A DNA stretch of 64,000 bases from Clostridia bacterium. Lineage in GTDB: Bacteria; Bacillota; Clostridia; Christensenellales; Aristaeellaceae. Numbering within the stretch: the first letter of the stretch is position 1; each line of letters begins with the position of its first letter. The position numbers and the translations under genes are program-made. The stretch covers positions 62,001 to 126,000 of the forward strand of contig JAFXQO010000001.1 of assembly GCA_017527065.1 (NCBI GenBank), read 5' to 3'. Shown one piece after another: positions 1-64,000 of this stretch. The notes beneath the pieces were generated by a model, which saw nothing but the letters and a program-made list of their open reading frames with translations, was not told the origin of the DNA and did no database searches.

Positions 1-615
1 GCGCTCCGCCTTCAGGGCATTGATCAGCTCCAGGATCTTGGCCTGGACGGTCACGTCGAGGGCCGTCGTGGGCTCGTCGCAGATCATGATTTCCGGATCG
101 CCCGCCAGGGCGATGGCGATGACGATGCGCTGCCGCATGCCGCCGGAAAACTGGAAGGGATACTGGTTGATGCGCCGTTCGGCCTCGGGAATGCCCACGT
201 CCTTCATCAGCTGAAGCGCCTTGGCCCGGGCCTGTTTTCGGTCCATGCCCTTCCGGGTGAGCACCTCGGTGATCTGCTTGCCCACCTTCATGATGGGGTT
301 CAGGGAGGACAGCGGGTCCTGGAAGACCAGCCCGATGCGCTTGCCGCGGATGTCGTGCATCACGTTCTCCGGCGCGTGGGCCAGGTCGACGCCGTCGTAC
401 ATGATCGTGCCGGCGTCCACGGAGGCGTTGCTGGGGAGGATTCCCATGATGGCCTTGGAGGTCACCGATTTCCCCGAGCCGCTTTCGCCCACGATGGCGA
501 CGGTCTCGCCCCGGCGCAGGTCGAAGCTGATGCCGCGCACGGCCTGCACCGTGCCGCCATAGGCCCGGAAGGAAACCCGCAGGTCCCGGACATTCAGAAT
601 TGTCTCCTGGGCCAT
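1..615 (-). CDS. Oligopeptide/dipeptide ABC transporter ATP-binding protein, OppD/DppD type (C-terminus outside window)
   Basis: ATPase of a peptide importer acting on the inner face of the membrane with the two permeases encoded just upstream. The visible N-terminal part has a Walker A loop (GESGSGKS), a Q-loop with the [10 protein letters not shown] stretch typical of OppD/OppF, the ABC signature (FSGGMRQR) and Walker B ([11 protein letters not shown]). The gene runs off the left edge, so the C-terminal oligopeptide-transporter region is not seen. An ATG at 621 overlaps the oppC stop codon as ATGA, but an AGGGGAGGA ribosome site sits directly against it. The ATG at 615, seven bases downstream of GGAGG, is therefore preferred. 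It is the last visible gene of the operon; an OppF partner may lie further left. Confidence 0.93.
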
Positions 616-617
616 GC

Positions 618-1772
618 TCATTCCTCCCCTCTGTGGTTGGGATCCATGGCGTCCCGCAGTCCGTTGCTGAGCATGTTGAACGCGACCATGAGCACCGAAA
701 TCAGCACCGCCGGGAAGAGCGTCAGATACGGGTACTGCAGGAGCACGCTCTGGCCCGAGGAGAGCAGTATGCCGATGGAGGGCTCGGGCGGCATGATGCC
801 CAGGCCGATATAGGCCAGGAAGGATTCGGAGAAGATGGCGCCGGGCACGGCGATCATGGCGCGGGTGATCAGCGGGCCCACGGTGTTCGGCAGGATATGG
901 CGGAAGATCAGCCGCCGGTCCGGCACGCCCATGGTGCGGGCGGAGAGCACGTACTCGCGCCCCTTGAAGCGGTAAAACTGGGCGCGCGTCAGCCGGGCGG
1001 TCCCGATCCAGCCGGTGACCGTCAGCGCCAGCACGATGGAAACGATGCCCGCCCCGAAGAGCATCATGAACAGTATGGTCACGACGATATAGGGCAGCCC
1101 GTCCAGCACCTCGGCAAAATGCGTGAGGAACATGTCGATCCGGCCGCCGTAATACCCCGCCACCGAACCGTAAATGACGCCGATGATCAGGTTCGTGACC
1201 ACGGAGAGCAGGGCGATGAGCAGGGAGATGCGCGTGCCGCGGAAGAGGCGGGTCAGTATGTCGCGGCCGAGATAATCCGTGCCGAACCAATGGTATACGC
1301 CCTCCGGCACGCCGCAGTATTTGTAATAATCCACCTTCACGTCCACCGCGATCCGCTTGCCGGCCTGGTATTCCCGCACGATCTCCAGCACGGAGCCCTC
1401 CGGGAAGCGGGTGGGATCGGAAATGGAGGACTTTTTGCGGTTGGTCATCACGCGGGTACCGTCCGCGATGCCCAGCTTTTCCAGGCCGGGGATCTTGGGC
1501 GGCAGGTATTTCTGGTCCACGTTCTGCTGCACGTAGGTATACCCGCTGATCTCCGGCACCACGATGGCCAGGAGGATGATGACGAGTATGGCGATGAGGC
1601 TGGCCATGGACACCTTGTTTTTGCGCAGACGCCGGAAGGCGTCCCGGTAAAACCCGATGGGCGCCGTGGCGAAGGCCTCGTCCCTGTAATTATCCTTGCC
1701 CGCCAGCTGCAGCTTCTCCGCCGGGATGTCTTCCAGCTCCTGCGGAAGGTGGTTCCTGTCTTCTATGATCAT
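618..1772 (-). CDS. Peptide ABC transporter permease, OppC/DppC type
   Basis: Integral membrane permease that pairs with the OppB-type protein to form the peptide channel. At 384 residues it is longer than a usual OppC (about 300). The extra length is an extracytoplasmic segment between the first membrane helix (about residues 55-75) and the core transmembrane domain. The core carries the binding-protein-dependent transport EAA-type loop (YVLSARTMGVPDRRLIFRH) that docks the ATPase. Its ATG overlaps the oppB stop as ATGA, and its stop overlaps the next start, so translation is coupled along the operon. Confidence 0.93.
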   Translation of the reverse strand: MIIEDRNHLPQELEDIPAEKLQLAGKDNYRDEAFATAPIGFYRDAFRRLRKNKVSMASLIAILVIILLAIVVPEISGYTYVQQNVDQKYLPPKIPGLEKLGIADGTRVMTNRKKSSISDPTRFPEGSVLEIVREYQAGKRIAVDVKVDYYKYCGVPEGVYHWFGTDYLGRDILTRLFRGTRISLLIALLSVVTNLIIGVIYGSVAGYYGGRIDMFLTHFAEVLDGLPYIVVTILFMMLFGAGIVSIVLALTVTGWIGTARLTRAQFYRFKGREYVLSARTMGVPDRRLIFRHILPNTVGPLITRAMIAVPGAIFSESFLAYIGLGIMPPEPSIGILLSSGQSVLLQYPYLTLFPAVLISVLMVAFNMLSNGLRDAMDPNHRGEE

Positions 1773-2719
1773 TTGCCGCCTCCGATCCGGATCCTGGGAT
1801 CAATGATGCCGTAGGAAATATCCACGACGAGAATCGTGATGAGCGAAATCAGGGAATAGAAAATCAGCAGGGCCACGGTGAGGAAATGGTCGCCCGCCAT
1901 GATGGAATCCACCAGCAGCCCGCCCTCGCCCGGCACGGAAAACAGCTTTTCGATGACCAGCGAGCCGCCCATAATGCCCGTTATCATGGGAATGATGGTG
2001 TTCGCGATGGGCACCATGGAATTGCGGAAGGCGTGAGACCAGGTGGCTTCATTCTGGGTGAGGCCCTTGGTGCGGGCCAGCAGCATGTATTCGGATGAGA
2101 GCGTTTCGATCAGCTCGCCCCGCAGGTAGCGGGCGATGGTGGCGATGGGCCCCAGGGACAGCGCCGTGATGGGCAGGATCATGGAGCGAAACGCCTGCCA
2201 CACGTTGGGGGCCTGGGCGTTATACAGCGTCGGGAACACCGGCCAGAGGAACGTGAGGCAATACTGAAGGAGGGACGCGAACACGAACGACGGCACCGAG
2301 ATGAAGATCACGATGGCGAAGGAGATCACGTGGTCCAGCCAGGTATTGCGCCGGAGCGCGGCCACCGTGCCCGCCAGTATGCCCAGCGGGATCGAGACCA
2401 GCAGCGAGAAGAAGTTGAGCACCATTGTGGGCTGTATGCGCACCATGATGATGTCGAACACGTCCATGCCGGGGCGCAGCTTCACCGACGTGCCGAAATC
2501 TCCCTTGAGGATGATCCCCTCCAGGAAGTAGTAGTATTGCACGATTTTCGGCTCGTGCAGGTGCATGCGCTCCTCGAGCTTATACTGAACCTCCGGGGAA
2601 ACCTCCGGGTTCTCGAAGATCGTCATGGGCATGAGGCGTATGATCCAGAAGGAAAGCGTCATGACCAGGAAAATGGTGAGCAGCATCGCGCCAATGCGCC
2701 CTAAAATATACTTGAGCAT
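1769..2719 (-). CDS. Peptide ABC transporter permease, OppB/DppB type
   Basis: First permease of the peptide importer, about 316 residues with roughly six membrane helices. It starts with the MLKYILGRIGAML helix typical of OppB and has an EAA loop (MLLARTKGLTQNEATWSHA) near residue 215. A GTG at 2728 in the same frame would add three residues but has no ribosome site. The ATG at 2719 is preceded by a GGGTG about six bases away, so I chose it. The gene lies downstream of the binding-protein gene across a 116-base gap holding two strong hairpins, which probably set the ratio of binding protein to permease. Confidence 0.92.
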   Translation of the reverse strand: MLKYILGRIGAMLLTIFLVMTLSFWIIRLMPMTIFENPEVSPEVQYKLEERMHLHEPKIVQYYYFLEGIILKGDFGTSVKLRPGMDVFDIIMVRIQPTMVLNFFSLLVSIPLGILAGTVAALRRNTWLDHVISFAIVIFISVPSFVFASLLQYCLTFLWPVFPTLYNAQAPNVWQAFRSMILPITALSLGPIATIARYLRGELIETLSSEYMLLARTKGLTQNEATWSHAFRNSMVPIANTIIPMITGIMGGSLVIEKLFSVPGEGGLLVDSIMAGDHFLTVALLIFYSLISLITILVVDISYGIIDPRIRIGGGK

Positions 2720-2737
2720 CCACTTCACCCATTAGAT

Positions 2738-2775
2738 AAAAATCCCAAGGCATGTGCCGGCGGGCGGCACATGCC
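2738..2775 (-). terminator. Hairpin plus U-tract between binding-protein and permease genes (attenuating terminator)
   Basis: Perfect 11-bp stem (arms 2749-2759 and 2765-2775, 5-base loop). On the minus strand it is followed after a short gap by five Ts (2738-2742). It sits inside an operon, so partial termination or 3'-end protection of the binding-protein message is more likely than full stop. Confidence 0.6.
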
Positions 2776-2791
2776 AAGGGCGTATCAATCG

Positions 2792-2821
2792 TCCCTCCCC
2801 GCTCGATGGACCGGGGAGGGA
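2792..2821 (-). other. Second intercistronic RNA hairpin after the binding-protein gene
   Basis: Perfect 10-bp G+C-rich stem (arms 2792-2801 and 2812-2821, 10-base loop) starting 14 bases after the binding-protein stop codon. It has no U-tract, so it is best read as a 3'-stabilising or processing structure acting with the hairpin at 2738-2775. Confidence 0.5.
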
Positions 2822-2835
2822 TGTCTTATCGCCTG

Positions 2836-4554
2836 TTACTCCACGATGTCGGCGTATATCAGGCCCCAGCCGAAGCCCGGCACGAATTCATCCACGGGGA
2901 GCTCAAGCCGGTCGGAGATCAGCTGATAGCCGACGCCCTGGACCATGGGGATGTGAATGACCTTGTCCAGGTAGATGTTCTCCAGCTTGGCCGTCTCTTC
3001 CAGCAGACGCGGATAGTCGGACTTGACTTCCTCGGAATCGCACACGGCGTACTGCGCCTCGAACTCCTCGTCGAAGAAGTTGTTGGGATGGCTGTCGTAG
3101 GTGGACAGATAGTAGTAGAAGCAGGTGTAGGGATAGGTGCGGCTGGCGCTGCGCGACCAGTCGTTGGGGGAGAGATCCCACACGTCGTGGGTCTGCTTGT
3201 AGGCGGTGGCGGACTCGGTGTGGAAGTCGAAATCGAGCTGGATCTTGCCCTCGAAGATCACCGGGAGCTCTTCCTTCAGATACTCGGCGGTGGCCTTCCA
3301 GGCGGTGTCGCTCTCGTCGAAGGCCATGATCAGGGTGATCACGGTGTCTTCGCTCACGCCGCATTCCTCATAGGCCTTGGCCAGGTATTCGCGGGCCAGC
3401 TCGGGATTGTAGCCGGCGGGGCCCCACTCGTTGACGCGGGCGGTCACGGCCAGGCCGGGCTCGCTGTCGCGGTAGATTTCGCCGGAGAACATGCCGGCCT
3501 GTCCGTTGACATAGGTGCCGCTGGGCTCCTGATAGCCGAAGATGCTGCGGGCGATCACTTCGCGGTTCATGGCGTGGTAGAGCGCCTTGCGGTAGTTGAT
3601 GGACGCGGTGAGGGGATTCTCGGGATTCTTGCAGTTGATGTCGATGTGGAACACGGTCAGCGAGCTGTTTTCCACCAGACGCGGGTCGTCGATGTAGGTC
3701 TCGATGGTGTTGGCGTCGGGGCTCAGGTAATCCAGCGCGCCCTGCTCCCACAGCTCGACGCGGGCGTTCATTTCCTTAATGATGCGCACTTCCACGGTGT
3801 CGAAGTTGAAGTACTCGGGCAGCCAGTAGTTTTCGTTGCGCACATAGGTCTGAACGGAATCGTGCACCCAGCTCTCCAGCTTGTAGGGGCCGGCGCTCAT
3901 CCACTGATCGGCGGTGACGCCGTAGGTGGTGCTCGTGCGGTCCGCGTTCATGCCGGCCTCGTACAGGGGCTCATACACCATGGCGGTGGCGCGGTTGGTG
4001 AACTGGGCGCACACGCTGTTCTGGGTGACGGAGCCGGTCGTGGTGATTTCGATGGTGTAGTCGTCGATCTTCTTGATGCCCACGTCTTCCCAGGCGACGG
4101 GCGCGTCGCTGGTCTGCTTGCTGTATTCCTTGGCGTTCACGATGGTGATGGAGGCGTCCGAAAGGAAGTCGGCCATCTGGTTCGCCAGGACGGGATCCAG
4201 CAGCATCTTGAAGGAGTACATGACGGTGTCGGCGTTGATGGGCTCGCCGTTGGCCCAGCAGGCCTCGGGCCGGAGCGCGATGCGCCACACGTTTTCGGAA
4301 ATCTCCTCCGGCAGCTCGGCGGCGATTTCTCCGATGTACTTGTAGTTAAGGCGCGACTCGTCCGCGATGGCGCGGTACAGGGTGGCGCCGCAGTAGCCGA
4401 TGGGGGTATCCAGCGAGGTCTCCACCGAATTGTGCCCATTCAGGATGGGGGTGTCGGCGGTGAGATAGGTGTGGAACGCCTTTTCGGCGTTCGCGGAGCT
4501 CGCCACGCACAGGGCGAGCATAAGCACCAGCGCCAGCAGGATCAGTTTCTTCAT
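2836..4554 (-). CDS. Extracellular peptide-binding protein of ABC transporter (SBP_bac_5 family)
   Basis: Solute-binding protein that captures peptides outside the membrane and hands them to the permeases encoded downstream. About 572 residues. The signal peptide is at residues 1-23 (MKKLILLALVLMLALC, then a small-residue cleavage region ending SANA). The mature protein has the family 5 layout, including an FHIDINCKNP segment and a DIPxR-type YRKALYHAMNRE region. An upstream in-frame ATG at 4605 would put 17 charged residues before the signal peptide. The ATG at 4554 follows AAGGAGTG and is clearly the start. There is no classic lipobox, although C18 lies inside the hydrophobic stretch. Substrate specificity cannot be told from sequence alone. 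Confidence 0.93.
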   Translation of the reverse strand: MKKLILLALVLMLALCVASSANAEKAFHTYLTADTPILNGHNSVETSLDTPIGYCGATLYRAIADESRLNYKYIGEIAAELPEEISENVWRIALRPEACWANGEPINADTVMYSFKMLLDPVLANQMADFLSDASITIVNAKEYSKQTSDAPVAWEDVGIKKIDDYTIEITTTGSVTQNSVCAQFTNRATAMVYEPLYEAGMNADRTSTTYGVTADQWMSAGPYKLESWVHDSVQTYVRNENYWLPEYFNFDTVEVRIIKEMNARVELWEQGALDYLSPDANTIETYIDDPRLVENSSLTVFHIDINCKNPENPLTASINYRKALYHAMNREVIARSIFGYQEPSGTYVNGQAGMFSGEIYRDSEPGLAVTARVNEWGPAGYNPELAREYLAKAYEECGVSEDTVITLIMAFDESDTAWKATAEYLKEELPVIFEGKIQLDFDFHTESATAYKQTHDVWDLSPNDWSRSASRTYPYTCFYYYLSTYDSHPNNFFDEEFEAQYAVCDSEEVKSDYPRLLEETAKLENIYLDKVIHIPMVQGVGYQLISDRLELPVDEFVPGFGWGLIYADIVE

Positions 4555-4582
4555 TCCTCGTTCACTCCTTTGATATTGGTCG

Positions 4583-4945
4583 TCAGGGGAGTTTCGCCGC
4601 GGCAAGGCTGAGCGCCGCCAAAGCGGCGGAAGCGATCAGAAGGGGAAGGGCGTCCGCGTGCCCGCCGCGGCTGCTGCGATAGGCCGCGTATGCCTCGGTT
4701 TCTTCCCGTCCGCTCCGGGCCGTATTGAAAAACACGCGCTTGAGCATCCGTGTGCCCCAATTCAGGGAGGCGAACATCTTCAGGTTGCCCAGCAGGCGGA
4801 CGAGCCCAACGATCAGGGCCCCGGACGCCAGCGAAAACAACAGGTCTGACAATATATGTCCGCCTTGCGCGCCGGATGCCAGAAACAGGATGATGCCCAG
4901 GGCCAGCGCCGCGAAATATGGGGTCCGGGATGACCTCCCGCGCAC
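4583..4945 (-). CDS. Small membrane protein leading the peptide-transporter operon (possibly DUF3899-like)
   Basis: Short hydrophobic protein with about three predicted membrane segments, two near the N-terminus and one at the extreme C-terminus, separated by a basic Arg/Lys loop. The layout resembles DUF3899 proteins, but I could not verify membership. An ATG at 4999 would give 138 residues, yet the promoter at 5012-5040 would start transcription only about five bases before it. The GTG at 4945, six to seven bases after GAGGGGG, fits better (120 residues). It ends 28 bases before the binding-protein gene, so it shares the operon. Function unknown; a role in transport is guilt by association only. 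Confidence 0.65.
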   Translation of the reverse strand: MRGRSSRTPYFAALALGIILFLASGAQGGHILSDLLFSLASGALIVGLVRLLGNLKMFASLNWGTRMLKRVFFNTARSGREETEAYAAYRSSRGGHADALPLLIASAALAALSLAAAKLP

Positions 4946-5011
4946 GTTCACGCCCCCTCGCGCGGCCCCGGGCGCTCGCCCGACCGCCGTTTTTCCCATC
5001 TTGCCGTTTAC

Positions 5012-5040
5012 ACTATACCACGACTAGTTCATGTATTCAA
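5012..5040 (-). promoter_or_regulatory. Sigma-A promoter of the peptide-transporter operon
   Basis: On the minus strand TTGAAT (5035-5040), 17-bp spacer, TATAGT (5012-5017). It is the only good promoter match upstream of the five-gene operon, and its predicted start site bears on which start codon the first gene uses. Confidence 0.65.
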
Positions 5041-5120
5041 GTATATTCTGTGTAATTTGCCGCATATCCGCTGTATAAAGCAGCGGGAGCCGCCGGGTCT
5101 TTTTCGCCCTTTTTACAGCG

Positions 5121-5189
5121 AAACCCCGCATCCCGCTTCGGATGCAGGGCTTGCCGGCGGTATGAAGCGCGGGGCGTTTCGCCCCGCGC
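5121..5189 (-). terminator. Tandem hairpins downstream of hpf
   Basis: Two perfect stems in minus-strand order: 10 bp with a 3-base loop (5167-5189), then 10 bp with one G-U pair (5124-5149) followed by TTT and mixed sequence. U-tracts are weak, so this is a moderate-confidence transcription end for hpf. Confidence 0.45.
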
Positions 5190-5221
5190 CGAAAGGCCTG
5201 CGCGGCCTGATGATTCTCTTT

Positions 5222-5761
5222 TTATCCCAGGATCGGCTCCAGCATGCCGATGGTGCCGTCCGTGCGGCGGTAGATGACGCTGGTGATGTTGGTCTCCGCG
5301 TTGACGAACACGAAGAAGCTGTGGCCCAGCATGTCCATCTGCGCGATGGCGTCTTCCACCGGCATGGGCTTGACCGGGAAGCGCTTCACGCGCACCAGCT
5401 CGTCCGGCGTATCCTCCCAGGCGGGAACGGGCTCGACGTCCGGCGCCAGGGCTTCCAGCGCCGCGGGGTCGGCCTTTTTGCCCAGCTTTGTGTGGTGGCG
5501 GCGGATCTGGCGGTCGATCTTGTCGACCGCGCGGTCGACGCTCTGATACATGTCGGCGCTGCTTTCCTGGGCGCGCAGCATCACGCCGCCGATCACCAGG
5601 GTGATTTCAACGATGTTCCGCGCGCCGCGCTCCTGGCTGAGGCGCACCTGCGCGTCCGCGTCGCCGCGGAAATAGCGGTCCAGTTTATTGAGCCTTTTTT
5701 CAATCCGTTCCTGCATGGCGTCGGAAACGGTCATATCTCTCGAATTGATCGTAATACGCAT
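5222..5761 (-). CDS. hpf: Ribosome hibernation-promoting factor, long form (HPF)
   Basis: Binds the 30S decoding region and dimerises ribosomes into inactive 100S particles in stationary phase. At 179 residues it has the long-form layout: an N-terminal S30AE beta-alpha domain (residues 1-100, MRITINSRDMTVSDAM...) and a C-terminal dimerisation domain (about 120-179) with the conserved VKRFPVKPM and LGHSFFVF segments. A GTG at 5770 would add three residues. The ATG at 5761 lies eight bases after AGGAG and begins with the family's standard N-terminus. It is transcribed alone, divergently from the next gene. I found no convincing promoter in the 370-base upstream gap. Confidence 0.95.
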   Translation of the reverse strand: MRITINSRDMTVSDAMQERIEKRLNKLDRYFRGDADAQVRLSQERGARNIVEITLVIGGVMLRAQESSADMYQSVDRAVDKIDRQIRRHHTKLGKKADPAALEALAPDVEPVPAWEDTPDELVRVKRFPVKPMPVEDAIAQMDMLGHSFFVFVNAETNITSVIYRRTDGTIGMLEPILG

Positions 5762-5801
5762 GTCTTTCACTCCTGACTTTTTTATCTAACGGAACGAAGC
5801 T

Positions 5802-5852
5802 TTATTCGGCCCGCCCGCCCGGCAGGCCCTTCAGCGCTGCCATCGGAATCAC
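5802..5852 (-). CDS. Possible 16-codon leader ORF upstream of hpf
   Basis: A GTG (5850-5852) follows AAGGAGAGGAC at ribosome-site distance and opens a 16-codon frame ending in TAA at 5802, about 40 bases before the hpf start. An in-frame ATG at 5843 is a second possible start. The peptide (VIPMAALKGLPGGRAE) has no recognised homologue. It could be a translated leader, or the ribosome-site-like sequence could be chance. The rest of the 5762-6135 gap is A+T-rich and holds no other gene. Confidence 0.22.
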   Translation of the reverse strand: MIPMAALKGLPGGRAE

Positions 5853-6135
5853 GTCCTCTCCTTCGGCTGATCGCCTTATTCTATCTTATTACTTCGCCGC
5901 GCGGTTAAATATTCCTGCCGGCCTTTCGACTTTCCTGCAGTTTTTTTCCAGTTTTTTTCAGCAGATTGCCCGAGAGATGAGAGATATGGGAGGTACTTTA
6001 TACCGGATAACGTAATATAGAAAACAATTAAATTTTCGCGCCTGAGAGGATTTGCCCTGCGAATCGCGAATTAGCGAATTATAGCAGTACAGTGCCTGCT
6101 CCGGCCCGGAAGGGCGGCGGGCGGCGACCGAGGAG

Positions 6136-7389
6136 ATGATAGGATTGGATCCCGTTAAGCCGATCAAACGGTTTGAAGACGCGCCGGAGTTCATTGCCTT
6201 TATGCAGCGCAAGGCCGAGATGGTCGCTGCGGTGGGTCAGGACGACCCCTATTTTGTCTGTCATGATTCCCCGCTCACGGACACCTCGCTGATGGCGGGC
6301 AAGCGGGTGCTCAATTTTGGCTCATACAATTACGTCGGCATGTCCGGCCGGCCGGAGGTCAGCGCCGCCGCGAAGGAGGCCATCGACCGCTACGGCACCA
6401 GCGCCAGCGGCAGCCGCCTGCTGGCGGGTGAGAAGACGCTCTACAAGACGCTTGAGAAGGAACTGGCCGAGTGGAAGCGCGCCGAGGACTGCCTGGTGCT
6501 GGTGAGCGGCTTCGGCACGAACCAGACCTTCGTGGGCAATTTCTGCGGGGAAGGCGACCTGATCCTCTACGACGTGCTGGCCCACAACAGCATCTGGCAG
6601 GGCTGCCAGATGAGCCGCGCCACCGCCCGCCCCTTCCCGCACAACAACGTGGCCGCGCTGGAGCGCCTGCTCGTCTCACGCCGCGAGAAATTCGGCAAGG
6701 TGCTGATCGTGATCGAGGGCGCGTACAGCATGGACGGCGACATCGCGCCGGTGCCCGAGATCGTGGCGCTGAAGAAGAAATACGGGTGCTTCCTCATGGT
6801 GGACGAGGCGCACTCCTCCTGCGTGCTGGGCGAGACCGGCGGCGGCGTGGACGAGTATTTCGACCTGCAGCCCGGCGACATCGACGTGAAGATGGGCACG
6901 TTGTCGAAGGGCCTGGGCGCCTGCGGCGGGTATCTGGCCGGCAGCCGCGCCATCATAGAATACATGCGCTACAGCCTGCCGGGCTTTGTGTTCTCGGTGG
7001 GCATCTCTCCGGCGCTGGCGGCCGCTGCGCTCACGTCCCAGCGCCTGCTGCGCAGCGACCCCTCCATCATGCGCCGCCTGCACGACAACATTGAGACCTT
7101 CGTCTCCGAGGCGAAGGCCCGGGGCCTTGACACCTGCCTCGCCGCGCACACGGCCATCGTTCCCGTGATGGTGGGCGAAGACACGGACGCCTACCGCCTC
7201 TCCAACGCCATGCGGCGGGCGGGCGTGTTCGTGCCGCCGGCGGTGTATCCCGCCGTACCCCGCGGCAAGGCGCGACTGCGCTTCTGCGTCATCTCCGAGC
7301 ACACCAGGGAGGAGATCGTCACCGCGCTGGACACGCTGCTGCGCGTCGCGAAAGAAGAGGGCATCGCCCTGCCGGGGCCGGAAGCCTGA
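6136..7389 (+). CDS. PLP-dependent alpha-oxoamine synthase family protein (KBL / AONS / serine palmitoyltransferase-like)
   Basis: Class II aminotransferase-fold enzyme expected to condense an amino acid with an acyl-CoA or acyl-ACP and release CO2. It shows the N-terminal LNFGSYNYVGM motif, the Asp that binds the PLP ring (D223 in MVDEAHSS), and the Schiff-base lysine K258 in TLSKGLGACGGY. Length (417) fits the family with an N-terminal extension of about 50 residues seen in serine-palmitoyltransferase-like members. No threonine dehydrogenase, biotin or lipid genes lie nearby, so the substrate cannot be assigned. GAGGAG directly abuts the ATG at 6136. A TTG at 6145, nine bases after GAGGAG, could be the true start. 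It is followed by a clear terminator, so it is monocistronic. Confidence 0.85.
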   Translation: MIGLDPVKPIKRFEDAPEFIAFMQRKAEMVAAVGQDDPYFVCHDSPLTDTSLMAGKRVLNFGSYNYVGMSGRPEVSAAAKEAIDRYGTSASGSRLLAGEKTLYKTLEKELAEWKRAEDCLVLVSGFGTNQTFVGNFCGEGDLILYDVLAHNSIWQGCQMSRATARPFPHNNVAALERLLVSRREKFGKVLIVIEGAYSMDGDIAPVPEIVALKKKYGCFLMVDEAHSSCVLGETGGGVDEYFDLQPGDIDVKMGTLSKGLGACGGYLAGSRAIIEYMRYSLPGFVFSVGISPALAAAALTSQRLLRSDPSIMRRLHDNIETFVSEAKARGLDTCLAAHTAIVPVMVGEDTDAYRLSNAMRRAGVFVPPAVYPAVPRGKARLRFCVISEHTREEIVTALDTLLRVAKEEGIALPGPEA

Positions 7390-7417
7390 CGGGCCGACAG
7401 AAAAACAAATAAAGAAG

Positions 7418-7453
7418 GACAGCATGTCGTTTGGCCGGCATGCTGTCTTTTTT
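7418..7453 (+). terminator. Intrinsic terminator of the alpha-oxoamine synthase gene
   Basis: 9-bp stem (7418-7426 with 7439-7447), 12-base loop, then six Ts at 7448-7453. Confidence 0.88.
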
Positions 7454-7521
7454 GTGTGCGGCGGGTTACCAAGTGATCGAGTTCGATCTGCCTGAGGGGC
7501 CGGAATTTCATCCTCGCCCGC

Positions 7522-8322
7522 TCACGCGATCGTTCCAAAGAAGTGAACGATGTTCATGTCTTCGATCATCTTGCTGCCGTGCTGGCCGTGGCCGTCCATG
7601 GTGGGGTGCTGGCCGTGGTCGGGCGAGTAGGTGAGAAGCGTCCTGTGCTTTCCCCGATAACGCTCCATGGCCTCGGCCAGGCGCTGAAAGCCCTCGGCCT
7701 CCAGCGACACGGCGTTGAGCGCCTCCTTCGACTCCGGGCCGTAGGCGTGGGCGGCGTTGTCGTATTCAAAGGTGTGGATGCTCACCACGTCGTATTTGTC
7801 CGATTCGAGCAGCTCCAGCGACTTCTCCTGAACCTCGATGCCGTTTTCCGCCTCGAAATAATCCAGGTCGCGGCCCGCGAAGATGTGCAGGAAGGTGGAA
7901 TCCTTCTGGGCCACGATGGCGACCTTTTTGCCCAGCCGCAGCCACACGTCGAAGAGCGTGTCGCAGGTGAGCTGCGGCCGCACGTAGGTTTTGATGCCGT
8001 GGCCTTCCGGGTCGAGGCCGGTGTACATGCTGGCGTGGGCCACGGGCGTGACCGACTCCACCGTGCTGATGAACGGCACGGCCATGGAGGTGTACTTATA
8101 GACCGGCGCGAGCAGGCCCGTGTACTGCTGGAGGATGTACTGGCCCACGGCGTCCGCGTGATACAGCACGGCGCGGTCAGCCGTTCCGCCGAGGCGCTCG
8201 CGGAGAATATCCGATATCCAGCCGATGGACGGCGCGTAGCCCTCGGGCAGGGCGATTCCCATGCAGTCGGCGACGATGCCGGCAAAGTGCTTCAGGCCGT
8301 AGAGATTGTAATGATCCGCCAT
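7522..8322 (-). CDS. Alkaline phosphatase superfamily protein (type I phosphodiesterase/nucleotide pyrophosphatase-like)
   Basis: Predicted metal-dependent phosphohydrolase, 266 residues, with no signal peptide and therefore probably cytoplasmic. Metal-site features of the superfamily are visible in order: a probable nucleophile region (SVTPVAHASMYTG, near residue 88), an Asp/His pair in EYDNAAHAYG, an Asp-His pair in YSPDHGQ, and a final HGQHG. It is short for the superfamily because it lacks a cap domain, so substrate is unknown. The start follows GAGGAGGACAACACA. A promoter at 8362-8390 lies just upstream, so it is probably a single-gene unit. Confidence 0.8.
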   Translation of the reverse strand: MADHYNLYGLKHFAGIVADCMGIALPEGYAPSIGWISDILRERLGGTADRAVLYHADAVGQYILQQYTGLLAPVYKYTSMAVPFISTVESVTPVAHASMYTGLDPEGHGIKTYVRPQLTCDTLFDVWLRLGKKVAIVAQKDSTFLHIFAGRDLDYFEAENGIEVQEKSLELLESDKYDVVSIHTFEYDNAAHAYGPESKEALNAVSLEAEGFQRLAEAMERYRGKHRTLLTYSPDHGQHPTMDGHGQHGSKMIEDMNIVHFFGTIA

Positions 8323-8361
8323 TGTGTTGTCCTCCTCTTTATCCCCCGTTTCGCTGTGCTC

Positions 8362-8390
8362 ATCATAACATCATCTCATTTTCACCGCAA
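8362..8390 (-). promoter_or_regulatory. Sigma-A promoter for the alkaline-phosphatase-family gene
   Basis: On the minus strand TTGCGG (8385-8390), 17-bp spacer, TATGAT (8362-8367) with a TG one base upstream (extended -10). Confidence 0.65.
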
Positions 8391-8504
8391 GGGGGGAATT
8401 GAAAAAAAGGGACAGCGAACGGGGAGGGAGAACAAGCCGTAATTCAAATGAATTCCGCGTTGAATCATGCGATGCAAAACGGTCAAAAAATGTTCATCAG
8501 AAAA

Positions 8505-8531
8505 TTAGCACTCACCTATTGACAGTGCTAA
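8505..8531. promoter_or_regulatory. CIRCE operator (HrcA site) of hsp20
   Basis: TTAGCACTC, nine bases, CAGTGCTAA: a match to the CIRCE inverted repeat with a single change in the right arm (C for G). It overlaps the -35 and spacer of the hsp20 promoter, as expected for HrcA repression relieved by heat. The remaining sequence from 8391 to 8504 shows nothing else. Confidence 0.92.
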
Positions 8532-8546
8532 CAAAACGAGTATAAT
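8519..8546 (+). promoter_or_regulatory. Consensus sigma-A promoter of hsp20
   Basis: TTGACA (8519-8524), 16-bp spacer, TATAAT (8541-8546); both hexamers are perfect and the -35 lies inside the CIRCE element. It gives a 5' leader of roughly 140 bases before the hsp20 start, long enough to allow RNA-level control, though I see no clear thermometer. Confidence 0.92.
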
Positions 8547-8696
8547 ATAGGGCGAACTGAGGGGGAAAGGAAACGGAACCCCGACGGTTCAAGGTAACAA
8601 CATACAACGACCTACGCCGACACACACCCCCTGCAGCGGCGGCTTCGCCTACAGCAGGTGCGCGATACAGCGCAAGAGTCAAAGGAGGTAAGAGTT

Positions 8697-9143
8697 ATGT
8701 TGATGCCGAGTATCTTTGGTGAGAATCTGTTTGACGAGTTCTTTGGCGACCTGGACCGCGAGATGCGGCACATGGACCGCAGGCTGTACGGCAAGAACGC
8801 GGCCCGCGAGATGAAGACGGATGTGCACGAGCACGAGGATCACTACGAAGTGGACATCGACCTGCCGGGCTTCAAGAAAGATGAGATCACGCTGGAGCTG
8901 CAGAACGGCTACCTGACCGTGACCGCCGCGAAGGGCCTGGACAAGGACGAGACAACGAAGAAGGGCAAGCTCATCCGCCAGGAGCGCTACGCGGGCACAT
9001 TGCAGCGGAGCTTCTATGTGGGCGATTCGCTGACGGAGTCCGACATCGGCGCCAAACTGGAGCACGGCGTGCTGAGCCTGTGCATCCCGAAGGTGGAAGC
9101 GAGGAAGCTGCCTGAGAAGAAAACCATTATGATCGAAGGGTAA
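8697..9143 (+). CDS. Small heat-shock protein, Hsp20/alpha-crystallin family
   Basis: ATP-independent chaperone that binds unfolding proteins during heat stress. 148 residues: an N-terminal arm with FDEFFGDLDREM, the alpha-crystallin domain (about 40-135) beginning MKTDVHEHEDHYEVDIDLPGFKKDEI, and a C-terminal tail. A longer frame opens at 8658, but the ATG at 8697, eight bases after AAAGGAGG, starts with the usual clostridial Hsp18 sequence (MLMPSIFGENLFDEF). Control by HrcA is indicated by the CIRCE element at the promoter. A strong terminator follows, so it is monocistronic. Confidence 0.95.
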   Translation: MLMPSIFGENLFDEFFGDLDREMRHMDRRLYGKNAAREMKTDVHEHEDHYEVDIDLPGFKKDEITLELQNGYLTVTAAKGLDKDETTKKGKLIRQERYAGTLQRSFYVGDSLTESDIGAKLEHGVLSLCIPKVEARKLPEKKTIMIEG

Positions 9144-9155
9144 TTGAGTCATTCG

Positions 9156-9189
9156 CCCGCCAGTGGTTAAGCCGCTGGCGGGTTTTTTT
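9156..9189 (+). terminator. Intrinsic terminator of hsp20
   Basis: 11-bp stem with one G-U pair (9156-9166 with 9172-9182), loop TTAAG, then seven Ts. Confidence 0.92.
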
Positions 9190-9217
9190 GTTGCCCTGGG
9201 ATTTGCCCCGCCGCTTA

Positions 9218-9246
9218 TTGACAGCCTCGGGACGGGCTGATATAAT
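9218..9246 (+). promoter_or_regulatory. Consensus sigma-A promoter of the DUF6273 surface protein
   Basis: TTGACA (9218-9223), 17-bp spacer, TATAAT (9241-9246); perfect hexamers, implying strong expression of the secreted protein that follows. Confidence 0.92.
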
Positions 9247-9284
9247 TGTATTTGTTAAATAAATGATACAGGGAGGTTATTTCA

Positions 9285-12056
9285 GTGAAGAAACGGCTGG
9301 CGATCCTTTTGACCGCAATCCTGCTCTTCTGCGCCTTTTCCGGCCTGGCGGAGGGCGGCGAGGCGGAGTTTTCCTTCGAGGGCACGACCTACCACGTCGC
9401 CTACGCCGGCGCTGAAATCGCGGACGGCCAGCTGCGCGTGGACGTGAGCGGATTTGGCGGTTCGCTGCCCTTCCGGAACGGCCAGATCGTGATCATTGCC
9501 TGGACATCCGTCGTGATCGACGGCGAGGAGATGAAAGCGAGCGGCGTCGGCATGGACGGCAAAGGCGTCTATTCTTATTATTTCGACGTGGAACAGATGC
9601 CGGAGGCCGTGCTGCTCTATCCCTATGAAGATGAGGAAAACGGCATTCTGCTGTGGGAAACGGACGGCTCCGCGGACGGCGGGGCCGCTGTCCCGGCGGC
9701 GGCCGCCGAGTGGCCTGTCCGGGCGGGCGACAGCGTCCTGTTCGGCCGCTACGACCAGGACAACAATCCGGGCAACGGCGCCGAGGCCATCGAATGGATC
9801 GTTCTGGACGTGGAGGACGGGCTGGCGACGCTCATGAGCCGGTACGCCCTGGACGCCAGGGCGTTTAACGGCATTGGCATGAGCATCACCTGGGACAAGT
9901 GCAGCCTGCGCAAGTGGCTGAACAAAGACTTCCTGAAGAACGCCTTCGACGACGCAGAGCGGGCCGCGCTGCAAACGGTGGCCGTCGCGGCGGAAAGGAA
10001 TCCCGAACAGCCGGACGTGGACCCCGGCGCGGATACGGAGGACACGGTGTATCTTCTGAGCGTCAACGAGGCCATCCGGTATTTCGGTTCATTGAACATC
10101 AGGCCGGCCATGCCGACCGAAACGGCCGTCGCGAACGGCGTCTATGTGAGCAATACCAGCGGCGACGAGGGCACCACGGCCTGGTGGCTCAGGACGCCGG
10201 GCGGCTATTCGGACAGGGCCGTCTATATGATCTCCGAGAACAGGCTGATGGACAACGGCGGCGACGTCAGCAAAGAAAACTACGGCGTTCGCCCGGTCGT
10301 GAAGGCGAAGGTTTCCGAACTGGCCGACGTAGCGGCCTTTGTCGCGGAGCCCGCGCTGGCCGCCGCCGGGCCGGAGAATGACGGGGACGCGGTCGAAGGG
10401 AGCGAAGACCGGGTTAACGGCCTGTCCGCCGGCGACAGCCTGCTGTTCGGCCGCTACGACCAGGACGCCGACCCGGCGAACGGGCCGGAGAAAATAGAGT
10501 GGATCGTGCTGGATGAAGAAGACGGTCTGCTGACGCTCATGAGCCGGTATGTGCTGGACGCCAGGGCGTTCAACGGCGTCGGCGTGAGCGTCACCTGGGA
10601 CAGGTGCAGTCTCCGCGCCTGGCTGAACGGGCCTTTCCTGAAGGCCGCCTTCAATGACGCCGAAGCGGCTTTGCTTCAAACGGCCGACGTGACGGCGGAC
10701 ACAAACCCCGAGTATCCCGATCGGGATCCCGGCGCGGACACGCGGGACAAGGTCTACCTACTGAGCGTCGACGAGGCCATCGAGTATTTCGGCGCGCTGA
10801 ACATCAAGCCGGCCGAGCCCACCGAAACCGCCGTGGCCCATGGCGTCTATGTGAGCAATACCAGCGGCCATGCGGGCCAGACGGCCTGGTGGCTCAGGAC
10901 GCCGGGCGGCTACTCGGACAGAGCCGCCTACATCGTCTCCGACAACCGGCTGATCGGCAACGGCAGCGACGTGGGCGAGACGGACTACGGCGTCCGCCCG
11001 GTCGTGAAGGTGAAGAGAGCCGACCTGTACGGCGTCGCGTACCTGAAGGCCGAGGCGGTGGAAGCGCCCGCGCCCGCCGCGACGGAAGAGCCCACGCCGG
11101 AGCCCACAGCGGAACCCACGCCCGAACCCACGGCGGAACCCGCGCCCGAGCCGACGGAAGCGCCCACGCCCGAGCCCGCGCCGGAGCCCCCGAAGGAGGT
11201 CACGACGTTCGACGTGCTGAACGCCCTGGGCAACGAGACCTGCTGGGTGACTTACCAGGCGCTGCTTTCCGGCGAGGTCATACAGAAGGGCACGATCGGC
11301 GAAACCGCCAGGGGCGTCCAGCAGATGCTGATCGACTTCGGGCAGGATATCGCGCCGGACGGCAACATCGGGCCGAAGAGCATCGCGGCACTGAACGCCG
11401 TGCAGGCCGCCTTCGATATGGAACAGACCCAGACGCTTGACGCGGAGGGATACGCGCGGCTGCTGCCGGCGCTTCTGATCTCCACCCAGGAGGAAAAGGC
11501 CTACGACCTGCTCGCCGACAGCCTGGGGGACGAGTACGATTATCTGCGGGCCTGCGCGCTGGCGGCTTCCGGCAAATACTTCAGCGCGAAGCTGGCCTTT
11601 GAGGCGTGCGGTTACGGCGATTGGGAGGCGCGCGCGGCGGCCTGCCTACAGCCCTGGCCCGACACGGGCGTGCTGTACAGGAGCCCGGATGTCTGGGGCA
11701 GCGATACGGAATTGACCGTCAAATACAACAGCAGCTACGGCAAGGCCATGCTGGTGAAGATCTATACCAAAAACGGGACCCTGGCCCGGACCATCTTCAT
11801 CGGCGGCTCGGGCAAAGCCACCACGACCCTGCCCGGCGGCGCTTACACGATCAAGGACGGCACCGGCAGCGAATGGTACGGCGAAAAGGAGGCCTTCGGC
11901 GACAGCGGCAGTTACGAGGTCATGACGTTCAACAGCGGCGAGCAGGAGGTGACGCTGAAGAGCGGCCACAGCTACACGATCACCATCAACGTTCAGGAAA
12001 GCGATCCCAACGCGGACAGCGTGGGCTCCGACTACGAGAACTGGGGCGATTTCTGA
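9285..12056 (+). CDS. Secreted multidomain protein with two DUF6273 domains, Pro/Thr linker and peptidoglycan-binding-like domain
   Basis: Large (923 aa) exported protein of unknown function. GTG start eight bases after GGGAGG; signal peptide at residues 1-22. An N-terminal region is followed by two copies of DUF6273 (about 143-345 and 380-580), each with LFGRYDQD near its start, IEWIVLD, TLMSRY.LDARAFNG, WLN, a WWLRTPGGYSDRA block and a final VRPVVK. Then come a Glu-Pro-Thr linker (about 595-640), a peptidoglycan-binding-like helical segment (about 669-722, TARGVQQMLIDFGQDIAPDG) and a C-terminal beta-rich region. The two DUF6273 copies are very close even at DNA level, indicating a recent internal duplication. 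Probably associated with the cell wall; binding partner unknown. Confidence 0.85.
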   Translation: MKKRLAILLTAILLFCAFSGLAEGGEAEFSFEGTTYHVAYAGAEIADGQLRVDVSGFGGSLPFRNGQIVIIAWTSVVIDGEEMKASGVGMDGKGVYSYYFDVEQMPEAVLLYPYEDEENGILLWETDGSADGGAAVPAAAAEWPVRAGDSVLFGRYDQDNNPGNGAEAIEWIVLDVEDGLATLMSRYALDARAFNGIGMSITWDKCSLRKWLNKDFLKNAFDDAERAALQTVAVAAERNPEQPDVDPGADTEDTVYLLSVNEAIRYFGSLNIRPAMPTETAVANGVYVSNTSGDEGTTAWWLRTPGGYSDRAVYMISENRLMDNGGDVSKENYGVRPVVKAKVSELADVAAFVAEPALAAAGPENDGDAVEGSEDRVNGLSAGDSLLFGRYDQDADPANGPEKIEWIVLDEEDGLLTLMSRYVLDARAFNGVGVSVTWDRCSLRAWLNGPFLKAAFNDAEAALLQTADVTADTNPEYPDRDPGADTRDKVYLLSVDEAIEYFGALNIKPAEPTETAVAHGVYVSNTSGHAGQTAWWLRTPGGYSDRAAYIVSDNRLIGNGSDVGETDYGVRPVVKVKRADLYGVAYLKAEAVEAPAPAATEEPTPEPTAEPTPEPTAEPAPEPTEAPTPEPAPEPPKEVTTFDVLNALGNETCWVTYQALLSGEVIQKGTIGETARGVQQMLIDFGQDIAPDGNIGPKSIAALNAVQAAFDMEQTQTLDAEGYARLLPALLISTQEEKAYDLLADSLGDEYDYLRACALAASGKYFSAKLAFEACGYGDWEARAAACLQPWPDTGVLYRSPDVWGSDTELTVKYNSSYGKAMLVKIYTKNGTLARTIFIGGSGKATTTLPGGAYTIKDGTGSEWYGEKEAFGDSGSYEVMTFNSGEQEVTLKSGHSYTITINVQESDPNADSVGSDYENWGDF

Positions 12057-12204
12057 CCGGTCCCCTTTCTTTGAGCCGTCCTCTCATACGGTAAAAATGC
12101 GCTGCGAACTTGAAATGAGTCAATGGCATATGTTGCGCACACACCTTCCTTCGGCCCCAGCCCCCGGGTTAATGGCGAACGCATTGCGCTTTAACGAAGC
12201 GGGT

Positions 12205-12295
12205 GCAGGGCGGAGCCCTGCTCCGTGTGGGCGAAGCCCACAACAAACTTATCCCCGTCCCCGCGATGAGCGGGGAAGGGGTGCAGGGGAAGGGG
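12205..12295 (+). repeat. Interspersed hairpin repeat, family B, copy 1
   Basis: About 91 bases made of three consecutive inverted repeats (GCAGGGC/GCCCTGC, GTGGGC/GCCCAC, and a nested CCCC..CCCCGC/GCGGGG..GGGG). It closely matches a second copy at 25762-25855. It lies in a 400-base non-coding stretch (12057-12458) that otherwise holds only the promoter of the next operon. The apparent 88-codon frame crossing it is not a credible gene. Confidence 0.85.
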
Positions 12296-12396
12296 TTTGT
12301 ATAGCATACGCCGCTGACTCATTGCGCTTCACTGTTCATTTCATCAAGCGGTGTTTCAAATGAGACCTCACCTCACCGCTCGCCGCAATTTCGCCG

Positions 12397-12425
12397 TTGC
12401 AAAAAAGGGAAACATGCGGTATAAT
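12397..12425 (+). promoter_or_regulatory. Sigma-A promoter of the P-loop protein / thrC operon
   Basis: TTGCAA (12397-12402), 17-bp spacer, TATAAT (12420-12425), about 35 bases before the first start codon. Confidence 0.7.
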
Positions 12426-12458
12426 AAGTTATCATCCACTTTAAGGAGGGCATGCGCC

Positions 12459-12881
12459 ATGGTTCAGGTCTATCTCGGCAACAAGGGCAGCGGCAAGACG
12501 CTGAAGCTCATTTCGCTGGCAAACGACGCGCTTCAGGTTGAGAAGGGTAACATCTTCTTCATCGACAGTCACAACCGTCATATGTACGATCTTCACCGCA
12601 ATATCCGCTTCGTCAACGCGTCGGAATACGGTGTTGACAGCGCCGAGATGTTCTATGGCATGCTCTGCGGCATGATTTCCGCGAATTTTGATATTACCCT
12701 GATCGTGGTGGATGGCCTGATGAAAATGCTGCCTCCCGAGGTGACGCCGGACAAGCTGGAGAATTTCTTCGACCGCATCGCCAAGCTGAGCGACGTGCAC
12801 GGCGTGCGCATCGTGCTGGGCATGAGCGGCGACGCGGATTCCCTGCCCGAGTTCATCACCCGCTACGCGGTCGAGGGCTGA
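12459..12881 (+). CDS. Small P-loop NTPase-like protein of unknown function
   Basis: 140-residue cytoplasmic protein with a Walker A loop near its start (GNKGSGKT, residues 6-13) and a Walker-B-like hydrophobic strand ending in Asp (ITLIVVDG, near 82-89). The protein is too short for a full ABC or AAA module. Similar small proteins in Clostridia are often labelled twitching-motility PilT-like, but nothing here supports motility. The frame is open further upstream, but the ATG at 12459 lies nine bases after AAGGAGG. It stops five bases before thrC, so the two are co-transcribed, though no functional link is known. Confidence 0.75.
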   Translation: MVQVYLGNKGSGKTLKLISLANDALQVEKGNIFFIDSHNRHMYDLHRNIRFVNASEYGVDSAEMFYGMLCGMISANFDITLIVVDGLMKMLPPEVTPDKLENFFDRIAKLSDVHGVRIVLGMSGDADSLPEFITRYAVEG

Positions 12882-12886
12882 CGGCC

Positions 12887-14371
12887 ATGAGATACCTTTC
12901 TACCCGCGGCGGCCAGAGCGCCACGGGCGCCGAAGCCATCGTCCGGGGCCTGGCGCGGGACGGCGGCCTGTTTGTGCCCGAGTCCTTTCCGGCCGTCGGC
13001 GCGGACGAACTCGCCCTCATGGCGAATGAGCCTTATGCGGCGCGCGCCGCGCGCATTCTGGGCCGTTATCTCACCGATTTCACACAGGAACAGCTGGCGG
13101 GCATGGTCGATTCGGCTTATGCCCGCTTTGACGAGCGCGGCGTGGCCCCGCTGAAGGCGCTGGAAGGCGGCGTGCGCGTGATCGAGCTCTATCACGGGCC
13201 GACGCTGGCCTTCAAGGACGTGGCGCTCACGCTGCTGCCCCACCTGCTGACCGCCTCGGCGCGGGCGACGGGCGAGGCGCGGGAAGTGCTTATCCTCGTG
13301 GCCACCAGCGGCGACACCGGCAAGGCCGCGCTTTCCGGCTTTCAGGACGTGCCAGGCACGCGCTGCGCGGTGTTTTATCCCGAGGGCGGCGTGAGCGAGG
13401 CCCAGCGGCTCCAAATGGTCACCCAGCGCGGAGACAACACCCGCGTCATCGCCGTGAAGGGCAATTTCGACGACGCGCAGACCGGCGTGAAGCGCATCTT
13501 TTCCGATCCCCGGGCCGCGGCCGCGTTCGACGCGAAGGGCCTGGCGCTCTCCAGCGCGAACTCCATCAACTGGGGCCGCCTGGCGCCGCAGATCGTCTAC
13601 TATTTCTCCGCCTACTGCGACATGCTCGCCGCGGGGGATGCCGCTCCGGGCGACAAGATCAACATCTGCGTGCCCACGGGCAATTTCGGCAACATCCTGG
13701 CGGCGTATTACGCCATGCGCATGGGCCTGCCGGTGCATAAGCTCATCTGCGCCTCCAACAGCAACAACGTGCTCACCGACTTCATCCGCACAGGCCGCTA
13801 CGACGCCCGCCGCGCCTTCCACCTCACCACCTCGCCCTCCATGGACATCCTCGTCTCCTCGAACCTGGAGCGGATGCTGTTCGAGCTGTGCGGGCGCGAC
13901 GCGGCGGCGGTGCGCGGGTGGATGGACGGGCTGAGGGAGAACGGCTGCTACGAGATCGGCGAAAACGCGAAGGCGGCGCTGGACGCGCTGATGTACGGCG
14001 CCTGGGCCTCCGAGGCGGAATGCGCGGCGGAGATCGCCCGCGCGTGGCGCGAGGAAAGCTACCTCGTGGACCCGCACACCGCCGTGGCGATGAAGGCGCT
14101 GCGCGATTACCGCGCCGAGACGGGCGACACGCGCCCCTGCACGGTGGCGTCGACGGCCAGCCCCTTCAAATTCGGCCGGGCCGTGAGCGCGGCTCTGGGC
14201 CTTCCCACCGACGCGGACGACTTCGCCCTGTGCGATCGCCTGGCGGAGAAGACCGGCTGGGCCGTGCCGAAGGCCATCGCGGAGCTGCCACGTCTTCCGG
14301 TACGTCATAGGGCCGTGTGCGCGCCGGAGGACATGCTTTTCACGCTCATGAAGGAGATTGACCGGCCTTGA
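12887..14371 (+). CDS. thrC: Threonine synthase
   Basis: PLP enzyme that converts O-phosphohomoserine to threonine, the last step of threonine synthesis. 494 residues, the length of the long (subfamily 2, yeast/E. coli-like) type. It begins MRYLSTRGG, has the PLP lysine K110 in GPTLAFKDVAL, the ATSGDTGKAAL phosphate-binding loop (about residues 145-155) and the SSANSINWGRLAPQ and PTGNFGNILAAYYA motifs. It is second in an operon with the small P-loop protein and an SGNH hydrolase. Neither homoserine kinase nor dehydrogenase is in the window. Confidence 0.97.
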   Translation: MRYLSTRGGQSATGAEAIVRGLARDGGLFVPESFPAVGADELALMANEPYAARAARILGRYLTDFTQEQLAGMVDSAYARFDERGVAPLKALEGGVRVIELYHGPTLAFKDVALTLLPHLLTASARATGEAREVLILVATSGDTGKAALSGFQDVPGTRCAVFYPEGGVSEAQRLQMVTQRGDNTRVIAVKGNFDDAQTGVKRIFSDPRAAAAFDAKGLALSSANSINWGRLAPQIVYYFSAYCDMLAAGDAAPGDKINICVPTGNFGNILAAYYAMRMGLPVHKLICASNSNNVLTDFIRTGRYDARRAFHLTTSPSMDILVSSNLERMLFELCGRDAAAVRGWMDGLRENGCYEIGENAKAALDALMYGAWASEAECAAEIARAWREESYLVDPHTAVAMKALRDYRAETGDTRPCTVASTASPFKFGRAVSAALGLPTDADDFALCDRLAEKTGWAVPKAIAELPRLPVRHRAVCAPEDMLFTLMKEIDRP

Positions 14372-14943
14372 AGAAAGTTTTTCTGCTAGGAGATTCCATT
14401 CGCGTCGGCTATTGCGCCTTTGTCCGCGAGATGCTGGCCGGACAGGCTGAAGTATATTATTCCGGCGATAACGACCGCTTTGCGGGTTACACGTACATTG
14501 GGATCCCCCAATGGAAAAATCTCGCCGGCAATCCGGACGAGGTGGCCGTGGTGCATTGGAACAACGGCCATTGGGACTGCGCGCACTTTGACCGCGATGG
14601 CGAGCCCTACAGCACCGTGGAGGAATACGCCGCGTGGCTCCCGCGCGTGTACCGCTGCATACGCCGCCATTTTCCGAACGCGAAGGTGATCTTCGCCACG
14701 ACCACGGGCATCGACCCGGCGCGGTACGCGGAGATGTCGAGCCCGCGAAGCAATGAGGAAATCGCCGCCTACAACCGCGCCGCGGAGAAGGTGATGGCCG
14801 ATTTGGGCGTGCCGGTGAACGATCTGGCGGCGCTGGCCGCGTCCTTCCCCGCCGCATACTACAGCGACGCCGTGCATTTCACCGATGAAGGCTCCCATCT
14901 GCTGGCCAGGGCGGTGGCGGATAAAGTTTGCGAATACCTGTGA
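14368..14943 (+). CDS. SGNH/GDSL-family hydrolase
   Basis: 191-residue predicted esterase or lipase-like enzyme. The GDS block (LLGDSIRVGY, Ser at about residue 10) supplies the nucleophile. A WNNGHWD segment near residue 70 matches the oxyanion Asn/Gly blocks, and YSDAVHFTDEG (about 170-180) supplies the catalytic Asp and His. It has no signal peptide. The start is a TTG overlapping the thrC stop (TTGA), with AAGGAG about 11 bases upstream, so it depends on thrC translation. Substrate unknown; carbohydrate acetyl groups are plausible by family. Confidence 0.85.
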   Translation: MKKVFLLGDSIRVGYCAFVREMLAGQAEVYYSGDNDRFAGYTYIGIPQWKNLAGNPDEVAVVHWNNGHWDCAHFDRDGEPYSTVEEYAAWLPRVYRCIRRHFPNAKVIFATTTGIDPARYAEMSSPRSNEEIAAYNRAAEKVMADLGVPVNDLAALAASFPAAYYSDAVHFTDEGSHLLARAVADKVCEYL

Positions 14944-14957
14944 CGTTCGCGCATGGC

Positions 14958-14993
14958 AAGCGCAGATGGGGGAGACTTCATCTGCGCTTTTTT
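14958..14993 (+). terminator. Intrinsic terminator of the thrC operon
   Basis: 11-bp stem (14958-14968 with 14979-14989), 10-base loop, six Ts at 14988-14993. Confidence 0.92.
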
Positions 14994-15054
14994 AGGAAAC
15001 CGGCGGGAAAGCCGGGCGGGCGTCGTCTATCGACTGCTTAAGGAGGTTGAGCCT

Positions 15055-16368
15055 ATGCCGTTTGGTTTTCCGTTTCATTCCGCGCAGGAGATGATCGACA
15101 GCCTGAAGGGCCCCTTCGCGCTGCCGCCGCAGGGCGACGTTTCGATTCTCGCAAAGCCCGTTCAGGGCAAGGGATTCACGCTCAAAAACGCCATGGTGGT
15201 GCAGCCCATGGAGGGCTGCGACGGCACGGCGGAGGGCGCACCCACCGACTGGACGACGCGCCGCTACTGCCGCTTCGCCGCGGGCGGCGCGGGGCTTTTG
15301 TGGATGGAGGCGGTGTCGGTCAATCCCGAGGCCCGCGCCAACCCGAACCAGCTGATGATTACGGAAGAAAACGTGGAGTCCTTCCGCGCCCTGCTGGAGG
15401 CGGCGCGCCAGGCCGCCCGGGACGCCGGCCTCGAGCCGCCGAAGATCATCGCGCAGCTCACGCACTCGGGCCGCTGGAGCCGCCCCTACGACGAGAAGAA
15501 GCCCATCCGCAGCTGGACAAGCCCGGTGCTCGACGCGCATCAGGGCCTCCCGGCGGATTATCCCATCATCACCGATGAAGAGCTGGAGGCGCTGCCCGAA
15601 CAGTTCGGCCGGTCGACGAAGCTCTGCATGCAGGCGGGCTTCGACGGCGTGGACGTGAAGGCCTGCCACCTGTATCTCATGAGCGAGATGCTGGGCGGTT
15701 TCGACCGGCCCGGCCCCTACGGCGGCAGCTATGAAAACCGCACGAAGATCTACTTCGCCTGCGTGGACGCCGCCCGCGCCGAGATCGGCGGCGGCATCCT
15801 GGCCGCCCGCGTGAACCTGTACGACGGCGAGGCCGGCCGGTGGGGCGTGGGCGAGAACCTCAGCCTGGCGCTGGAGGAGCCGTTGCGGCTGGTGAGGGAC
15901 CTGGCCGCCCGCGGCGTGACGCTCCTCAACATCACCATGGGCACGCCCTATTACAACCCCCACGTGAACCGCCCCTACGCCCGCGGCGGCTACGAACAGC
16001 CGGAAAATCCCGTCGACGGCGTGGCTCGGCTTTTGTACGGCTGCGCCCGGGCGCAGAAGGAAGCGCCGGACGTGGTTTGCGTGGCCACGGGCTTCAGCTA
16101 CCTGCGCCAGTTCGGCCCGGCCTTCGCGGCGGGGCTGATCGCGGAAGGCGGCGCGAAGTGCGCCGGCTGGGGGCGCGGCTCCTTCGCGTATCCCGATTTC
16201 GCGAAGGACGTCATCGAAAAGGGCGGCATGATTCCGGACAAGTGCTGCGTCACCTGCGGCGTGTGCACCAGGATCATGCGCCAGCCCACCGGGCGGCCCG
16301 GCTGCCCCGTGCGGGACACGGCCTGGTACGCGCCGGAGTTCTACCGCGTGATGGGAGGGAAAAAGTGA
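15055..16368 (+). CDS. NADH:flavin oxidoreductase, old yellow enzyme family, with 4Fe-4S motif but no C-terminal NAD(P)/FAD domains
   Basis: FMN TIM-barrel ene-reductase-like protein, 437 residues. Barrel motifs include [11 protein letters not shown], the [11 protein letters not shown] strand and the terminal [14 protein letters not shown] block. Near the end the cysteines C398, C401, C404 and C417 have the spacing (x2, x2, x12) of the 4Fe-4S site in trimethylamine dehydrogenase and 2,4-dienoyl-CoA reductase. Those relatives continue for about 250 residues with FAD and NAD(P) domains; this protein stops 20 residues after the last cysteine, so electrons must come from another protein. Start: ATG after AAGGAGG at 15040. 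The next gene, an SDR, overlaps its stop codon. Substrate unknown. Confidence 0.9.
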
Positions 16369-17093
16369 TGGGCAAGGTGGCATTGATCACGGGCGGCTCC
16401 CGGGGCATCGGCCGCGGCGTCGCCGACTACCTGTATGAGAAGGGCTTTTCCGTCGCCATCACCTCCCGCCGCGAGGCGGACGAGGCGGCGAAGGCGAAAT
16501 TCCTCTGCATCGCCGCGGACAACGCCAGCGCGGAAGACCGCCAGCGCGCCGTGGACGAGACCATCGCAAAGTTCGGCCGCATCGACCTGCTTGTGAACAA
16601 CGCGGGCATCGCGCCGCGCGTGCGGGCCGACCTTTTGGACATGGGCGAGGACTCCATGCGCGAGCTCATAGACGTGAACCTCATCGGGCCGTTTTTCCTG
16701 ACGCAGCTGGTGGCGAAGCGCATGATCGAGCAGGGGAGCGGCACGATCGTCAACATCACCTCTATGTCGAGCTACACCGTTTCGGTGAACCGGGGCGAGT
16801 ACTGCGTGTCGAAGGCGGGCCTGTCCATGATGACGCAGCTGTTCGCCGTGCGCCTGGCGGAGCATGGCATCCCGGTGTACGAAATCCGCCCCGGCATCAT
16901 CGCCACGGACATGACCAGCAAGGTGAAGGACAAATACGACGCCCTCATCGCGGGTGGAATCACCCCCATCAAACGCTGGGGCCAGCCGGAGGACATCGCC
17001 AAGGCGGTCTACGCGCTGAGCCTGGACCTTCTGCCCTTCTCCACCGGCGAGGTCATCAACGTGGACGGCGGATTCCATCTGCAGCGGCTGTAA
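16368..17093 (+). CDS. Short-chain dehydrogenase/reductase (SDR), 3-ketoacyl-reductase-like
   Basis: 241-residue classical SDR with the TGGSRGIG cofactor loop (residues 8-15), the NNAG motif and the catalytic Ser and YxxxK (YCVSK). An Arg-rich turn after the second strand (TSRREADEA) suggests NADP(H). The C-terminal [16 protein letters not shown] block is standard. It starts within the stop codon of the old yellow enzyme gene (TGATG) with GGGAGGG nine bases upstream, so the two are translationally coupled and likely act on the same compound, one on a C=C bond and the other on a carbonyl or alcohol. Confidence 0.93.
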
Positions 17094-17101
17094 GCCGCTG
17101 C

Positions 17102-17248
17102 AATGGGGAATTGGGAAGGCGAACGAGGAGCGCGCCAGTGGCGCGAACAGCGACGAGCGAGCCCAATGAGCAAGGGAGCGTGCGCGCGAAGCGTGCAGGC
17201 GACCATTGCGAATTGAAAGGCGCAGCGAAGCGAGCAGGGGAATTGAGG
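17102..17248 (+). repeat. 147-bp direct repeat, family A, copy 1
   Basis: Matches 20133-20279 in the same orientation with about four differences in 147 bases. It begins AATGGGGAATTGGGAA and contains a CGCGCCA/TGGCGCG palindrome. It fills the gap between the SDR and flavoprotein genes. A 36-codon frame inside is conserved in both copies but has no ribosome site. Confidence 0.93.
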
Positions 17249-17291
17249 CGCGGCTGAGGCGGCGCGGAGCGACGGAGAAGGAGGACGGGCC

Positions 17292-19091
17292 ATGCGCACG
17301 CTGCACTGCAACACGGCGGTTATCGGCGCGGGGGCGGCGGGGCTGAACGCGGCGGATGAATTGAAAAGGCTGGGCGTGGACGCATTGCTGCTGTGCGACG
17401 ATTTCAAGGCCGGAACCAGCCGCAACGCCGGGAGCGACAAGCAGACCTATTACAAGCTGGGCATGAGCGGCGCGGGCGCGGAGTCGGTGCGGGAAATGGC
17501 CGAATCGTTCTATGCGGGCGGCGGCATGCACGGAGATATCGCCTACGCCATGGCGGCGCTCTCGGCGCGGAGCTTCATGAAGCTGGCGCTTTTGGGCGTG
17601 CCCTTTCCGCACAACGAGTGGGGCGAGTTCGTGGGGTACCAGACCGACCACGACCTCACGCAGCGCGCCACCTCGGCGGGGCCGCTCACCAGCAAGATGA
17701 TGGCCGAGGCGCTGGCGGAATCCGTGAAGGACCGGGGCGTGCGGCGGGAGGACGGATTGAGCCTTCTCTCCATCCTCACGGACGGCGAAAACCGGGCCGT
17801 AGGCGCGCTGATGCACGACGGGAAGGATTTCGTTCTGGTCAACGCGCGAAACATCGTGCTCTGCACGGGCGGCGCGGCCTTGGCCTACGGGCGCGTGGTG
17901 TTTCCCGCCTCGCAGCGCGGGGCGAGCGGCGCGGCCATCCGCGCGGGCGCGGCCACGAATAACCTGTGCTACTGGCAGTACGGCCTGGCATCGGTCAAGG
18001 TGCGCTGGAACGTGTCCGGCAGCTATCAGCAGGCCGTGCCGAGTTATACAGACGGGCGGGGCGAGTTCCTTTTGCCCTTCTTCAAAGACCGCGGCGACAT
18101 GCTCGATTCGGTGTTTTTGAAGGGGTACCAGTGGCCCTTCGACGCGCGGAAGATGGCCGGTTCCTCCCGGGTGGACATGGCCGTGGCCGCGCTGAACGCC
18201 GACGGCGGGCACGCCTACATGGACTTCACCCGCGAGCCGGAGGGCGGCGCGCTCTCCGGCCTGGGCGCGGAGGCGCTCACCTATCTTGAGAACTGCGGCG
18301 CGCTGCAGAACACGCCCATCGGGCGGCTGGCCGCGATCAATCAGAAGGCCGTCGATTTCTACGCCTCCCACGGCATCGACCTGCATCGGGAGCCGCTGGA
18401 GGTGGCCGTGTGCGCGCAGCACTCGAACGGCGGCCTGCTGATCGACCGCTGGTGGCGCACCACGGTGGAGGGACTGTACGCGGCGGGGGAGTGCGCGGGC
18501 GCGTTCGGCATGTATCGGCCAGGCGGCAGCGCGCTCAACGAGACGCAGGTGGGCTCCCTGCGGGCGGCCATGCACATCGCCGCGCACACGGGCAAAGAGC
18601 CGGCGCGCGGCGATGAAGAGTTCGAGGCGCTGGCCGATCGCGACCTGCGGGGCGAGCTGGCCTTCTTCACCCGCGCGGGGGAAAAGGGCCGGGCGGACGC
18701 CCTCCTGCGGGCGCTCCGCGCGGACATGGACGCTTTCGCCGGGGCCATGCGCGACGCGGAGAAAATGAAAGAGATGCGCGCGCGCGTGACGGCGCTGCTG
18801 GCCGAAGGCATCCCGGGCGAAACGCCCGAAAAGACCGCGGAGCTCCGCGACACGCTGCTCGTCCAGCGGGACGCGCTCTCGGCGATGCTCTGTCAGGCGG
18901 AGTACGCGGGCGAGGCGGGCCACGGCTTCACCGCCCGAGAGGTTTCCAAAGACGCGCCGGACGCCCGGCTGTTCGCCTTCGAGACGCGCGGCGGCGAGAC
19001 GCGGGCCGTGCCGCTTAGACCCCTGCCGGAGGGCGGCGGCTGGTTTGAGGCGGTGTGGCGGCGCTATCTGAACGGAGAGGTGTACGACTGA
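17292..19091 (+). CDS. FAD-binding flavoprotein of the fumarate reductase/succinate dehydrogenase/aspartate oxidase superfamily
   Basis: 599-residue dehydrogenase-type flavoprotein. It has the N-terminal FAD dinucleotide fold (VIGAGAAGLNAA, residues 10-21), a Ser/Arg-rich FAD contact (GTSRNAGSDK) and the C-terminal AGECAGAFGMYRPGGSALNETQVG block that closes the FAD site. There is no signal peptide, haem-binding motif or FMN domain, so it is soluble. The family covers fumarate, aspartate and adenylylsulfate chemistry; the substrate residues here do not clearly match any of these. AAGGAGG precedes the ATG. It sits behind the old yellow enzyme/SDR pair and could supply or take electrons in the same pathway. 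Confidence 0.85.
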   Translation: MRTLHCNTAVIGAGAAGLNAADELKRLGVDALLLCDDFKAGTSRNAGSDKQTYYKLGMSGAGAESVREMAESFYAGGGMHGDIAYAMAALSARSFMKLALLGVPFPHNEWGEFVGYQTDHDLTQRATSAGPLTSKMMAEALAESVKDRGVRREDGLSLLSILTDGENRAVGALMHDGKDFVLVNARNIVLCTGGAALAYGRVVFPASQRGASGAAIRAGAATNNLCYWQYGLASVKVRWNVSGSYQQAVPSYTDGRGEFLLPFFKDRGDMLDSVFLKGYQWPFDARKMAGSSRVDMAVAALNADGGHAYMDFTREPEGGALSGLGAEALTYLENCGALQNTPIGRLAAINQKAVDFYASHGIDLHREPLEVAVCAQHSNGGLLIDRWWRTTVEGLYAAGECAGAFGMYRPGGSALNETQVGSLRAAMHIAAHTGKEPARGDEEFEALADRDLRGELAFFTRAGEKGRADALLRALRADMDAFAGAMRDAEKMKEMRARVTALLAEGIPGETPEKTAELRDTLLVQRDALSAMLCQAEYAGEAGHGFTAREVSKDAPDARLFAFETRGGETRAVPLRPLPEGGGWFEAVWRRYLNGEVYD

Positions 19092-19095
19092 CGCG

Positions 19096-19398
19096 ATGAA
19101 CGGAAAGAAAATCGGCCTGGCGGCGCTGGCGGTCGTTCTGGGGCTGGCGCTGCTCCTGCTGCTGGCGGGCGCGTTTCAGAATCTGCTGATCGTGGGCGCG
19201 CGGCTGGCGCAGGGCATCGGCGACACCGTCGTGCCGGATGAGGAACAGGAGACCGGTTGGGATGAGGCGGAGCCTTCCGCCGCGCCCGCGGCCACCTGGC
19301 CGCCGGGCGACGATCCTTCCTGGAGCGAGGACATGCCGCTGGCGCCCGTCGACAAGACGGCGGACGAGCTGGCGGAGGAAATGAAAGGCAGCAAATAA
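19096..19398 (+). CDS. Small single-pass membrane protein, unknown function
   Basis: 100 residues: one hydrophobic helix (about 6-28) and an acidic, Pro-rich tail (EPSAAPAATWPPGDDPSW) that is probably extracytoplasmic or disordered. It follows the flavoprotein by four bases with only a weak, distant GAGAGG as ribosome site, so it is probably translated by coupling. No family recognised. It could anchor a partner at the membrane. Confidence 0.6.
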   Translation: MNGKKIGLAALAVVLGLALLLLLAGAFQNLLIVGARLAQGIGDTVVPDEEQETGWDEAEPSAAPAATWPPGDDPSWSEDMPLAPVDKTADELAEEMKGSK

Positions 19399-19415
19399 CG
19401 AATCCGGAGGCAAGT

Positions 19416-20129
19416 ATGAGCAGACTGGGCGATACGATCCGCGCGGCCCGCGTCAAGGCCGGCATGACGGCGAAGGCGCTGGGCAAAAAATGCGGCGTGG
19501 CGGAATCCTTTATCAACGAGGTGGAGCAGGGCACGAAGATCGTGTCCGACGAGCAGGCGCAGCGCATATTGAAGGTGCTGGGCGTGAAAAATCCCATTTC
19601 CACGGAGCTGGAGGTGGCGGCGGAGCCGGACGTGCCTCTGCGCCCCAGGCCCCGGCCCTACGTCATTCCGGTGAAAAAGCCGGAGGAGAAGGTGACGAAG
19701 GAGGAGCAGGAGGCGACCCAGGCCAGCGCCGACGCCTGGCTGGACGCGTTGGGCGGCGTGGTGAAGCGCGTGCCCATCATGGACAAGGACGGCGTGGTCA
19801 TCGACCACCGGCTGATGCCGGTCATCGGCGGCAAGATCGAAGGCGGCCATCCGGACAAGGTGCTCTTTTTCCGCATGGAGGACAACTCCATGCGGGGCTT
19901 CCGGGTGTTCGCCGGCGACCTGCTCTTGACCGTGCCCGCCGCCGTGCCGGTGGACGACGCCATCATGCTCCTGCAGATGGACGGGCGGCGCGTGGTGCGC
20001 AAGATCAAGAAGCAGGACGGCGGCAAGCTCCTCCTGCAGAGCTACGAATACGAGTTCGAGGGTCAGGTCGTGGCGCTGAAGGACGCGCTGGTGCTGGGCC
20101 GCTGCGTGCGGCTGGAGAGGGCGCTGTAG
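19416..20129 (+). CDS. XRE-type HTH regulator with C-terminal S24/LexA-like domain
   Basis: 237 residues: an N-terminal Cro/CI-type helix-turn-helix (about 4-58, GDTIRAARVKAGMTAKALGK), a Pro/Glu-rich linker, and a C-terminal S24-like beta fold (about 130-235). The LexA-type dyad seems present: S158 in DNSMRG and K196 in VRKIKK, 38 residues apart, close to the 37 of LexA and UmuD. No obvious Ala-Gly cleavage site is seen, although an LGG lies before the fold. GGAGG precedes the ATG. By position it may regulate the redox genes upstream. Confidence 0.78.
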   Translation: MSRLGDTIRAARVKAGMTAKALGKKCGVAESFINEVEQGTKIVSDEQAQRILKVLGVKNPISTELEVAAEPDVPLRPRPRPYVIPVKKPEEKVTKEEQEATQASADAWLDALGGVVKRVPIMDKDGVVIDHRLMPVIGGKIEGGHPDKVLFFRMEDNSMRGFRVFAGDLLLTVPAAVPVDDAIMLLQMDGRRVVRKIKKQDGGKLLLQSYEYEFEGQVVALKDALVLGRCVRLERAL

Positions 20130-20132
20130 GAA

Positions 20133-20279
20133 AATGGGGAATCGGGAAGGCGAACGAGGAGCGCGCCAGTGGCGCGAACAGCGACGAGCGAGCCCAATGA
20201 GCAAGGGAGTGTGCGCGCGAAGCGTGCAGGCGACCATTGCGAATTGAATGGCGCAGCGAAGCGAGCAGTGGAATTGAGG
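20133..20279 (+). repeat. 147-bp direct repeat, family A, copy 2
   Basis: Second copy of the repeat at 17102-17248, same length and orientation. The pair brackets the flavoprotein, small membrane protein and S24-regulator genes exactly, at a 3,031-bp period. Confidence 0.93.
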
Positions 20280-20290
20280 AGGCGGGCGCT

Positions 20291-21001
20291 GTGAAACGGC
20301 CGAAGATGATCCTGTTCGATTACGGCGGCACAATTTTGCGGGAGCCGGATTGCGACTTCCTGCGGGGGGAGCGGGCCGTCTTTGAGCACGTGGTCAAAAA
20401 CCCGCGCGGCCTGACGCCGGAGGACATGAGCCGCTTCGAGACGCGGCTTTACCGCGAGTGGGACGCGGCGCGCAAGCTGGGCTTTGAGCCGGGGGAGCTG
20501 CAGCCGCTTCGCTTCAAGTATGAATTCAACGAAATAGAGCTGGACGTGTCCCTGGCCGAGGCGGAAAACATACTCTGGGACAACGCGAGTCCTCTGACCG
20601 AGGACTGCCGCACGCCGCATATCCTTGAGGCGCTGGACGCGCTGCGCCGGTCAGGCGTCCGCAGCGGCGTGGTCAGCAACATCGGCTGGTCGGCCGCGGC
20701 CCTGCGGCGGCGGATCGACCTGCTGCTGCCGGATAACGGGTTCGAGTTCGTCATCGCTTCCTGCGCCTACGGCATCCGCAAGCCGGACAGGCGGCTGTTC
20801 GACCTGGCGCTGAGGAAGGCGCAGCTGCCGCCCGAGGACGTCTGGTTCTGCGGCGACACCTTCGAGACGGACATCGTGGGCGCCGCCGCCGCGGGGTTGA
20901 CGCCCGTGTTCTACGCGCCGGGCGGCGATCCGCGCGAAGGCGAGGCTCCGCAGCACGCGGTCATCACGGACTTGGAACAACTCGTTGAAATGATAGGATA
21001 A
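20291..21001 (+). CDS. HAD-superfamily hydrolase with altered first motif (DYGGT)
   Basis: 236-residue HAD phosphatase-like protein with an alpha-helical cap. Motif I reads FDYGGTI: the nucleophile Asp (residue 8) is kept, but the general acid/base Asp two residues on is Gly. Motif II is SNIGWSA, motif III a Lys in GIRKPD, and motif IV FCGDTFETDIVGA. Loss of the second Asp is known in phosphonatase-like and some other HAD branches and usually changes or weakens phosphatase chemistry. GTG start with a GGAGG-like site inside the end of the family A repeat. A terminator follows. Confidence 0.83.
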   Translation: MKRPKMILFDYGGTILREPDCDFLRGERAVFEHVVKNPRGLTPEDMSRFETRLYREWDAARKLGFEPGELQPLRFKYEFNEIELDVSLAEAENILWDNASPLTEDCRTPHILEALDALRRSGVRSGVVSNIGWSAAALRRRIDLLLPDNGFEFVIASCAYGIRKPDRRLFDLALRKAQLPPEDVWFCGDTFETDIVGAAAAGLTPVFYAPGGDPREGEAPQHAVITDLEQLVEMIG

Positions 21002-21013
21002 GGGCGAAATAAG

Positions 21014-21051
21014 CAGAGCTGCTTCATTAAGTGAAACAGCTCTGGTTTTTT
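21014..21051 (+). terminator. Intrinsic terminator, bidirectional, overlapping the end of the convergent HAD gene
   Basis: 13-bp stem with one mismatch (21014-21026 with 21032-21044), loop TTAAG, then GTTTTTT. The last codons and stop of the minus-strand gene ending at 21027 lie inside the hairpin. Confidence 0.88.
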
Positions 21052-21872
21052 ATAATCGCTTCGATCACCTTCGCCGCCCCGTCGTGCTCGTTGTCCTCCG
21101 TGACGAAGCGGCAGGCCCGCTTGACCTCTTCCGTGGCGTTGCCCATGGCCACGGCCGCGCCCGCGGCGCGGAGGAGTCCCAGGTCGTTGCCGTCGTCGCC
21201 GACGGCGAGGGTGTCGGCGCGATCGACGCCGAGGGACGCCGCCAGGTCGAGGAAGGCCAGGCCCTTGTCCGCCTCCGGGTGGCCGATCTCCAGGTTCAGG
21301 CCGCGGTTGCCGCGGGTGGTCACGACGCTGAGGCCCGGCCAGCCGGCCATCTCGGCGGCCATGGCGCGGTGCGCGACCTCGTCGTTTGTGTCGACGCAGA
21401 TGTTCTCGATGCCGTTCTCGTCCCCGTCGATCAGGGCGAGAAGGTCGTCGCAGGCACGGCGGCTGGCGAGGCCGTAGGCCAGGTTGCCGCGCTCCCGGTA
21501 TTCTTCCATCAGCGCGTCGTAGTAGGGGCGCTGGCCGTAGCCCAGCCCGCCGGTGAAGGCGGTCACGCCCAGGCCCCGCCGGAGGGCGGCGGCCGCGATG
21601 GCCTTCGCCGCGTCCTTCGGGATGTACCGCCCCCGCAGCAGCGCGTCTGTTCCGGCGTCGTGGGTGGTGGCGCCGTTGGAGGCGATGACGTAGGCCACGG
21701 CGGCGAGGCGGATGTTCTCCGTGACGCCGCGAAGGGGGCGGCCGGTGACATAGGCCACGAATATGCCCGCGCGCGCCGCCGCCTCGATGGCCTCGCGGGT
21801 GCGCGGGGTGAGCCGCTTCGCGCGGTTGAGCAGCGTGCCGTCGATGTCCAGGCCGATGAGCTTCACGGGCAT
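21027..21872 (-). CDS. Cof-type HAD-IIB phosphatase
   Basis: 281-residue sugar-phosphate or nucleotide phosphatase-like protein with all HAD motifs: GLDIDGTLL (residues 7-15), the VTGR motif II, a Lys in motif III (HPEADKGLA) and AVGDDGNDLGLL motif IV; the C2B cap lies between motifs II and III. Substrates of Cof-type enzymes are broad and cannot be told from sequence. The start follows GGAGGAGAGCCC. It ends inside the shared terminator hairpin and lies 13 bases downstream of the PopT-like gene, so it is probably in the same transcript. Confidence 0.93.
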   Translation of the reverse strand: MPVKLIGLDIDGTLLNRAKRLTPRTREAIEAAARAGIFVAYVTGRPLRGVTENIRLAAVAYVIASNGATTHDAGTDALLRGRYIPKDAAKAIAAAALRRGLGVTAFTGGLGYGQRPYYDALMEEYRERGNLAYGLASRRACDDLLALIDGDENGIENICVDTNDEVAHRAMAAEMAGWPGLSVVTTRGNRGLNLEIGHPEADKGLAFLDLAASLGVDRADTLAVGDDGNDLGLLRAAGAAVAMGNATEEVKRACRFVTEDNEHDGAAKVIEAIIKNQSCFT

Positions 21873-21885
21873 GGGCTCTCCTCCC

Positions 21886-22764
21886 TCATTCGGAGATGCG
21901 GTTGCACAGGGTGATGGCCGCGAAGCCCACGACCACCATCAGGATGGGCCAGAAGGCCAGCATCTGGCTCCAGCCGGGGAAGATGCACAGAATCGAACCC
22001 AGCACGAAGCCCAATATGGCGGCGTAAGACGGGCGCTTGAATTTCTTAAGCAGCCACTTGATGAGCTTGGCCACGGTGAACAGCCCGATGACGCAGCCCA
22101 GGCCGAAGGGAACGAGCACAAGGAAGTTCAGGTCGGCCACGGCGGTGATGATGGTCTCGTAGAAGCCGATGAGCAGCATCACGAAGGAGCCGCTGATGCC
22201 GGGAATGATCATGGTGGTCACGGCGATCACGCCGTAGACGATATACAGCAGCGTGTCGAGCAGGCTGAACCCGCCGCCCGCCCCGCCCGCGGCGGCTTTC
22301 GCGGCGGCCTTGGCCGCTTCCTTGGCCTCGTTGGTGCTGGCGGTGGAGAGGGCCATGGGGATCATGAGGGCGAAGGTCACGATCAGGGGGATGATGTTGC
22401 CCGCGTTGAATACCCACTTGCTCTTGCCGGTGCGCTTGCTCTTCTTTTTGAAGGCGAAGCCCGCGATGATGGGGATGCTGCCCAGGATCACGCCGATGAA
22501 GAAGGCGTTCGCCTCGGCGGCGTGGTTCACCAGCACCCATTTCATCAGCTTGCCGAAGGCCAGTATGCCCACCACCGCGCCCGCGCCGAACACGGCCACG
22601 AAGGGGAGCTCCTTCTTGAAATCCTTGCGGATGTTCGCAATGAGGTTGATGAGGCGCTCGTACACGCCGAACACGACGGCCATGGTGCCGCCGCTCACCC
22701 CGGGAATGACGTTCGCCAGGCCGAACACGACGCCCGCGATGAAATTATAAAGATGGTGAAGCAT
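21886..22764 (-). CDS. popT: DUF368 membrane protein, PopT-type polyprenyl-phosphate transporter
   Basis: 292-residue polytopic protein with the two glycine/proline half-motifs of DUF368: ANVIPGVSGGT (about residues 18-28) and MIIPGISGSF in the second half, which suggest inverted repeat halves. DUF368 proteins (PopT) return undecaprenyl phosphate across the membrane for reuse in wall and surface polymer synthesis. The frame opens earlier, but the ATG at 22764 follows AGGAGG and begins the first helix. It has a consensus promoter and is divergent from an ECF sigma/anti-sigma operon. A Gly/Ala-rich loop near residue 160 looks like an insertion. Confidence 0.88.
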   Translation of the reverse strand: MLHHLYNFIAGVVFGLANVIPGVSGGTMAVVFGVYERLINLIANIRKDFKKELPFVAVFGAGAVVGILAFGKLMKWVLVNHAAEANAFFIGVILGSIPIIAGFAFKKKSKRTGKSKWVFNAGNIIPLIVTFALMIPMALSTASTNEAKEAAKAAAKAAAGGAGGGFSLLDTLLYIVYGVIAVTTMIIPGISGSFVMLLIGFYETIITAVADLNFLVLVPFGLGCVIGLFTVAKLIKWLLKKFKRPSYAAILGFVLGSILCIFPGWSQMLAFWPILMVVVGFAAITLCNRISE

Positions 22765-22801
22765 GGTCTTCCTCCTGAACGGTTGAAATGATTTCCCGTT
22801 T

Positions 22802-22830
22802 AATATAGCGGAGCGGCGGCGCGCTGTCAA
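22802..22830 (-). promoter_or_regulatory. Sigma-A promoter of popT
   Basis: On the minus strand TTGACA (22825-22830), 17-bp spacer, TATATT (22802-22807). Confidence 0.85.
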
Positions 22831-22887
22831 GGATTATTGAATCAAGATTGCGCATATTTTTGTCTCTGTGATTTACGGAAACTTAAC

Positions 22888-22913
22888 TGTAACGAATCGG
22901 GCGTTGGCCCGTC
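22888..22913 (+). promoter_or_regulatory. ECF-type (SigM/SigX-like) autoregulatory promoter
   Basis: TGTAAC (22888-22893), 16-bp spacer, CGTC (22910-22913), matching the extracytoplasmic-function promoter pattern of Bacillus SigM/W/X. It lies directly upstream of the ECF sigma gene, so positive autoregulation is likely. Confidence 0.75.
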
Positions 22914-22947
22914 TAACCGGTGTGAAAGGCAGAAAGGAGGCGCGCGC

Positions 22948-23433
22948 ATGATTGACGAGCGGGGCGAAAAGCTGTACGAAGCCTGTTACATGCGGGTGTT
23001 CTCCTACGCCATGACGCTTTCGGGCAGCCGGGCGCAGGCGGAGGAACTCACGCAGGAGGCCTTCTTCCGGGCCATCTCGAAGCGAAGCGGCTTCCGGGGC
23101 GATTCGGACGAGGCGACCTGGCTGTGCGCCATCGTCAAAAACCTGTTCCTCGATGAAAAGCGGCGCGAGAGCCGGCGCGCGCCGATGCCGGAGGAACTGC
23201 CCGACCCGGCCCGGGGCGTGGAGCAGACGGCCGTGGAGCGGGACGCGTCATTCCGCATCCACAAGGCGCTGCACGCGCTGGAGGAGCCGTACAGGGAAGT
23301 GTTTGAGCTGAGGATATTCGGCGAGCTGAGCTTCCAGGACATCGGATCCATCTTCGGAAGGACCGAGAACTGGGCCAGGGTGACATACCACCGGGCGAAG
23401 CTCAAGCTGCAGGAAAGGATGAGTGAGAAATGA
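22948..23433 (+). CDS. RNA polymerase sigma-70 factor, ECF subfamily
   Basis: 161-residue alternative sigma factor. Region 2 spans about residues 8-75 (YMRVFSYAMTLSGSRAQAEELTQEAFFRA with the AWL-like DEATWLCAIVKNLF core) and region 4 about 105-155 (LEEPYREVFELRIFGELSFQDIG...VTYHRAKLKL). The frame is open from 22837, but the ATG at 22948 lies seven bases after AAAGGAGG. It overlaps the downstream anti-sigma gene by four bases. An ECF-type promoter upstream suggests autoregulation. A cell-envelope stress role fits the divergent PopT gene but is inferred. Confidence 0.93.
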   Translation: MIDERGEKLYEACYMRVFSYAMTLSGSRAQAEELTQEAFFRAISKRSGFRGDSDEATWLCAIVKNLFLDEKRRESRRAPMPEELPDPARGVEQTAVERDASFRIHKALHALEEPYREVFELRIFGELSFQDIGSIFGRTENWARVTYHRAKLKLQERMSEK

Positions 23434-24170
23434 AAACCGATTGCGAAGTGATCCGCGACCTTCTGCCGCTCTACGCGGACGAGGCGTGCAGCGGCAAGAG
23501 CCGCGAGCTGGTGGACGAGCACCTGGGCGAGTGCCCGGCCTGTCGGGATATGCTGGAAAAGCTCCGCGCCACGGAGCTCGAAAGCGGCCTGAAGCGCGAA
23601 AAGACGACGGTCATCGACTACGCCATGCGGCAGTTCAGGCGGCGCTCCGCCACGGTGGGCTTGCTGGTCACGGTGCTGATCATGATTCCGCTCGCGCTGA
23701 TTTTGATGAGGAGCTTCCTGGTCAACCTGCAGACTGATTGGATTTATATCGTACTGGCGTCCATGCTCGTTCTGGCTTCGGTGATCGCCGTGCCGATCCT
23801 GGTGCGGGAAGACAAGCTGTTCTGGACGTTCTGCGCCTTCACGGCCAGCCTCATGGTGCTGCTGTTCGTCACGTGCCTCTACGTTCATGGCGACTGGTTC
23901 TGGATCGCCTCCAGCGCCACGCTGTTCGGCCTGGCGGTGGCGTTCCTGCCCGCCCTGGTTCACGCGCGGCCGGTGAAGCGGCTGATCGGAAACAGCAACA
24001 AAGCGCTGATCGTGGTCAGCATCGACGCCGCCCTGTTCCTGAACATGCTGAATATGATCCGGGCCGAAGGCTGTTTGACGCCCAGCGTGGCGCTGTTCAC
24101 GCTGCTCGAGCTCGCCGGTGTGGCGTTTGTCGCCATTGAGATCATCCGGAGAACAGGAAAAAAGGAATAG
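23430..24170 (+). CDS. Zinc-finger anti-sigma factor with multiple membrane helices
   Basis: 246 residues. The N-terminal anti-sigma zinc finger carries Cys5 and the H-x3-C-x2-C cluster in DEHLGECPACRDM (about residues 31-40), preceded by IRDLLPLYADEACS, which is typical of clostridial zf-HC2 proteins. About six to seven membrane helices follow instead of a single anchor, with no large extracytoplasmic sensor. It should hold the ECF sigma factor inactive at the membrane until an envelope signal releases it. Start codon overlaps the sigma stop (ATGA). Confidence 0.9.
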   Translation: MKTDCEVIRDLLPLYADEACSGKSRELVDEHLGECPACRDMLEKLRATELESGLKREKTTVIDYAMRQFRRRSATVGLLVTVLIMIPLALILMRSFLVNLQTDWIYIVLASMLVLASVIAVPILVREDKLFWTFCAFTASLMVLLFVTCLYVHGDWFWIASSATLFGLAVAFLPALVHARPVKRLIGNSNKALIVVSIDAALFLNMLNMIRAEGCLTPSVALFTLLELAGVAFVAIEIIRRTGKKE

Positions 24171-24180
24171 AAAACGACAT

Positions 24181-24216
24181 AAGGCGCGGGGGACGAAATC
24201 GTCCTCCGCGCCTTTT
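24181..24216 (+). terminator. Intrinsic terminator between the anti-sigma gene and purB
   Basis: Long stem (about 14-16 bp with one G-T pair, 24181-24216) around an AA loop, ending in TTTT; it lies between convergent genes and may serve both. Confidence 0.8.
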
Positions 24217-24232
24217 CAATATCATGCTTTTA

Positions 24233-25660
24233 TCACACGCGAATGTCGCCGATGTCCTGCGCCGCCTCGCCCGCGAGCAGCGGGTCGATGTACTCCGCGA
24301 TGAATTCCTCCACCTGCTGAGGGGCGCGGCCGATGTACAGCTTCGCGTCCAGCAGGCCGGCCAAGTCTTCGCGGTTCAGGGGGAAGGTGGGGTCGTCCGC
24401 GATGCGGTCCAGCAGGTCGTTGTCCAGGCCCTCGGCCTTCACCCGCGCGGCCGCGGCCTGGGAGTGCACGCGGATCTTCTCGTGCAGATCCTGCCGGTCG
24501 CCGCCCAGGCGCACCGCCTCCATGAGGATGTTCTCGGTGCACATGAAGGGCAGGTTTTCGTCGATGTCCCGCCGGATCATCTTGGGATACACCACCATGC
24601 CGCCGGCGATGTTGGCGTAGAGCTCCAGCACGGCGTCGGTGGCGAGGAACGCTTCCGGGAGGCTCAGCCGGCGGTTGGCGGAGTCGTCCAGCGTCCGCTC
24701 GAACCACTGGGTGCTGGCGGTCATGGCGGCGTCCTGGGTGAGGGCCATCACATGGCGGCTGAGGGCGCAGATGCGCTCCGAGCGCATGGGATTGCGCTTG
24801 TAGGCCATGGCGGAGGAGCCGATCTGGTTCTTCTCGAAAGGTTCCTCGATCTCGCGCATGTGCTGCAGGAGCCGCAGGTCCTGCGCAAATTTATAGGCGC
24901 TCTGCGCGACGCCGGAGAGCACGGAGAGCACCCGGCTGTCCACCTTGCGGGGATAGGTCTGGCCGGAAACGGGAAACACCCGCGGCAGGCCCATCTTTTC
25001 GGCGATCATCCGGTCGAGGGCCTTCACCTTTTCCTGGTCGTCGTCGAACAGGGCCATGAAGCTGGCCTGGGTGCCGGTGGTGCCGCGGCTGCCCAGCATT
25101 TTGAGGGAGGCGGCCGCGTCGTCCAGGTCGTTTACGTCCATGAGCAGGTCCTGCATCCACAGCGCGGCGCGCTTCCCCACCGTGACCAGCTGGGCGGGCT
25201 GCAGGTGCGTAAAGCCCAGGGTGGGCATGTCCTTATATTCCAGGGCGAAGGCGCGCAGGCGGCGCAGCGTTTCAAGGAGCTTTCCCCGGATGATTTGCAG
25301 GCCGTCGCGGAGGATGAGGATGTCGGTGTTGTCGGTCACGTAGCAGCTCGTGGCCCCCAGGTGGATGATGCCGCGGGCGTCGGGGCATACGTCGCCATAG
25401 GCGTGCACGTGGGCCATCACGTCGTGCCGCACGCACTCCTCGTGGCGGCGGGCGTTTTCGTAGTCGATGTCGTCCACGTGGGCCTTCATCTGGTCGATCT
25501 GCGCCTGGGTGATGTTCAGGCCCAGTTCCTTTTCGGCTTCGGCCAGGGCGATCCACAGGCGCCGCCAGGTGGTGAATTTATGATCGGGCGAGAAGAGATA
25601 GAGCATCTCCTTGCTGGCGTAGCGGCTGCCCAGCGGCGTTTCATAGGCGGTATTGCTCAT
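24233..25660 (-). CDS. purB: Adenylosuccinate lyase
   Basis: Homotetrameric lyase that splits adenylosuccinate to AMP and SAICAR to AICAR in purine synthesis. 475 residues; fumarase/aspartase-superfamily signature GSSAMAYKRNPMRSE near residue 285 with the flexible catalytic serine loop, and a HLQPAQLVTVGKR block. The frame extends to 25771, but the ATG at 25660 is seven bases after GGAGG and starts with the usual YETPLGSRYAS. The upstream 264-base gap contains hairpin repeats; purA lies two genes upstream on the same strand. Confidence 0.96.
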   Translation of the reverse strand: MSNTAYETPLGSRYASKEMLYLFSPDHKFTTWRRLWIALAEAEKELGLNITQAQIDQMKAHVDDIDYENARRHEECVRHDVMAHVHAYGDVCPDARGIIHLGATSCYVTDNTDILILRDGLQIIRGKLLETLRRLRAFALEYKDMPTLGFTHLQPAQLVTVGKRAALWMQDLLMDVNDLDDAAASLKMLGSRGTTGTQASFMALFDDDQEKVKALDRMIAEKMGLPRVFPVSGQTYPRKVDSRVLSVLSGVAQSAYKFAQDLRLLQHMREIEEPFEKNQIGSSAMAYKRNPMRSERICALSRHVMALTQDAAMTASTQWFERTLDDSANRRLSLPEAFLATDAVLELYANIAGGMVVYPKMIRRDIDENLPFMCTENILMEAVRLGGDRQDLHEKIRVHSQAAAARVKAEGLDNDLLDRIADDPTFPLNREDLAGLLDAKLYIGRAPQQVEEFIAEYIDPLLAGEAAQDIGDIRV

Positions 25661-25700
25661 GCGATGGCCTCCTTGGCTTGGTTGAGGGGGATGTATGGTT

Positions 25701-25855
25701 ATGGGGCTTCGCCCCATGCCAGGCAGGGCTGCCGCCCTGCGCCTGCTTATGAAAGCGCAGCGCAGGGACAAAGCCCCTGCTCAGTGTGGGCGAAGCCCAC
25801 AAACAAACTTTTCCCCGTCCCCGCGATGAGCGGGGAAGGGGTGCAGGGGAAGGGG
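25701..25855. repeat. Interspersed hairpin repeat, family B, copy 2, with two extra hairpins
   Basis: The core at 25762-25855 is nearly the same as 12205-12295 (same three nested inverted repeats, same order). Two further perfect hairpins precede it: ATGGGGC/GCCCCAT at 25701-25717 and GCAGGGC/GCCCTGC at 25723-25740. The array fills most of the 264-base gap between the esterase gene and purB. No gene is present in the gap. Confidence 0.85.
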
Positions 25856-25924
25856 CACGCGACCACGATTGCCGCCAGACCCAGCCAACCATGGCTTATA
25901 CTGATAGCATTTATTTGATTCGGT

Positions 25925-26671
25925 TTACAGGCTGTCCAGCGCGGTGCGCAGGGCGTCGTCTTCCCGGGGCTTGTCGGCGAAGACCTTGTCTTTCCTCTCC
26001 AGCGCTTTGAACGCCTCGTAATAGCGCAGGCCGAATTCGCGCAGCGCCGGGGCGTTGAAGTGCAGGTTGTCCGGCCGGCCGTCAAGGCCCGCGGCGGACA
26101 CGTAGCCCGTCATGGGGTGCGCGGCGGTGAACTCCCTGATCTGCCGGTCGATTTCGCGCCAGTAGGGGCGGATCTCCCCGCGGTTTTCGAGGAATTCGCC
26201 CAGCCCGCCGGCCAGGAACGGCACGTCGTGAAGGTTCAGCGCCCGCGAGAGCGCCCCGTAGAAGGCCTCCAGCTTTGCGCCGTAGCCGGACACGAGCGCC
26301 GCCTCGCAGTCGGATTCGCCCTGATGCCACAGGACGCCCGCGATGGTGGAGGTGCGCTCCGCCAGCCGCGCCTGGTAAACCGCGTGGTCGAAGAGCAGGC
26401 CGCCCTCCCTCCACTGGTCGATGCGGGTGCCGCCGTCGGCGCAGGGAATGAGGCCCACCTCCACGCCGTGCGCGCGCTGGTAGGCGTCCGCGAAGCTCTC
26501 GGCCAGGTTGACCCCGGAGAAGGGCCTGTCGGGATTCACGGGCACGAACAGGCGCTGCCAGCGGCCGTTGCGCAGCACGCGCAGCGACGGGTTTTCGATG
26601 CGCGCCACGTCGCCGATGTCGCCGCGGCCGGCCATGTTGGACTGGCCGATCAGCAGGAACGAATGAATCAT
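25925..26671 (-). CDS. Sialate O-acetylesterase-like SGNH hydrolase (SASA / DUF303 domain)
   Basis: 248-residue carbohydrate-esterase-like enzyme. The GQSNMAG block (Ser at about residue 11) supplies the nucleophile, GLIPCADGGTRIDQW and LWHQGESD are the middle family motifs, and DNLHFNAPALREFG near residue 205 gives the Asp/His pair. No signal peptide, so it likely acts on internalised, deacetylated sugars. It starts 12 bases after purA with GAGGAG and sits between purA and purB, an odd place for a sugar esterase. Confidence 0.85.
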   Translation of the reverse strand: MIHSFLLIGQSNMAGRGDIGDVARIENPSLRVLRNGRWQRLFVPVNPDRPFSGVNLAESFADAYQRAHGVEVGLIPCADGGTRIDQWREGGLLFDHAVYQARLAERTSTIAGVLWHQGESDCEAALVSGYGAKLEAFYGALSRALNLHDVPFLAGGLGEFLENRGEIRPYWREIDRQIREFTAAHPMTGYVSAAGLDGRPDNLHFNAPALREFGLRYYEAFKALERKDKVFADKPREDDALRTALDSL

Positions 26672-26683
26672 GGCCTTATCTCC

Positions 26684-27958
26684 TCAGCGGATGATCAGCT
26701 GGTCGCGCTCCGCGCCAACGGACACGAAGGTGAACTTGCAGCCCAGCGCTTTTTCGGCGAAGAGCACGTAGTCCCGCGCCGCTTTTGGCAGTTGGTCGAA
26801 GGCGCGGCAGCCGCTGATGTCGCATTTCCAGCCGGGCAGCGTCTCGTAGACCGGCTGGGCGGCGTCCAGCTCGGGGGTATAGGGGAAGCGGTCGACGCGC
26901 TTTCCGTTCACTTCATACGCCACGCACACGGGGATCTCGTCCAGGTAGCTCAGCACGTCCAGCTTGGTGAAAGCCAGCTCGGTCGCGCCCTGCAGCTTCA
27001 CGCCGTAGCGGGTGGCCACCAGGTCGAGCCAGGCCACGCGCCGGGGCCGGCCCGTCGCCGCGCCGTACTCATGACCGGCCTCCCGCAGGGCGCTGGCCGC
27101 GTCGCCGCTGAGCTCGCCCACGAACGGGCCCTCGCCCACGCAGGTGGAGTACGCCTTCACCACGCCCACAACGCGGTCCACCTTCGCCGAGGGGAAGCCG
27201 CAGCCGCAGGGCGCGTAGGCCGCCAGCGGGGAGGAGGAGGAGGTAAAGGGGTAGATGCCGTAGTCGATGTCGCGGAGCGCGCCCAGCTGGGCCTCGAAGA
27301 GGAAGTTCTTGCCCGCGTCCTGGGCGCCTTCCAGCAGCTCGCCCGCGTCCACGATGTGGGGGATGAGGCGGGAGCCGTAGGTGCTGATCCAGTCCATGGT
27401 CTCCTCGAAGCTGATGGGCGGCTGGCCGTAGGCCTGGGAGAACACGGCGTTCTTCCAGTCGATCAGCTTTTTGAGGTGCTTTTCGAGCGCTTCGGGGTGC
27501 AGGAGGTCGCCCATCTGCAGCGCCTTTTTCATGTATTTGTCGCCGTAGATGGGGGAGATGCCCCGCAGCGTGGAGCCATAGCTGTCCTTGCCCAGGCGAA
27601 TCTCCTCCAGCTTGTCCTGCAGTGGGTGGAAGGGCAGCACCATCATGGCGCGGTTGGAGATTTTCAGGTTGTCCGGCGTGATGGACACGCCGCCCGCCCG
27701 CACGGCGTCGATTTCCTCGCACAGGCTCTTGAGGTCGATGACCGTGCCGGCGCCGAGCAGGTTGATTTTCTCCGGCCGGAAGATGCCGGAGGGCAGCAGG
27801 TGCAGCTTGAACTCGCCCAGCTCGTTCACCACGGTGTGGCCGGCGTTGTTGCCGCCCTGGTAGCGGATGATCACATCGTAAGACTCGGCGAGGTAGTCGA
27901 CCATGCGGCCCTTGCCCTCGTCGCCCCAGTTGATGCCAACGATTGCGCAATGCGCCAT
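26684..27958 (-). CDS. purA: Adenylosuccinate synthetase
   Basis: Joins IMP and aspartate using GTP to give adenylosuccinate, the first committed AMP step; purB encodes the next enzyme. 424 residues with the GTP loop GINWGDEGKGRMVDYLA (about 8-24), the catalytic His in NNAGHTVV and the conserved SSSSPLAAYAPCGCG region. A GTG at 27967 is in frame, but the ATG at 27958 is eight bases after AGGAG. A terminator upstream separates it from the SpoIID-like gene. Confidence 0.97.
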   Translation of the reverse strand: MAHCAIVGINWGDEGKGRMVDYLAESYDVIIRYQGGNNAGHTVVNELGEFKLHLLPSGIFRPEKINLLGAGTVIDLKSLCEEIDAVRAGGVSITPDNLKISNRAMMVLPFHPLQDKLEEIRLGKDSYGSTLRGISPIYGDKYMKKALQMGDLLHPEALEKHLKKLIDWKNAVFSQAYGQPPISFEETMDWISTYGSRLIPHIVDAGELLEGAQDAGKNFLFEAQLGALRDIDYGIYPFTSSSSPLAAYAPCGCGFPSAKVDRVVGVVKAYSTCVGEGPFVGELSGDAASALREAGHEYGAATGRPRRVAWLDLVATRYGVKLQGATELAFTKLDVLSYLDEIPVCVAYEVNGKRVDRFPYTPELDAAQPVYETLPGWKCDISGCRAFDQLPKAARDYVLFAEKALGCKFTFVSVGAERDQLIIR

Positions 27959-28039
27959 TTGTTTCACTCCTTTATGTTCTGACAGCCCGTTCGCGGCGGG
28001 ATGTCCGGCGTCCGTTCACAATACCTCGATCATCATAAC

Positions 28040-28078
28040 AAAAAAAGCGCCAAACCACAAGCGATTCAGCGCTTTTTT
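28040..28078 (-). terminator. Intrinsic terminator of the SpoIID-like lipoprotein gene
   Basis: GCGC/GCGC stem extended by A/T pairs (28041-28050 with 28069-28078), 18-base loop, seven Ts on the minus strand (and six on the plus strand). Confidence 0.8.
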
Positions 28079-28137
28079 ACATAATGTTCGTTATGGTGTG
28101 AATAATATGAAGCGAAGGGAACGCGGCGTCCGGCTTT

Positions 28138-29148
28138 TTACCAGACGCGCGCCACCGTTACGTCCCTGAAGTAATACGTCACGATGTCCTCGGCGGACTG
28201 CCCTTCGCTGGCCAGGGCGTAGGCGCCCCACTGGCTCATGCCCACGCCGTGGCCGTAGCCGCGGCCCTTGAAGGTGACCTTGCCGTTTTCAAGAGACACG
28301 CTGTCCAGCAGGGTGGACTTGAGGCGCGCGCTGTCCAGGTTGACGCGCAGGTTCGGCGCGGAGACCTCGCGGCCGTTGATGAGGAAGGTCACTGTGCGTC
28401 CGGATTCGCTCTTTCGGCCCAGTTCGATGGAGTTGACCGTTTCGCCCACGCCCGCGCCGGTTTCCCGCGCGGCGGCGGCCACTTCCTCCGCGGTGAACGT
28501 CGCCTCCCACTGCTTCACGCTGGTGGGCGCGCTGTCGGAATCGGGCGAGTCGACGATCTGCGTGTAGCCGGGATTGCCACCCTCGTAGCTCAGGCCCTCC
28601 ACGGGGAGCTCGGTCCTGCCGCCGGAATGGGCGTGGAACCAGGCGTAGGGCAGTTCGCCGTCCGCGCTGAGTACCAGGCCGCGGGTGTCGTTCACAGCCT
28701 TGCGAATCCGGTCGTTAATGGCCTCAGGCGCGTAGGCCTGGGCCTCGGATATGTCGGTGGAGATCTGCGCGCCGGGGTATTTCGATTCCTTCTCGCTGAT
28801 GAACTTCAAGACGAACGTGCGCGCGAGTATGGCCTGGGCCTTCAGCGCCTCCATGGGCCAGTCGTTGCGCATCTCGCCGGCGAGCACGCCCATAACGTAG
28901 TCCTCGATGGCGACGTCCTCGTAATCTTCGGAAGTAGTGTTGTAGATGGTGATGACGGGCGCGCCGTCCCCGCCGAATGCAAGGCCCTCCGGTAGGGCGG
29001 GCGCTCCGGCGTCGCGGGCGGCGGCGGCCTGCTGGCGCAGGGCGGCCTGTTCGGCTTCATCCATTTGGGACGCGGCTGACTGCTGGCAGGCGGTCAGGGC
29101 GGCGAGGGTCAGTAATGCCGCGACCAGCGCGGCGATGCGTTTCTTCAT
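28138..29148 (-). CDS. SpoIID/LytB-domain lipoprotein
   Basis: 336-residue lipoprotein (signal peptide with lipobox LTAC, lipid-modified Cys at about residue 20). The SpoIID domain (about 65-330) degrades glycan strands stripped of stem peptides in SpoIID itself. The catalytic Glu is E92 in GVLAGEMRNDWPMEALKAQA, followed by HAHSGG and the GRGYGHGVGMSQWGA block. The frame opens further upstream, but the ATG at 29148 follows AGGAGG. No sporulation genes are nearby and the protein is anchored outside the cell, so a vegetative wall role is possible. Confidence 0.9.
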   Translation of the reverse strand: MKKRIAALVAALLTLAALTACQQSAASQMDEAEQAALRQQAAAARDAGAPALPEGLAFGGDGAPVITIYNTTSEDYEDVAIEDYVMGVLAGEMRNDWPMEALKAQAILARTFVLKFISEKESKYPGAQISTDISEAQAYAPEAINDRIRKAVNDTRGLVLSADGELPYAWFHAHSGGRTELPVEGLSYEGGNPGYTQIVDSPDSDSAPTSVKQWEATFTAEEVAAAARETGAGVGETVNSIELGRKSESGRTVTFLINGREVSAPNLRVNLDSARLKSTLLDSVSLENGKVTFKGRGYGHGVGMSQWGAYALASEGQSAEDIVTYYFRDVTVARVW

Positions 29149-29284
29149 GGAAAACACCTCCTGTTTGCCCATAGCTTGGCTCAAACGGGCGCGCGCTATG
29201 CGGAAACGGGAGGCGGCGGAGGAAATAATCTGACAGAGCAGGCCGATAAACAGGAATTTGTCCGGAAATAACAATCCTGTGAGA

Positions 29285-30244
29285 TCATATCAGAGAAGTT
29301 CTCTGCATAATCCGTTCATCTATCCTGCGCACAACACTGCCTGTATAGGCATGAAAAAACTTGAGCCAAAACCCGCTGCCTGACGGATTGAAGCTTTCAA
29401 AATCCACGCCGAGTCTGGTATATCCTTCGGATTTCAAGGTATTGAGAACATAATTCAGCAGGTTCCTGTATACGCCCCTGCCCCTGTGTTCCGGCAAACA
29501 ATAGGCCCCCGTGATATGACGATAAAGATTTCCGGATGCGGCGAAGGTTTCACCCTGATCTGACACTTCCATATAGGCGCATAATTCTCCGCCTGTCTTC
29601 GCTGCAAAGTAACGTGCCTTTTCCCTTTCCGTAGAATCCAAAAACGCTTCCTGTGTATCTGGTTTTCGGTTCATAAAAAAGGGGCTGGAGCAGTAATGCT
29701 CATTCAGCGCCAAATGAAGCGGATAAACATCTGCATAATCTTCCCTGGGCAATTCCAAAAACTCATATCCGCCACATGCAGCGCAATCGATTGTTTCCAC
29801 CGGACGAATGGCATCTATACACCTCATGCCAAATCCATAACGAAAAAGCTGCTGTTTTGCTTCCTCATCATGCTCATATAGACAAATGGCATGTGACACC
29901 GCTCCGGCTTTTACCCACTTTTTCGCGGCTGCCTGATACAATGCCGCATAGATCCTGCCGTGATTTTCCATAACCGCCCCATTCGCACCCATGGGCGAAA
30001 AAACGCCTCTCGCATCAGTGGAACGAAAAGCATTCTCAAATGGTTCCACACTGCAAAGAAATCCGATCATTTTTCCGCCTTCAAACGCCGCGACGCCGAA
30101 GCCGTTTCCGGATAATTGTTTCAGTATCGGAACGCCTGATATTTCCGGAAGCGCCTGCGTAAATGCTCTCTCATGATTGTATGCGCCAAGGGCAATTTCC
30201 GCCGCTTCCGCTGTATGTTTCGGTTCAAAGTCTCGAATGATCAT
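29285..30244 (-). CDS. GNAT-family N-acetyltransferase (two-domain), low-G+C gene
   Basis: 319-residue acetyltransferase-like protein. The C-terminal half carries the acetyl-CoA loop CLPEHRGRGVYRNLLNYVL (about residues 240-258) and the end of a GNAT fold; the N-terminal half resembles a degenerate GNAT repeat. Substrate unknown. Base composition is clearly lower in G+C than the genes on both sides, and A/T-ending codons are common, suggesting recent transfer. The start follows GGAAAGGA. It lies 45 bases downstream of radA on the same strand. Confidence 0.82.
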   Translation of the reverse strand: MIIRDFEPKHTAEAAEIALGAYNHERAFTQALPEISGVPILKQLSGNGFGVAAFEGGKMIGFLCSVEPFENAFRSTDARGVFSPMGANGAVMENHGRIYAALYQAAAKKWVKAGAVSHAICLYEHDEEAKQQLFRYGFGMRCIDAIRPVETIDCAACGGYEFLELPREDYADVYPLHLALNEHYCSSPFFMNRKPDTQEAFLDSTEREKARYFAAKTGGELCAYMEVSDQGETFAASGNLYRHITGAYCLPEHRGRGVYRNLLNYVLNTLKSEGYTRLGVDFESFNPSGSGFWLKFFHAYTGSVVRRIDERIMQRTSLI

Positions 30245-30289
30245 TTTTTCCTTTCCACAAAGCCCGGTTTGCAGCGCTGAAATCCCTTC

Positions 30290-31672
30290 TCACCGCGCCG
30301 TCAGTCCCAGCGTGTTCAGCGCCTCCACGAGGGTCTCCACGCCGTGGACCCGCAGCCCCTCCGGCGCGGAAACGCCCCGCAGGTTGCCCTTGGGCAGCAG
30401 CGCGTCGGTGAAGCCCAGCCGCCGGCACTCGGCCAGGCGGCGCTCGGGCTGGGCGATGGGGCGGATCTCGCCGGCCAGGCCCACCTCGCCCATCACGGCC
30501 CAGCTGCCGCCTACGCAGCGGTTGCGGTGGGCCGAGGCGATGGCGACGCACAGCGCCAGGTCGGCGGCGGGCTCGTCCAGCTCCATGCCGCCGGCGATGT
30601 TGATGTAAACGTCCTGATTGTAGAGCGGCGCGCCGGCGCGCTTTTCCAGCACGGCCAGCAGCAGCGCCAGCCGCCCGGCATCCACGCCGCTGGCCATGCG
30701 CCGGGGATTGCCGAACACGGTCGTGGCCACCAGCGCCTGCACGTCCACCAGCAGGGGCCGGGTGCCCTCGATGGCGCACAGCACCACCGAGCCGCTCTGG
30801 TTGTGCGCCCGGTCGGAGAGCAGCACCTCGCTGGCGTTGCCCACCTCCTTCATGCCGCTTTCGGCCATCTCGAACATGCCCAGCTCGTTCACCGAGCCGA
30901 AGCGGTTCTTCACCGCCCGGAGAAGCCGGTACTGGTGCTGCCGGTCGCCCTCGAAGTAGAGCACGGCGTCCACCATGTGCTCCAGCACCCGGGGCCCGGC
31001 GATGGCCCCCTCCTTGGTCACGTGGCCCACCAGCATCACGGCGCAGCCGGAGACCTTGGCCTCCCGCATGAGGATCGAGGCGGACTCGCGCACCTGCGAG
31101 ACGGAGCCGGGCGCGCTGGCCAGCTCGGGGCGGTACATGGTCTGTATGGAGTCCACGATCATCAATTCGGGTTTCAGGCGCTCGGCGTGCCGCTCGACGA
31201 TGTTCATGTCGTTTTCGGAGAGCACGTAGAAGTTTTCCGAAAACGCGCCCAGCCGCCGGGCGCGCAGCTTGATCTGCCGGGTGGATTCCTCGCCGGACAC
31301 ATACAGCACCCGCCGCCCCGCCGCGGCGAAGTTGGCCGACACCTGCGTGAGCAGCGTGGACTTGCCGATGCCCGGATCGCCGCCCACCAGCACCAACGAC
31401 CCCTCCACCACGCCGCCGCCCAGTACGCGGTCCAGTTCGCCGATGCCGGTGGAGTGGCGCAGCATGCTTTCGTCCGGGATCTCGTCGATGCGGACGGGGT
31501 CGGAGCCGCCGCCGGGCGCGCGCTTGAGCTTTTTGGCCTCCGGCTCCTGCGCGGGCGCGCTTTCCTGCTCGACGAGGGTGTTCCAGCTGCCGCAGTCCGG
31601 GCAGCGCCCCAGCCAGCGCGGCGTCTCATAGCCGCACTCGGAGCAGACGTAAACGGTTTTGACCTTAGCCAT
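30290..31672 (-). CDS. radA: DNA repair protein RadA (Sms)
   Basis: RecA-related helicase that promotes branch migration in recombination. 460 residues: N-terminal four-Cys zinc finger (CSECGY..CPDCG, residues 10-30), RecA-like ATPase with Walker A GGDPGIGKSTLL (about 92-103), the RadA-specific KNRFG motif, and a C-terminal Lon-protease-like domain. AGGAGG-like site (GGAGGT) precedes the ATG. Confidence 0.97.
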   Translation of the reverse strand: MAKVKTVYVCSECGYETPRWLGRCPDCGSWNTLVEQESAPAQEPEAKKLKRAPGGGSDPVRIDEIPDESMLRHSTGIGELDRVLGGGVVEGSLVLVGGDPGIGKSTLLTQVSANFAAAGRRVLYVSGEESTRQIKLRARRLGAFSENFYVLSENDMNIVERHAERLKPELMIVDSIQTMYRPELASAPGSVSQVRESASILMREAKVSGCAVMLVGHVTKEGAIAGPRVLEHMVDAVLYFEGDRQHQYRLLRAVKNRFGSVNELGMFEMAESGMKEVGNASEVLLSDRAHNQSGSVVLCAIEGTRPLLVDVQALVATTVFGNPRRMASGVDAGRLALLLAVLEKRAGAPLYNQDVYINIAGGMELDEPAADLALCVAIASAHRNRCVGGSWAVMGEVGLAGEIRPIAQPERRLAECRRLGFTDALLPKGNLRGVSAPEGLRVHGVETLVEALNTLGLTAR

Positions 31673-31689
31673 GATAACCTCCGAAGGAG

Positions 31690-31723
31690 AATGGGGAATT
31701 GGGAATGGGGAATGGGGAATTGG
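31690..31723 (+). repeat. Short tandem GGGAATTGGGAATG-type repeat
   Basis: Tandem units of GGGAATT/GGGAATG in the 63-base gap between radA and the L,D-transpeptidase gene. The same sequence opens both family A repeats (17102 and 20133), so these elements are probably related. Confidence 0.7.
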
Positions 31724-31735
31724 AGTTTGCGAAAA

Positions 31736-32197
31736 TCAGGGCAGGATGTCCACGGGGGCGCCGAGGGGGACGAGGGGATAGAGGGCGTCGATGGCCTCGT
31801 CGTCCAGGGCGACGCAGCCGGCCGTCCAGTCTTCGGTCGCGCCGCCGCCGTGGATCATGATGAACCCACCCAGCGGCGTGTCCCAGGGCGGACGGCGGCC
31901 TTCCGCTTCGGCGCGGATGACGGCGTCGCGCGTTGCGGCGTCTATGCGGCCCTCGGCGAAGGCGAGGCGGGCGTCGGCGGCGGAGGGATAGCTGAGGCCC
32001 AGCGCCAGGCGGTATTTGCTCCTGTCGTTGCGCGTACACACGAAATAGCGGCCTTCGGGCGTCTTCATGTCGCCCTCGGCGCGCTTGGGGCCGACGGGCG
32101 CGCGGCCCAGCGAGACGGGGAAGACGCGGGCCGGCGCGCCGTCAAGATACAGCGTCAGCCGCCGCGCGGCCTTTTCGATGCGTATGCGCGCCGCCAT
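31736..32197 (-). CDS. L,D-transpeptidase catalytic domain protein (YkuD fold)
   Basis: 153 residues, almost entirely a YkuD domain. The catalytic His lies in MIHGGG and the nucleophile Cys in TAGCVAL near residue 127, with Thr where most members have Ser (SxGC). YkuD enzymes form 3-3 peptidoglycan crosslinks or attach proteins to the wall. Here there is no signal peptide or anchor, so export is unexplained; it may be exported unconventionally or act on soluble murein peptides. It has its own promoter at 32218-32246. Confidence 0.88.
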   Translation of the reverse strand: MAARIRIEKAARRLTLYLDGAPARVFPVSLGRAPVGPKRAEGDMKTPEGRYFVCTRNDRSKYRLALGLSYPSAADARLAFAEGRIDAATRDAVIRAEAEGRRPPWDTPLGGFIMIHGGGATEDWTAGCVALDDEAIDALYPLVPLGAPVDILP

Positions 32198-32217
32198 GTT
32201 CCTCGCCTCCGGCTCCT

Positions 32218-32246
32218 ATTATAGCGGAAAGGAAGCGGCGGGGCAA
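32218..32246 (-). promoter_or_regulatory. Sigma-A promoter of the L,D-transpeptidase gene
   Basis: On the minus strand TTGCCC (32241-32246), 17-bp spacer, TATAAT (32218-32223); very short 5' leader. Confidence 0.72.
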
Positions 32247-32290
32247 GCGGGCTGAAATATGAAGTTCTATAAAAGTTTTTCTGTAAGCCG

Positions 32291-32319
32291 TTGTCTGCCG
32301 CCGCTGAAAATGATATAAT
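32291..32319 (+). promoter_or_regulatory. Sigma-A promoter of pgsA
   Basis: TTGTCT (32291-32296), 17-bp spacer, TATAAT (32314-32319), about 60 bases before the pgsA start. Confidence 0.7.
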
Positions 32320-32380
32320 AAATCTGTTGCGGGTTCCGCATGGGCGGACGCGCGTGTGATTTGCAAAAGGATGTTGAATC

Positions 32381-32923
32381 GTGTTTGTCTTGAATATACC
32401 AAACGTGCTGACACTGGTCCGCGTGATTCTCGTGCCGGTGTTCATTGCGCTGTACTGCTGCGGGCAGACGGGGCTGGCCTTCGCGGCGTATGTGGCGGCC
32501 AGCCTGACCGACGCGGTGGACGGGCGGCTGGCGCGGCGGCTCAACCAGGTGACGGATTTCGGAAAGCTGATGGATCCCCTGGCGGACAAGCTGATGCAGA
32601 TGAGCATGATGTTTTGCCTCGCCGGGACGGGCTACCTGCCCTGGTGGGTGCTCTTCGTACTGCTGGCCAAGGAGGCCGTGATGGTGGCGGGCGGCGCGCT
32701 GCTGCTTAAGCGCGACGTGGTGGTCATGTCGAACTGGTCCGGCAAGGCGGCCACGGTGCTGCTCGTGCTGGCGATCGTGGCGATTTTCCCCTGGCACGGG
32801 GTCGAGGCCGTGCGGCAGGCCGGGCGCGTGCTGCTCTATATTGGCGCGGCGGTGAGCCTGTACTCCATGGTGAATTACGGCCTGATCTATGTTAAAAACG
32901 GAAACGGCCGCAAAGCGCATTGA
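32381..32923 (+). CDS. pgsA: CDP-diacylglycerol-glycerol-3-phosphate 3-phosphatidyltransferase
   Basis: Membrane enzyme making phosphatidylglycerol phosphate from CDP-diacylglycerol. 180 residues, about five helices. The CDP-alcohol phosphotransferase motif D-G-x2-A-R-x8-G-x3-D-x3-D is complete (DAVDGRLARR..TDFGKLMDPLAD, about residues 43-70). GTG start at 32381, with an in-frame stop just upstream; AAGG lies about ten bases before. The next promoter overlaps its stop codon. Confidence 0.95.
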   Translation: MFVLNIPNVLTLVRVILVPVFIALYCCGQTGLAFAAYVAASLTDAVDGRLARRLNQVTDFGKLMDPLADKLMQMSMMFCLAGTGYLPWWVLFVLLAKEAVMVAGGALLLKRDVVVMSNWSGKAATVLLVLAIVAIFPWHGVEAVRQAGRVLLYIGAAVSLYSMVNYGLIYVKNGNGRKAH

Positions 32924-32948
32924 CGAAACGGCGGTTTTCACGTATAAT
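32920..32948 (+). promoter_or_regulatory. Sigma-A promoter of the valS T-box operon
   Basis: TTGACG (32920-32925), 17-bp spacer, TATAAT (32943-32948), overlapping the pgsA stop codon. Confidence 0.88.
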
Positions 32949-32954
32949 ATAGCT

Positions 32955-33187
32955 GATATTTCCCGCGATGAAGAGGAGTAGCGGTTGGGACGCGCCAAGA
33001 GAGGACGGTTCGCAGGCTGGAAGGCCGTCCGCGTCAGGCCCCCGCGAAGGTCGCTTCGGAGGAAGGATGGGTGAACGGAGTAGCCCGTCCGGGGCGCGCC
33101 CCTTACAGCGCGGGAGGGAGCGGGTTTCCGCTCCGAACGAAGGTGGTACCACGTCGCAGCGCGTCCTTTTGCGGGGCGCGCTGTTTT
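32955..33187 (+). promoter_or_regulatory. T-box leader (tRNA-sensing riboswitch), probably tRNA-Val
   Basis: Contains the stem I base element GATGAAGAGGAGTAG (from 32967), an AAGAGAGGACGG segment, the T-box sequence AAGGTGGTACCACG (33140-33153) and a terminator stem of 10 bp (33157-33166 with 33174-33183) followed by TTTT. Uncharged tRNA should pair with the specifier and T-box to block termination. Valine specificity is inferred from valS downstream; I did not fix the specifier codon. Confidence 0.92.
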
Positions 33188-33219
33188 GCGTATGGGGTTT
33201 GGAAAGAAGGTGATACAGG

Positions 33220-33426
33220 GTGCTTGAAGAGATCTTCTCTGGGTCCGCGGCCGATCTGAGCCGTTGGAATCCCGCGGGGCTGGTCGTGATGGCGCTGGGC
33301 GTCGCGCTGGCCGCGCTGGCGGGCCGGCTGTCGAAGGGCAGCGAAAAGCGGCGCATGGCGCTGAAGCTGGGCGGCATGCTCCTGGTCATGGCAGGCGCGC
33401 TGGTCACAGTGAAACTGTTTGGATGA
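33220..33426 (+). CDS. Small membrane protein between the T-box and valS
   Basis: 68 residues with two hydrophobic segments (about 20-36 and 50-66) separated by a Lys/Arg-rich turn (KGSEKRR), so a small hairpin membrane protein with a cytoplasmic or positive loop. GTG start nine bases after AGAAGG. It is the first gene under T-box control, 27 bases before valS. No family recognised. Confidence 0.6.
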   Translation: MLEEIFSGSAADLSRWNPAGLVVMALGVALAALAGRLSKGSEKRRMALKLGGMLLVMAGALVTVKLFG

Positions 33427-33453
33427 TCAAGAGGTTTTCAATAGAGGAAAGGA

Positions 33454-36183
<2,730 letters not shown>

Positions 36184-36192
36184 GAAGGAAAT

Positions 36193-37491
36193 ATGAGCAA
36201 TATCCCCTTTGAAAATGCGGCGCAGGCCGTCGCCTGGATCGACGGCCTGCGCTATGCGAGCGAAAAAAACGGCCTTGAAAACATGCGCGCCCTCTGCGCC
36301 GCCCTGGGGGATCCCCAGGACAGGCTCAGGTGCGTGCACGTGGCCGGCACGAACGGCAAGGGCTCGACCTGCGCGCTCCTTGAGCGCATGCTGCGCGCCT
36401 GCGGCCTGAAGACCGGCCTGTATACCTCGCCCTACCTCATGCGCTACAACGAGCGCATGAGGGTGAATGGCGAGCCCATCGGCGACGGCGCCCTCGCCGC
36501 CCTGGCGCAGCGCGTGCGCGAGCGGGCCGAGGCCCTGGCGGAGGCGGGCGTGCGGCCCACCTGGTTCGAGCTGGGCACGGCGCTGGCCTTCCTCTGGTTC
36601 GCCGAGGAAAAGGTGGACGTGGCCGTGATCGAAGTGGGCCTCGGCGGCCGGCTGGACGCGACCAACGTCATCACGCCTGAAATCTGCCTGCTCGGCCCCA
36701 TTGGGCTGGAGCACACCAAGCAGCTGGGCGATACGCTGGAGCAGATCGCCTTCGAGAAGGCCGGCATCATCAAGCCCGGCGTGCCCGCGGCGGTGCAGCG
36801 GCAGCAGACGGACAGCGTGCGGCAGGTGTTCCGCCGGGTCGCATGGGAAAAAGGCGCGCCGCTCACGGACCTGGCGGAGACGCCCATGGAGAACCTCTCC
36901 TGTCACGCTCGCGGGGCCGAATTCGACTTCCGCGGCCATCACGCCCGCATCGCCCTGGCCGGCCGGCACCAGGCGGATAACGCCTGCCTCGCGCTGGCGG
37001 GCCTCGACCTGCTCAGGCAAAAGGGCTGGGCGCTGGACGAGGCGCGGGCTATGGACGGCCTCTCCCGCGCGGTCTGGCCGGCGCGGCTGGAGTGGGTCGA
37101 CGACGGCACCCTCATCGACGGAGCGCACAACGCCCACGGCGCGCGGGCTCTGGCCGATTACGCGCGGGAATTCCTGGCGGGCCGGCGCGTGGTGTGCCTG
37201 GCCGGCATGATGAAGGACAAGGATACCGACGCCTGCGCGGCGCTGTTTGCCTCCATCGCAGACGCCGCCGTGGCCACGCAGATCGACTATCAGCGCGCCT
37301 TGCCCTGCGAAGATTTGGCCGCGCAGCTGGCCGACCACGGGCTGCCCTGCGAGGCCGTGCCGGACGAAAAGACAGCGCTCGGGCGCGCGCGTGAGCTGGC
37401 CGGGGAAAACGGCGTGGTGCTCATCTGCGGCTCCCTCTACCTCGCCGGCGACATGCGTCTTCTCCTGAATGACGACGGAGGGAGGATCTGA
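36193..37491 (+). CDS. folC: Folylpolyglutamate synthase / dihydrofolate synthase
   Basis: ATP-dependent ligase adding glutamate to folates, 432 residues. Mur-ligase-type P-loop VAGTNGKGSTCALLE (about 49-63), the folate loop GLYTSPYLMRYNERMRVNG, VGLGGRLDATNV and the DGAHNAHGARAL block. It starts 9 bases after valS, so it is in the T-box operon, which also occurs in Bacillus (valS-folC). Confidence 0.96.
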   Translation: MSNIPFENAAQAVAWIDGLRYASEKNGLENMRALCAALGDPQDRLRCVHVAGTNGKGSTCALLERMLRACGLKTGLYTSPYLMRYNERMRVNGEPIGDGALAALAQRVRERAEALAEAGVRPTWFELGTALAFLWFAEEKVDVAVIEVGLGGRLDATNVITPEICLLGPIGLEHTKQLGDTLEQIAFEKAGIIKPGVPAAVQRQQTDSVRQVFRRVAWEKGAPLTDLAETPMENLSCHARGAEFDFRGHHARIALAGRHQADNACLALAGLDLLRQKGWALDEARAMDGLSRAVWPARLEWVDDGTLIDGAHNAHGARALADYAREFLAGRRVVCLAGMMKDKDTDACAALFASIADAAVATQIDYQRALPCEDLAAQLADHGLPCEAVPDEKTALGRARELAGENGVVLICGSLYLAGDMRLLLNDDGGRI

Positions 37492-37492
37492 C

Positions 37493-38305
37493 ATGGTAAA
37501 GCGATCGAACTGCCACACGCACAGCGTGCTTTGCGACGGGAAGGACACCATCGGGCATATGGCGCGGCGGGCGCGGGAATTCGGGCTGGTGTCGCTTGGG
37601 TTTTCCGGGCACGGGCCCCAGACGAACAATTCGTTCGGCATCCGGAGCGAAGCGGAATACGCCGCCGAGGTGCGGCGGGTCGCGGCGGAGCACGCGGGCG
37701 GGATGAAGGTCTGGCTGGGCATCGAGCAGGACTATTTCGGCTATTGCACGATCCCCTACGACTACCGTCTGGGCGCGGTGCACTATCTCGACGGGCGCGA
37801 CGGCGTGAACCACGCCGTGGATCACAGCGAGGAGTGTTTCGAGCGGATGCTGCGGGAGGGCTTCGGCGGCGACGCCCTGGCCATGGCGCGGGCGTACTAT
37901 GGCCGCGTGGTGGAAATGTGCGAAAAGATCAGGCCGGACATCGTGGCGCACTACGACCTCATCTGCAAGTTCAACGAGGGCAACCGCTTCTTTGACGAGA
38001 GCGACCCGGCATATATGGCGGTATCGCTGGAGGCGCTTGAGGCGATCTGCGACGGGAACCGGCTGCTGGAGGTCAACACCGGCGCGATCGCCCGCGGGCG
38101 GCGCACCCGGCCCTATCCGGATTTTCCGCAGCTGGCGCGCTGGCGGGAGCTGGGCGGGCGCGTGATACTGGGCAGCGACTGCCACGACGCGGAGAAGCTG
38201 CTGTGCGGCTTCGACGGCGCGCTCGAAACGCTCCGGCGGGCGGGTTTCAGGTCGGTCTGGCGGCTGGGCGAGGGCGAGGCGCTGTTTGAAGAGGACGCAC
38301 TGTGA
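37493..38305 (+). CDS. PHP-domain histidinol-phosphatase-like phosphoesterase
   Basis: 270 residues of PHP fold resembling HisK-type histidinol phosphatase. Metal ligands include the first HxH (NCHTHSVLCDG, near residue 7), SGHGPQ, the GIEQDYF strand, HYDLICKFN and the final GSDCHDAE. No histidine genes are adjacent, so the substrate may be another phosphoester. The ATG lies six bases after GGAGGGAGG at the end of folC. Confidence 0.85.
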   Translation: MVKRSNCHTHSVLCDGKDTIGHMARRAREFGLVSLGFSGHGPQTNNSFGIRSEAEYAAEVRRVAAEHAGGMKVWLGIEQDYFGYCTIPYDYRLGAVHYLDGRDGVNHAVDHSEECFERMLREGFGGDALAMARAYYGRVVEMCEKIRPDIVAHYDLICKFNEGNRFFDESDPAYMAVSLEALEAICDGNRLLEVNTGAIARGRRTRPYPDFPQLARWRELGGRVILGSDCHDAEKLLCGFDGALETLRRAGFRSVWRLGEGEALFEEDAL

Positions 38306-38336
38306 AGGATACAATCATAAAAAGGAGGACATGGAC

Positions 38337-38759
38337 ATGGTAGACAACAAGGGATGCGCGTACTGCTTCGAGGGGCCGGAGCTGGATGAGTTCGGCATCA
38401 AGATCTGCGATCTCCCGGCGTCGAAGCTGTATCTGTTCAAGGAGCAGAGCCACAAGGGCCGCGTGATCGTGGCCCACAAAAGCCATGTGAGCGAGTTCGT
38501 GGAACTGACCGACGAGGAGCGCAGCGCCTATTTCGCGGACATCGACCGCGTGGCGAAGGCGCTGCACAGGGCGTTCAGGCCCGACAAAATCAACTACGGC
38601 GCGTACGGCGACACCGGCCATCACCTGCACTTCCACCTGGTGCCCAAGTACAGGGACGGCTACGAGTGGGGCGGCGTGTTCGCCATGAACCCGAAGGAGA
38701 AATACCTGACGGACGCGGAGTACGCGGAGCTGATCGAGGCCATCAAAGCGAATCTGTGA
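38337..38759 (+). CDS. HIT-family nucleotide hydrolase-like protein
   Basis: 140 residues with the histidine-triad motif HLHFHLV (about 96-102) near the C-terminus and an N-terminal CAYCFEG segment. HIT proteins split dinucleoside polyphosphates or nucleotide conjugates. The ATG at 38337, eight bases after GGAGG, is preferred over one at 38331. Last gene of the valS operon; a strong terminator follows. Confidence 0.9.
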   Translation: MVDNKGCAYCFEGPELDEFGIKICDLPASKLYLFKEQSHKGRVIVAHKSHVSEFVELTDEERSAYFADIDRVAKALHRAFRPDKINYGAYGDTGHHLHFHLVPKYRDGYEWGGVFAMNPKEKYLTDAEYAELIEAIKANL

Positions 38760-38773
38760 GGACAGCATGACGA

Positions 38774-38816
38774 GGGCGCCGGGCCGCGCGACAGGATAGC
38801 GACCCGGCGCCCTTTT
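38774..38816 (+). terminator. Intrinsic terminator of the valS operon
   Basis: Perfect 10-bp G+C stem (38774-38783 with 38803-38812), 19-base loop, TTTT. Confidence 0.9.
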
Positions 38817-38837
38817 GTCTTGGGCTTATTCAGGGGT

Positions 38838-40700
38838 TCATGATTCCTTGCCGCAGAAGATGGTCAGCAGCTTGTTGCTGCGCTGCAGGAAGGCCACCAT
38901 GCGTTCCGGCTCCAGCGTCTGGCGGGACATCTCGGCCAGGTCGAGCACCTGGCTGCACACCATTTCGGTCATGTCGCTGTCGGCGTCGGCGTTCTTGAGG
39001 TAGTTGATGAGCGGATGCCCGGCGTTGAGCGCCAGCGTGCGCTTTTCGGGCAAGCCCATGCCGTTGCCCCACTGCTTCGCCATTTCGGTGAAGCGGCGGC
39101 TCTGCTCCTCCACGGTGATCATGGCGGGCATCTCGGTGGACTTGAACTTCTCCAGCTTCACCTCGAGATCGGGCTGTTTCAGGGCCTTCCTGAACTTCTC
39201 CTCCAGGGCCTTGCGGGTATCCTCGTCGGCTTCGCCCTGCTCGGTGAGGCCCTCCATGCTGGCGTCCACCCGGCGGAAGGACAGCCCGTCCTTGCCGGTG
39301 TACTCCATGAAGGAGATGAAGTTGTTGTCGATCAGCGTGTCCAGCACGGCCACGTCGGTGTCCTGGTCGCGGTAGAGCTGGATCATCTGCGCCTGGCGAT
39401 TGGGGTCGCTGGCGTAGAACACGGTCTTCTTGTCGTCCTTGAAGTTGCGGTCGCCATATTCCTTGAGGGTGAGGTATTCGCCGGTGGTGGTCTTGAAGAG
39501 AAGGGCGTCCTTCACCCGGTCGTAGAACTTGTCGTCGCGGATGCAGCCGTATTTCACGAAGGGATGGATGTCGTCCCAGTATTTCTGGTAGTCCTCGCGC
39601 CTGGTATTGAACTCCGTCATCAGCCGGTCGGCCACTTTGCGGGTGATGTAGGCGGAGAGCTTCTTCACGTAGCCGTCGTTCTGCAGGAAGGAGCGGGATA
39701 CGTTCAGCGGCAGGTCGGGGCAGTCGATCGCGCCCTTGAGCAGCAGCAGGAACTCGGGGATGATCTCCTTGATGTTGTCCGCCACGAACACCTGGTTGCT
39801 GAACAGCTTCACCTGGCCCTCGCTGGCGGTGAATTCGTTCTTGATCTTGGGGAAGTAGAGGATGCCCTTCAGGTTGAAGGGGTATTCCGCGTTCAGGTGG
39901 ATCCAGAACAGCGGCTCCTCGAAGTCGTGGAACACCTTATGATAGAAGGACTTGTACTCGTCCTCGGTGCAGTCGGCGGGGCGCTTGAGCCACAGCGGCG
40001 ACGTCTCGTTGATCTGCTCGGGCTCCTCGGGCTTGTCTTCCTTCTTTTCCTCGCCCTCCTTGGGCTCCTCGGGCTTTTTGACCTCGCTCAGGAACACCGG
40101 CACGGGCATGAACGCGCAGTACTTTTCCAGCGTGCTGCGCACGGTGTACTTCTCGAGGAATTCCTTTTCATCCTCATTGAGGTACAGCGTGATGCAGGTG
40201 CCGCGCTCCGTCCGGTCGGAGGGCTCCATGTCGTAGCTCATGCCGTCCTCGCTGACCCAGCGCACGGCCTCGGCGCCTTCCTGCCAGCTCTTCGTGTCGA
40301 TGACCACCTTCGAGGCCACCATGAAAGCGGAGTAGAAGCCCAGGCCGAAATGGCCGATGATGCCGCCGTTCTCGCCCTCCTCGGGCTTGTACTGCTTCAA
40401 GAACTCCTCCGCGCCGGAGAACGCCACCTGGCAGATGTACTTGACCACCTCGTCCGCGGTCATGCCGATGCCGTTGTCCTCGATCTTCAGCGTGCCGGCT
40501 TCCTTGTCCGCGATCACATCCACCCGGTAGTTGTCCTCGGCGCTCGCCTCGCCCTTGAGGGCCAGCAGCTTGTATTTGGCGATGGCGTCGCAGCCGTTGG
40601 ACACCAGCTCGCGCAGGAAAATGTCCTTGTCGGAATAGAGCCATTTCTTGATAACGGGCATTATATTCTGAGCATTGATCGAAATCGTGCCTTTTTCCAT
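38838..40700 (-). CDS. htpG: Chaperone protein HtpG (Hsp90)
   Basis: Dimeric ATP-dependent chaperone, 620 residues. The GHKL ATPase domain shows LRELVSNGCDAIAKYK (about 30-45), the DNGIGMT motif and GHFGLGFYSAFMVA; the middle and C-terminal domains follow. A Lys/Glu-rich insertion (about 200-222) links the N and middle domains. AAGGAGG precedes the ATG. A perfect CIRCE element lies upstream, so it should be repressed by HrcA, unlike B. subtilis htpG. Confidence 0.97.
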   Translation of the reverse strand: MEKGTISINAQNIMPVIKKWLYSDKDIFLRELVSNGCDAIAKYKLLALKGEASAEDNYRVDVIADKEAGTLKIEDNGIGMTADEVVKYICQVAFSGAEEFLKQYKPEEGENGGIIGHFGLGFYSAFMVASKVVIDTKSWQEGAEAVRWVSEDGMSYDMEPSDRTERGTCITLYLNEDEKEFLEKYTVRSTLEKYCAFMPVPVFLSEVKKPEEPKEGEEKKEDKPEEPEQINETSPLWLKRPADCTEDEYKSFYHKVFHDFEEPLFWIHLNAEYPFNLKGILYFPKIKNEFTASEGQVKLFSNQVFVADNIKEIIPEFLLLLKGAIDCPDLPLNVSRSFLQNDGYVKKLSAYITRKVADRLMTEFNTRREDYQKYWDDIHPFVKYGCIRDDKFYDRVKDALLFKTTTGEYLTLKEYGDRNFKDDKKTVFYASDPNRQAQMIQLYRDQDTDVAVLDTLIDNNFISFMEYTGKDGLSFRRVDASMEGLTEQGEADEDTRKALEEKFRKALKQPDLEVKLEKFKSTEMPAMITVEEQSRRFTEMAKQWGNGMGLPEKRTLALNAGHPLINYLKNADADSDMTEMVCSQVLDLAEMSRQTLEPERMVAFLQRSNKLLTIFCGKES

Positions 40701-40733
40701 GATTCACAAACCTCCTTGCTGGAAACTGCTACT

Positions 40734-40762
40734 ATTTTAGTCCCTTCCCGCGGGAATGTCAA
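40734..40762 (-). promoter_or_regulatory. Sigma-A promoter of htpG
   Basis: On the minus strand TTGACA (40757-40762), 17-bp spacer, TAAAAT (40734-40739), 33 bases before the start codon. Confidence 0.85.
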
Positions 40763-40769
40763 TAGAAAA

Positions 40770-40796
40770 TTAGCACTCAAATGGAGAGAGTGCTAA
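40770..40796. promoter_or_regulatory. CIRCE operator (HrcA site) of htpG
   Basis: TTAGCACTC, nine bases, GAGTGCTAA: a perfect CIRCE. It lies just upstream of the htpG -35 box rather than across the promoter, and faces the divergent PRC-barrel operon, so it could affect both. Confidence 0.93.
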
Positions 40797-40924
40797 CAAT
40801 TTCGAGAAAGTCAACATTTCCGTCAAAATGAGCGGCGCTGACATGAATTTCCGTTCATCGTTTCCGGCGCGGCGGCCACACTATGATGGCCGGCGCAAAA
40901 GCGCCCGAAGGAAAGGGAAAAGGC

Positions 40925-41368
40925 ATGAAAAACGCCCGAGGACTGATCGGCCTTCCTGTCGTGATGGAGAGCCGCACGCTGGGACGGGTGTCCGCGGTGG
41001 AGCTGGAACCCGGCCTGCGCGCGCTCAGCGGCCTGTATTTCAGCTGCGGCCTGGCCGGGTCGCGCCGCGTGTCCTGCGGCGACCTGGATCTGATCGGGGA
41101 CGTGGCGGTTCTGGTTCACGCAACCGGAAAACGGAGTCAACCGCCCGCGCCGCCCCTGCCGCGCCGCGCCGTTTCGCCGGACGGAAGCCGGCTTGGCGCG
41201 ATCACAGACGCGATCATCGACGAGGAGACCTTTCAGGTGCCGCTGCTGGAGCTCTCCGGCGGGTATCTGGACGACCTGACCCAAGGGCGCGTGCGCACCG
41301 GCGCTTTCTCCGTCACGGAGGACGGAGACGTGATCATCGATGTCCCGAAAGGAGAAGAAGGATCATGA
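40925..41368 (+). CDS. PRC-barrel domain protein
   Basis: 147 residues: two PRC-barrel-like beta domains, the first at about 1-65 (LIGLPVVMESRTLGRVSAVELE) and the second at about 80-140 (LGAITDAIIDEETFQVPLLELS), joined by a Pro/Arg linker. PRC barrels are adaptor folds found in RimM, photosynthetic reaction centre H and stress proteins; the role here is unknown. ATG at 40925 after a weak AAAAGG. It is co-transcribed with the small protein that overlaps its stop. Confidence 0.8.
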   Translation: MKNARGLIGLPVVMESRTLGRVSAVELEPGLRALSGLYFSCGLAGSRRVSCGDLDLIGDVAVLVHATGKRSQPPAPPLPRRAVSPDGSRLGAITDAIIDEETFQVPLLELSGGYLDDLTQGRVRTGAFSVTEDGDVIIDVPKGEEGS

Positions 41369-41517
41369 AGGTAAGCGGCATGGCGGCCGTCATGGCCGGC
41401 GCGCTGATCGGCGCGGGGGCCGCGGCGGCCGTCGGTCTGGCGGGCGCGGGCGCGCGGCGCAGGATGCAGAAGCTCGCGCGCGACGCCAGGCGAAAGGCCG
41501 GCGGCCTGTTCGGCTGA
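41365..41517 (+). CDS. 50-residue Ala/Gly-rich single-pass membrane protein (YtxH-like)
   Basis: Small gene in a different frame from its neighbours: ATG overlaps the PRC-barrel stop (ATGA) with GGAGAAGAAGG upstream. One Ala/Gly-rich helix (residues 5-29) is followed by a basic tail (ARRRMQKLARDARRKAGG), the layout of YtxH-type stress proteins. Likely membrane-bound with a cytoplasmic positive tail. Confidence 0.7.
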   Translation: MKVSGMAAVMAGALIGAGAAAAVGLAGAGARRRMQKLARDARRKAGGLFG

Positions 41518-41574
41518 CCGTCGATTCCCTCGCGCGCGGCGCGGGGGAATTCTGTATAAAGGGAGGCATGCCGC

Positions 41575-42585
41575 GTGGAGGATGGGCGCGTAAAAAAAGG
41601 GCGGGCGGTGGCCGCGGCGCTGATCGCGGCGTTTGTGTTCTGGAAATGGCGGGCCCAGTGTCTGCTGCTGGCGCGGCTGGCCCTGGGCGGCGGCGTCATC
41701 GCGTTTCTGATTTCGCCGGCCTGCCTGTTTCTGAGCAGCCGCCTCAGGCTGAACCGGAGCGCCGCGGTGCTGGCGAGCTATCTTCTCATACTGGCCGCCG
41801 CCGCGGGGCTGACCGCGTTGATCCTGCCGCCGCTTCTGGCCCAGGCCGGTGAACTTATCGAGGCGCTGCCGCGTCTAATTTCAGATATATCGGCGCGTTT
41901 TCAGCGCCTGGCCGGCGTCCTCGCCGGGTTGGGGCTGGCGCTGCCGGACGGGCTGGCCGCAGGGCAGCCGCTGCTGGACGGCACCGCTGCCCTCGGGCGC
42001 TCGATCGCCTCGGCCGCGGCGGAGTTCACCCTGATGCTGACGCTGGCCTTCTATTTTATTCGCGACCGGGAGGCCTTCGCGCTGCAGCTTGAAATGCTCC
42101 TGCCCTCGTCCCGGCGGCGGGGCGCGCTGCGGCTGGCCGCGGCGCTGCGGCAGGAAATCGGCGCGTATCTGCGCTGCCAGGTGGTGATTTCGCTGGCCGT
42201 GGCGGCGCTGGCCTCGTTTCTTCTCATGCTGTGCGGGGTGAAGGCGTTTTTGGCGCTGGGCGCGATCGTGGGGCTGTTCAATCTGATCCCCTATTTCGGG
42301 CCGCTGCTGGGCGGCGTGCCGGCGGTGCTGATGGCGCTGCCGGGCGGCCCGCGCATGACGCTGACGACGGTGGCGGCGCTGGCGCTGGTCCAGCAGGCGG
42401 ACAACGCGATCATCTCGCCGCGGGTGATGAGCGCCGCCACGGGGCTGCATCCGGCCCTGGTGCTGGCGGCGATCACGGTGGGCGGCAGCCTGTCCGGCGT
42501 GGCGGGGATGCTGTTTTCCGTGCCGGCGCTGCTGGCGCTGCGCTCCCTCGCAAGAAATTGGCCGGTTCCATGTAAAAACATTTGA
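41575..42585 (+). CDS. AI-2E family permease (YtvI/PerM type)
   Basis: 336-residue polytopic membrane protein with the AI-2E transporter layout: four N-terminal helices, a central amphipathic region, and the C-terminal block [22 protein letters not shown] followed by [13 protein letters not shown]. Relatives are implicated in quorum signal, ion or peptidoglycan-related export, so function is uncertain. GTG start seven bases after AAAGGGAGG. The ireB promoter overlaps its end. Confidence 0.92.
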
Positions 42586-42610
42586 ATTATTGGCGGAATG
42601 GGTGTATAAT
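42582..42610 (+). promoter_or_regulatory. Sigma-A promoter of the ireB-ruvX operon
   Basis: TTGAAT (42582-42587), 17-bp spacer, TATAAT (42605-42610), overlapping the stop of the upstream permease gene. Confidence 0.82.
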
Positions 42611-42647
42611 ACTGTCGGAGTTGATTTTTCCAGAGAGGCGGTGTCCT

Positions 42648-42920
42648 ATGAGCAGCAAAATGGGCGACACGAAGCTGTATACCTCGCCCGCGACCGAGCT
42701 GAATTCGCCGGAGTACATCATTCGCGAGGTGTATCAGGCGCTGAAGGCAAAGGGCTACGATCCGATCACCCAGCTCGTTGGGTATATCCTCTCGGGAGAC
42801 CCGACCTATATCACCAGCTACAACCAGGCCCGTTCGCTGATCCGCCGCCTGGAGCGCGACGAGATCCTCGAGGAGCTTGTGAGCGTCTACGTGCAGAAGA
42901 TCGAGAAGGAGCGGCGGTGA
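42648..42920 (+). CDS. ireB: IreB family regulatory phosphoprotein (UPF0297)
   Basis: 90-residue protein strongly matching IreB/YrzL ([33 protein letters not shown] with an ITSY.NAR-type helix). In Enterococcus IreB is phosphorylated by the PASTA kinase IreK on N-terminal Thr residues and modulates cephalosporin resistance and wall homeostasis; candidate Thr residues at 8 and 12 are present. ATG at 42648 follows GAGAGGCGG. It overlaps the ruvX start, the usual order ireB-ruvX-DUF1292. Confidence 0.96.
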
Positions 42921-43690
42921 CGCCGCGGGTGCTGGCGCTGGACGTGGGCGAAAAGCGCATCGGCGTGGCGGTGTCCGATCCCCTGGGGCTCACAGCCCAG
43001 GGTTTGGAAACCATCCAGTCGTCCGGCTGGAGCCGCGACGCGGCGCGCATCGGCGAGCTCCTGGCGCAATATGAAACGGACCGGCTGCTGGTGGGCCTGC
43101 CCCGCTCCATGAGCGGCGAGATCGGCCCCCAGGCGCAGAAGATACTGGCCTTTGCCGAACAGCTGACGGCGCGCGGCTGGCAGGTGCGCTTCCAGGACGA
43201 GCGGCTGACCACGTCCCTCGCCCAGCGGACGCTGATCGAGGGCGGCGTGGGCCGCGGCGGGCGCAGGCAGGTTGTTGACAAGCTGGCCGCGACATATATA
43301 CTGCAGTCCTTCCTGGACGCGGGGGGCTGGACAGAAGAAAGACAATCCGGAGCGGCGCGCGTATTGGACGTGGCCGTGTGGAAAGGAATGAAAAAGATGG
43401 AAACGGGCGACAACAACAGCATGGAAATGGACAACATCATCGAGCTGGTGGATGAGAACGACAATCCCATCCGCTTCGAGCACATCATGACCGTTCAGTA
43501 CGGCGGCGACGATTACATCCTGCTGGCCCCCGTCGATCCCACCGAGGACATGGAGGAGGACGAGGTGCTGGTGCTCCGGATCGACAACGACGAGAACGGC
43601 GAGGAGATCTACGTGAGCGTCGAGGACGACGGCCTGGTGCAGAAGGTGTTTGAGAAATATCTGGAAATCGTCGAGAGCGACGAAGAGTAA
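42917..43690 (+). CDS. ruvX: RuvX (YqgF) Holliday-junction resolvase-like protein fused in frame to DUF1292 (YrzB-like)
   Basis: One uninterrupted 257-codon frame. Residues 1-137 are RuvX/YqgF: RNase-H-like fold with D9 in [15 protein letters not shown] near residue 58 and D94-E95 in QDERLTT; RuvX matures 16S rRNA or resolves junctions. Residues about 165-257 are DUF1292 ([16 protein letters not shown]...), normally a separate downstream gene. The linker has no stop codon. An ATG at 43397, nine bases after AAAGGA, could start DUF1292 independently, so both a fusion and a separate product may be made. GTG start overlaps the ireB stop (GTGA). Confidence 0.88.
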
Positions 43691-43706
43691 ACGCCGCAGC
43701 GCGGCT

Positions 43707-43742
43707 GGCCGGGCCCCGGCATGGGTTCGGCCGTTTCTCTTT
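43707..43742 (+). terminator. Probable intrinsic terminator after ruvX-DUF1292
   Basis: 10-bp stem with two G-T pairs (43707-43716 with 43723-43732), 6-base loop, then GTTTCTCTTT. Confidence 0.65.
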
Positions 43743-43776
43743 ATTGGGCGAAATACATGCGGAAACACGGTGTTTT

Positions 43777-45087
43777 ATGATGGCGAAGAGGATCATCCTG
43801 TGGGCGCTGGCGTGCCTGCTGGCGCTGCCGGCGGCGCTGGCCGACGGGTCCCGGGCGATCTACGTGCTGGCTACGAACGGCTCCGCCGTGCTGGCGGACG
43901 AGGCGGGCGATGTGCTCGTCAGGCCGGGCGAATACGCCGAAATCACCCCGCTGGGCGACAGCGGGTTATTTGCCGCGCGGCGGCTGTCCGGCGGCGGCCT
44001 GGGGGTGATCCGCGCGGACGGCTCGGCGGTCACGTCCTTCGATTACGGCGCGCTGGCCTACGACGGCGCGCGCGTCATCTTCACGGCGGACGGCCGGTGC
44101 GGCGCGATGACGGCGGCGGGCGACGGGCTGATCGAGCCGGTTTATACGCGGCTCGTTTCGGCGGGCGAGGGGTATCTCGCCTTCAGGACAGACCCGCTGG
44201 ACGACACGCCTGACGCCCTCTGGCGCGTGTCGGCGTCGGGGGAGGAGCACCTGACCGGGCTCAAGCTGTCCTTCGGCCCGCTGGCGATGAGCGAGGGGCT
44301 TTCGGAGGCCGTCGACGCGCTGGGCCGCTGGGGCTATGTGGACGCGGACGGCGACTGGGCCATCGGGCCGGAATTCGCCTGGTGCGGGCCCTTTCTGGAC
44401 GGCCTGGCCTGCGCCGCGGCGGATAGCGGCGTGGGCCTGATCGACCGGACGGGGCGCTGGATCGCGGAGCCGGTTTATCGGCGGATCGAGCGCGGCGGAC
44501 CCGGCCGGCCGCTGCTGGCCTTCGCGGACGGCGCGGCGGCGCTGCTCGACGGGGAGACAGGGCGGCCCGTCGCCCGCTTTGAGGGGGAGGCCGTCGACGC
44601 GGGGTTTGCGGGCGGCCTGATCCGCGTGAGCCTGGGCGGGCGGCTGCGGCTGGTCGACGATCGGGGCGAGACGGTCTACGAAGCGCCCGAAGGGGTCGTG
44701 GGCCTGGCGGAATACGGCGGCTGCGTGATCGTTCAGCGCGGTTTTTCCCAGGAGCGGCCCTTCAGCCTCCTCTGCGCGGACGGCGCGCTGCGGGGCGACT
44801 GGCGCGAACTTTCCTGGGCGGGCAATTGGGACGGGCGCGCCTACTTCATCTTTTCGGACTACGAGGCCACGCGTTCGGAATACCCGGCCCAGGGGGTCGT
44901 ATTCTACGACGAAACGGCGGGCACGCGGCGCTACGGCCTGCTGAACGACCGGGGCGAGGCGGCGCTGGAGGGCTTCATCAGCCTGCGCCGCGCCGGGGAG
45001 GCGCTGCTGGCCGCCGAGACGGAGGACTGGGTGGGCCTGATCCGGCCGGACGGCACGGTGATCGTGAAGCTGGATAAAGCAGAGTAA
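43777..45087 (+). CDS. Secreted WG-repeat protein
   Basis: About 436 residues with a signal peptide (1-22, LWALACLLALPAALA). The rest is WG-type beta repeats: units such as GRWGYVDADGDWAIGPEF, GLIDRTGRWIAEPVY and YGLLNDRGEAALEGF recur at roughly 40-60-residue spacing, predicting a propeller-like surface protein. Function unknown. ATG at 43777 or 43780; ribosome site weak. It is followed 31 bases later by the GT-C-like membrane protein gene, so the two may be co-expressed. Confidence 0.82.
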   Translation: MMAKRIILWALACLLALPAALADGSRAIYVLATNGSAVLADEAGDVLVRPGEYAEITPLGDSGLFAARRLSGGGLGVIRADGSAVTSFDYGALAYDGARVIFTADGRCGAMTAAGDGLIEPVYTRLVSAGEGYLAFRTDPLDDTPDALWRVSASGEEHLTGLKLSFGPLAMSEGLSEAVDALGRWGYVDADGDWAIGPEFAWCGPFLDGLACAAADSGVGLIDRTGRWIAEPVYRRIERGGPGRPLLAFADGAAALLDGETGRPVARFEGEAVDAGFAGGLIRVSLGGRLRLVDDRGETVYEAPEGVVGLAEYGGCVIVQRGFSQERPFSLLCADGALRGDWRELSWAGNWDGRAYFIFSDYEATRSEYPAQGVVFYDETAGTRRYGLLNDRGEAALEGFISLRRAGEALLAAETEDWVGLIRPDGTVIVKLDKAE

Positions 45088-45118
45088 CGCGTTTCGCGCG
45101 GCAAAGAGGTGTGGTAAA

Positions 45119-46333
45119 ATGGACAGAAGGCGGGCTTACAGGCGGCGAGAGGCGGCCCTGACGCTGGCGACGCTGGCGGCATTGGCGGCCGCGGCTGTCG
45201 CGCTGTGGGCGTTGATGTCGCGCCTGACGGGAACGCCGTTTTTCGGGCGGTCCCCGTATTATACCTACACGCTGCAGGCCATGGCCTGGCGGCGGGGCGC
45301 CGTGTCCCTGGGGCAGGATTATCCCTGGCTGGAATTGGCGGTGTATCAGGACGACTTTTACGTGAGTTTTCCCCCCGTGCCGACCATTCCCGTGTTCCTG
45401 CTCACGTTCATCTTCGGCGAGGCGGTGCCGGACAACGCGCTGGTGAAAGTCTACGCGCTCACCGCGCTGTTCGCGGCCTTCGGGGCGCTGCGCGCGGGGG
45501 GCTGGCGGCGGCTGCCGGCGGCTGGCGCGGCGCTGCTGACGGTGTTCTGCGGCTCGGCGATGGCGCTGTCTCTGCAAGGGGCGGTGTGGTATCAGGCGCA
45601 GATACTGGCGTTTGCGACCATCCTGCTGGCGGCGTGGCTCGCGGCGCGGGGAAAGATCACCCCCGCGCTCCTGTGTTATGCGCTGTCGGTGGGCTGCCGG
45701 CCCTTCAACGTGGCCTACGGGCCGCTGCTCATGTTCATGTGGTACCGACGGCAGGCGGACCGCTCGCCGGGCGCGGCGGCGAAGGGCCTGTGGAAGGGCG
45801 TGGCGCTGGGGTTGTGCGTGGCGGCGGCGCTGGCGGCGTACAACTTTATCCGCTTCGGCAATCCCCTGGAGTTCGGCACGAACTACCTGCCGGAATTCAT
45901 GCGCAGCGAGCACGGCCAGTTCTCGCTGGCGCACCTCATGGGCAATGTGCGCACGTTCCTGTTCGGCCTGCCCCTCGAGCGCGCGGCGGAGGGCGGCTGG
46001 GCGGTGAAAAAGTTCGGCTTCTCGCTGTTTTTGGCGAATCCCCTGCTGCTGTGCCTGGTGATCCGCTTTATTCTGGACTGCGCGCGGCGGCGGGCGACGC
46101 CGGAGAAGGCGCTGTGCTTCTTCCTCTTCGCGGCGCAGCTTTTCCTGCTGCTTTTGCACCGCACCTTCGGCGGCTTCCAGTTCGGCGCGCGCTACGCGGT
46201 GGACCTGGTGCCGTATTTCATCCTGTACGGCTGCATGGAAGGAAAAGCGCGGCGGCTGTATTCATGGGAATCGCTGCTGGGCGCGGCGGGCGTTGCGCTG
46301 ACGGTTTGGGGCGTGACGATGGTGCACCTGTGA
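45119..46333 (+). CDS. Polytopic membrane protein, GT-C glycosyltransferase-like
   Basis: 404 residues with about nine to ten membrane helices. A first extracytoplasmic loop after helix 1 holds acidic/aromatic residues (GQDYPWLELAVYQDDFYVSFPP, residues about 65-87, given here as key D/Y/F positions), reminiscent of the catalytic loop of PMT/ArnT-type transferases that use polyprenyl-phosphate sugars. Assignment is tentative because no family motif is decisive. ATG nine bases after GAGG. A very strong terminator follows. Confidence 0.6.
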   Translation: MDRRRAYRRREAALTLATLAALAAAAVALWALMSRLTGTPFFGRSPYYTYTLQAMAWRRGAVSLGQDYPWLELAVYQDDFYVSFPPVPTIPVFLLTFIFGEAVPDNALVKVYALTALFAAFGALRAGGWRRLPAAGAALLTVFCGSAMALSLQGAVWYQAQILAFATILLAAWLAARGKITPALLCYALSVGCRPFNVAYGPLLMFMWYRRQADRSPGAAAKGLWKGVALGLCVAAALAAYNFIRFGNPLEFGTNYLPEFMRSEHGQFSLAHLMGNVRTFLFGLPLERAAEGGWAVKKFGFSLFLANPLLLCLVIRFILDCARRRATPEKALCFFLFAAQLFLLLLHRTFGGFQFGARYAVDLVPYFILYGCMEGKARRLYSWESLLGAAGVALTVWGVTMVHL

Positions 46334-46361
46334 TTTAACGCGAAACCGGCGCCTGCGCGCA

Positions 46362-46414
46362 AAGAGCGCCGCGGGGACGAACGTTCGTCTTCCGCGGCGC
46401 TCTTCGCTTTTTTT
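46362..46414 (+). terminator. Long intrinsic terminator between convergent genes
   Basis: About 21-bp stem with one bulge (46362-46404), spacer CGC, then seven Ts (46408-46414). It ends two bases before the stop of the minus-strand caspase-like gene. Confidence 0.9.
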
Positions 46415-46415
46415 C

Positions 46416-48464
46416 TTATTCCCGCCCGAACAGCGCCGTCTGGTCGCCTTCCGGCCACACGCGCACGCTTTGGGCGACGCCGGTGCCCTCCAGGTAGTAG
46501 AGCACCCGGCGGTGGGCGTACTGCCAGATCTCCTGCAGCGTGACGCCTCTGTCGCGGTCGGCGTCGGCCTTGAGGGTGCACACGCGGTCGCCGATCAGGT
46601 CCCAGCCTGCGCCCTCGCACAGGCTGCGGGCCATGATGGTGGCCATGCTGGCCTCGTCGCTGTCGTTGCCGAAGCTGCGCCGGTAGCTGTCCTCGTCGAC
46701 GCCGGCGGAGGTGAGAACGAGGTATTTGTCCGCCGCGAAGGCGGAGGCTTCGCCGCTTTGAAAGGCCTCGCACACGGCGCTAGTGAAGCGGTCGCATCCC
46801 TGCTCGCCGCCCAGGAACGCGCCGCTGCGGCAGCAGTCCACGATCACGGCCACCTTGCCCGGTATGCGCCGCAGCAGCTGCTCCAGCTGCGCCGCCGTCA
46901 CGCGGGTGCCGTCGTGCAGCTCGATCCAGGCTGTGTCGTCGCTGTCGCCGTGGCAGTTGATGTAAAAGAGCGACACGTCGCATTCCTTCGCCCCGGCAAA
47001 GGTCTCCTCGATGAGGGCCAGCAGGCTCTCCCGCGTGGAGTCCATCTGAAGGGTGACTTCATAGCGCCGGCCGTTCACCGACTGCTGAACCAGCATGTCG
47101 CGGACGCCCTCGGCGGTGTTCAGGCCGCCCAGCCGGGTGCGGCCGCTCTCGTAGTTCATCTCGCCCAGCACCAGCGCGCGATAAGTGGGCAAGGGTTCCG
47201 TCACGGTCACGGAGGCCGCGGCGGTGAAGTCTGAGGCGGCGCGCGCCACGATCCGCGTTTCGCCGGGAGACAGGCCGGTCACGCGGCCGCTCTGGTTCAC
47301 GACGGCCACGGTTTCGTCCTCGCTCGAATAGATGAGGCGCGTGTCGCTGGCGTTTTCCGGGGTGAACACCGGCGTGAGGATAGCCGACTCGCCCTGGGGC
47401 AGCGCGAGGCTGTCCGCGTCGAAGGCCAGACCCGCCAGCGGCACGGGGGAGACGTTCACCTCGCACACCACCTCGCGCAGTCCGGCGTAGGCGTGAACGA
47501 CCGTCCGCCCGGCCGAGACGCCCGTGACCGCGCCGGTCTCGTCGACACGGGCGATCCGCGGGTTTTCGCTGGCCCAGGCCACGTCGGGGAGGGCGCCCTC
47601 CGGGTGGAAGGCGGCCGACAGCGCGCGCGTCTCGCCGGCCTGCAGCGCGAGCTGCGTTTCCGAAAGCGACAGGCGCACGGGCAGCGCTTCGCCCGCTTCA
47701 GGCATGGCCACGATCAGGCGGTAGGCGCCGGTCTGGTTCGAGGCGGCGCACACGCGGATATAGTAGATTTCGCCGCCGTTCAGCCGCCGGCAGAAGCGGA
47801 AGTTGCCGTCGCCGGGGAAGAGGAGGTCGTCGCTCTGCGCGATCTCGCGCCAGGCCTTGTTCAGCAGCGCGCCCCGCGTGTCCAGCGCGGTCTCGCCGGC
47901 CGACTCGGTGCGCACCACATACCAGCCGTCCCGGGGGGCGATGAAGCTGTACCAGTGGGTGTCGCGGGCGGCGACGATGGCGCGCACGTAGCGCACGCTG
48001 CCGCTCTGCAGCCGCAGTGGCCGATCGACGCAGTGGCCGTAGGCGTCCTTCATGACCTCGATTATGGCGCTGCCGCCGCCCCGGGCGGTCACGCGCAGCT
48101 CGTAGCGCACACCCGCCTCCAGTACGGCGCTGAGGGCGAAGGCGTCGTCGCCCGAGGTCTGGGCGAGGGCCGCGCCGCGCTCGTCGGTGAGCCGCGCGGT
48201 CAGGAAAAGGCCGCCCGCGCCGCCGGGCAGGCCGTGGAAGATGTAGGCGTCGGTGCGCGCCGGGGTGAAGCGGTAGACGGTTTCCCGGGGGAAGCTGTCG
48301 GCGTAGAAGGTCTCGCGGCTGTTCAGGAACAGCGTGATCGCGCTGTCCTGCGCGCCTTCCGAGGGCGCGGCGTGCCCGGCCCCCGCGAAAAACCGCGGGA
48401 GCATCGAGATCAAAACCAGCGCCATGAGCGCCGCGCGGAGGTCCCGCGCCCACCGTCTCTTCAC
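46416..48464 (-). CDS. Secreted caspase-like (C14) cysteine peptidase with two Ig-like (Big2) domains
   Basis: 682 residues. Signal peptide at 1-32; N-terminal beta region (about 40-255) resembling two pre-peptidase-like domains; Big2-type Ig domains at about 260-345 and 350-435 (GAVTGVSAGRT, GRVTGLSPGET); caspase-like domain from 440 to the end. The catalytic pair is visible: H505 in FYINCHGD and C545 in VIVDCCRSG, the metacaspase-type DxCxSG motif. An Asp at the substrate pocket cannot be judged. GTG start 11 bases after the SpoIID/SH3 gene stop. Likely secreted and surface-acting. Confidence 0.87.
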   Translation of the reverse strand: MKRRWARDLRAALMALVLISMLPRFFAGAGHAAPSEGAQDSAITLFLNSRETFYADSFPRETVYRFTPARTDAYIFHGLPGGAGGLFLTARLTDERGAALAQTSGDDAFALSAVLEAGVRYELRVTARGGGSAIIEVMKDAYGHCVDRPLRLQSGSVRYVRAIVAARDTHWYSFIAPRDGWYVVRTESAGETALDTRGALLNKAWREIAQSDDLLFPGDGNFRFCRRLNGGEIYYIRVCAASNQTGAYRLIVAMPEAGEALPVRLSLSETQLALQAGETRALSAAFHPEGALPDVAWASENPRIARVDETGAVTGVSAGRTVVHAYAGLREVVCEVNVSPVPLAGLAFDADSLALPQGESAILTPVFTPENASDTRLIYSSEDETVAVVNQSGRVTGLSPGETRIVARAASDFTAAASVTVTEPLPTYRALVLGEMNYESGRTRLGGLNTAEGVRDMLVQQSVNGRRYEVTLQMDSTRESLLALIEETFAGAKECDVSLFYINCHGDSDDTAWIELHDGTRVTAAQLEQLLRRIPGKVAVIVDCCRSGAFLGGEQGCDRFTSAVCEAFQSGEASAFAADKYLVLTSAGVDEDSYRRSFGNDSDEASMATIMARSLCEGAGWDLIGDRVCTLKADADRDRGVTLQEIWQYAHRRVLYYLEGTGVAQSVRVWPEGDQTALFGRE

Positions 48465-48475
48465 ATGCTCTCCAT

Positions 48476-50188
48476 TCAGCCGCCGTCCACCGTCAGGTAC
48501 TGGCTGGACACATAGCCCTCGACCGAACCCGTCCTCACCCGCGTCCAGCCGTTTTCATCCTTCGCCGCCACGACCTGGACGCCGTTTTTCAGCTCCGCCA
48601 GGATGGGCGCGTCGGTGGAGGGGGCGCTGCGCACGTTGAGCGTGGACCAGGCGGTGGACAGGCGCACGGTGGCGATGGATTCGCCTTCGCCCGGCTCGGG
48701 CAGGGGCTCCCGGACGGGCGTCGCCGCCGGCAGTTCCGGGATGGGCGGCAGGATCTCGTCGTCGAAGGCGGCCGCCTCGAAGGTCAGGCCGGGATAGTAG
48801 AAGGCGAGGATCTCCTCGCAGCGCATGCCGTATTGGCCGGCCATGATCTGCGCGCCGCGCTGGCTGAGGCCCACGCCGTGTCCGTAGCGGCGCAGCTGCA
48901 GCGCGAAGACGTCCTCCTCCTCGATGACCGTGACCAGCTCGCAATCCAGGCCGCTCAGCTTCATGCCCAGCTCGTTCTTGAGCTGGCCGTATACGGTCAG
49001 GTCGTATGTGAATTCTTCATCGAGCTGTGTCCATGCGCCCGGCTTCATGCCGACGACCTCCCGCTCGATCTTCACGCCGGTGAAGATTTCGCGGATGCGC
49101 TCCTCGAAGGTCAGTTCGGTGTAGACCGGCTCCATGGGCCGCGCGCTGAGGGCATAGGTCACGCGCACGTACTGATACATGCGGTTTTCCGGGCCGAATT
49201 TCGTGGTGTGCGGGGTGAGGGAAATCACGCGGTCGGGCCGGATGTCGCCGGTTTCCTCGCTGTAGCCCATGGCGCCCAGCCGCTCGGCGGCGGCCTCGGC
49301 CAGCCACTGGGTCAGCTGCGCCGGGGCGTCGGAGAGGTTCTTGCGGAAGGCCAGGGTGGAGACCGGGCTCAGCGGGTTTTCCAGGTCGTAAGGGTCGTCG
49401 TGGATGTTCAGGTAGGCGTCGCCTCCCGGCGCGGAAAGCACGTCGCCCGGCAGCGCGGTCTGGCCGCCGTTGGTGGCGGTGTAATAGCAGGCGGCGTATC
49501 GGCCATTGAAGCGCCCGCACACGCCGCGCGTGGCCTCGACGGCGGCCGCGGCGTTCTGCCAGGCGGGATCAAAGCCGAAAAACACCTGATCGGCCGGGGT
49601 GTCCACCAGGTCGTAGTTCTTCGCGCCGCGTTCCGCGCGCCGGCTGAGGGCGTAGGTGCGGGCGGCCACCGCCTGGGCCTTCAGCGCCTCCAGGGGGAAG
49701 GCGTCGTTCATTTCAAAGGGCAGCACGCCCTTGAGGTACTCTTCCACGTCGATCACGAGCACCGGCTGCAGCGCCGCGCCCTCCGCGTTCAGCTCCAGCG
49801 AGCCGCAGTACAGATTGCCCCGGGCGGAGCCGTCTATGTACAGGCCGTTTTCGCCGTCCGCCTGGTGGCGCGTCAGCGTGACGCCCGCGCCCATGTTCAT
49901 CTGCAGGCCGCCGCAGCGGAGCCAGACCGCGCCGTTCCGAGCGGAGGCCGTGATCTCCGTGCCGCGCTCGAAAAACAGGCCGGCGTTGCCGTCTATGCTG
50001 TAGCTGCCCGCCAGGCGCAGCGTGAGCTCGGACGGTTCGCCCAGCGATTTCAGCCAAACCCGCAGCGCGCCGCTCTCGCGCCCGGCTTCCTGGCCCGCGG
50101 CGGCCTGGCCGGCTTCGGCCAGCCCCAGCGAGCCGATCAGCATGATACAAAGCGCCAGCAGCGCGCCTTTGAGCAAAGGATGTTTCAT
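48476..50188 (-). CDS. Secreted SpoIID/LytB-domain protein with C-terminal bacterial SH3 domain
   Basis: 570 residues. Signal peptide at 1-24; SpoIID domain (about 45-465) with the catalytic Glu E159 in GVLPFEMNDAFPLEALKAQAV, TNGGQTALPGD, and the RRYGHGVGLSQRGAQIMA block; Pro-rich linker (about 480-505); SH3b domain at the end (LNVRSAPSTDAPILAEL...GYVSSQYLTV) for wall binding. Predicted wall-bound lytic transglycosylase. The frame opens at 50254, but the ATG at 50188 follows GGGAGG. It directly precedes the caspase-like gene in an operon, which is unusual for SpoIID proteins. Confidence 0.9.
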   Translation of the reverse strand: MKHPLLKGALLALCIMLIGSLGLAEAGQAAAGQEAGRESGALRVWLKSLGEPSELTLRLAGSYSIDGNAGLFFERGTEITASARNGAVWLRCGGLQMNMGAGVTLTRHQADGENGLYIDGSARGNLYCGSLELNAEGAALQPVLVIDVEEYLKGVLPFEMNDAFPLEALKAQAVAARTYALSRRAERGAKNYDLVDTPADQVFFGFDPAWQNAAAAVEATRGVCGRFNGRYAACYYTATNGGQTALPGDVLSAPGGDAYLNIHDDPYDLENPLSPVSTLAFRKNLSDAPAQLTQWLAEAAAERLGAMGYSEETGDIRPDRVISLTPHTTKFGPENRMYQYVRVTYALSARPMEPVYTELTFEERIREIFTGVKIEREVVGMKPGAWTQLDEEFTYDLTVYGQLKNELGMKLSGLDCELVTVIEEEDVFALQLRRYGHGVGLSQRGAQIMAGQYGMRCEEILAFYYPGLTFEAAAFDDEILPPIPELPAATPVREPLPEPGEGESIATVRLSTAWSTLNVRSAPSTDAPILAELKNGVQVVAAKDENGWTRVRTGSVEGYVSSQYLTVDGG

Positions 50189-50225
50189 TGATGACCTCCC
50201 TGAGCCGTTAACGCTCATTTGATTT

Positions 50226-50234
50226 ATCATAACA
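50226..50234 (-). promoter_or_regulatory. Extended -10 promoter candidate for the SpoIID/SH3-caspase operon
   Basis: On the minus strand TGTTATGAT (TG, one base, TATGAT); -35 is poor (GTGCAA at 17 bp). Confidence 0.38.
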
Positions 50235-50366
50235 CAATCATGCCCCGTTTGCACTCTTTTTTGCGCTTATGGCAAATATTTTCACTGATTCAGACGAATT
50301 TTCGCCCCGTTCGGTTTCCGGGGCGTGAAAAGGCGCGATTTGGCGCTGTTCAAGCGGGTAAAAAGG

Positions 50367-50375
50367 TGCTATAAT
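50367..50375 (+). promoter_or_regulatory. Extended -10 promoter of rmuC
   Basis: TGCTATAAT (TG, one base, consensus TATAAT), about 43 bases before the rmuC start; -35 weak. Confidence 0.65.
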
Positions 50376-50418
50376 ATAAAAAAGAACAAATGAACGGTTC
50401 GCCTGATCGGAGGTTGCC

Positions 50419-51570
50419 ATGATTCAGTTCATCGAGGCGCATCCCCTTCCCTTCATGCTGCTGGCGGCGCTGCTGTCGGCGGTTGCGGTGGCCGCGCCGC
50501 TGGCGCTGCGCATGAAAAAGCTCCAGCGGAGCCTGCGGGGCCGGCTGCTGGAATCCGAACGGCGCGCGGCGCAGCAGCAGAGCCAGCTGGTGGAATCCAT
50601 CAACGCGGTGCTGCAGCTGAGCGCCAACGGCGCGCAGAACGCCGAGGCCCGCACGCAGCAGCTGAGCGACCGGCTGGAGACCCGCATGGAGGCCATGGCG
50701 CAGGCCAACGAGCGCCAGATGACCGCCATGCGCCAGCTGATCGACCAGCAGCTCACGCCCATGCTGGAGAAGCGGCTGGGCCAGTCGTTCCAGCAGGTCA
50801 GCCGCCAGCTGGAGCAGGTGCACCGGGGCCTGGGCGAGATGCAGAGCCTGGCCAGCGGCGTGGGCGATCTCAAAAAGGTGCTGCAGGGCGTCAAGACGCG
50901 GGGCATCTGGGGCGAGATCCAGCTCGGCGCGCTGCTCAAGGACATCCTGACCCCCGCTCAATACGCCGAGAACGCGGCGGTCACGCCGAACGCCCCGGAG
51001 CGGGTGGAGTTCGCCGTGAAGCTGCCGGGCCGCGACGGCGGCGGACTTTTGCTGCCCATCGACTCCAAATTCCCGCTGGACGCCTTCCAGCATCTGGTCG
51101 ACGCCTCCGAGGGCGGCGACAGGGCCGCCATCGAGCAGGCGGGCGCGGCGCTGCAGCGGGCGGTGCTGGAGCAGGCGAAGAAGATCTGCGACAAGTATAT
51201 CAGGCCGCCTTATACCACGGATTTCGCCATACTGTTCCTGCCCATCGAGAGCTTGTACGCCGAGACCCTGCGCCGGCCGGGCCTGGCGGAGGCCGCGCGG
51301 GAGCGGTATCGCGTGGTCATCGCCGGGCCGAGCACGCTGGCGGCGCTGCTGAACAGCCTGAGCCTGGGCTTCCGCACCCTGTCCATCGAGCAGCGCACCG
51401 GCGAGGTGTGGCAGATGCTGAGCGCGCTGCGGGGCGAGTTCGGCCGCTTCGGCGAGACGCTGGAGCGCATGCGCCAGCGCCTGGATCAGGCCACCGGCGA
51501 GCTGGATACCGCCGCCGCCCGCAGCCGCGCCATCACGAGAAAGCTGGACGAATTGGACCGGTACGAGTAA
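50419..51570 (+). CDS. rmuC: DNA recombination protein RmuC
   Basis: 383 residues: N-terminal membrane helix (about 10-28), long coiled coil (about 35-145, Gln/Glu-rich), then the RmuC nuclease-like domain with GVKTRGIWGEIQLG (about 158-171), LLLPIDSKFPLDAF and DFAILFLPIESLYAE. RmuC limits inversions at short inverted repeats and has a restriction-endonuclease-like fold. ATG preceded by CGGAGGTTGCC. Monocistronic. Confidence 0.95.
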   Translation: MIQFIEAHPLPFMLLAALLSAVAVAAPLALRMKKLQRSLRGRLLESERRAAQQQSQLVESINAVLQLSANGAQNAEARTQQLSDRLETRMEAMAQANERQMTAMRQLIDQQLTPMLEKRLGQSFQQVSRQLEQVHRGLGEMQSLASGVGDLKKVLQGVKTRGIWGEIQLGALLKDILTPAQYAENAAVTPNAPERVEFAVKLPGRDGGGLLLPIDSKFPLDAFQHLVDASEGGDRAAIEQAGAALQRAVLEQAKKICDKYIRPPYTTDFAILFLPIESLYAETLRRPGLAEAARERYRVVIAGPSTLAALLNSLSLGFRTLSIEQRTGEVWQMLSALRGEFGRFGETLERMRQRLDQATGELDTAAARSRAITRKLDELDRYE

Positions 51571-51595
51571 AAAGTGGTGTGAAAACACGAAGAAC

Positions 51596-51631
51596 AGGGC
51601 ATAAACGCCGACAAAGTGGCGCTTATGCCCT
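51596..51631. terminator. Hairpin between convergent rmuC and rsmF-like genes
   Basis: About 13-bp stem with one mismatch (51596-51609 with 51618-51631), 8-base loop; U-tract is imperfect on both strands, so termination strength is uncertain. Confidence 0.5.
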
Positions 51632-51655
51632 ATTCTAATGTGTTAAATGAGTTTA

Positions 51656-52987
51656 TTATGTGTTGATGTGGATCCTGAGCCCCTTCGGAATGTGATTTTT
51701 CATCACCCCGCCGGAGGCCTTGCCCCAGCCCAGGGGCATGCCGCGGTGGGTGAGCAGCGTCCATCCCCTGAGGGCGCTTTCGGCCGTCTCGCCGGAGAGC
51801 AGCCGCAGCGCCTGCGCTTCGTCGAATTCGGCGGCCTGAGCCGCTTCCTTCGCCTTCAGGGCCATGGCCAGCGCGTGGTCTGGTTCGATGTAGCCCCGGC
51901 CCAGGCGGCACAGGTGCAGCCCGCAGCGCAGCGCCCGAAGCCCGCTGAAATCCGGCAGCGCGCCCGGCAGGGCGCACAGCGTGTCGCCCCGCAGCAGGAA
52001 GCGCGCCTCTTCCAGACCCGCCGCCCAGCCCGGCGCGATTTCATGAAGCGCCGCCAGCCGGGCCTGAGTCTCTCGGTCGACGCGCGGAAGGCGCGGCCGG
52101 TGGGCGGGGGCGGATGAACCGGCCTTCCTCAGCCGGGCGGCGAACTGGCCGTCGCCCCGCACCCGGTGGGGCCACAGGCGCAGGCACCCGCTTTCCGACG
52201 CGCCCACGCCCGGCAGGGCGAAATCCTCCGGCGCGAAGTCGGGATGCCGGTCGAGGAAGGCGGACACGGTGTCCTCGTTCTCGGCGCGGTTGAAGGTGCA
52301 GGTGGAGTAGACAAGCCGCCCGCCGGGCCTGAGCATGGCCGCCGCCTGGTCGAGGATGCCCGCCTGGCGCGCCGCGCAGCCCGCGGGCGAACCCTCGCGC
52401 CATTCGAGGCGGCTTTCCGGCTCGCGGCGGAACATGCCCTCGCCGGAGCAGGGCGCGTCCACCAGGATGGCGTCGAAGGTCTCGGGAAAGCGCGCGGCCA
52501 GCTCCTGGGGCCAGGCGTTTGTGACCAGCGCGTTGGGAACGCCCAGCCGTTCCAGCGTGGCGGCGAGCAGGCGCGCGCGGGCCGGGTCCGGTTCGTTGGC
52601 CACCAGCGCGCCGCGTCCCTCCAGCGCCGCGGCGATCTGGCCGCTCTTGCCGCCCGGGGCGGCGCACAGGTCCAGCGCCAGCTCGCCGGGCCGGACGTCC
52701 AGCGCGGCGGCGGGGGCCATGGCGCTGGCCTCCTGGATGTAATACGCGCCGGCGGCGTGCAGCGGCGACAGGCCGGGCCGCGCGCCGGGCCGGATGTAGC
52801 GCCCGGCGGGGCACCAGGGCACGGCGTCCTCCGTGAAGGGCAGGCTGGCCGCCTCCGCGCCGTCGCGGCGGGGATTGAGCCGCAGGGCGGCGGCGAAGGG
52901 CGCTTCCAGCGCGCGGAAAAAGGGCGCCGCCTCGTCGCCGAGGAGCGCCCGCGTGGATTCGATAAAGGGGGCGGGGAGTGAAGTCAT
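51656..52987 (-). CDS. rsmF: rRNA cytosine-C5 methyltransferase (NOL1/NOP2/Sun, RsmF-like)
   Basis: 443 residues. SAM-dependent Rossmann methyltransferase with DLCAAPGGKSGQIAA (about 106-120), the catalytic Cys in VDAPCSGEGMFRR (about 172-184) and the second Cys in YSTCTFNRAENE; a C-terminal PUA-like RNA-binding region follows. It should methylate a cytosine in 16S rRNA. GGAGG lies just before the ATG. Last gene of the alr-fau-rsmD-coaD operon. Confidence 0.9.
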   Translation of the reverse strand: MTSLPAPFIESTRALLGDEAAPFFRALEAPFAAALRLNPRRDGAEAASLPFTEDAVPWCPAGRYIRPGARPGLSPLHAAGAYYIQEASAMAPAAALDVRPGELALDLCAAPGGKSGQIAAALEGRGALVANEPDPARARLLAATLERLGVPNALVTNAWPQELAARFPETFDAILVDAPCSGEGMFRREPESRLEWREGSPAGCAARQAGILDQAAAMLRPGGRLVYSTCTFNRAENEDTVSAFLDRHPDFAPEDFALPGVGASESGCLRLWPHRVRGDGQFAARLRKAGSSAPAHRPRLPRVDRETQARLAALHEIAPGWAAGLEEARFLLRGDTLCALPGALPDFSGLRALRCGLHLCRLGRGYIEPDHALAMALKAKEAAQAAEFDEAQALRLLSGETAESALRGWTLLTHRGMPLGWGKASGGVMKNHIPKGLRIHINT

Positions 52988-53002
52988 GAGAACCTCCGGC
53001 CG

Positions 53003-53686
53003 TCAGTTGCGGGCGGCGTTTTCGCGCTTCTGGGTGTCCTCCATGCCCTGCAGGCTGTCGCGCACGGCCTTCAGCGTGGATTCCACGTCGCTCTCCAGCG
53101 CGTGCAGCAGCGTTTCGGCGTAGCGGTTGGCCTCCAGGCGGATGTCGTTTGCCTTGGCGTGGGCCTCCTCGCAGATCTGGTTGGCCTCCTCATGGGCCAG
53201 GCGGGTGATTTCGGACTGGTCGATCATGGCGCGGGCGCGGGTCTCGGCCTGCTCGATGATGTCGGCGGCGCGCTCCTCGGCGTTGTTCAGGGTCTCATCC
53301 GCGCGGCGCTTGGCGTCCTCGATGGTGGCGTTGGCGCGGGCCTCGGCGGCCTGCTTCTTGGAGTCGGCGGAGGTCTTGGCGTCGCGCAGGAGGCGGTCGC
53401 GCTTTTTGATGATTTCAGAGCTGTAGCGGATCTCGTCCGGCAGGCAGTTGCGGATGTCCTCGACGATGTCCAGGCACATCTGCAGATTCACGATGCGCAT
53501 ATTGCTGTTCAGGGGAATGGGCTTGGCCGAAGTGACGGTTTCCACGAGGAAGTCCAGCAGCCTGTCGAGTTCCGTGTCCTCGCTCTCGGCGGCTTCTTCG
53601 CCGTTTTCCTCATTCTCTTCGCCCGCCGCCTCGTCGTTCAGGCGCTCATCCTCGGGGGTTTCGCCGTAATACTTGTCTTCCGGCAT
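53003..53686 (-). CDS. Coiled-coil protein of unknown function (DivIVA/V-ATPase subunit-like helix)
   Basis: 227 residues. Acidic N-terminal tail (1-42, Glu-rich), a short globular part (RIVNLQMCLDIVEDIRNCLPDEIRYS), then an unbroken Ala/Glu/Arg/Lys-rich coiled coil from about residue 90 to 215. Such proteins are often named ATPase subunit H-like or DivIVA-like from the coiled coil alone. No membrane segment. It sits between coaD and rsmF in the same operon. A cell-division scaffold role is possible but unproven. Confidence 0.7.
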   Translation of the reverse strand: MPEDKYYGETPEDERLNDEAAGEENEENGEEAAESEDTELDRLLDFLVETVTSAKPIPLNSNMRIVNLQMCLDIVEDIRNCLPDEIRYSSEIIKKRDRLLRDAKTSADSKKQAAEARANATIEDAKRRADETLNNAEERAADIIEQAETRARAMIDQSEITRLAHEEANQICEEAHAKANDIRLEANRYAETLLHALESDVESTLKAVRDSLQGMEDTQKRENAARN

Positions 53687-53721
53687 GGTTCAACGCTCCT
53701 TCCAGCTGTTTTTTCATTGGT

Positions 53722-54195
53722 TTATTCAAACGCTTTTTTCGCGAGAATATCTTCGATCTCCGGCGGCACGAGCCCCTTCAGAGAGCCGCCATGGCGCATC
53801 ACGTCCCGCACGATGGTGGAGCTGATGTAGCCGTATTCGGGCGAGGTGAACATCGCCAGCGTTTCGACGCCGCCCACGTGGCGGTTGGCCGCGGCCAGCT
53901 GCGCCTCAAAGCCCGCGTCGCCCTCGCCGCGCAGCCCGCGCAGCAGCACGCCGGCGCCCGCCTCGCGGGCCATATCCAGCGTCAGGCCCCTGCCCGCCCG
54001 GGCTTCGACGTTCGGGCAGTCCCAAAGACAGCGCCCGATCAGGTCGATGCGCTCCTCGGCGGTGAACAATGGCCTTTTCTCCGGATTGATCATCACCGCC
54101 ACGATCACCCGGTCGAACAGCTTCGCCGCGCGGCGCGCCAGGTCGATGTGGCCCATTGTGGGCGGATCGAAGCTGCCGGGGAAAAGACAGATCAT
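53722..54195 (-). CDS. coaD: Phosphopantetheine adenylyltransferase
   Basis: Fourth step of CoA synthesis, adding AMP to 4'-phosphopantetheine. 157 residues with FPGSFDPPTMGHIDL (about 5-19, HxGH-type), LLRGLRGEGD and ISSTIVRD (about 122-129), all standard. AGGAGG precedes the ATG. It lies 16 bases after rsmD, the common rsmD-coaD pair. Confidence 0.97.
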   Translation of the reverse strand: MICLFPGSFDPPTMGHIDLARRAAKLFDRVIVAVMINPEKRPLFTAEERIDLIGRCLWDCPNVEARAGRGLTLDMAREAGAGVLLRGLRGEGDAGFEAQLAAANRHVGGVETLAMFTSPEYGYISSTIVRDVMRHGGSLKGLVPPEIEDILAKKAFE

Positions 54196-54211
54196 GCGCG
54201 TTTCCTCCTGA

Positions 54212-54769
54212 TCAAACGTCGTTTGGGCGATACCGGACCAGCGTCAGCGCCGTGTCGCGGTATCGGCGGTCGTCCTCGACGGCGAAGGGCGGCTCAAGGC
54301 CCTCGATGGGGGAGGCGGCGTCGCGCTCCATCACGATGAGCGCGTTTTCCGCCAGCCGGCCGGCCTCATGCAGCCGCCGCGCCGCCTCGGCGTAGACCGC
54401 CGTCATGCGGTAGGGCGGGTCGAGGAACACCAGCGTGAAGCGCTCGCCATCCGCCGAAACGGCCTTCCGCCAGTCGCCGGCGACGATCACGCACCGGTCC
54501 TGGGCGCGCATCAGTTCCACATTCCGCCGGATGACCTGCACGGCTTTCGGCGACTTGTCGCACAGCACGGCGCTTTTCGCGCCCCGGCTGAGGGCCTCCA
54601 GCGCCAGCGCGCCGCTGCCCGCGAACAGATCGAGCACCGCGGCGTCCTCCACCTCGGCGCGGATGACGTTAAAGAGCGCCTCCCGCACGCGGTCGGCCGT
54701 GGGCCGCGTCTCGTCGCCTTCGGGGGCGAACAGGCGGCGTCCCCTCGCTTCCCCCGCGATGATGCGCAT
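54212..54769 (-). CDS. rsmD: 16S rRNA (guanine966-N2)-methyltransferase
   Basis: 185 residues. Starts MRIIAGEARGRRLFAP, the RsmD N-terminus, with TRPTADRVREALFN, the SAM loop VLDLFAGSGALALEALSRGA and the catalytic FLDPPY (about 130-135). The same frame is open upstream to 55399, but this start overlaps the stop of the upstream membrane-protein gene (TGATG) and matches the family. Confidence 0.96.
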   Translation of the reverse strand: MRIIAGEARGRRLFAPEGDETRPTADRVREALFNVIRAEVEDAAVLDLFAGSGALALEALSRGAKSAVLCDKSPKAVQVIRRNVELMRAQDRCVIVAGDWRKAVSADGERFTLVFLDPPYRMTAVYAEAARRLHEAGRLAENALIVMERDAASPIEGLEPPFAVEDDRRYRDTALTLVRYRPNDV

Positions 54770-55461
54770 CAGACTTCCGCCTTCGGGCCCCGGGGCTTGC
54801 GCTGGCGGTTGACCTTCAGGTTGCGCATCTTGCGCTTCTTGCCCAGGGCGATGTCCCTGAGCTTCTTCTGCCGCAGCGCCGGGCCCATCATGTAGCCGAT
54901 GAAGGCGGCCAGGGGCATGGGAAAGGCGTACAGCAGGAACAGGAGGTTCAGCGTGCTCTTGGAAACCGCCTCGTAGGTGAACACATACGGCATGTAGACC
55001 AGCCGCGCTATGACGTTGACCGGATTGATCGGCTGGTAGGCGATCTCGTCCGCGGCCTCGTTGGGATCGGTCCACTTCTCGCGCTCCACCTGGACCGTCT
55101 CCACTTCCGGATACATGGGGGCCACGGCCAGGTTCAGCGCGCTGATGAACAGGAACGGCAAAAGGCAGATGATGAGCATGAGCACGCCCGTCTTGCGGCT
55201 GAAAACCTGGCGGCGCGCCTTTTCGTCCACCACGCGGCCCTCCTTCAGCTGCTTCTCCAGCGAGACCGCCAGCGTGCAGGCCTTTTCCCCGTTGTAGGCG
55301 CCTTCGTTGAAGGCCACGAGGAGGAAGCCGAGCAGCACCGCGATGTTCAGGATGGTCAGTATGACGGAGCCGGACGCGCCCGACATGAACAGCAGGCACA
55401 TCAGCACCAGCGCCGCATAAATCCCCCAGGTCCTCGCCGCATAACTCAAACTCACGTTCAT
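54769..55461 (-). CDS. Membrane protein of unknown function
   Basis: 230 residues with about five membrane helices (two near 12-50, one at about 95-112, two near 160-195) and a strongly basic C-terminal tail (KKRKMRNLKVNRQRKPRGPK) likely facing the cytoplasm. The loop after helix 3 is acidic. No family recognised. It lies between fau and rsmD and is coupled to rsmD by a shared TGATG. Confidence 0.7.
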   Translation of the reverse strand: MNVSLSYAARTWGIYAALVLMCLLFMSGASGSVILTILNIAVLLGFLLVAFNEGAYNGEKACTLAVSLEKQLKEGRVVDEKARRQVFSRKTGVLMLIICLLPFLFISALNLAVAPMYPEVETVQVEREKWTDPNEAADEIAYQPINPVNVIARLVYMPYVFTYEAVSKSTLNLLFLLYAFPMPLAAFIGYMMGPALRQKKLRDIALGKKRKMRNLKVNRQRKPRGPKAEV

Positions 55462-55491
55462 CTTTACCGCACTCCCCGTTCTGTTTTTTTG

Positions 55492-56055
55492 TTATTCGGA
55501 GGCCGCGCAGTTGTATACCGCGCGCTCCGTGATGATTTTCTGCATGGGCACGTCCTGAGGCTGCGCCTCGATGGCGTCGACCAACTGCAGTTCATAGGCC
55601 AGGCCGATGGCGGGGCAGCGGCACCTGGCCAGGAACCGGTCGAAATAGCCCTTTCCAAAGCCCAACCGGTTGCCCGCGCGGTCGAACGCGACGCCCGGCA
55701 CGAGCGCCAGGTCGAGCTGTTCCGGCGGCAGCGTTTCATCGGACACGGGCGTGTCGATACCGAATTGATCCGGCTTGAATTCCGTGTCCTCGGTCACGCG
55801 CACGGCCTTCATGCTGCCGTCGCGCTGCCATACGGGCAGGTACAGCTCGCGCCTGCTGCGCTGTATGGCCCAGAGGATGCCGCGGGTCTGCACCTCCTCG
55901 GGCAGGGCGGCGTAGCACAGCACGCGCTTGGCCTTGAGATACTCCGGCAGCGCGACGATCTTCTCGCAGATGCGCAGCGACATTTCGGCCACGTGGATAC
56001 CGCTCACGGCCTGCCGCTTTTTCCTGACTTCGCTTCGAATACATTCTCTGGTCAT
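55492..56055 (-). CDS. fau: 5-formyltetrahydrofolate cyclo-ligase
   Basis: Returns 5-formyl-THF to 5,10-methenyl-THF with ATP. 187 residues; N-terminal RSEVRKKRQAVS basic helix, the nucleotide motif LVPGVAFDRAGNRLGFGKGYFDRFL (about 136-160, key G/K/Y positions) and QLVDAIEAQPQDVPMQKIIT near the end. Its ATG overlaps the alr stop (ATGA) with GGAG inside alr. Confidence 0.95.
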   Translation of the reverse strand: MTRECIRSEVRKKRQAVSGIHVAEMSLRICEKIVALPEYLKAKRVLCYAALPEEVQTRGILWAIQRSRRELYLPVWQRDGSMKAVRVTEDTEFKPDQFGIDTPVSDETLPPEQLDLALVPGVAFDRAGNRLGFGKGYFDRFLARCRCPAIGLAYELQLVDAIEAQPQDVPMQKIITERAVYNCAASE

Positions 56056-57161
56056 CAGTCAGTCTCCTTCTTCGTAACCCGCGCGCCGAACCCCAGCATG
56101 ATCTCGTAGGGGATGGTGTCGGCCAGGCGCGCCAGTTCGTCCGGGGTGATGCGCTCGCCATCCTGCGCGCCGAGCAGCACCGCCTCGCTGTTCAGATCCG
56201 CCTGTGGAATATCTGTCACGTCGATCATGAGCTGATCCATGCACACGCGCCCGATCAGCGGCGCGCGCTGCCCGCAGACCAGCGCGTCCGCCCGGTTGCC
56301 CAGGATGCGCGGATATCCGTCGCCGTAGCCGATGGGCAGCGTCATGACCCGGGTGCGGCGCGCCGCGCGGAAGGTGCGGCCGTAGCCCACCGTGTCGCCC
56401 TCGTCGATCCAGGCGACGCGCACGGGCCTTGTCGTGAGCCGCTGCGCCGGCATGATGCCCGGGAAAGAGGCGTTGACCTCCGCGCCGTAGAGTACGATGC
56501 CGGGGCGCACCGCGTCATACCAGTAGGCTTCGCCCAGGGCGATGCCGGTGCTGGCCGCGGCGTGGCGCAGGGGTTGAAAGCCCGCCTTACGCGCCAGGCC
56601 GACCGCCTCGTCGAAGCGCGCCTTCTGCAGCGCGGTAAAGGCCGGGTCGCCGTCGGCCAGGGCGAAGTGGGTGAACGCGCCCTCCATTTCGACGCCGGGG
56701 CAGCCGCGCCAGGCGTCGAGCAGCGCGAGGATCTCTTCCCGTCCCCGCGCGCCGATGCGCGACATGCCCGTGTCGATCTTGAGGTGGGCCTTCGCGGGTC
56801 TTCCGAGCCGCGCGGCCTCTGCCTGCATGACCTCCAGCGCGCGCCGGTCGTAGACGGCCTGACTCGCGCCGATGCGCACGGCCTCCCGCAGGCCGTCCTC
56901 CGTGCTGCCGCCCAGGATGATAACGGGCGCGGTCACGCCCGCCTCGCGCAGCGCGACGGCCTCGTCCACGGTGGCCACCGCGACGCCCCACGCGCCTTCC
57001 CCGAGGAGGCGGCGGGCGACGGGCACCATGCCGTGTCCGTAGGCGTCGGCCTTGACGACGGCGATCTGCTTCACGCCGCCGCAGCGCGCTTTGACGATCC
57101 GGAAATTCTCAGCGATGGTCCCCAGCGATATGCTCAGCACGGTCGGCCTGAACGCGCTCAC
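56055..57161 (-). CDS. alr: Alanine racemase
   Basis: PLP enzyme making D-alanine for peptidoglycan. 368 residues, full length. PLP lysine K37 in AVVKADAYGHG; the second catalytic Tyr is in the TVGYGRTFRA/GYGDGYPR region (about 255-285), and VCMDQLMIDVT is conserved. First gene of a seven-gene operon with a promoter at 57234-57263, divergent from capA. Confidence 0.97.
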   Translation of the reverse strand: MSAFRPTVLSISLGTIAENFRIVKARCGGVKQIAVVKADAYGHGMVPVARRLLGEGAWGVAVATVDEAVALREAGVTAPVIILGGSTEDGLREAVRIGASQAVYDRRALEVMQAEAARLGRPAKAHLKIDTGMSRIGARGREEILALLDAWRGCPGVEMEGAFTHFALADGDPAFTALQKARFDEAVGLARKAGFQPLRHAAASTGIALGEAYWYDAVRPGIVLYGAEVNASFPGIMPAQRLTTRPVRVAWIDEGDTVGYGRTFRAARRTRVMTLPIGYGDGYPRILGNRADALVCGQRAPLIGRVCMDQLMIDVTDIPQADLNSEAVLLGAQDGERITPDELARLADTIPYEIMLGFGARVTKKETD

Positions 57162-57233
57162 GGCCTGTCACCCCTTCTCCCTTCGGCGGCTTCCGCTCAG
57201 GAGGGCGAGGAACCGACGGATACACTTATTTAT

Positions 57234-57263
57234 ATTATATCTTATCCGGGGCTATAAAGTAAA
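57234..57263 (-). promoter_or_regulatory. Sigma-A promoter of the alr operon
   Basis: On the minus strand TTTACT (57258-57263), 18-bp spacer, TATAAT (57234-57239). Confidence 0.68.
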
Positions 57264-57272
57264 CCTTTTTTC

Positions 57273-57301
57273 TTGCAAATCGCAAAAAAAACTGATACAA
57301 T
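57273..57301 (+). promoter_or_regulatory. Sigma-A promoter of the capA operon
   Basis: TTGCAA (57273-57278), 17-bp spacer, TACAAT (57296-57301), about nine bases from the divergent alr -35. Confidence 0.7.
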
Positions 57302-57342
57302 GTCCCAGGATAATGTAGATAATGATCATGGAGGGGCACACA

Positions 57343-58542
57343 ATGGCAAAACTTTCCAAGGCCGAGAGGAAAAGGCGCAGGCGGCGCAGGAAGATGATAA
57401 AGAGCGCGCTGGAACTCGCGGCGCTGCTGCTTCTGGGCCTGGCGCTGGCGCTGATCTGGCGCGGCCTGGGCGCAAACGAGTCTATCGCGCCCGAACCGAC
57501 CGCGACGCCCACCCCGGAGCCCACGGCCACCCCCGAACCGACCCCGGAGCCCACGGCCACGCCGGAGCCCACGCCCACTCCCGAGCCGACGCCGATTTCC
57601 ATCGTGCTGACCGCCGTGGGAGACTGCACCATCGGCGGCGACATGCGGGGCAACTCCGAGGAGCGCTTCCTGCGGGAGGTGTCCACCGAGGACGGGCTGA
57701 TCGACTATGACTACTGCTTCAAAAACGTCGCCTCCATTTTCGGGGCGGACGACATCACGCTGGTGAATCTGGAGGTCGTGCTGACCGATTCGGACGACTA
57801 CCTGCGGCGGGAAGACAAGAAGTATATCATGCGCGGAAAACCGGAATATGTGAACATGCTCACCGGCTCGTCGGTCGAGGTGTGCAACATCGCCAACAAC
57901 CACATGACCGACTTCGGCGACGCGGGCATTGAGGAGACGGTGGCGCTGCTGGAGGCGAACGGCCTGCGCTACTGCGGCTACGGTTACAGCAGCGTGATGG
58001 AGGTCAAGGGCGTGCGCGTCGGCTTCGTGGGCATCAACTACTGGACCACCACAGAGAACAGCTTCAAGGCGCAGGTCGAGACGATGCGCGAGAAGTGCGA
58101 CGTGCTGGTGGTATCCATCCACTGGGGCACGGAGCTGGAGTATTATCCCGAGGACCGCCAGCAGATCTGGGGCAAGATGGCCGTGGACTGCGGGGCGGAC
58201 CTGGTCGTGGGGCATCATCCCCACGTGCTGGAGGGCATGGAGGCCTACAAGGATGTGAATATCGTCTACAGCCTGGGCAATTTCTGCTTCGGCGGCAACG
58301 CCAACCCCAAGGACAAGGACACCTTCATCTACCAGCACACCTTCATCCTCGACCCGGTCACGAAGAAGCTGACCGGCAGCGACTTCACGGTCATCCCCTG
58401 CAAGATCACCTCCATCGAGGACGACAGCCGCAACAACTACCAGCCCACGCCCATCGCCGACGCGAACGATCAGAAGCGCCTGTTGGAAAAGATCGAATAC
58501 TATTCTCGCAAGCTCGCCAATCCGCTCAAGCTCACGAATTAA
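57343..58542 (+). CDS. CapA-family metallophosphatase-like protein with Pro/Thr stalk
   Basis: 399 residues. Basic N-terminus, one membrane helix (about 25-43), a Glu-Pro-Thr stalk (about 50-86), then the PGA_cap/CapA domain with VGDCTIGGD (about 93-101), NLEVVLTD, NIANNHMTD, VSIHWGTE and GHHPHVLEG, the metal-site motifs of the calcineurin-like fold. CapA proteins serve poly-gamma-glutamate or other capsule export; no capBC is seen here. ATG at 57343 lies six bases after GGAGGGG; earlier in-frame ATGs lack a site. Confidence 0.92.
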   Translation: MAKLSKAERKRRRRRRKMIKSALELAALLLLGLALALIWRGLGANESIAPEPTATPTPEPTATPEPTPEPTATPEPTPTPEPTPISIVLTAVGDCTIGGDMRGNSEERFLREVSTEDGLIDYDYCFKNVASIFGADDITLVNLEVVLTDSDDYLRREDKKYIMRGKPEYVNMLTGSSVEVCNIANNHMTDFGDAGIEETVALLEANGLRYCGYGYSSVMEVKGVRVGFVGINYWTTTENSFKAQVETMREKCDVLVVSIHWGTELEYYPEDRQQIWGKMAVDCGADLVVGHHPHVLEGMEAYKDVNIVYSLGNFCFGGNANPKDKDTFIYQHTFILDPVTKKLTGSDFTVIPCKITSIEDDSRNNYQPTPIADANDQKRLLEKIEYYSRKLANPLKLTN

Positions 58543-58563
58543 AAAACTAAGGAGGTCTGCGGC

Positions 58564-59694
58564 ATGAACTTTGCGCCTCTGGGCGACTTTATCGAATCAC
58601 TCATCGACATCGGCATTCCCTCCGCGGATGTGATCGTGCGGCGGGATCACGAGACCCTATACCGCCACATGGCCGGCTGGCGCGACCGCGAGGCCGGCGA
58701 GGCGCTGCGGGGCGACGAACTGTACTTCCTGTACTCCTGCTCGAAGCCCATTACGGTCACGGCGGCGATGCAGCTCTTCGAGAAGGGCCTTTTCCTGCTG
58801 GACGATCCGGTGTATGAATACCTGCCGGAATTCCGCGATATGACGGTGCGCCGCGGGGACGGAACCGTCTCGAAGGCGGAGAAGCCCATCCTCATCCGCC
58901 ATCTTTTCAGCATGACCGCCGGGATGGATTACGACATGTATACTCCCGCGCTGGAAGCCCTGCGCGCCGAAACGGGGGGCCGCTGCCCCACGCGCGAGGC
59001 CGTGCGCGCGCTGGCGAAAGGCCCGCTTTCCTTCGAGCCGGGCGAACACTGGCAGTACAGCCTGTGCCACGACGTGCTGGCCGGGCTGGTGGAGGTCGTC
59101 TCCGGCCAGCGCTTCGCCGATTACGTGAAGGCGCATATCTTCGACCCCCTTGGCATGGCCCGCAGCGCCTACCACTACCCCGAGGGCAGCGACGGCCTGT
59201 TCGCCGCCCAGTACCTTTACGACGACGAAAAGCGCGCCGCGCGGCGTATTCCGCTCACGGCCGAGCACGTGTTCGGGCCGGATTACGACAGCGGCGGCGC
59301 GGGCGTGATCTCCAGCACGGAGGACTACGCGCGCTTCACGGACGCCATGGCCTGCGGCGGCGTGGGGGAGACGGGCGAAGTGATCCTCAGCCCGGCGGCG
59401 ATCGACCTCATGCGCGCCAACCAGCTCGGCCCCGTCCAGATGAAGGACTTCAACTGGCCGCAGATGGCGGGCTTCGGCTACGGCCTGGGCGTGCGCACCC
59501 TGATCGACCGGGCGGCCGGGGGCCTGCTGAGTCCCGTGGGCGAGTTCGGCTGGGGCGGCGCGGCGGGCGCGTTCGCCCTGATCGACCCGGTGAACCGGCT
59601 GTCCGTGGTTTACACGCAGCACATGCTCAACAACATGGAGCCCTACGTGCATCCCCGGCTGCGGAATATCGTTTACGCCTGCCTGGCGCGATGA
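58564..59694 (+). CDS. Serine hydrolase, beta-lactamase (class C) fold
   Basis: 376 residues with the SxxK pair S58/K61 in YSCSKPITV, a Tyr in WQYSLCHDVLAG near residue 165 as the second motif, and a GEFGWGGAAGAF block near 325 in place of KTG. No signal peptide, so a cytoplasmic esterase or peptidase-like role rather than a secreted beta-lactamase or carboxypeptidase. AAGGAGG before the ATG; 21 bases after capA, so co-transcribed. Confidence 0.88.
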   Translation: MNFAPLGDFIESLIDIGIPSADVIVRRDHETLYRHMAGWRDREAGEALRGDELYFLYSCSKPITVTAAMQLFEKGLFLLDDPVYEYLPEFRDMTVRRGDGTVSKAEKPILIRHLFSMTAGMDYDMYTPALEALRAETGGRCPTREAVRALAKGPLSFEPGEHWQYSLCHDVLAGLVEVVSGQRFADYVKAHIFDPLGMARSAYHYPEGSDGLFAAQYLYDDEKRAARRIPLTAEHVFGPDYDSGGAGVISSTEDYARFTDAMACGGVGETGEVILSPAAIDLMRANQLGPVQMKDFNWPQMAGFGYGLGVRTLIDRAAGGLLSPVGEFGWGGAAGAFALIDPVNRLSVVYTQHMLNNMEPYVHPRLRNIVYACLAR

Positions 59695-59702
59695 CATGAC
59701 GA

Positions 59703-59732
59703 GGGGCGGGGCCGTTTCACCGGCCCCGCCCC
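59703..59732. other. G+C-rich hairpin between convergent genes
   Basis: Perfect 12-bp stem (59703-59714 with 59721-59732), 6-base loop, no U-tract on either strand. It may stabilise or end both transcripts. Confidence 0.5.
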
Positions 59733-59784
59733 AAGCGATTATTGTTCATTCTGCGGCGGACAGGCCTCCCCGAAGGATCGGCCG

Positions 59785-60939
59785 TTACTGAACCACGCAC
59801 TCGAAGTAGGTCACTTCGCTGGGATCGATCTCGCGGACCTCGCCGTCGTCGAGCACGACCTTCTGGACGCCGACATACACGGCGTAGGTGCGATAGAAAT
59901 AGTTGATCGCATAAGTAAAGGCCTTTCCGTAGTGCGCCGGCTCGAGGGGGTTCATCTCCTCGGTCGTGAAGTAATACTGTCCCCGCCCGTTCGGCTCGAG
60001 GTCGATCTTGTTGCCGTACATATCCGTCTGGTAGTAGCTCAGCGAAAAGCCGCGGATGCCCTGGGTGGAGGAGCGGTTGACGACCTCGACGTTCATCATG
60101 CCGACGCCGCTCACATGGGTTTGTATGGGCGTTTCCAAATCGAACGATCCCGCGATCATCAGCGGCAGGTAGGGCTCCTCGTAGTACTGGGCGCTGGACG
60201 AATACAGCAGCCGCTGCATCTCCGGCGTGGCCTGGCTGGAGATGCTCAGGCCGTTCTGGGCGCAGAAGGAGCGCACCGCCGTGTTGGTGTTCCGGCCGTA
60301 GGCGCCGTCCACCCGGTCGTTCAGGTAGCCCAGGTCGGTCAGGCGCTGCTGCAAATCGCGCACCGCCTGGCCCCTGCTGCCCTGCTTCAGCGTCTGGTAG
60401 TTCGTGGAGGCGGGCGTGTAGGCCGGCGCGTATCTGTGGGCGCCGCCGAAGCCGAAGGACGCGCCGCCGATGTCATCGTAGCCGCCGCCGACGGACAGGT
60501 CGTACAGGTTGACGCTCACGGTCTTGCGGTACAGCTCGTCATGGGAATCGTCGTCTTTCACGATCAGCGTCATATCGACCTGCGAGCCGGTGCGGATGGC
60601 CCCGTCGCCGCCCGCCATATTCTTGTCGTCGGGCTTGATGAGGAACCAATCCTTCATGTTCGCGCCGGACTTGATGTTGGAGACGCCCGCGCCATAGACT
60701 TCCGTGCCGTCCACCATGACGTTGTCGAGCTTCAGCCAGATGGTGCGGTTGGTGTTGTTGACGATGCGGACATCCATGTGGATATAGGTGTAGCCGCCGT
60801 CGCTCTCTTTGTAGGAGTAGTCCGTCACCCAGACCTCAAAGCCGTTCCATGTCAGCAGCTTGGATTCCGCCAGGGCGGGAACCGCCAGCGTGCCGGCCAG
60901 CAGCGCCAGCGCCAGCAGCGCAGTCAACAGTCTTTTCAT
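59785..60939 (-). CDS. Secreted protein with peptidoglycan-binding (PG_binding_1-like) domain
   Basis: 384 residues. Signal peptide at 1-24 (MKRLLTALLALALLAG..ALA). N-terminal beta domain (about 28-155), then a PG_binding_1-like helical repeat (about 182-240, LKQGSRGQAVRDLQQRLTDLGYL) and a C-terminal beta domain (about 250-384). Of three consecutive ATGs, the third (60939) lies eight bases after GGGGAGGAA. Last gene of the MATE-FliB-GH4 run. Probably wall-bound; function unknown. Confidence 0.82.
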   Translation of the reverse strand: MKRLLTALLALALLAGTLAVPALAESKLLTWNGFEVWVTDYSYKESDGGYTYIHMDVRIVNNTNRTIWLKLDNVMVDGTEVYGAGVSNIKSGANMKDWFLIKPDDKNMAGGDGAIRTGSQVDMTLIVKDDDSHDELYRKTVSVNLYDLSVGGGYDDIGGASFGFGGAHRYAPAYTPASTNYQTLKQGSRGQAVRDLQQRLTDLGYLNDRVDGAYGRNTNTAVRSFCAQNGLSISSQATPEMQRLLYSSSAQYYEEPYLPLMIAGSFDLETPIQTHVSGVGMMNVEVVNRSSTQGIRGFSLSYYQTDMYGNKIDLEPNGRGQYYFTTEEMNPLEPAHYGKAFTYAINYFYRTYAVYVGVQKVVLDDGEVREIDPSEVTYFECVVQ

Positions 60940-60971
60940 CATCATTTCCTCCCCTTTTTCTTTTTATAGTA

Positions 60972-62300
60972 TTACACGCGTTTGTTGAATTGCGGCAGCC
61001 AGGGCCTGCTGAAGGCGAACAGATCGTCCACCAGGGCGCGAATCTCGCCCAGATCGAGGGCGGCGGCGGTTATGGGATCGTAGCAGGCCGCCTGATAGAC
61101 GAGCTCGGGGTCGCCCTCGAAGCTGGCGCGCACGGCCATTTCCTCCAGCTGGCTGCTGAGGGACATGAGGGGCAGCACGGCGTCGGGAATGCGGCCCACG
61201 CGCATGGGCTGCAGCCCGTCGCGGCTGGCCAGCACGGGCACCTCCACACACGCGCCCCAGGGCAGGTTGTCGATGAGGCCGAAATTGCGCACGTTGCCGT
61301 TGAATTTGTACATCGCCCCGTCGCCCACCATGGCGTTGAAGATGCGGGAGGCGTACTCGTTGCCGCGCCGCAGGTCCACAGGCTCCGTGAGGAATTTTTC
61401 AAGGTCCTTCTCATAGGTTCGGGCGCGCTCCTCCCGCACTTCAATGGTGAAATTGGTGCGGCCGGTGTTCCAGCTTGTGCCGCGATAGCAGTACTTCTCC
61501 AGCGTGTCGGGCCGCTTGCGGAACCAGGGCGCGTATTCTGAGAAGTGGCCGCTGGACTCGGTGACGTAATAGCCGAAGGCGCGGAACACCTCGTTGCGCA
61601 CAATGTCGGCCTCGTAGATTTCGGGGTCTGAGAACGTGCGGCGGCGCAGCTCGGGGTAGAGGTCCTGCCCGTTGCGCTCCAGTTTGAGGTAGTACGCCAT
61701 GTGGTTGATGCCGGCGCAGAGATAGCTGATCTCGTCTTCGGGCACGTCCAGTATCTTCGCGAACTTCGCTATGCCGCCCTGCACGCTGTGGCACAGGCCG
61801 GTGGTGACGATCTCCGGGGCGGCCTCCTGCATGGCGCGGCACAGCATGGCCATGGGGTTGGTGTAGTTGAGAAACACCGCGCCGGGGCAGAGGCGGCGGA
61901 TGTCGGAAAGGATGTCCAGCATCACCGGCACGGTGCGCAGGAAGCGGAATATGCCGGCCACGTTGCGTGTGTCGCCCACGTTGACGCTCACGCCGTGCTC
62001 CAGGCAGATTTCCAGGTCGCGGCGGAACACCGAAAGCGGCTGAGCCATGAGCATGCTCACAACGCCGTCCGCGCCGGGCAGAACCTCGGTCCGGTCGGTG
62101 GTCGCGACGAGCTTCGCCGGATAGCCTCCCTCGTCGATGATGCGCTGGATCGCCCGGCGCGCGTTCTCAAGCCCTGCGGGATCGATGTCCACCAGGGCCA
62201 GCGTGCAGTCCGCGAAGGCGGGAAAGGTGAGGATATCCCGGGCCAGGCTGCGGGAAAAATTGTAACTGCCCGCGCCGATGAATACGAACTTCCTGCTCAT
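60972..62300 (-). CDS. Glycoside hydrolase family 4, alpha-galactosidase-like (MelA/AglA type)
   Basis: 442 residues. NAD+ Rossmann start (FVFIGAGSYNFSR, residues 5-17) and the Mn2+ site: C170 in GLCHSVQG and H200 in AGINHMAY, spacing close to characterised family members. The CHS form of the motif points to alpha-galactosidase or alpha-glucuronidase rather than 6-phospho-glucosidase. GH4 enzymes oxidise C3 transiently and act in the cytoplasm on imported sugars. No sugar transporter lies nearby. AAGGAG precedes the ATG. Confidence 0.92.
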   Translation of the reverse strand: MSRKFVFIGAGSYNFSRSLARDILTFPAFADCTLALVDIDPAGLENARRAIQRIIDEGGYPAKLVATTDRTEVLPGADGVVSMLMAQPLSVFRRDLEICLEHGVSVNVGDTRNVAGIFRFLRTVPVMLDILSDIRRLCPGAVFLNYTNPMAMLCRAMQEAAPEIVTTGLCHSVQGGIAKFAKILDVPEDEISYLCAGINHMAYYLKLERNGQDLYPELRRRTFSDPEIYEADIVRNEVFRAFGYYVTESSGHFSEYAPWFRKRPDTLEKYCYRGTSWNTGRTNFTIEVREERARTYEKDLEKFLTEPVDLRRGNEYASRIFNAMVGDGAMYKFNGNVRNFGLIDNLPWGACVEVPVLASRDGLQPMRVGRIPDAVLPLMSLSSQLEEMAVRASFEGDPELVYQAACYDPITAAALDLGEIRALVDDLFAFSRPWLPQFNKRV

Positions 62301-62339
62301 GTGAAGGGTCTCCTTCCGTTTGCGCCTCTGCCGGCGGGA

Positions 62340-63071
62340 TCATTCCGCGCCGTTTTCCCCGGCGATCCATTTTTCAAGCGCTTCATCGTCGTATTCGACT
62401 TTGTCGGAGAACACCCGCGCCCGCTCGATGAGCGAAGCCGGGTCGCCGTCCGTCCAGCCGCCTGTAATCGCCGCAAAGGCGCGCCGGATGAAGCCGACGC
62501 GTTCTTCCAGGCGGCCGTCGTACAGGGCGTCGGGCAGATGCCGGATAATCAGCGTCTCCAGGAGGCGGGCCCGCGGGCCTTCCTCCCGGATGGAGGCGAT
62601 CCATTTTTCCCGCAGGGCGAAGAGATACTCTTCGTCCTCCGTGGGCGATTCGGCCTCGTTTCCCTCCAGGCGGATCAGGCGCAGGGGCCGCGGCCAGGCG
62701 AGGATCAGGCGCGCCGCCTCCTCGCACACGAGGCCAAGGCCAATCTCCACCCGGGTGGAAAAGTAGTTTCTGAACCGCGGGTGGTCTCTGCATATCTGGC
62801 AGAGCGCGTCTTCTCCCTCGCGCAGTATCAGCTCGCACAGGTTGTCCCGATTGAGCAGCGGGCAGCGTTCGTCTTCCGTCAGGATGAAGTGCGGCGTATC
62901 TTCCCGCCCGATGCCCCGCCGCACGCGCTCGCCGAAAGCGCCGGGCAGGCGCTCATACCGGGCGAGGCTCTCTTCGTCGATGTCGATCTCCCAGCCCGCG
63001 CAGCAGGTGTGGCAGCACCGGGACGCGACGCAGTGAAAGGCCGGATAGTATTCTGGCGCGTAGACGTTCAT
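62340..63071 (-). CDS. FliB-like (flagellin lysine N-methylase family) cysteine-rich protein
   Basis: 243 residues. Cys clusters as in FliB/YkgJ-type proteins: FHCVASRCCHTCCAGW (about 13-28), RCPLLNRDNLC (about 69-79) and LCQICRDHPR (about 90-99), suggesting a metal or Fe-S centre. FliB methylates flagellin lysines in Salmonella, but no flagellar gene is seen here, so that label may not describe the real substrate. GGAG-rich site before the ATG. Confidence 0.83.
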   Translation of the reverse strand: MNVYAPEYYPAFHCVASRCCHTCCAGWEIDIDEESLARYERLPGAFGERVRRGIGREDTPHFILTEDERCPLLNRDNLCELILREGEDALCQICRDHPRFRNYFSTRVEIGLGLVCEEAARLILAWPRPLRLIRLEGNEAESPTEDEEYLFALREKWIASIREEGPRARLLETLIIRHLPDALYDGRLEERVGFIRRAFAAITGGWTDGDPASLIERARVFSDKVEYDDEALEKWIAGENGAE

Positions 63072-63124
63072 ATTCCTTCTCCTTCCCGGCCAAACCCCCG
63101 GGGTGGACAGGTTCCGCCGCCCTT

Positions 63125-64000
63125 CTAACCGGCGGCGCGGGAGCGCTCAAATTTCTGCACGGCCCTCTTCCATCCGCCGCCGTAGTAATAGAAGGCGATG
63201 GCGGCCGAACGCAGGAAGGAGGCGATCAGCAGCGCCAGGAAGATGCCGTGCCAGTCGCCGGTGCGCACGCCCAGAAGCCACGCCAGGGGGATCCGCGAAA
63301 ACGCGCCGAACTGCGCCGTGATCATGGGAACGACGGATTTCCCGGCTCCGCGCATGGCGTTGACCAGGCAGCGGTCCGTTCCGTGAAACAGGCATTGAAA
63401 GGACATGATCAGTATGCCGTCCGCCGCGATGGAAGCCGCCGTCGCATCGGCGGTAAAGATGCGCGGGAAGAAGCCGCTCAGGCCGATGAGGAGGGCGCAC
63501 ATGCCCACGCCCAGCACCGTCAGCGACAGGATGCTGGCGTTGACGCCCTTGCGGATCCGATCCATTCGGAAGCGCCCCATGTTCTGGCCCACGAAGGTGC
63601 ACAGGGCGGTGGAGAGCGCGATCACCGGGATGTTTATCATATCGTCCACCTTGGTGACGATGCTGTTGGCGGCGATAAAGGACGGCCCAAAGAAATTCAC
63701 AGAGGACTGCACGCACAGCGCGGCGATGGAATTGCCGACGTTCTGGATGGCGGCGGGCAGCCCGATTCCGATGATCCGGCCGGCTTCCTTCCGGTCCGGC
63801 CTCAGCGTTTTCAGGCTGACCTTCACGCCGTATCCGCCCCTGTTCAGGCGCAGCAGTATGCCGATCCCGGAGACCAGCTGGGCCGCCGCCGTCGCCGCCG
63901 CGACGCCCGCCACGCCCCAGCCGAGAACCAGGACCGCCAGGAGATTCAGCGTGACGTTCAGAAGGCTGCATATCAGCAGGAAATAAAATGGCCAGCCCGA
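63125..64000 (-). CDS. MATE-family efflux transporter (N-terminus outside window)
   Basis: C-terminal 291 residues of a polytopic exporter; the frame is open to the window edge and should continue by about 150 residues. Visible features include LNLLAVLVLGWGVAGVAAATA, the KEAGRIIGIGLPAAIQN loop between halves and multiple helices, as in NorM/DinF-type Na+- or H+-coupled multidrug exporters. A GTG at 63913 is internal, not the start. FliB-like and GH4 genes follow in the same direction. Confidence 0.88.
   Translation of the reverse strand, partial: SGWPFYFLLICSLLNVTLNLLAVLVLGWGVAGVAAATAAAQLVSGIGILLRLNRGGYGVKVSLKTLRPDRKEAGRIIGIGLPAAIQNVGNSIAALCVQSSVNFFGPSFIAANSIVTKVDDMINIPVIALSTALCTFVGQNMGRFRMDRIRKGVNASILSLTVLGVGMCALLIGLSGFFPRIFTADATAASIAADGILIMSFQCLFHGTDRCLVNAMRGAGKSVVPMITAQFGAFSRIPLAWLLGVRTGDWHGIFLALLIASFLRSAAIAFYYYGGGWKRAVQKFERSRAAG

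Follow-up and report, generated by a model that had tools for sequence, protein, structure and literature searches.

The locus raises the question of why a SpoIID-domain wall enzyme should be encoded next to a caspase-fold protease, and whether the one acts on the other. The window, meaning the whole stretch of DNA analysed, is 64,000 nt long and represents positions 62,001-126,000 (forward strand) of contig JAFXQO010000001.1 in the Clostridia bacterium assembly GCA_017527065.1.

The gene pair and its conservation

The original prediction described two neighbouring genes for exported enzymes, and this description is borne out. The genes for the SpoIID-SH3 and caspase-fold proteins are both on the minus strand with an 11 bp gap, both products have signal-peptide-like starts, as judged by eye, and sequence comparison indicates that catalytic residues are kept in both. 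E159 of SpoIID, supported by Pfam/NCBIfam and a PDB profile, is present in 31/31 alignment rows, and H505 and C545 of the caspase in 46/46 members of the pair's clade. The two Ig-like domains expected in the protease correspond to Big_2 domains. The features of the pair, in window coordinates, are:

48476..50188, minus strand: gene for the SpoIID-SH3 wall enzyme, 570 aa (ORF list, Pfam/NCBIfam, PDB profile, AF2)
48749..49771, minus strand: SpoIID core, residues 140-480, with the E159 codon at 49712-49714 (Pfam/NCBIfam, PDB profile, structure match)
48491..48646, minus strand: SH3_3 domain, residues 515-566 (Pfam)
46416..48464, minus strand: gene for the caspase-fold protease, 682 aa, with a signal-peptide-like start (ORF list, AF2, fold match, orthologues)
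47700..48341, minus strand: beta-strand region at the N-terminus, residues 42-255, likely to form two beta-sandwiches (AF2 secondary structure, Foldseek)
47196..47675, minus strand: two Big_2 Ig-like domains, approximately residues 264-423 (Pfam)
46419..47192, minus strand: caspase-fold domain, residues 425-682, with the H505 codon at 46950-46952 and the C545 codon at 46830-46832
46530..46565, minus strand: EF-hand-like Ca2+ loop (DxDxDxxVTxxE), residues 634-645

The SpoIID-SH3 protein consists of a signal peptide (by eye), an N-terminal beta region, the SpoIID core including E159 and a C-terminal bacterial SH3 domain, and its AF2 model (pLDDT 85.5) matches 5i1t and 4rwr. The core and conserved Glu are shared with the SpoIID/LytB family, such as SpoIID of B. 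subtilis and of Chlamydiales, from which the pair's protein differs in the additional SH3 domain, a further N-terminal region and the caspase partner. Studied members of the family are described in PMC6635528 as acting on glycan strands.

The window protease has a caspase fold as judged by its AF2 model and a fold match, the latter taken from a second look and not from the top of the whole-model Foldseek list, where Ig-like and beta-sandwich proteins stand first and MALT1 appears at rank 41. These leading rows, of Ig-like and other beta-sandwich proteins, are also the Foldseek evidence for the N-terminal beta region. Pfam C14 gave no match to the window protein, and matched 7 of 11 orthologous domains at an E-value of 1 or better (best 7.5e-12). 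D634 and E645 of the EF-hand-like loop are found in 46/46 members of the clade; EF-hand chains were weak profile hits, and any single EF-hand Pfam model matched at most 2/11 members, weakly. A tRNA-Pro called by ARAGORN within the caspase gene was rejected, as it was matched by no Rfam model and was not called at the locus in three congeners.

The hosts of the pair are uncultured bacteria, mainly from gut and rumen. An orthologous caspase was found in 47 of 200 sampled genomes of the bacterial family. SpoIID adjoins it upstream on the same strand in 34 of the 47 and lies upstream with one intervening gene in one (G066); six have no SpoIID beside the caspase, and in six a contig end cuts the locus. 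In a named genome set, which overlaps the family sample, the pair is adjacent in 30/37 (six contig-end cuts, one exception); locus L139 was excluded from the 38 loci on account of a 40-residue match. Conserved adjacency in related genomes, whose absence had been named beforehand as refuting, was thus found to be strong. The adjacency and common direction are seen across many genera, the flanking genes differ from lineage to lineage, and the SpoIID and caspase gene trees (G126 omitted as too short) are broadly congruent by eye, as expected of vertical inheritance. In one genus, the caspase is a 275-282-aa form that lacks the N-terminal beta region, and in 6/6 genomes it follows SpoIID at a distance of -4 to 15 bp. 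As this short form, a signal-like start plus catalytic domain, is still paired, it is the catalytic domain that travels with SpoIID.

Among the neighbours scanned, the pair adjoins housekeeping and wall-synthesis genes. A divergent FHA-like gene precedes SpoIID in 20/30 pair loci (six of the ten without it have less than 1.4 kb upstream of SpoIID), where an FtsW/RodA-type gene is visible in 16 and a PBP gene in nine; of the unpaired SpoIID loci, 0/18 have the FHA-like gene. Two of six FHA-like proteins scanned were above the Pfam cut-off.

A candidate cleavage site and the predicted S1 pocket

The original prediction proposed, as one plausible reading, proteolytic activation of the wall enzyme. 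In the partner SpoIIDs, which look TM-anchored in some lineages, a motif [S/A]xIxDDG marks the boundary between the folded domain and a variable anchor or linker at the N-terminus, with DDG at this junction in 31/43. Clear examples are IEDDG in L120 and IADDG in L114. The information content is 2.9 bits for S/A, 2.5 for I, 3.2 for each D and 4.0 for G, as compared with 1.0-1.9 bits at the remaining positions from -20 to -6. An acidic residue followed by Gly was found at the junction in 0/16 SpoIIDs of a separate clade without the caspase. Phylogeny confounds this link between motif and caspase, as 16/18 unpaired SpoIIDs form a single clade (moderate support, 81/99). A basic-specific cut in the SpoIID-SH3 linker was rejected as a candidate: Arg is common there but, by eye, occurs in this linker of unpaired SpoIIDs as well, and hence does not discriminate between them. 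One row of this comparison, L089:10159-13569, was a wrong-frame ORF and was excluded from the later alignment.

In the window, the corresponding position is:

50057..50086, minus strand: junction of the signal/linker and the folded SpoIID domain, residues 35-44, with E38-S39-G40 and R43-V44

In the sequence alignment, other paired SpoIIDs have their DDG motif at this point, where the window protein has a degenerate form; the candidate site reads E-S/P-G and not D-D-G in 4/4 species of the window genus. The G008 species (L112) and G072 (L175) have lost it despite an intact caspase. In the AF2 model of the window SpoIID, pLDDT is below 50 for residues 20-36, the block mean is 93 for residues 41-50 and an isolated bridge occurs at residue 38; the junction is perhaps partly ordered, in which case the motif could be structural.

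The degeneracy of the site in several lineages, the window's included, and the six genomes in which the caspase lies apart from SpoIID would be expected if the two were independent surface enzymes, the caspase degrading other wall or surface proteins and SpoIID remodelling glycan, with only expression and place in common. We consider this unlikely, as conservation of the motif contrasts with variation of the linker, and two of the three separated lineages (G021/G088 and G112) are nested in the paired clade and retain D-G in the distant SpoIID (EIDG, EADG and LTDDG, respectively). Among genomes with separated genes, the site is changed to EEA in G076 and to GEG in G103.

The reading in which the caspase cuts SpoIID was also considered from the side of the protease. 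On comparison of sequences, the P1 pocket of the pair's caspase is predicted to have an altered charge, and the residues concerned are:

47133..47135, minus strand: R444, predicted S1 Arg in loop L1 (R-x-G), from alignment to insect caspase chains
46680..46682, minus strand: R595, predicted S1 Arg in loop L5 (S-Y-R), from motif and model
46836..46838, minus strand: D543, metacaspase-type acid two before the catalytic Cys, from alignment

R444 is present in 45/45 members of the pair's clade and in 0/26 further family caspases, drawn from the 38 matches below 183 bits listed by the family survey, and aligns with the Arg of SRAGT or RRIGA in three solved insect caspase chains with weak but consistent E-values of 0.01-0.04. 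R595 (46/46 versus 0/26) sits on a short strand, residues 595-597, of the AF2 model. A short profile around it found no caspase chain, and its predicted equivalence to the animal L5 Arg rests on the motif, the model position and the fold match. The L1 R-x-G and L5 S-Y-R of the pair's caspase are reminiscent of Arg87 and Arg233 in caspase-7, the former by alignment and the latter by motif and position only; the roles of these two residues are described in PMC4357240.

D543 is found in 46/46 members of the clade and in 16/26 other caspases, and occupies the place, two before the Cys, of the animal-caspase S1 Gln, which is not present. Position 450 is Thr or Ser in 45/45 aligned members (one gap), as against Asp in 21/26 other caspases and in the aligned insect caspases, so that the alpha-1 acid of the metacaspase/orthocaspase S1 pocket is absent. 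Position 450 is taken here to be an S1 site from our alignment to metacaspase-4 and from the MALT1 sequence. With prokaryotic metacaspases and orthocaspases (C14) the pair's caspase shares its fold, the catalytic His and Cys and Asp543; it is set apart from them by the Thr/Ser and by two fixed Arg at apparent animal-caspase S1 positions. From animal caspases it differs in Asp543, Thr/Ser450, export, the Ig-like domains and the EF-hand-like loop. Characterised prokaryotic metacaspases and orthocaspases are described with a basic P1 preference (PMC8283722, PMC6426788).

Tentatively, the pair's clade may comprise bacterial caspases with an animal-caspase-like P1 specificity, exported, assisted by Ca2+ and cutting after Asp, with SpoIID as the dedicated substrate, cut before the Gly of IxDDG. 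Such cutting after Asp, as in animal caspases, would be unusual for a bacterial caspase, and the S1 change would presumably derive from an ordinary basic-specific bacterial caspase, independently of animals.

Sporulation genes, promoters and cell death

The pair could instead be a functional replacement of Csp/SleC, made in sporulation for cortex lysis. The original prediction had stated that a sporulation context is not present, which holds only in part, since the genome carries SpoIVA and, inside the window at 28138-29274, a second SpoIID of canonical type. SpoIVA was found in 33/47 genomes with the orthologous caspase versus 66/153 without it (Fisher p 0.0014), or 33/41 versus 66/153 when genus g62 is excluded (p 2e-5), the caspase and SpoIVA surveys being taken as the identical 200 genomes with misses listed in part for both. 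It was also present in 10/10 pair genomes of the first 60-genome sample, including G019, where contig ends split the pair. SleC is itself a protease-activated wall enzyme with a SpoIID domain, and the SpoIID-SH3 model gave a weak match to its zymogen 9h68 (E 2e-3). Although statistically significant, this association is tied to lineages, and one genus breaks it, in which 6/6 sampled genomes have the pair and SpoIVA was found in 0/6; conversely, 66 genomes bear SpoIVA without an orthologous caspase.

Promoters were scored with sigma consensus strings. A sigma-E/K-like promoter was found in 6/42 pair upstreams, L115 being excluded from this set, versus 25/228 controls, and in 16/20 SpoIVA upstreams used as positive control. 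The sigma-F/G-like score, which had no positive control, was at control level, and the generic sigma-A score gave no separation (pair mean 8.52, controls 8.16). Upstream of the pair in the window lies one further element:

50226..50253, minus strand: promoter-like element TGCAAA - 16 - TATGAT (conservation)

This element is kept in four species of the window genus, which also speaks against sporulation control; the consensus promoter scanner did not report it. Given the negative sigma-E-type test, in which the positive control worked, and the break in the co-occurrence, a role in sporulation or germination is ranked lower and appears improbable. What survives of the original claim is that no sigma-E-like promoter was found for the pair and that the pair occurs in a genus in which SpoIVA was not detected.

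The role most often suggested for bacterial caspases is in cell death or defence. That the caspase turns on SpoIID to lyse its own or a neighbouring cell, or serves in defence, appears very unlikely, given that the PADLOC caspase model matched weakly (E 3e-4, part of the domain) and SpoIID not at all, that a Pfam scan of the neighbours, which are of housekeeping and wall-synthesis type, showed nothing evident for defence, that the trees follow the vertical pattern and that both proteins look exported. Such a role would recall the four Metacaspase-Amidase_2 fusions tied to cell death in PMC3501461, which likewise combine a caspase fold with a peptidoglycan hydrolase but as a single polypeptide with an amidase and not as an operon with SpoIID, and bacterial gasdermin systems, in which caspase-like proteases are placed beside their substrates (compare PMC9079055).

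A protease and its candidate substrate at the cell surface

With moderate confidence, and from comparison at the sequence level, we favour the reading that the two proteins work as one unit at the cell surface, protease and substrate, in which the exported caspase would cut SpoIID at the junction and so release or activate the wall enzyme. SpoIID-SH3 would be a putative glycan-cutting enzyme held at the membrane or on a long N-terminal linker, and Ca2+ bound at the EF-hand-like loop may steady or activate the protease. The cut would separate the folded domain from its anchor or linker, in most lineages after the second Asp of [S/A]xIxDDG, and the freed or activated SpoIID would remodel the wall in growth or division, probably in vegetative cells.

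The closest parallel is clostridial germination, where the SleC zymogen, a SpoIID/LytB domain with a peptidoglycan-binding domain, is matured by a Csp protease, as described in PMC5083711 and PMC3567191. Csp is a subtilase, whereas the pair's protease has a caspase fold; SH3_3 replaces the peptidoglycan-binding domain of SleC; and, unlike Csp/SleC, the pair has no detected sigma-E-like promoter and occurs also where SpoIVA was not found. Proteolytic activation, as originally predicted, has this known analogue, gains indirect support from the candidate site conserved in most partner SpoIIDs and from the altered S1 pocket, and is weakened by the degenerate site in the window's own genus.

No SpoIID-caspase pair was found in the mainly open-access literature searched. 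The conserved caspase of the pair has a predicted specificity, a putative substrate encoded next to it and, within that substrate, a candidate site for cleavage. If the proposed reading is true, a second protease fold would be in control of SpoIID-type wall enzymes.

Conservation of the SpoIID-caspase pair

The two genes of the pair lie 11 bp apart:
46416-48464 (-), caspase-fold protease, 682 aa
48476-50188 (-), SpoIID-SH3 wall enzyme

A scan of the caspase-domain alignment against one genome per species yielded 38 loci (the named set, L numbers), chosen independently of SpoIID adjacency, and 37 were kept after exclusion of L139, a weak Lachnospiraceae match. Uncultured Clostridia, Clostridiales or Eubacteriales, Candidatus Pullichristensenella, Alectryocaccomicrobium and Faecivicinus, and one Christensenella sp. 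appear in the titles of these loci, several of which give a rumen or gut source. SpoIID lies upstream of the caspase and on the same strand at 30 of the 37 loci; six are truncated, with the contig ending at most 330 bp away, and L113 is the sole exception. The gap at the 30 loci has a median of 31 bp (range -32 to 1412) and is at most 250 bp in 27 of them.

We also sampled 200 genomes of the family (G numbers), some of them shared with the named set; 67 had a caspase match at E ≤1e-30. Our own orthologue cut-off of at least 183 bits, supported by the tree and not by any wide score gap, retained 47. SpoIID is directly upstream of the orthologous caspase in 34 of these, the locus is cut by a contig end in six (G013, G019, G086, G126, G145 and G152), and six (G021, G076, G088, G103, G112 and G133) have no SpoIID beside the caspase. 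The longer gaps among the 34, where checked, contain no coding-looking ORF; in G066, a 619-aa ORF (L184 2794-4653, +), by eye an ABC-F-type ATPase, separates the two genes. G066 has four caspase-domain matches (contigs C97, C102, C150 and C202), and that on C150 falls in the SpoIID-linked clade.

A tree was built from 46 orthologues (G126, the 47th, was too short) and six other caspases. In it, the orthologues form a single clade (100/99), and the six non-adjacent exceptions are nested in it at three places. Judged from this nesting, the pair looks old and to have been separated a few times. The groups of the caspase tree recur, by eye, in the SpoIID tree (43 rows); 16 of 18 SpoIID relatives lacking a caspase partner (unpaired) fall in their own clade (81/99). 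In all six sampled genomes of g62, a genus with the pair, the caspase follows SpoIID at -4 to 15 bp and has 275-282 aa, comprising a signal-like start and the protease domain only. The protease domain is thus the part of the caspase that goes with SpoIID.

Two further calls concern the window. An ARAGORN tRNA-Pro within the caspase gene (48309-48390, -) is very likely false, having no Rfam hit and being absent in three congeners. A 1431-aa ORF (33427-37722, -) without an NCBIfam hit is probably spurious; it is antisense to two long plus-strand ORFs (33454-36183 and 36193-37491) with strong coding bias.

Gene neighbourhood and expression

A divergent FHA-like gene faces SpoIID at 20 of the 30 named pair loci; the 18 unpaired SpoIID loci all lack it. 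Sixteen pair loci show an FtsW/RodA-type gene and nine a PBP gene, several loci stopping short of the latter. In the genus of the window's own genome, RmuC occupies the place of the FHA-like gene. At L114 (1-2515), L118, L123, L133 and others, the order FHA-like - FtsW/RodA-type - PBP runs divergent from the pair, resembling the fha-rodA-pbpA order of actinobacteria. L161-L166 all belong to one genus; their caspase lacks accessory domains, its gene overlaps or almost touches SpoIID, and the SpoIIDs seem, by eye, to be TM-anchored and to have a basic N-terminus.

SpoIVA is commoner in genomes with the orthologous caspase (33 of 47) than in those without (66 of 153; p 0.0014), and was found in none of the six g62 genomes, all of which carry the pair. 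Scored with the sigma-E consensus, a sigma-E-like motif precedes SpoIVA in 16 of 20 cases; upstream of the pair it occurs in 6 of 42, the level of control genes (25 of 228). The sequence TGCAAA-16-TATGAT before SpoIID is common to four species of the window genus; a generic promoter scanner reported no promoter at this site, and a generic sigma-A score did not distinguish the pair from controls. On our reading of these observations, the pair is probably expressed vegetatively. SpoIVA is present elsewhere in the window's genome, and two more SpoIIDs were seen:
28138-29274 (-), second SpoIID in the window, canonical type (TIGR02870, 185 bits, under the cut-off of 234.75)
contig C30, third SpoIID with SH3 matches, a 1040-aa open frame

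Predicted specificity of the caspase

In caspases, the P1 Asp is described as held by an Arg of loop L1, a Gln of L4 and an Arg of L5, and MALT1 as having acidic residues at these positions (PMC4357240). R444, within an R-x-G motif, is found in 45 of 45 clade members (one gap) and, in alignments to insect caspase chains of solved structure (E 0.01-0.04), falls on their Arg. R595, found in 46 of 46, lies in an S-Y-R motif on a short strand of L5. Its motif and position served to assign it as the L5 Arg; this stretch on its own, used as a sequence query, retrieved no caspase. Among 26 other caspases of the family, drawn from the 38 lower-scoring matches listed, none has Arg at 444 or 595, and position 444 is Leu in 18. 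Position 450, in helix alpha-1, is Asp in 21 of the 26 versus Thr/Ser in the pair's clade, a change that is not caspase-like in itself because the aligned insect caspases have Asp there too. With both arginines fixed, Thr/Ser at 450 and Asp543 retained (46 of 46), we predict a net basic or zwitterionic pocket that favours Asp (or Asn, cf. legumain) over Arg/Lys at P1.

The C-terminal DxDxDxxVTxxE (634-645) is an EF-hand-like loop. Its D634 and E645 are fixed in 46 of 46 clade members and likewise in 26 of 26 other caspases, and the loop is therefore a trait of the wider group. Calcium dependence is described as frequent among metacaspases (PMC9622860).

Candidate cleavage site in SpoIID

The folded domain starts with a conserved [LIV]-R-V, and just ahead of it the consensus of the 43 paired SpoIIDs compared is [S/A]-x-I-x-D-D-G. 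What precedes this motif varies: a signal peptide, a membrane anchor or a long linker. DDG occurs in 31 of the 43 (26 of 37 once thinned at 80% identity) and acid-Gly in 35. Only two of 18 unpaired SpoIIDs, G003 and G021, have acid-Gly, and neither belongs to the unpaired clade of 16. In genomes with caspase and SpoIID on separate contigs, the site reads LTDDG (G112), EADG (G088) or EIDG (G021), but QEEA in G076 and GGEG in G103. It reads IADDG in G087, which has a caspase fragment only; no SpoIID of the paired type scored above the search cut in G133 and G013. Counting against a DDG site, it reads ESG, ESG, ESG and EPG in the four species of the window genus, and is missing in L112 (G008 species) and G072. 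The association of motif and caspase is confounded by shared descent.

Conservation of the genes aside, we infer every step of the mechanism. We lean slightly towards SpoIID as the caspase's substrate, with cutting at its anchor-domain junction releasing or activating the enzyme; Asp specificity, the bolder part of the proposal, is put forward tentatively. Though not a member of the clostridial Csp/SleC system, in which a germination protease matures a SpoIID/LytB-domain wall enzyme, the pair would work in a similar way.
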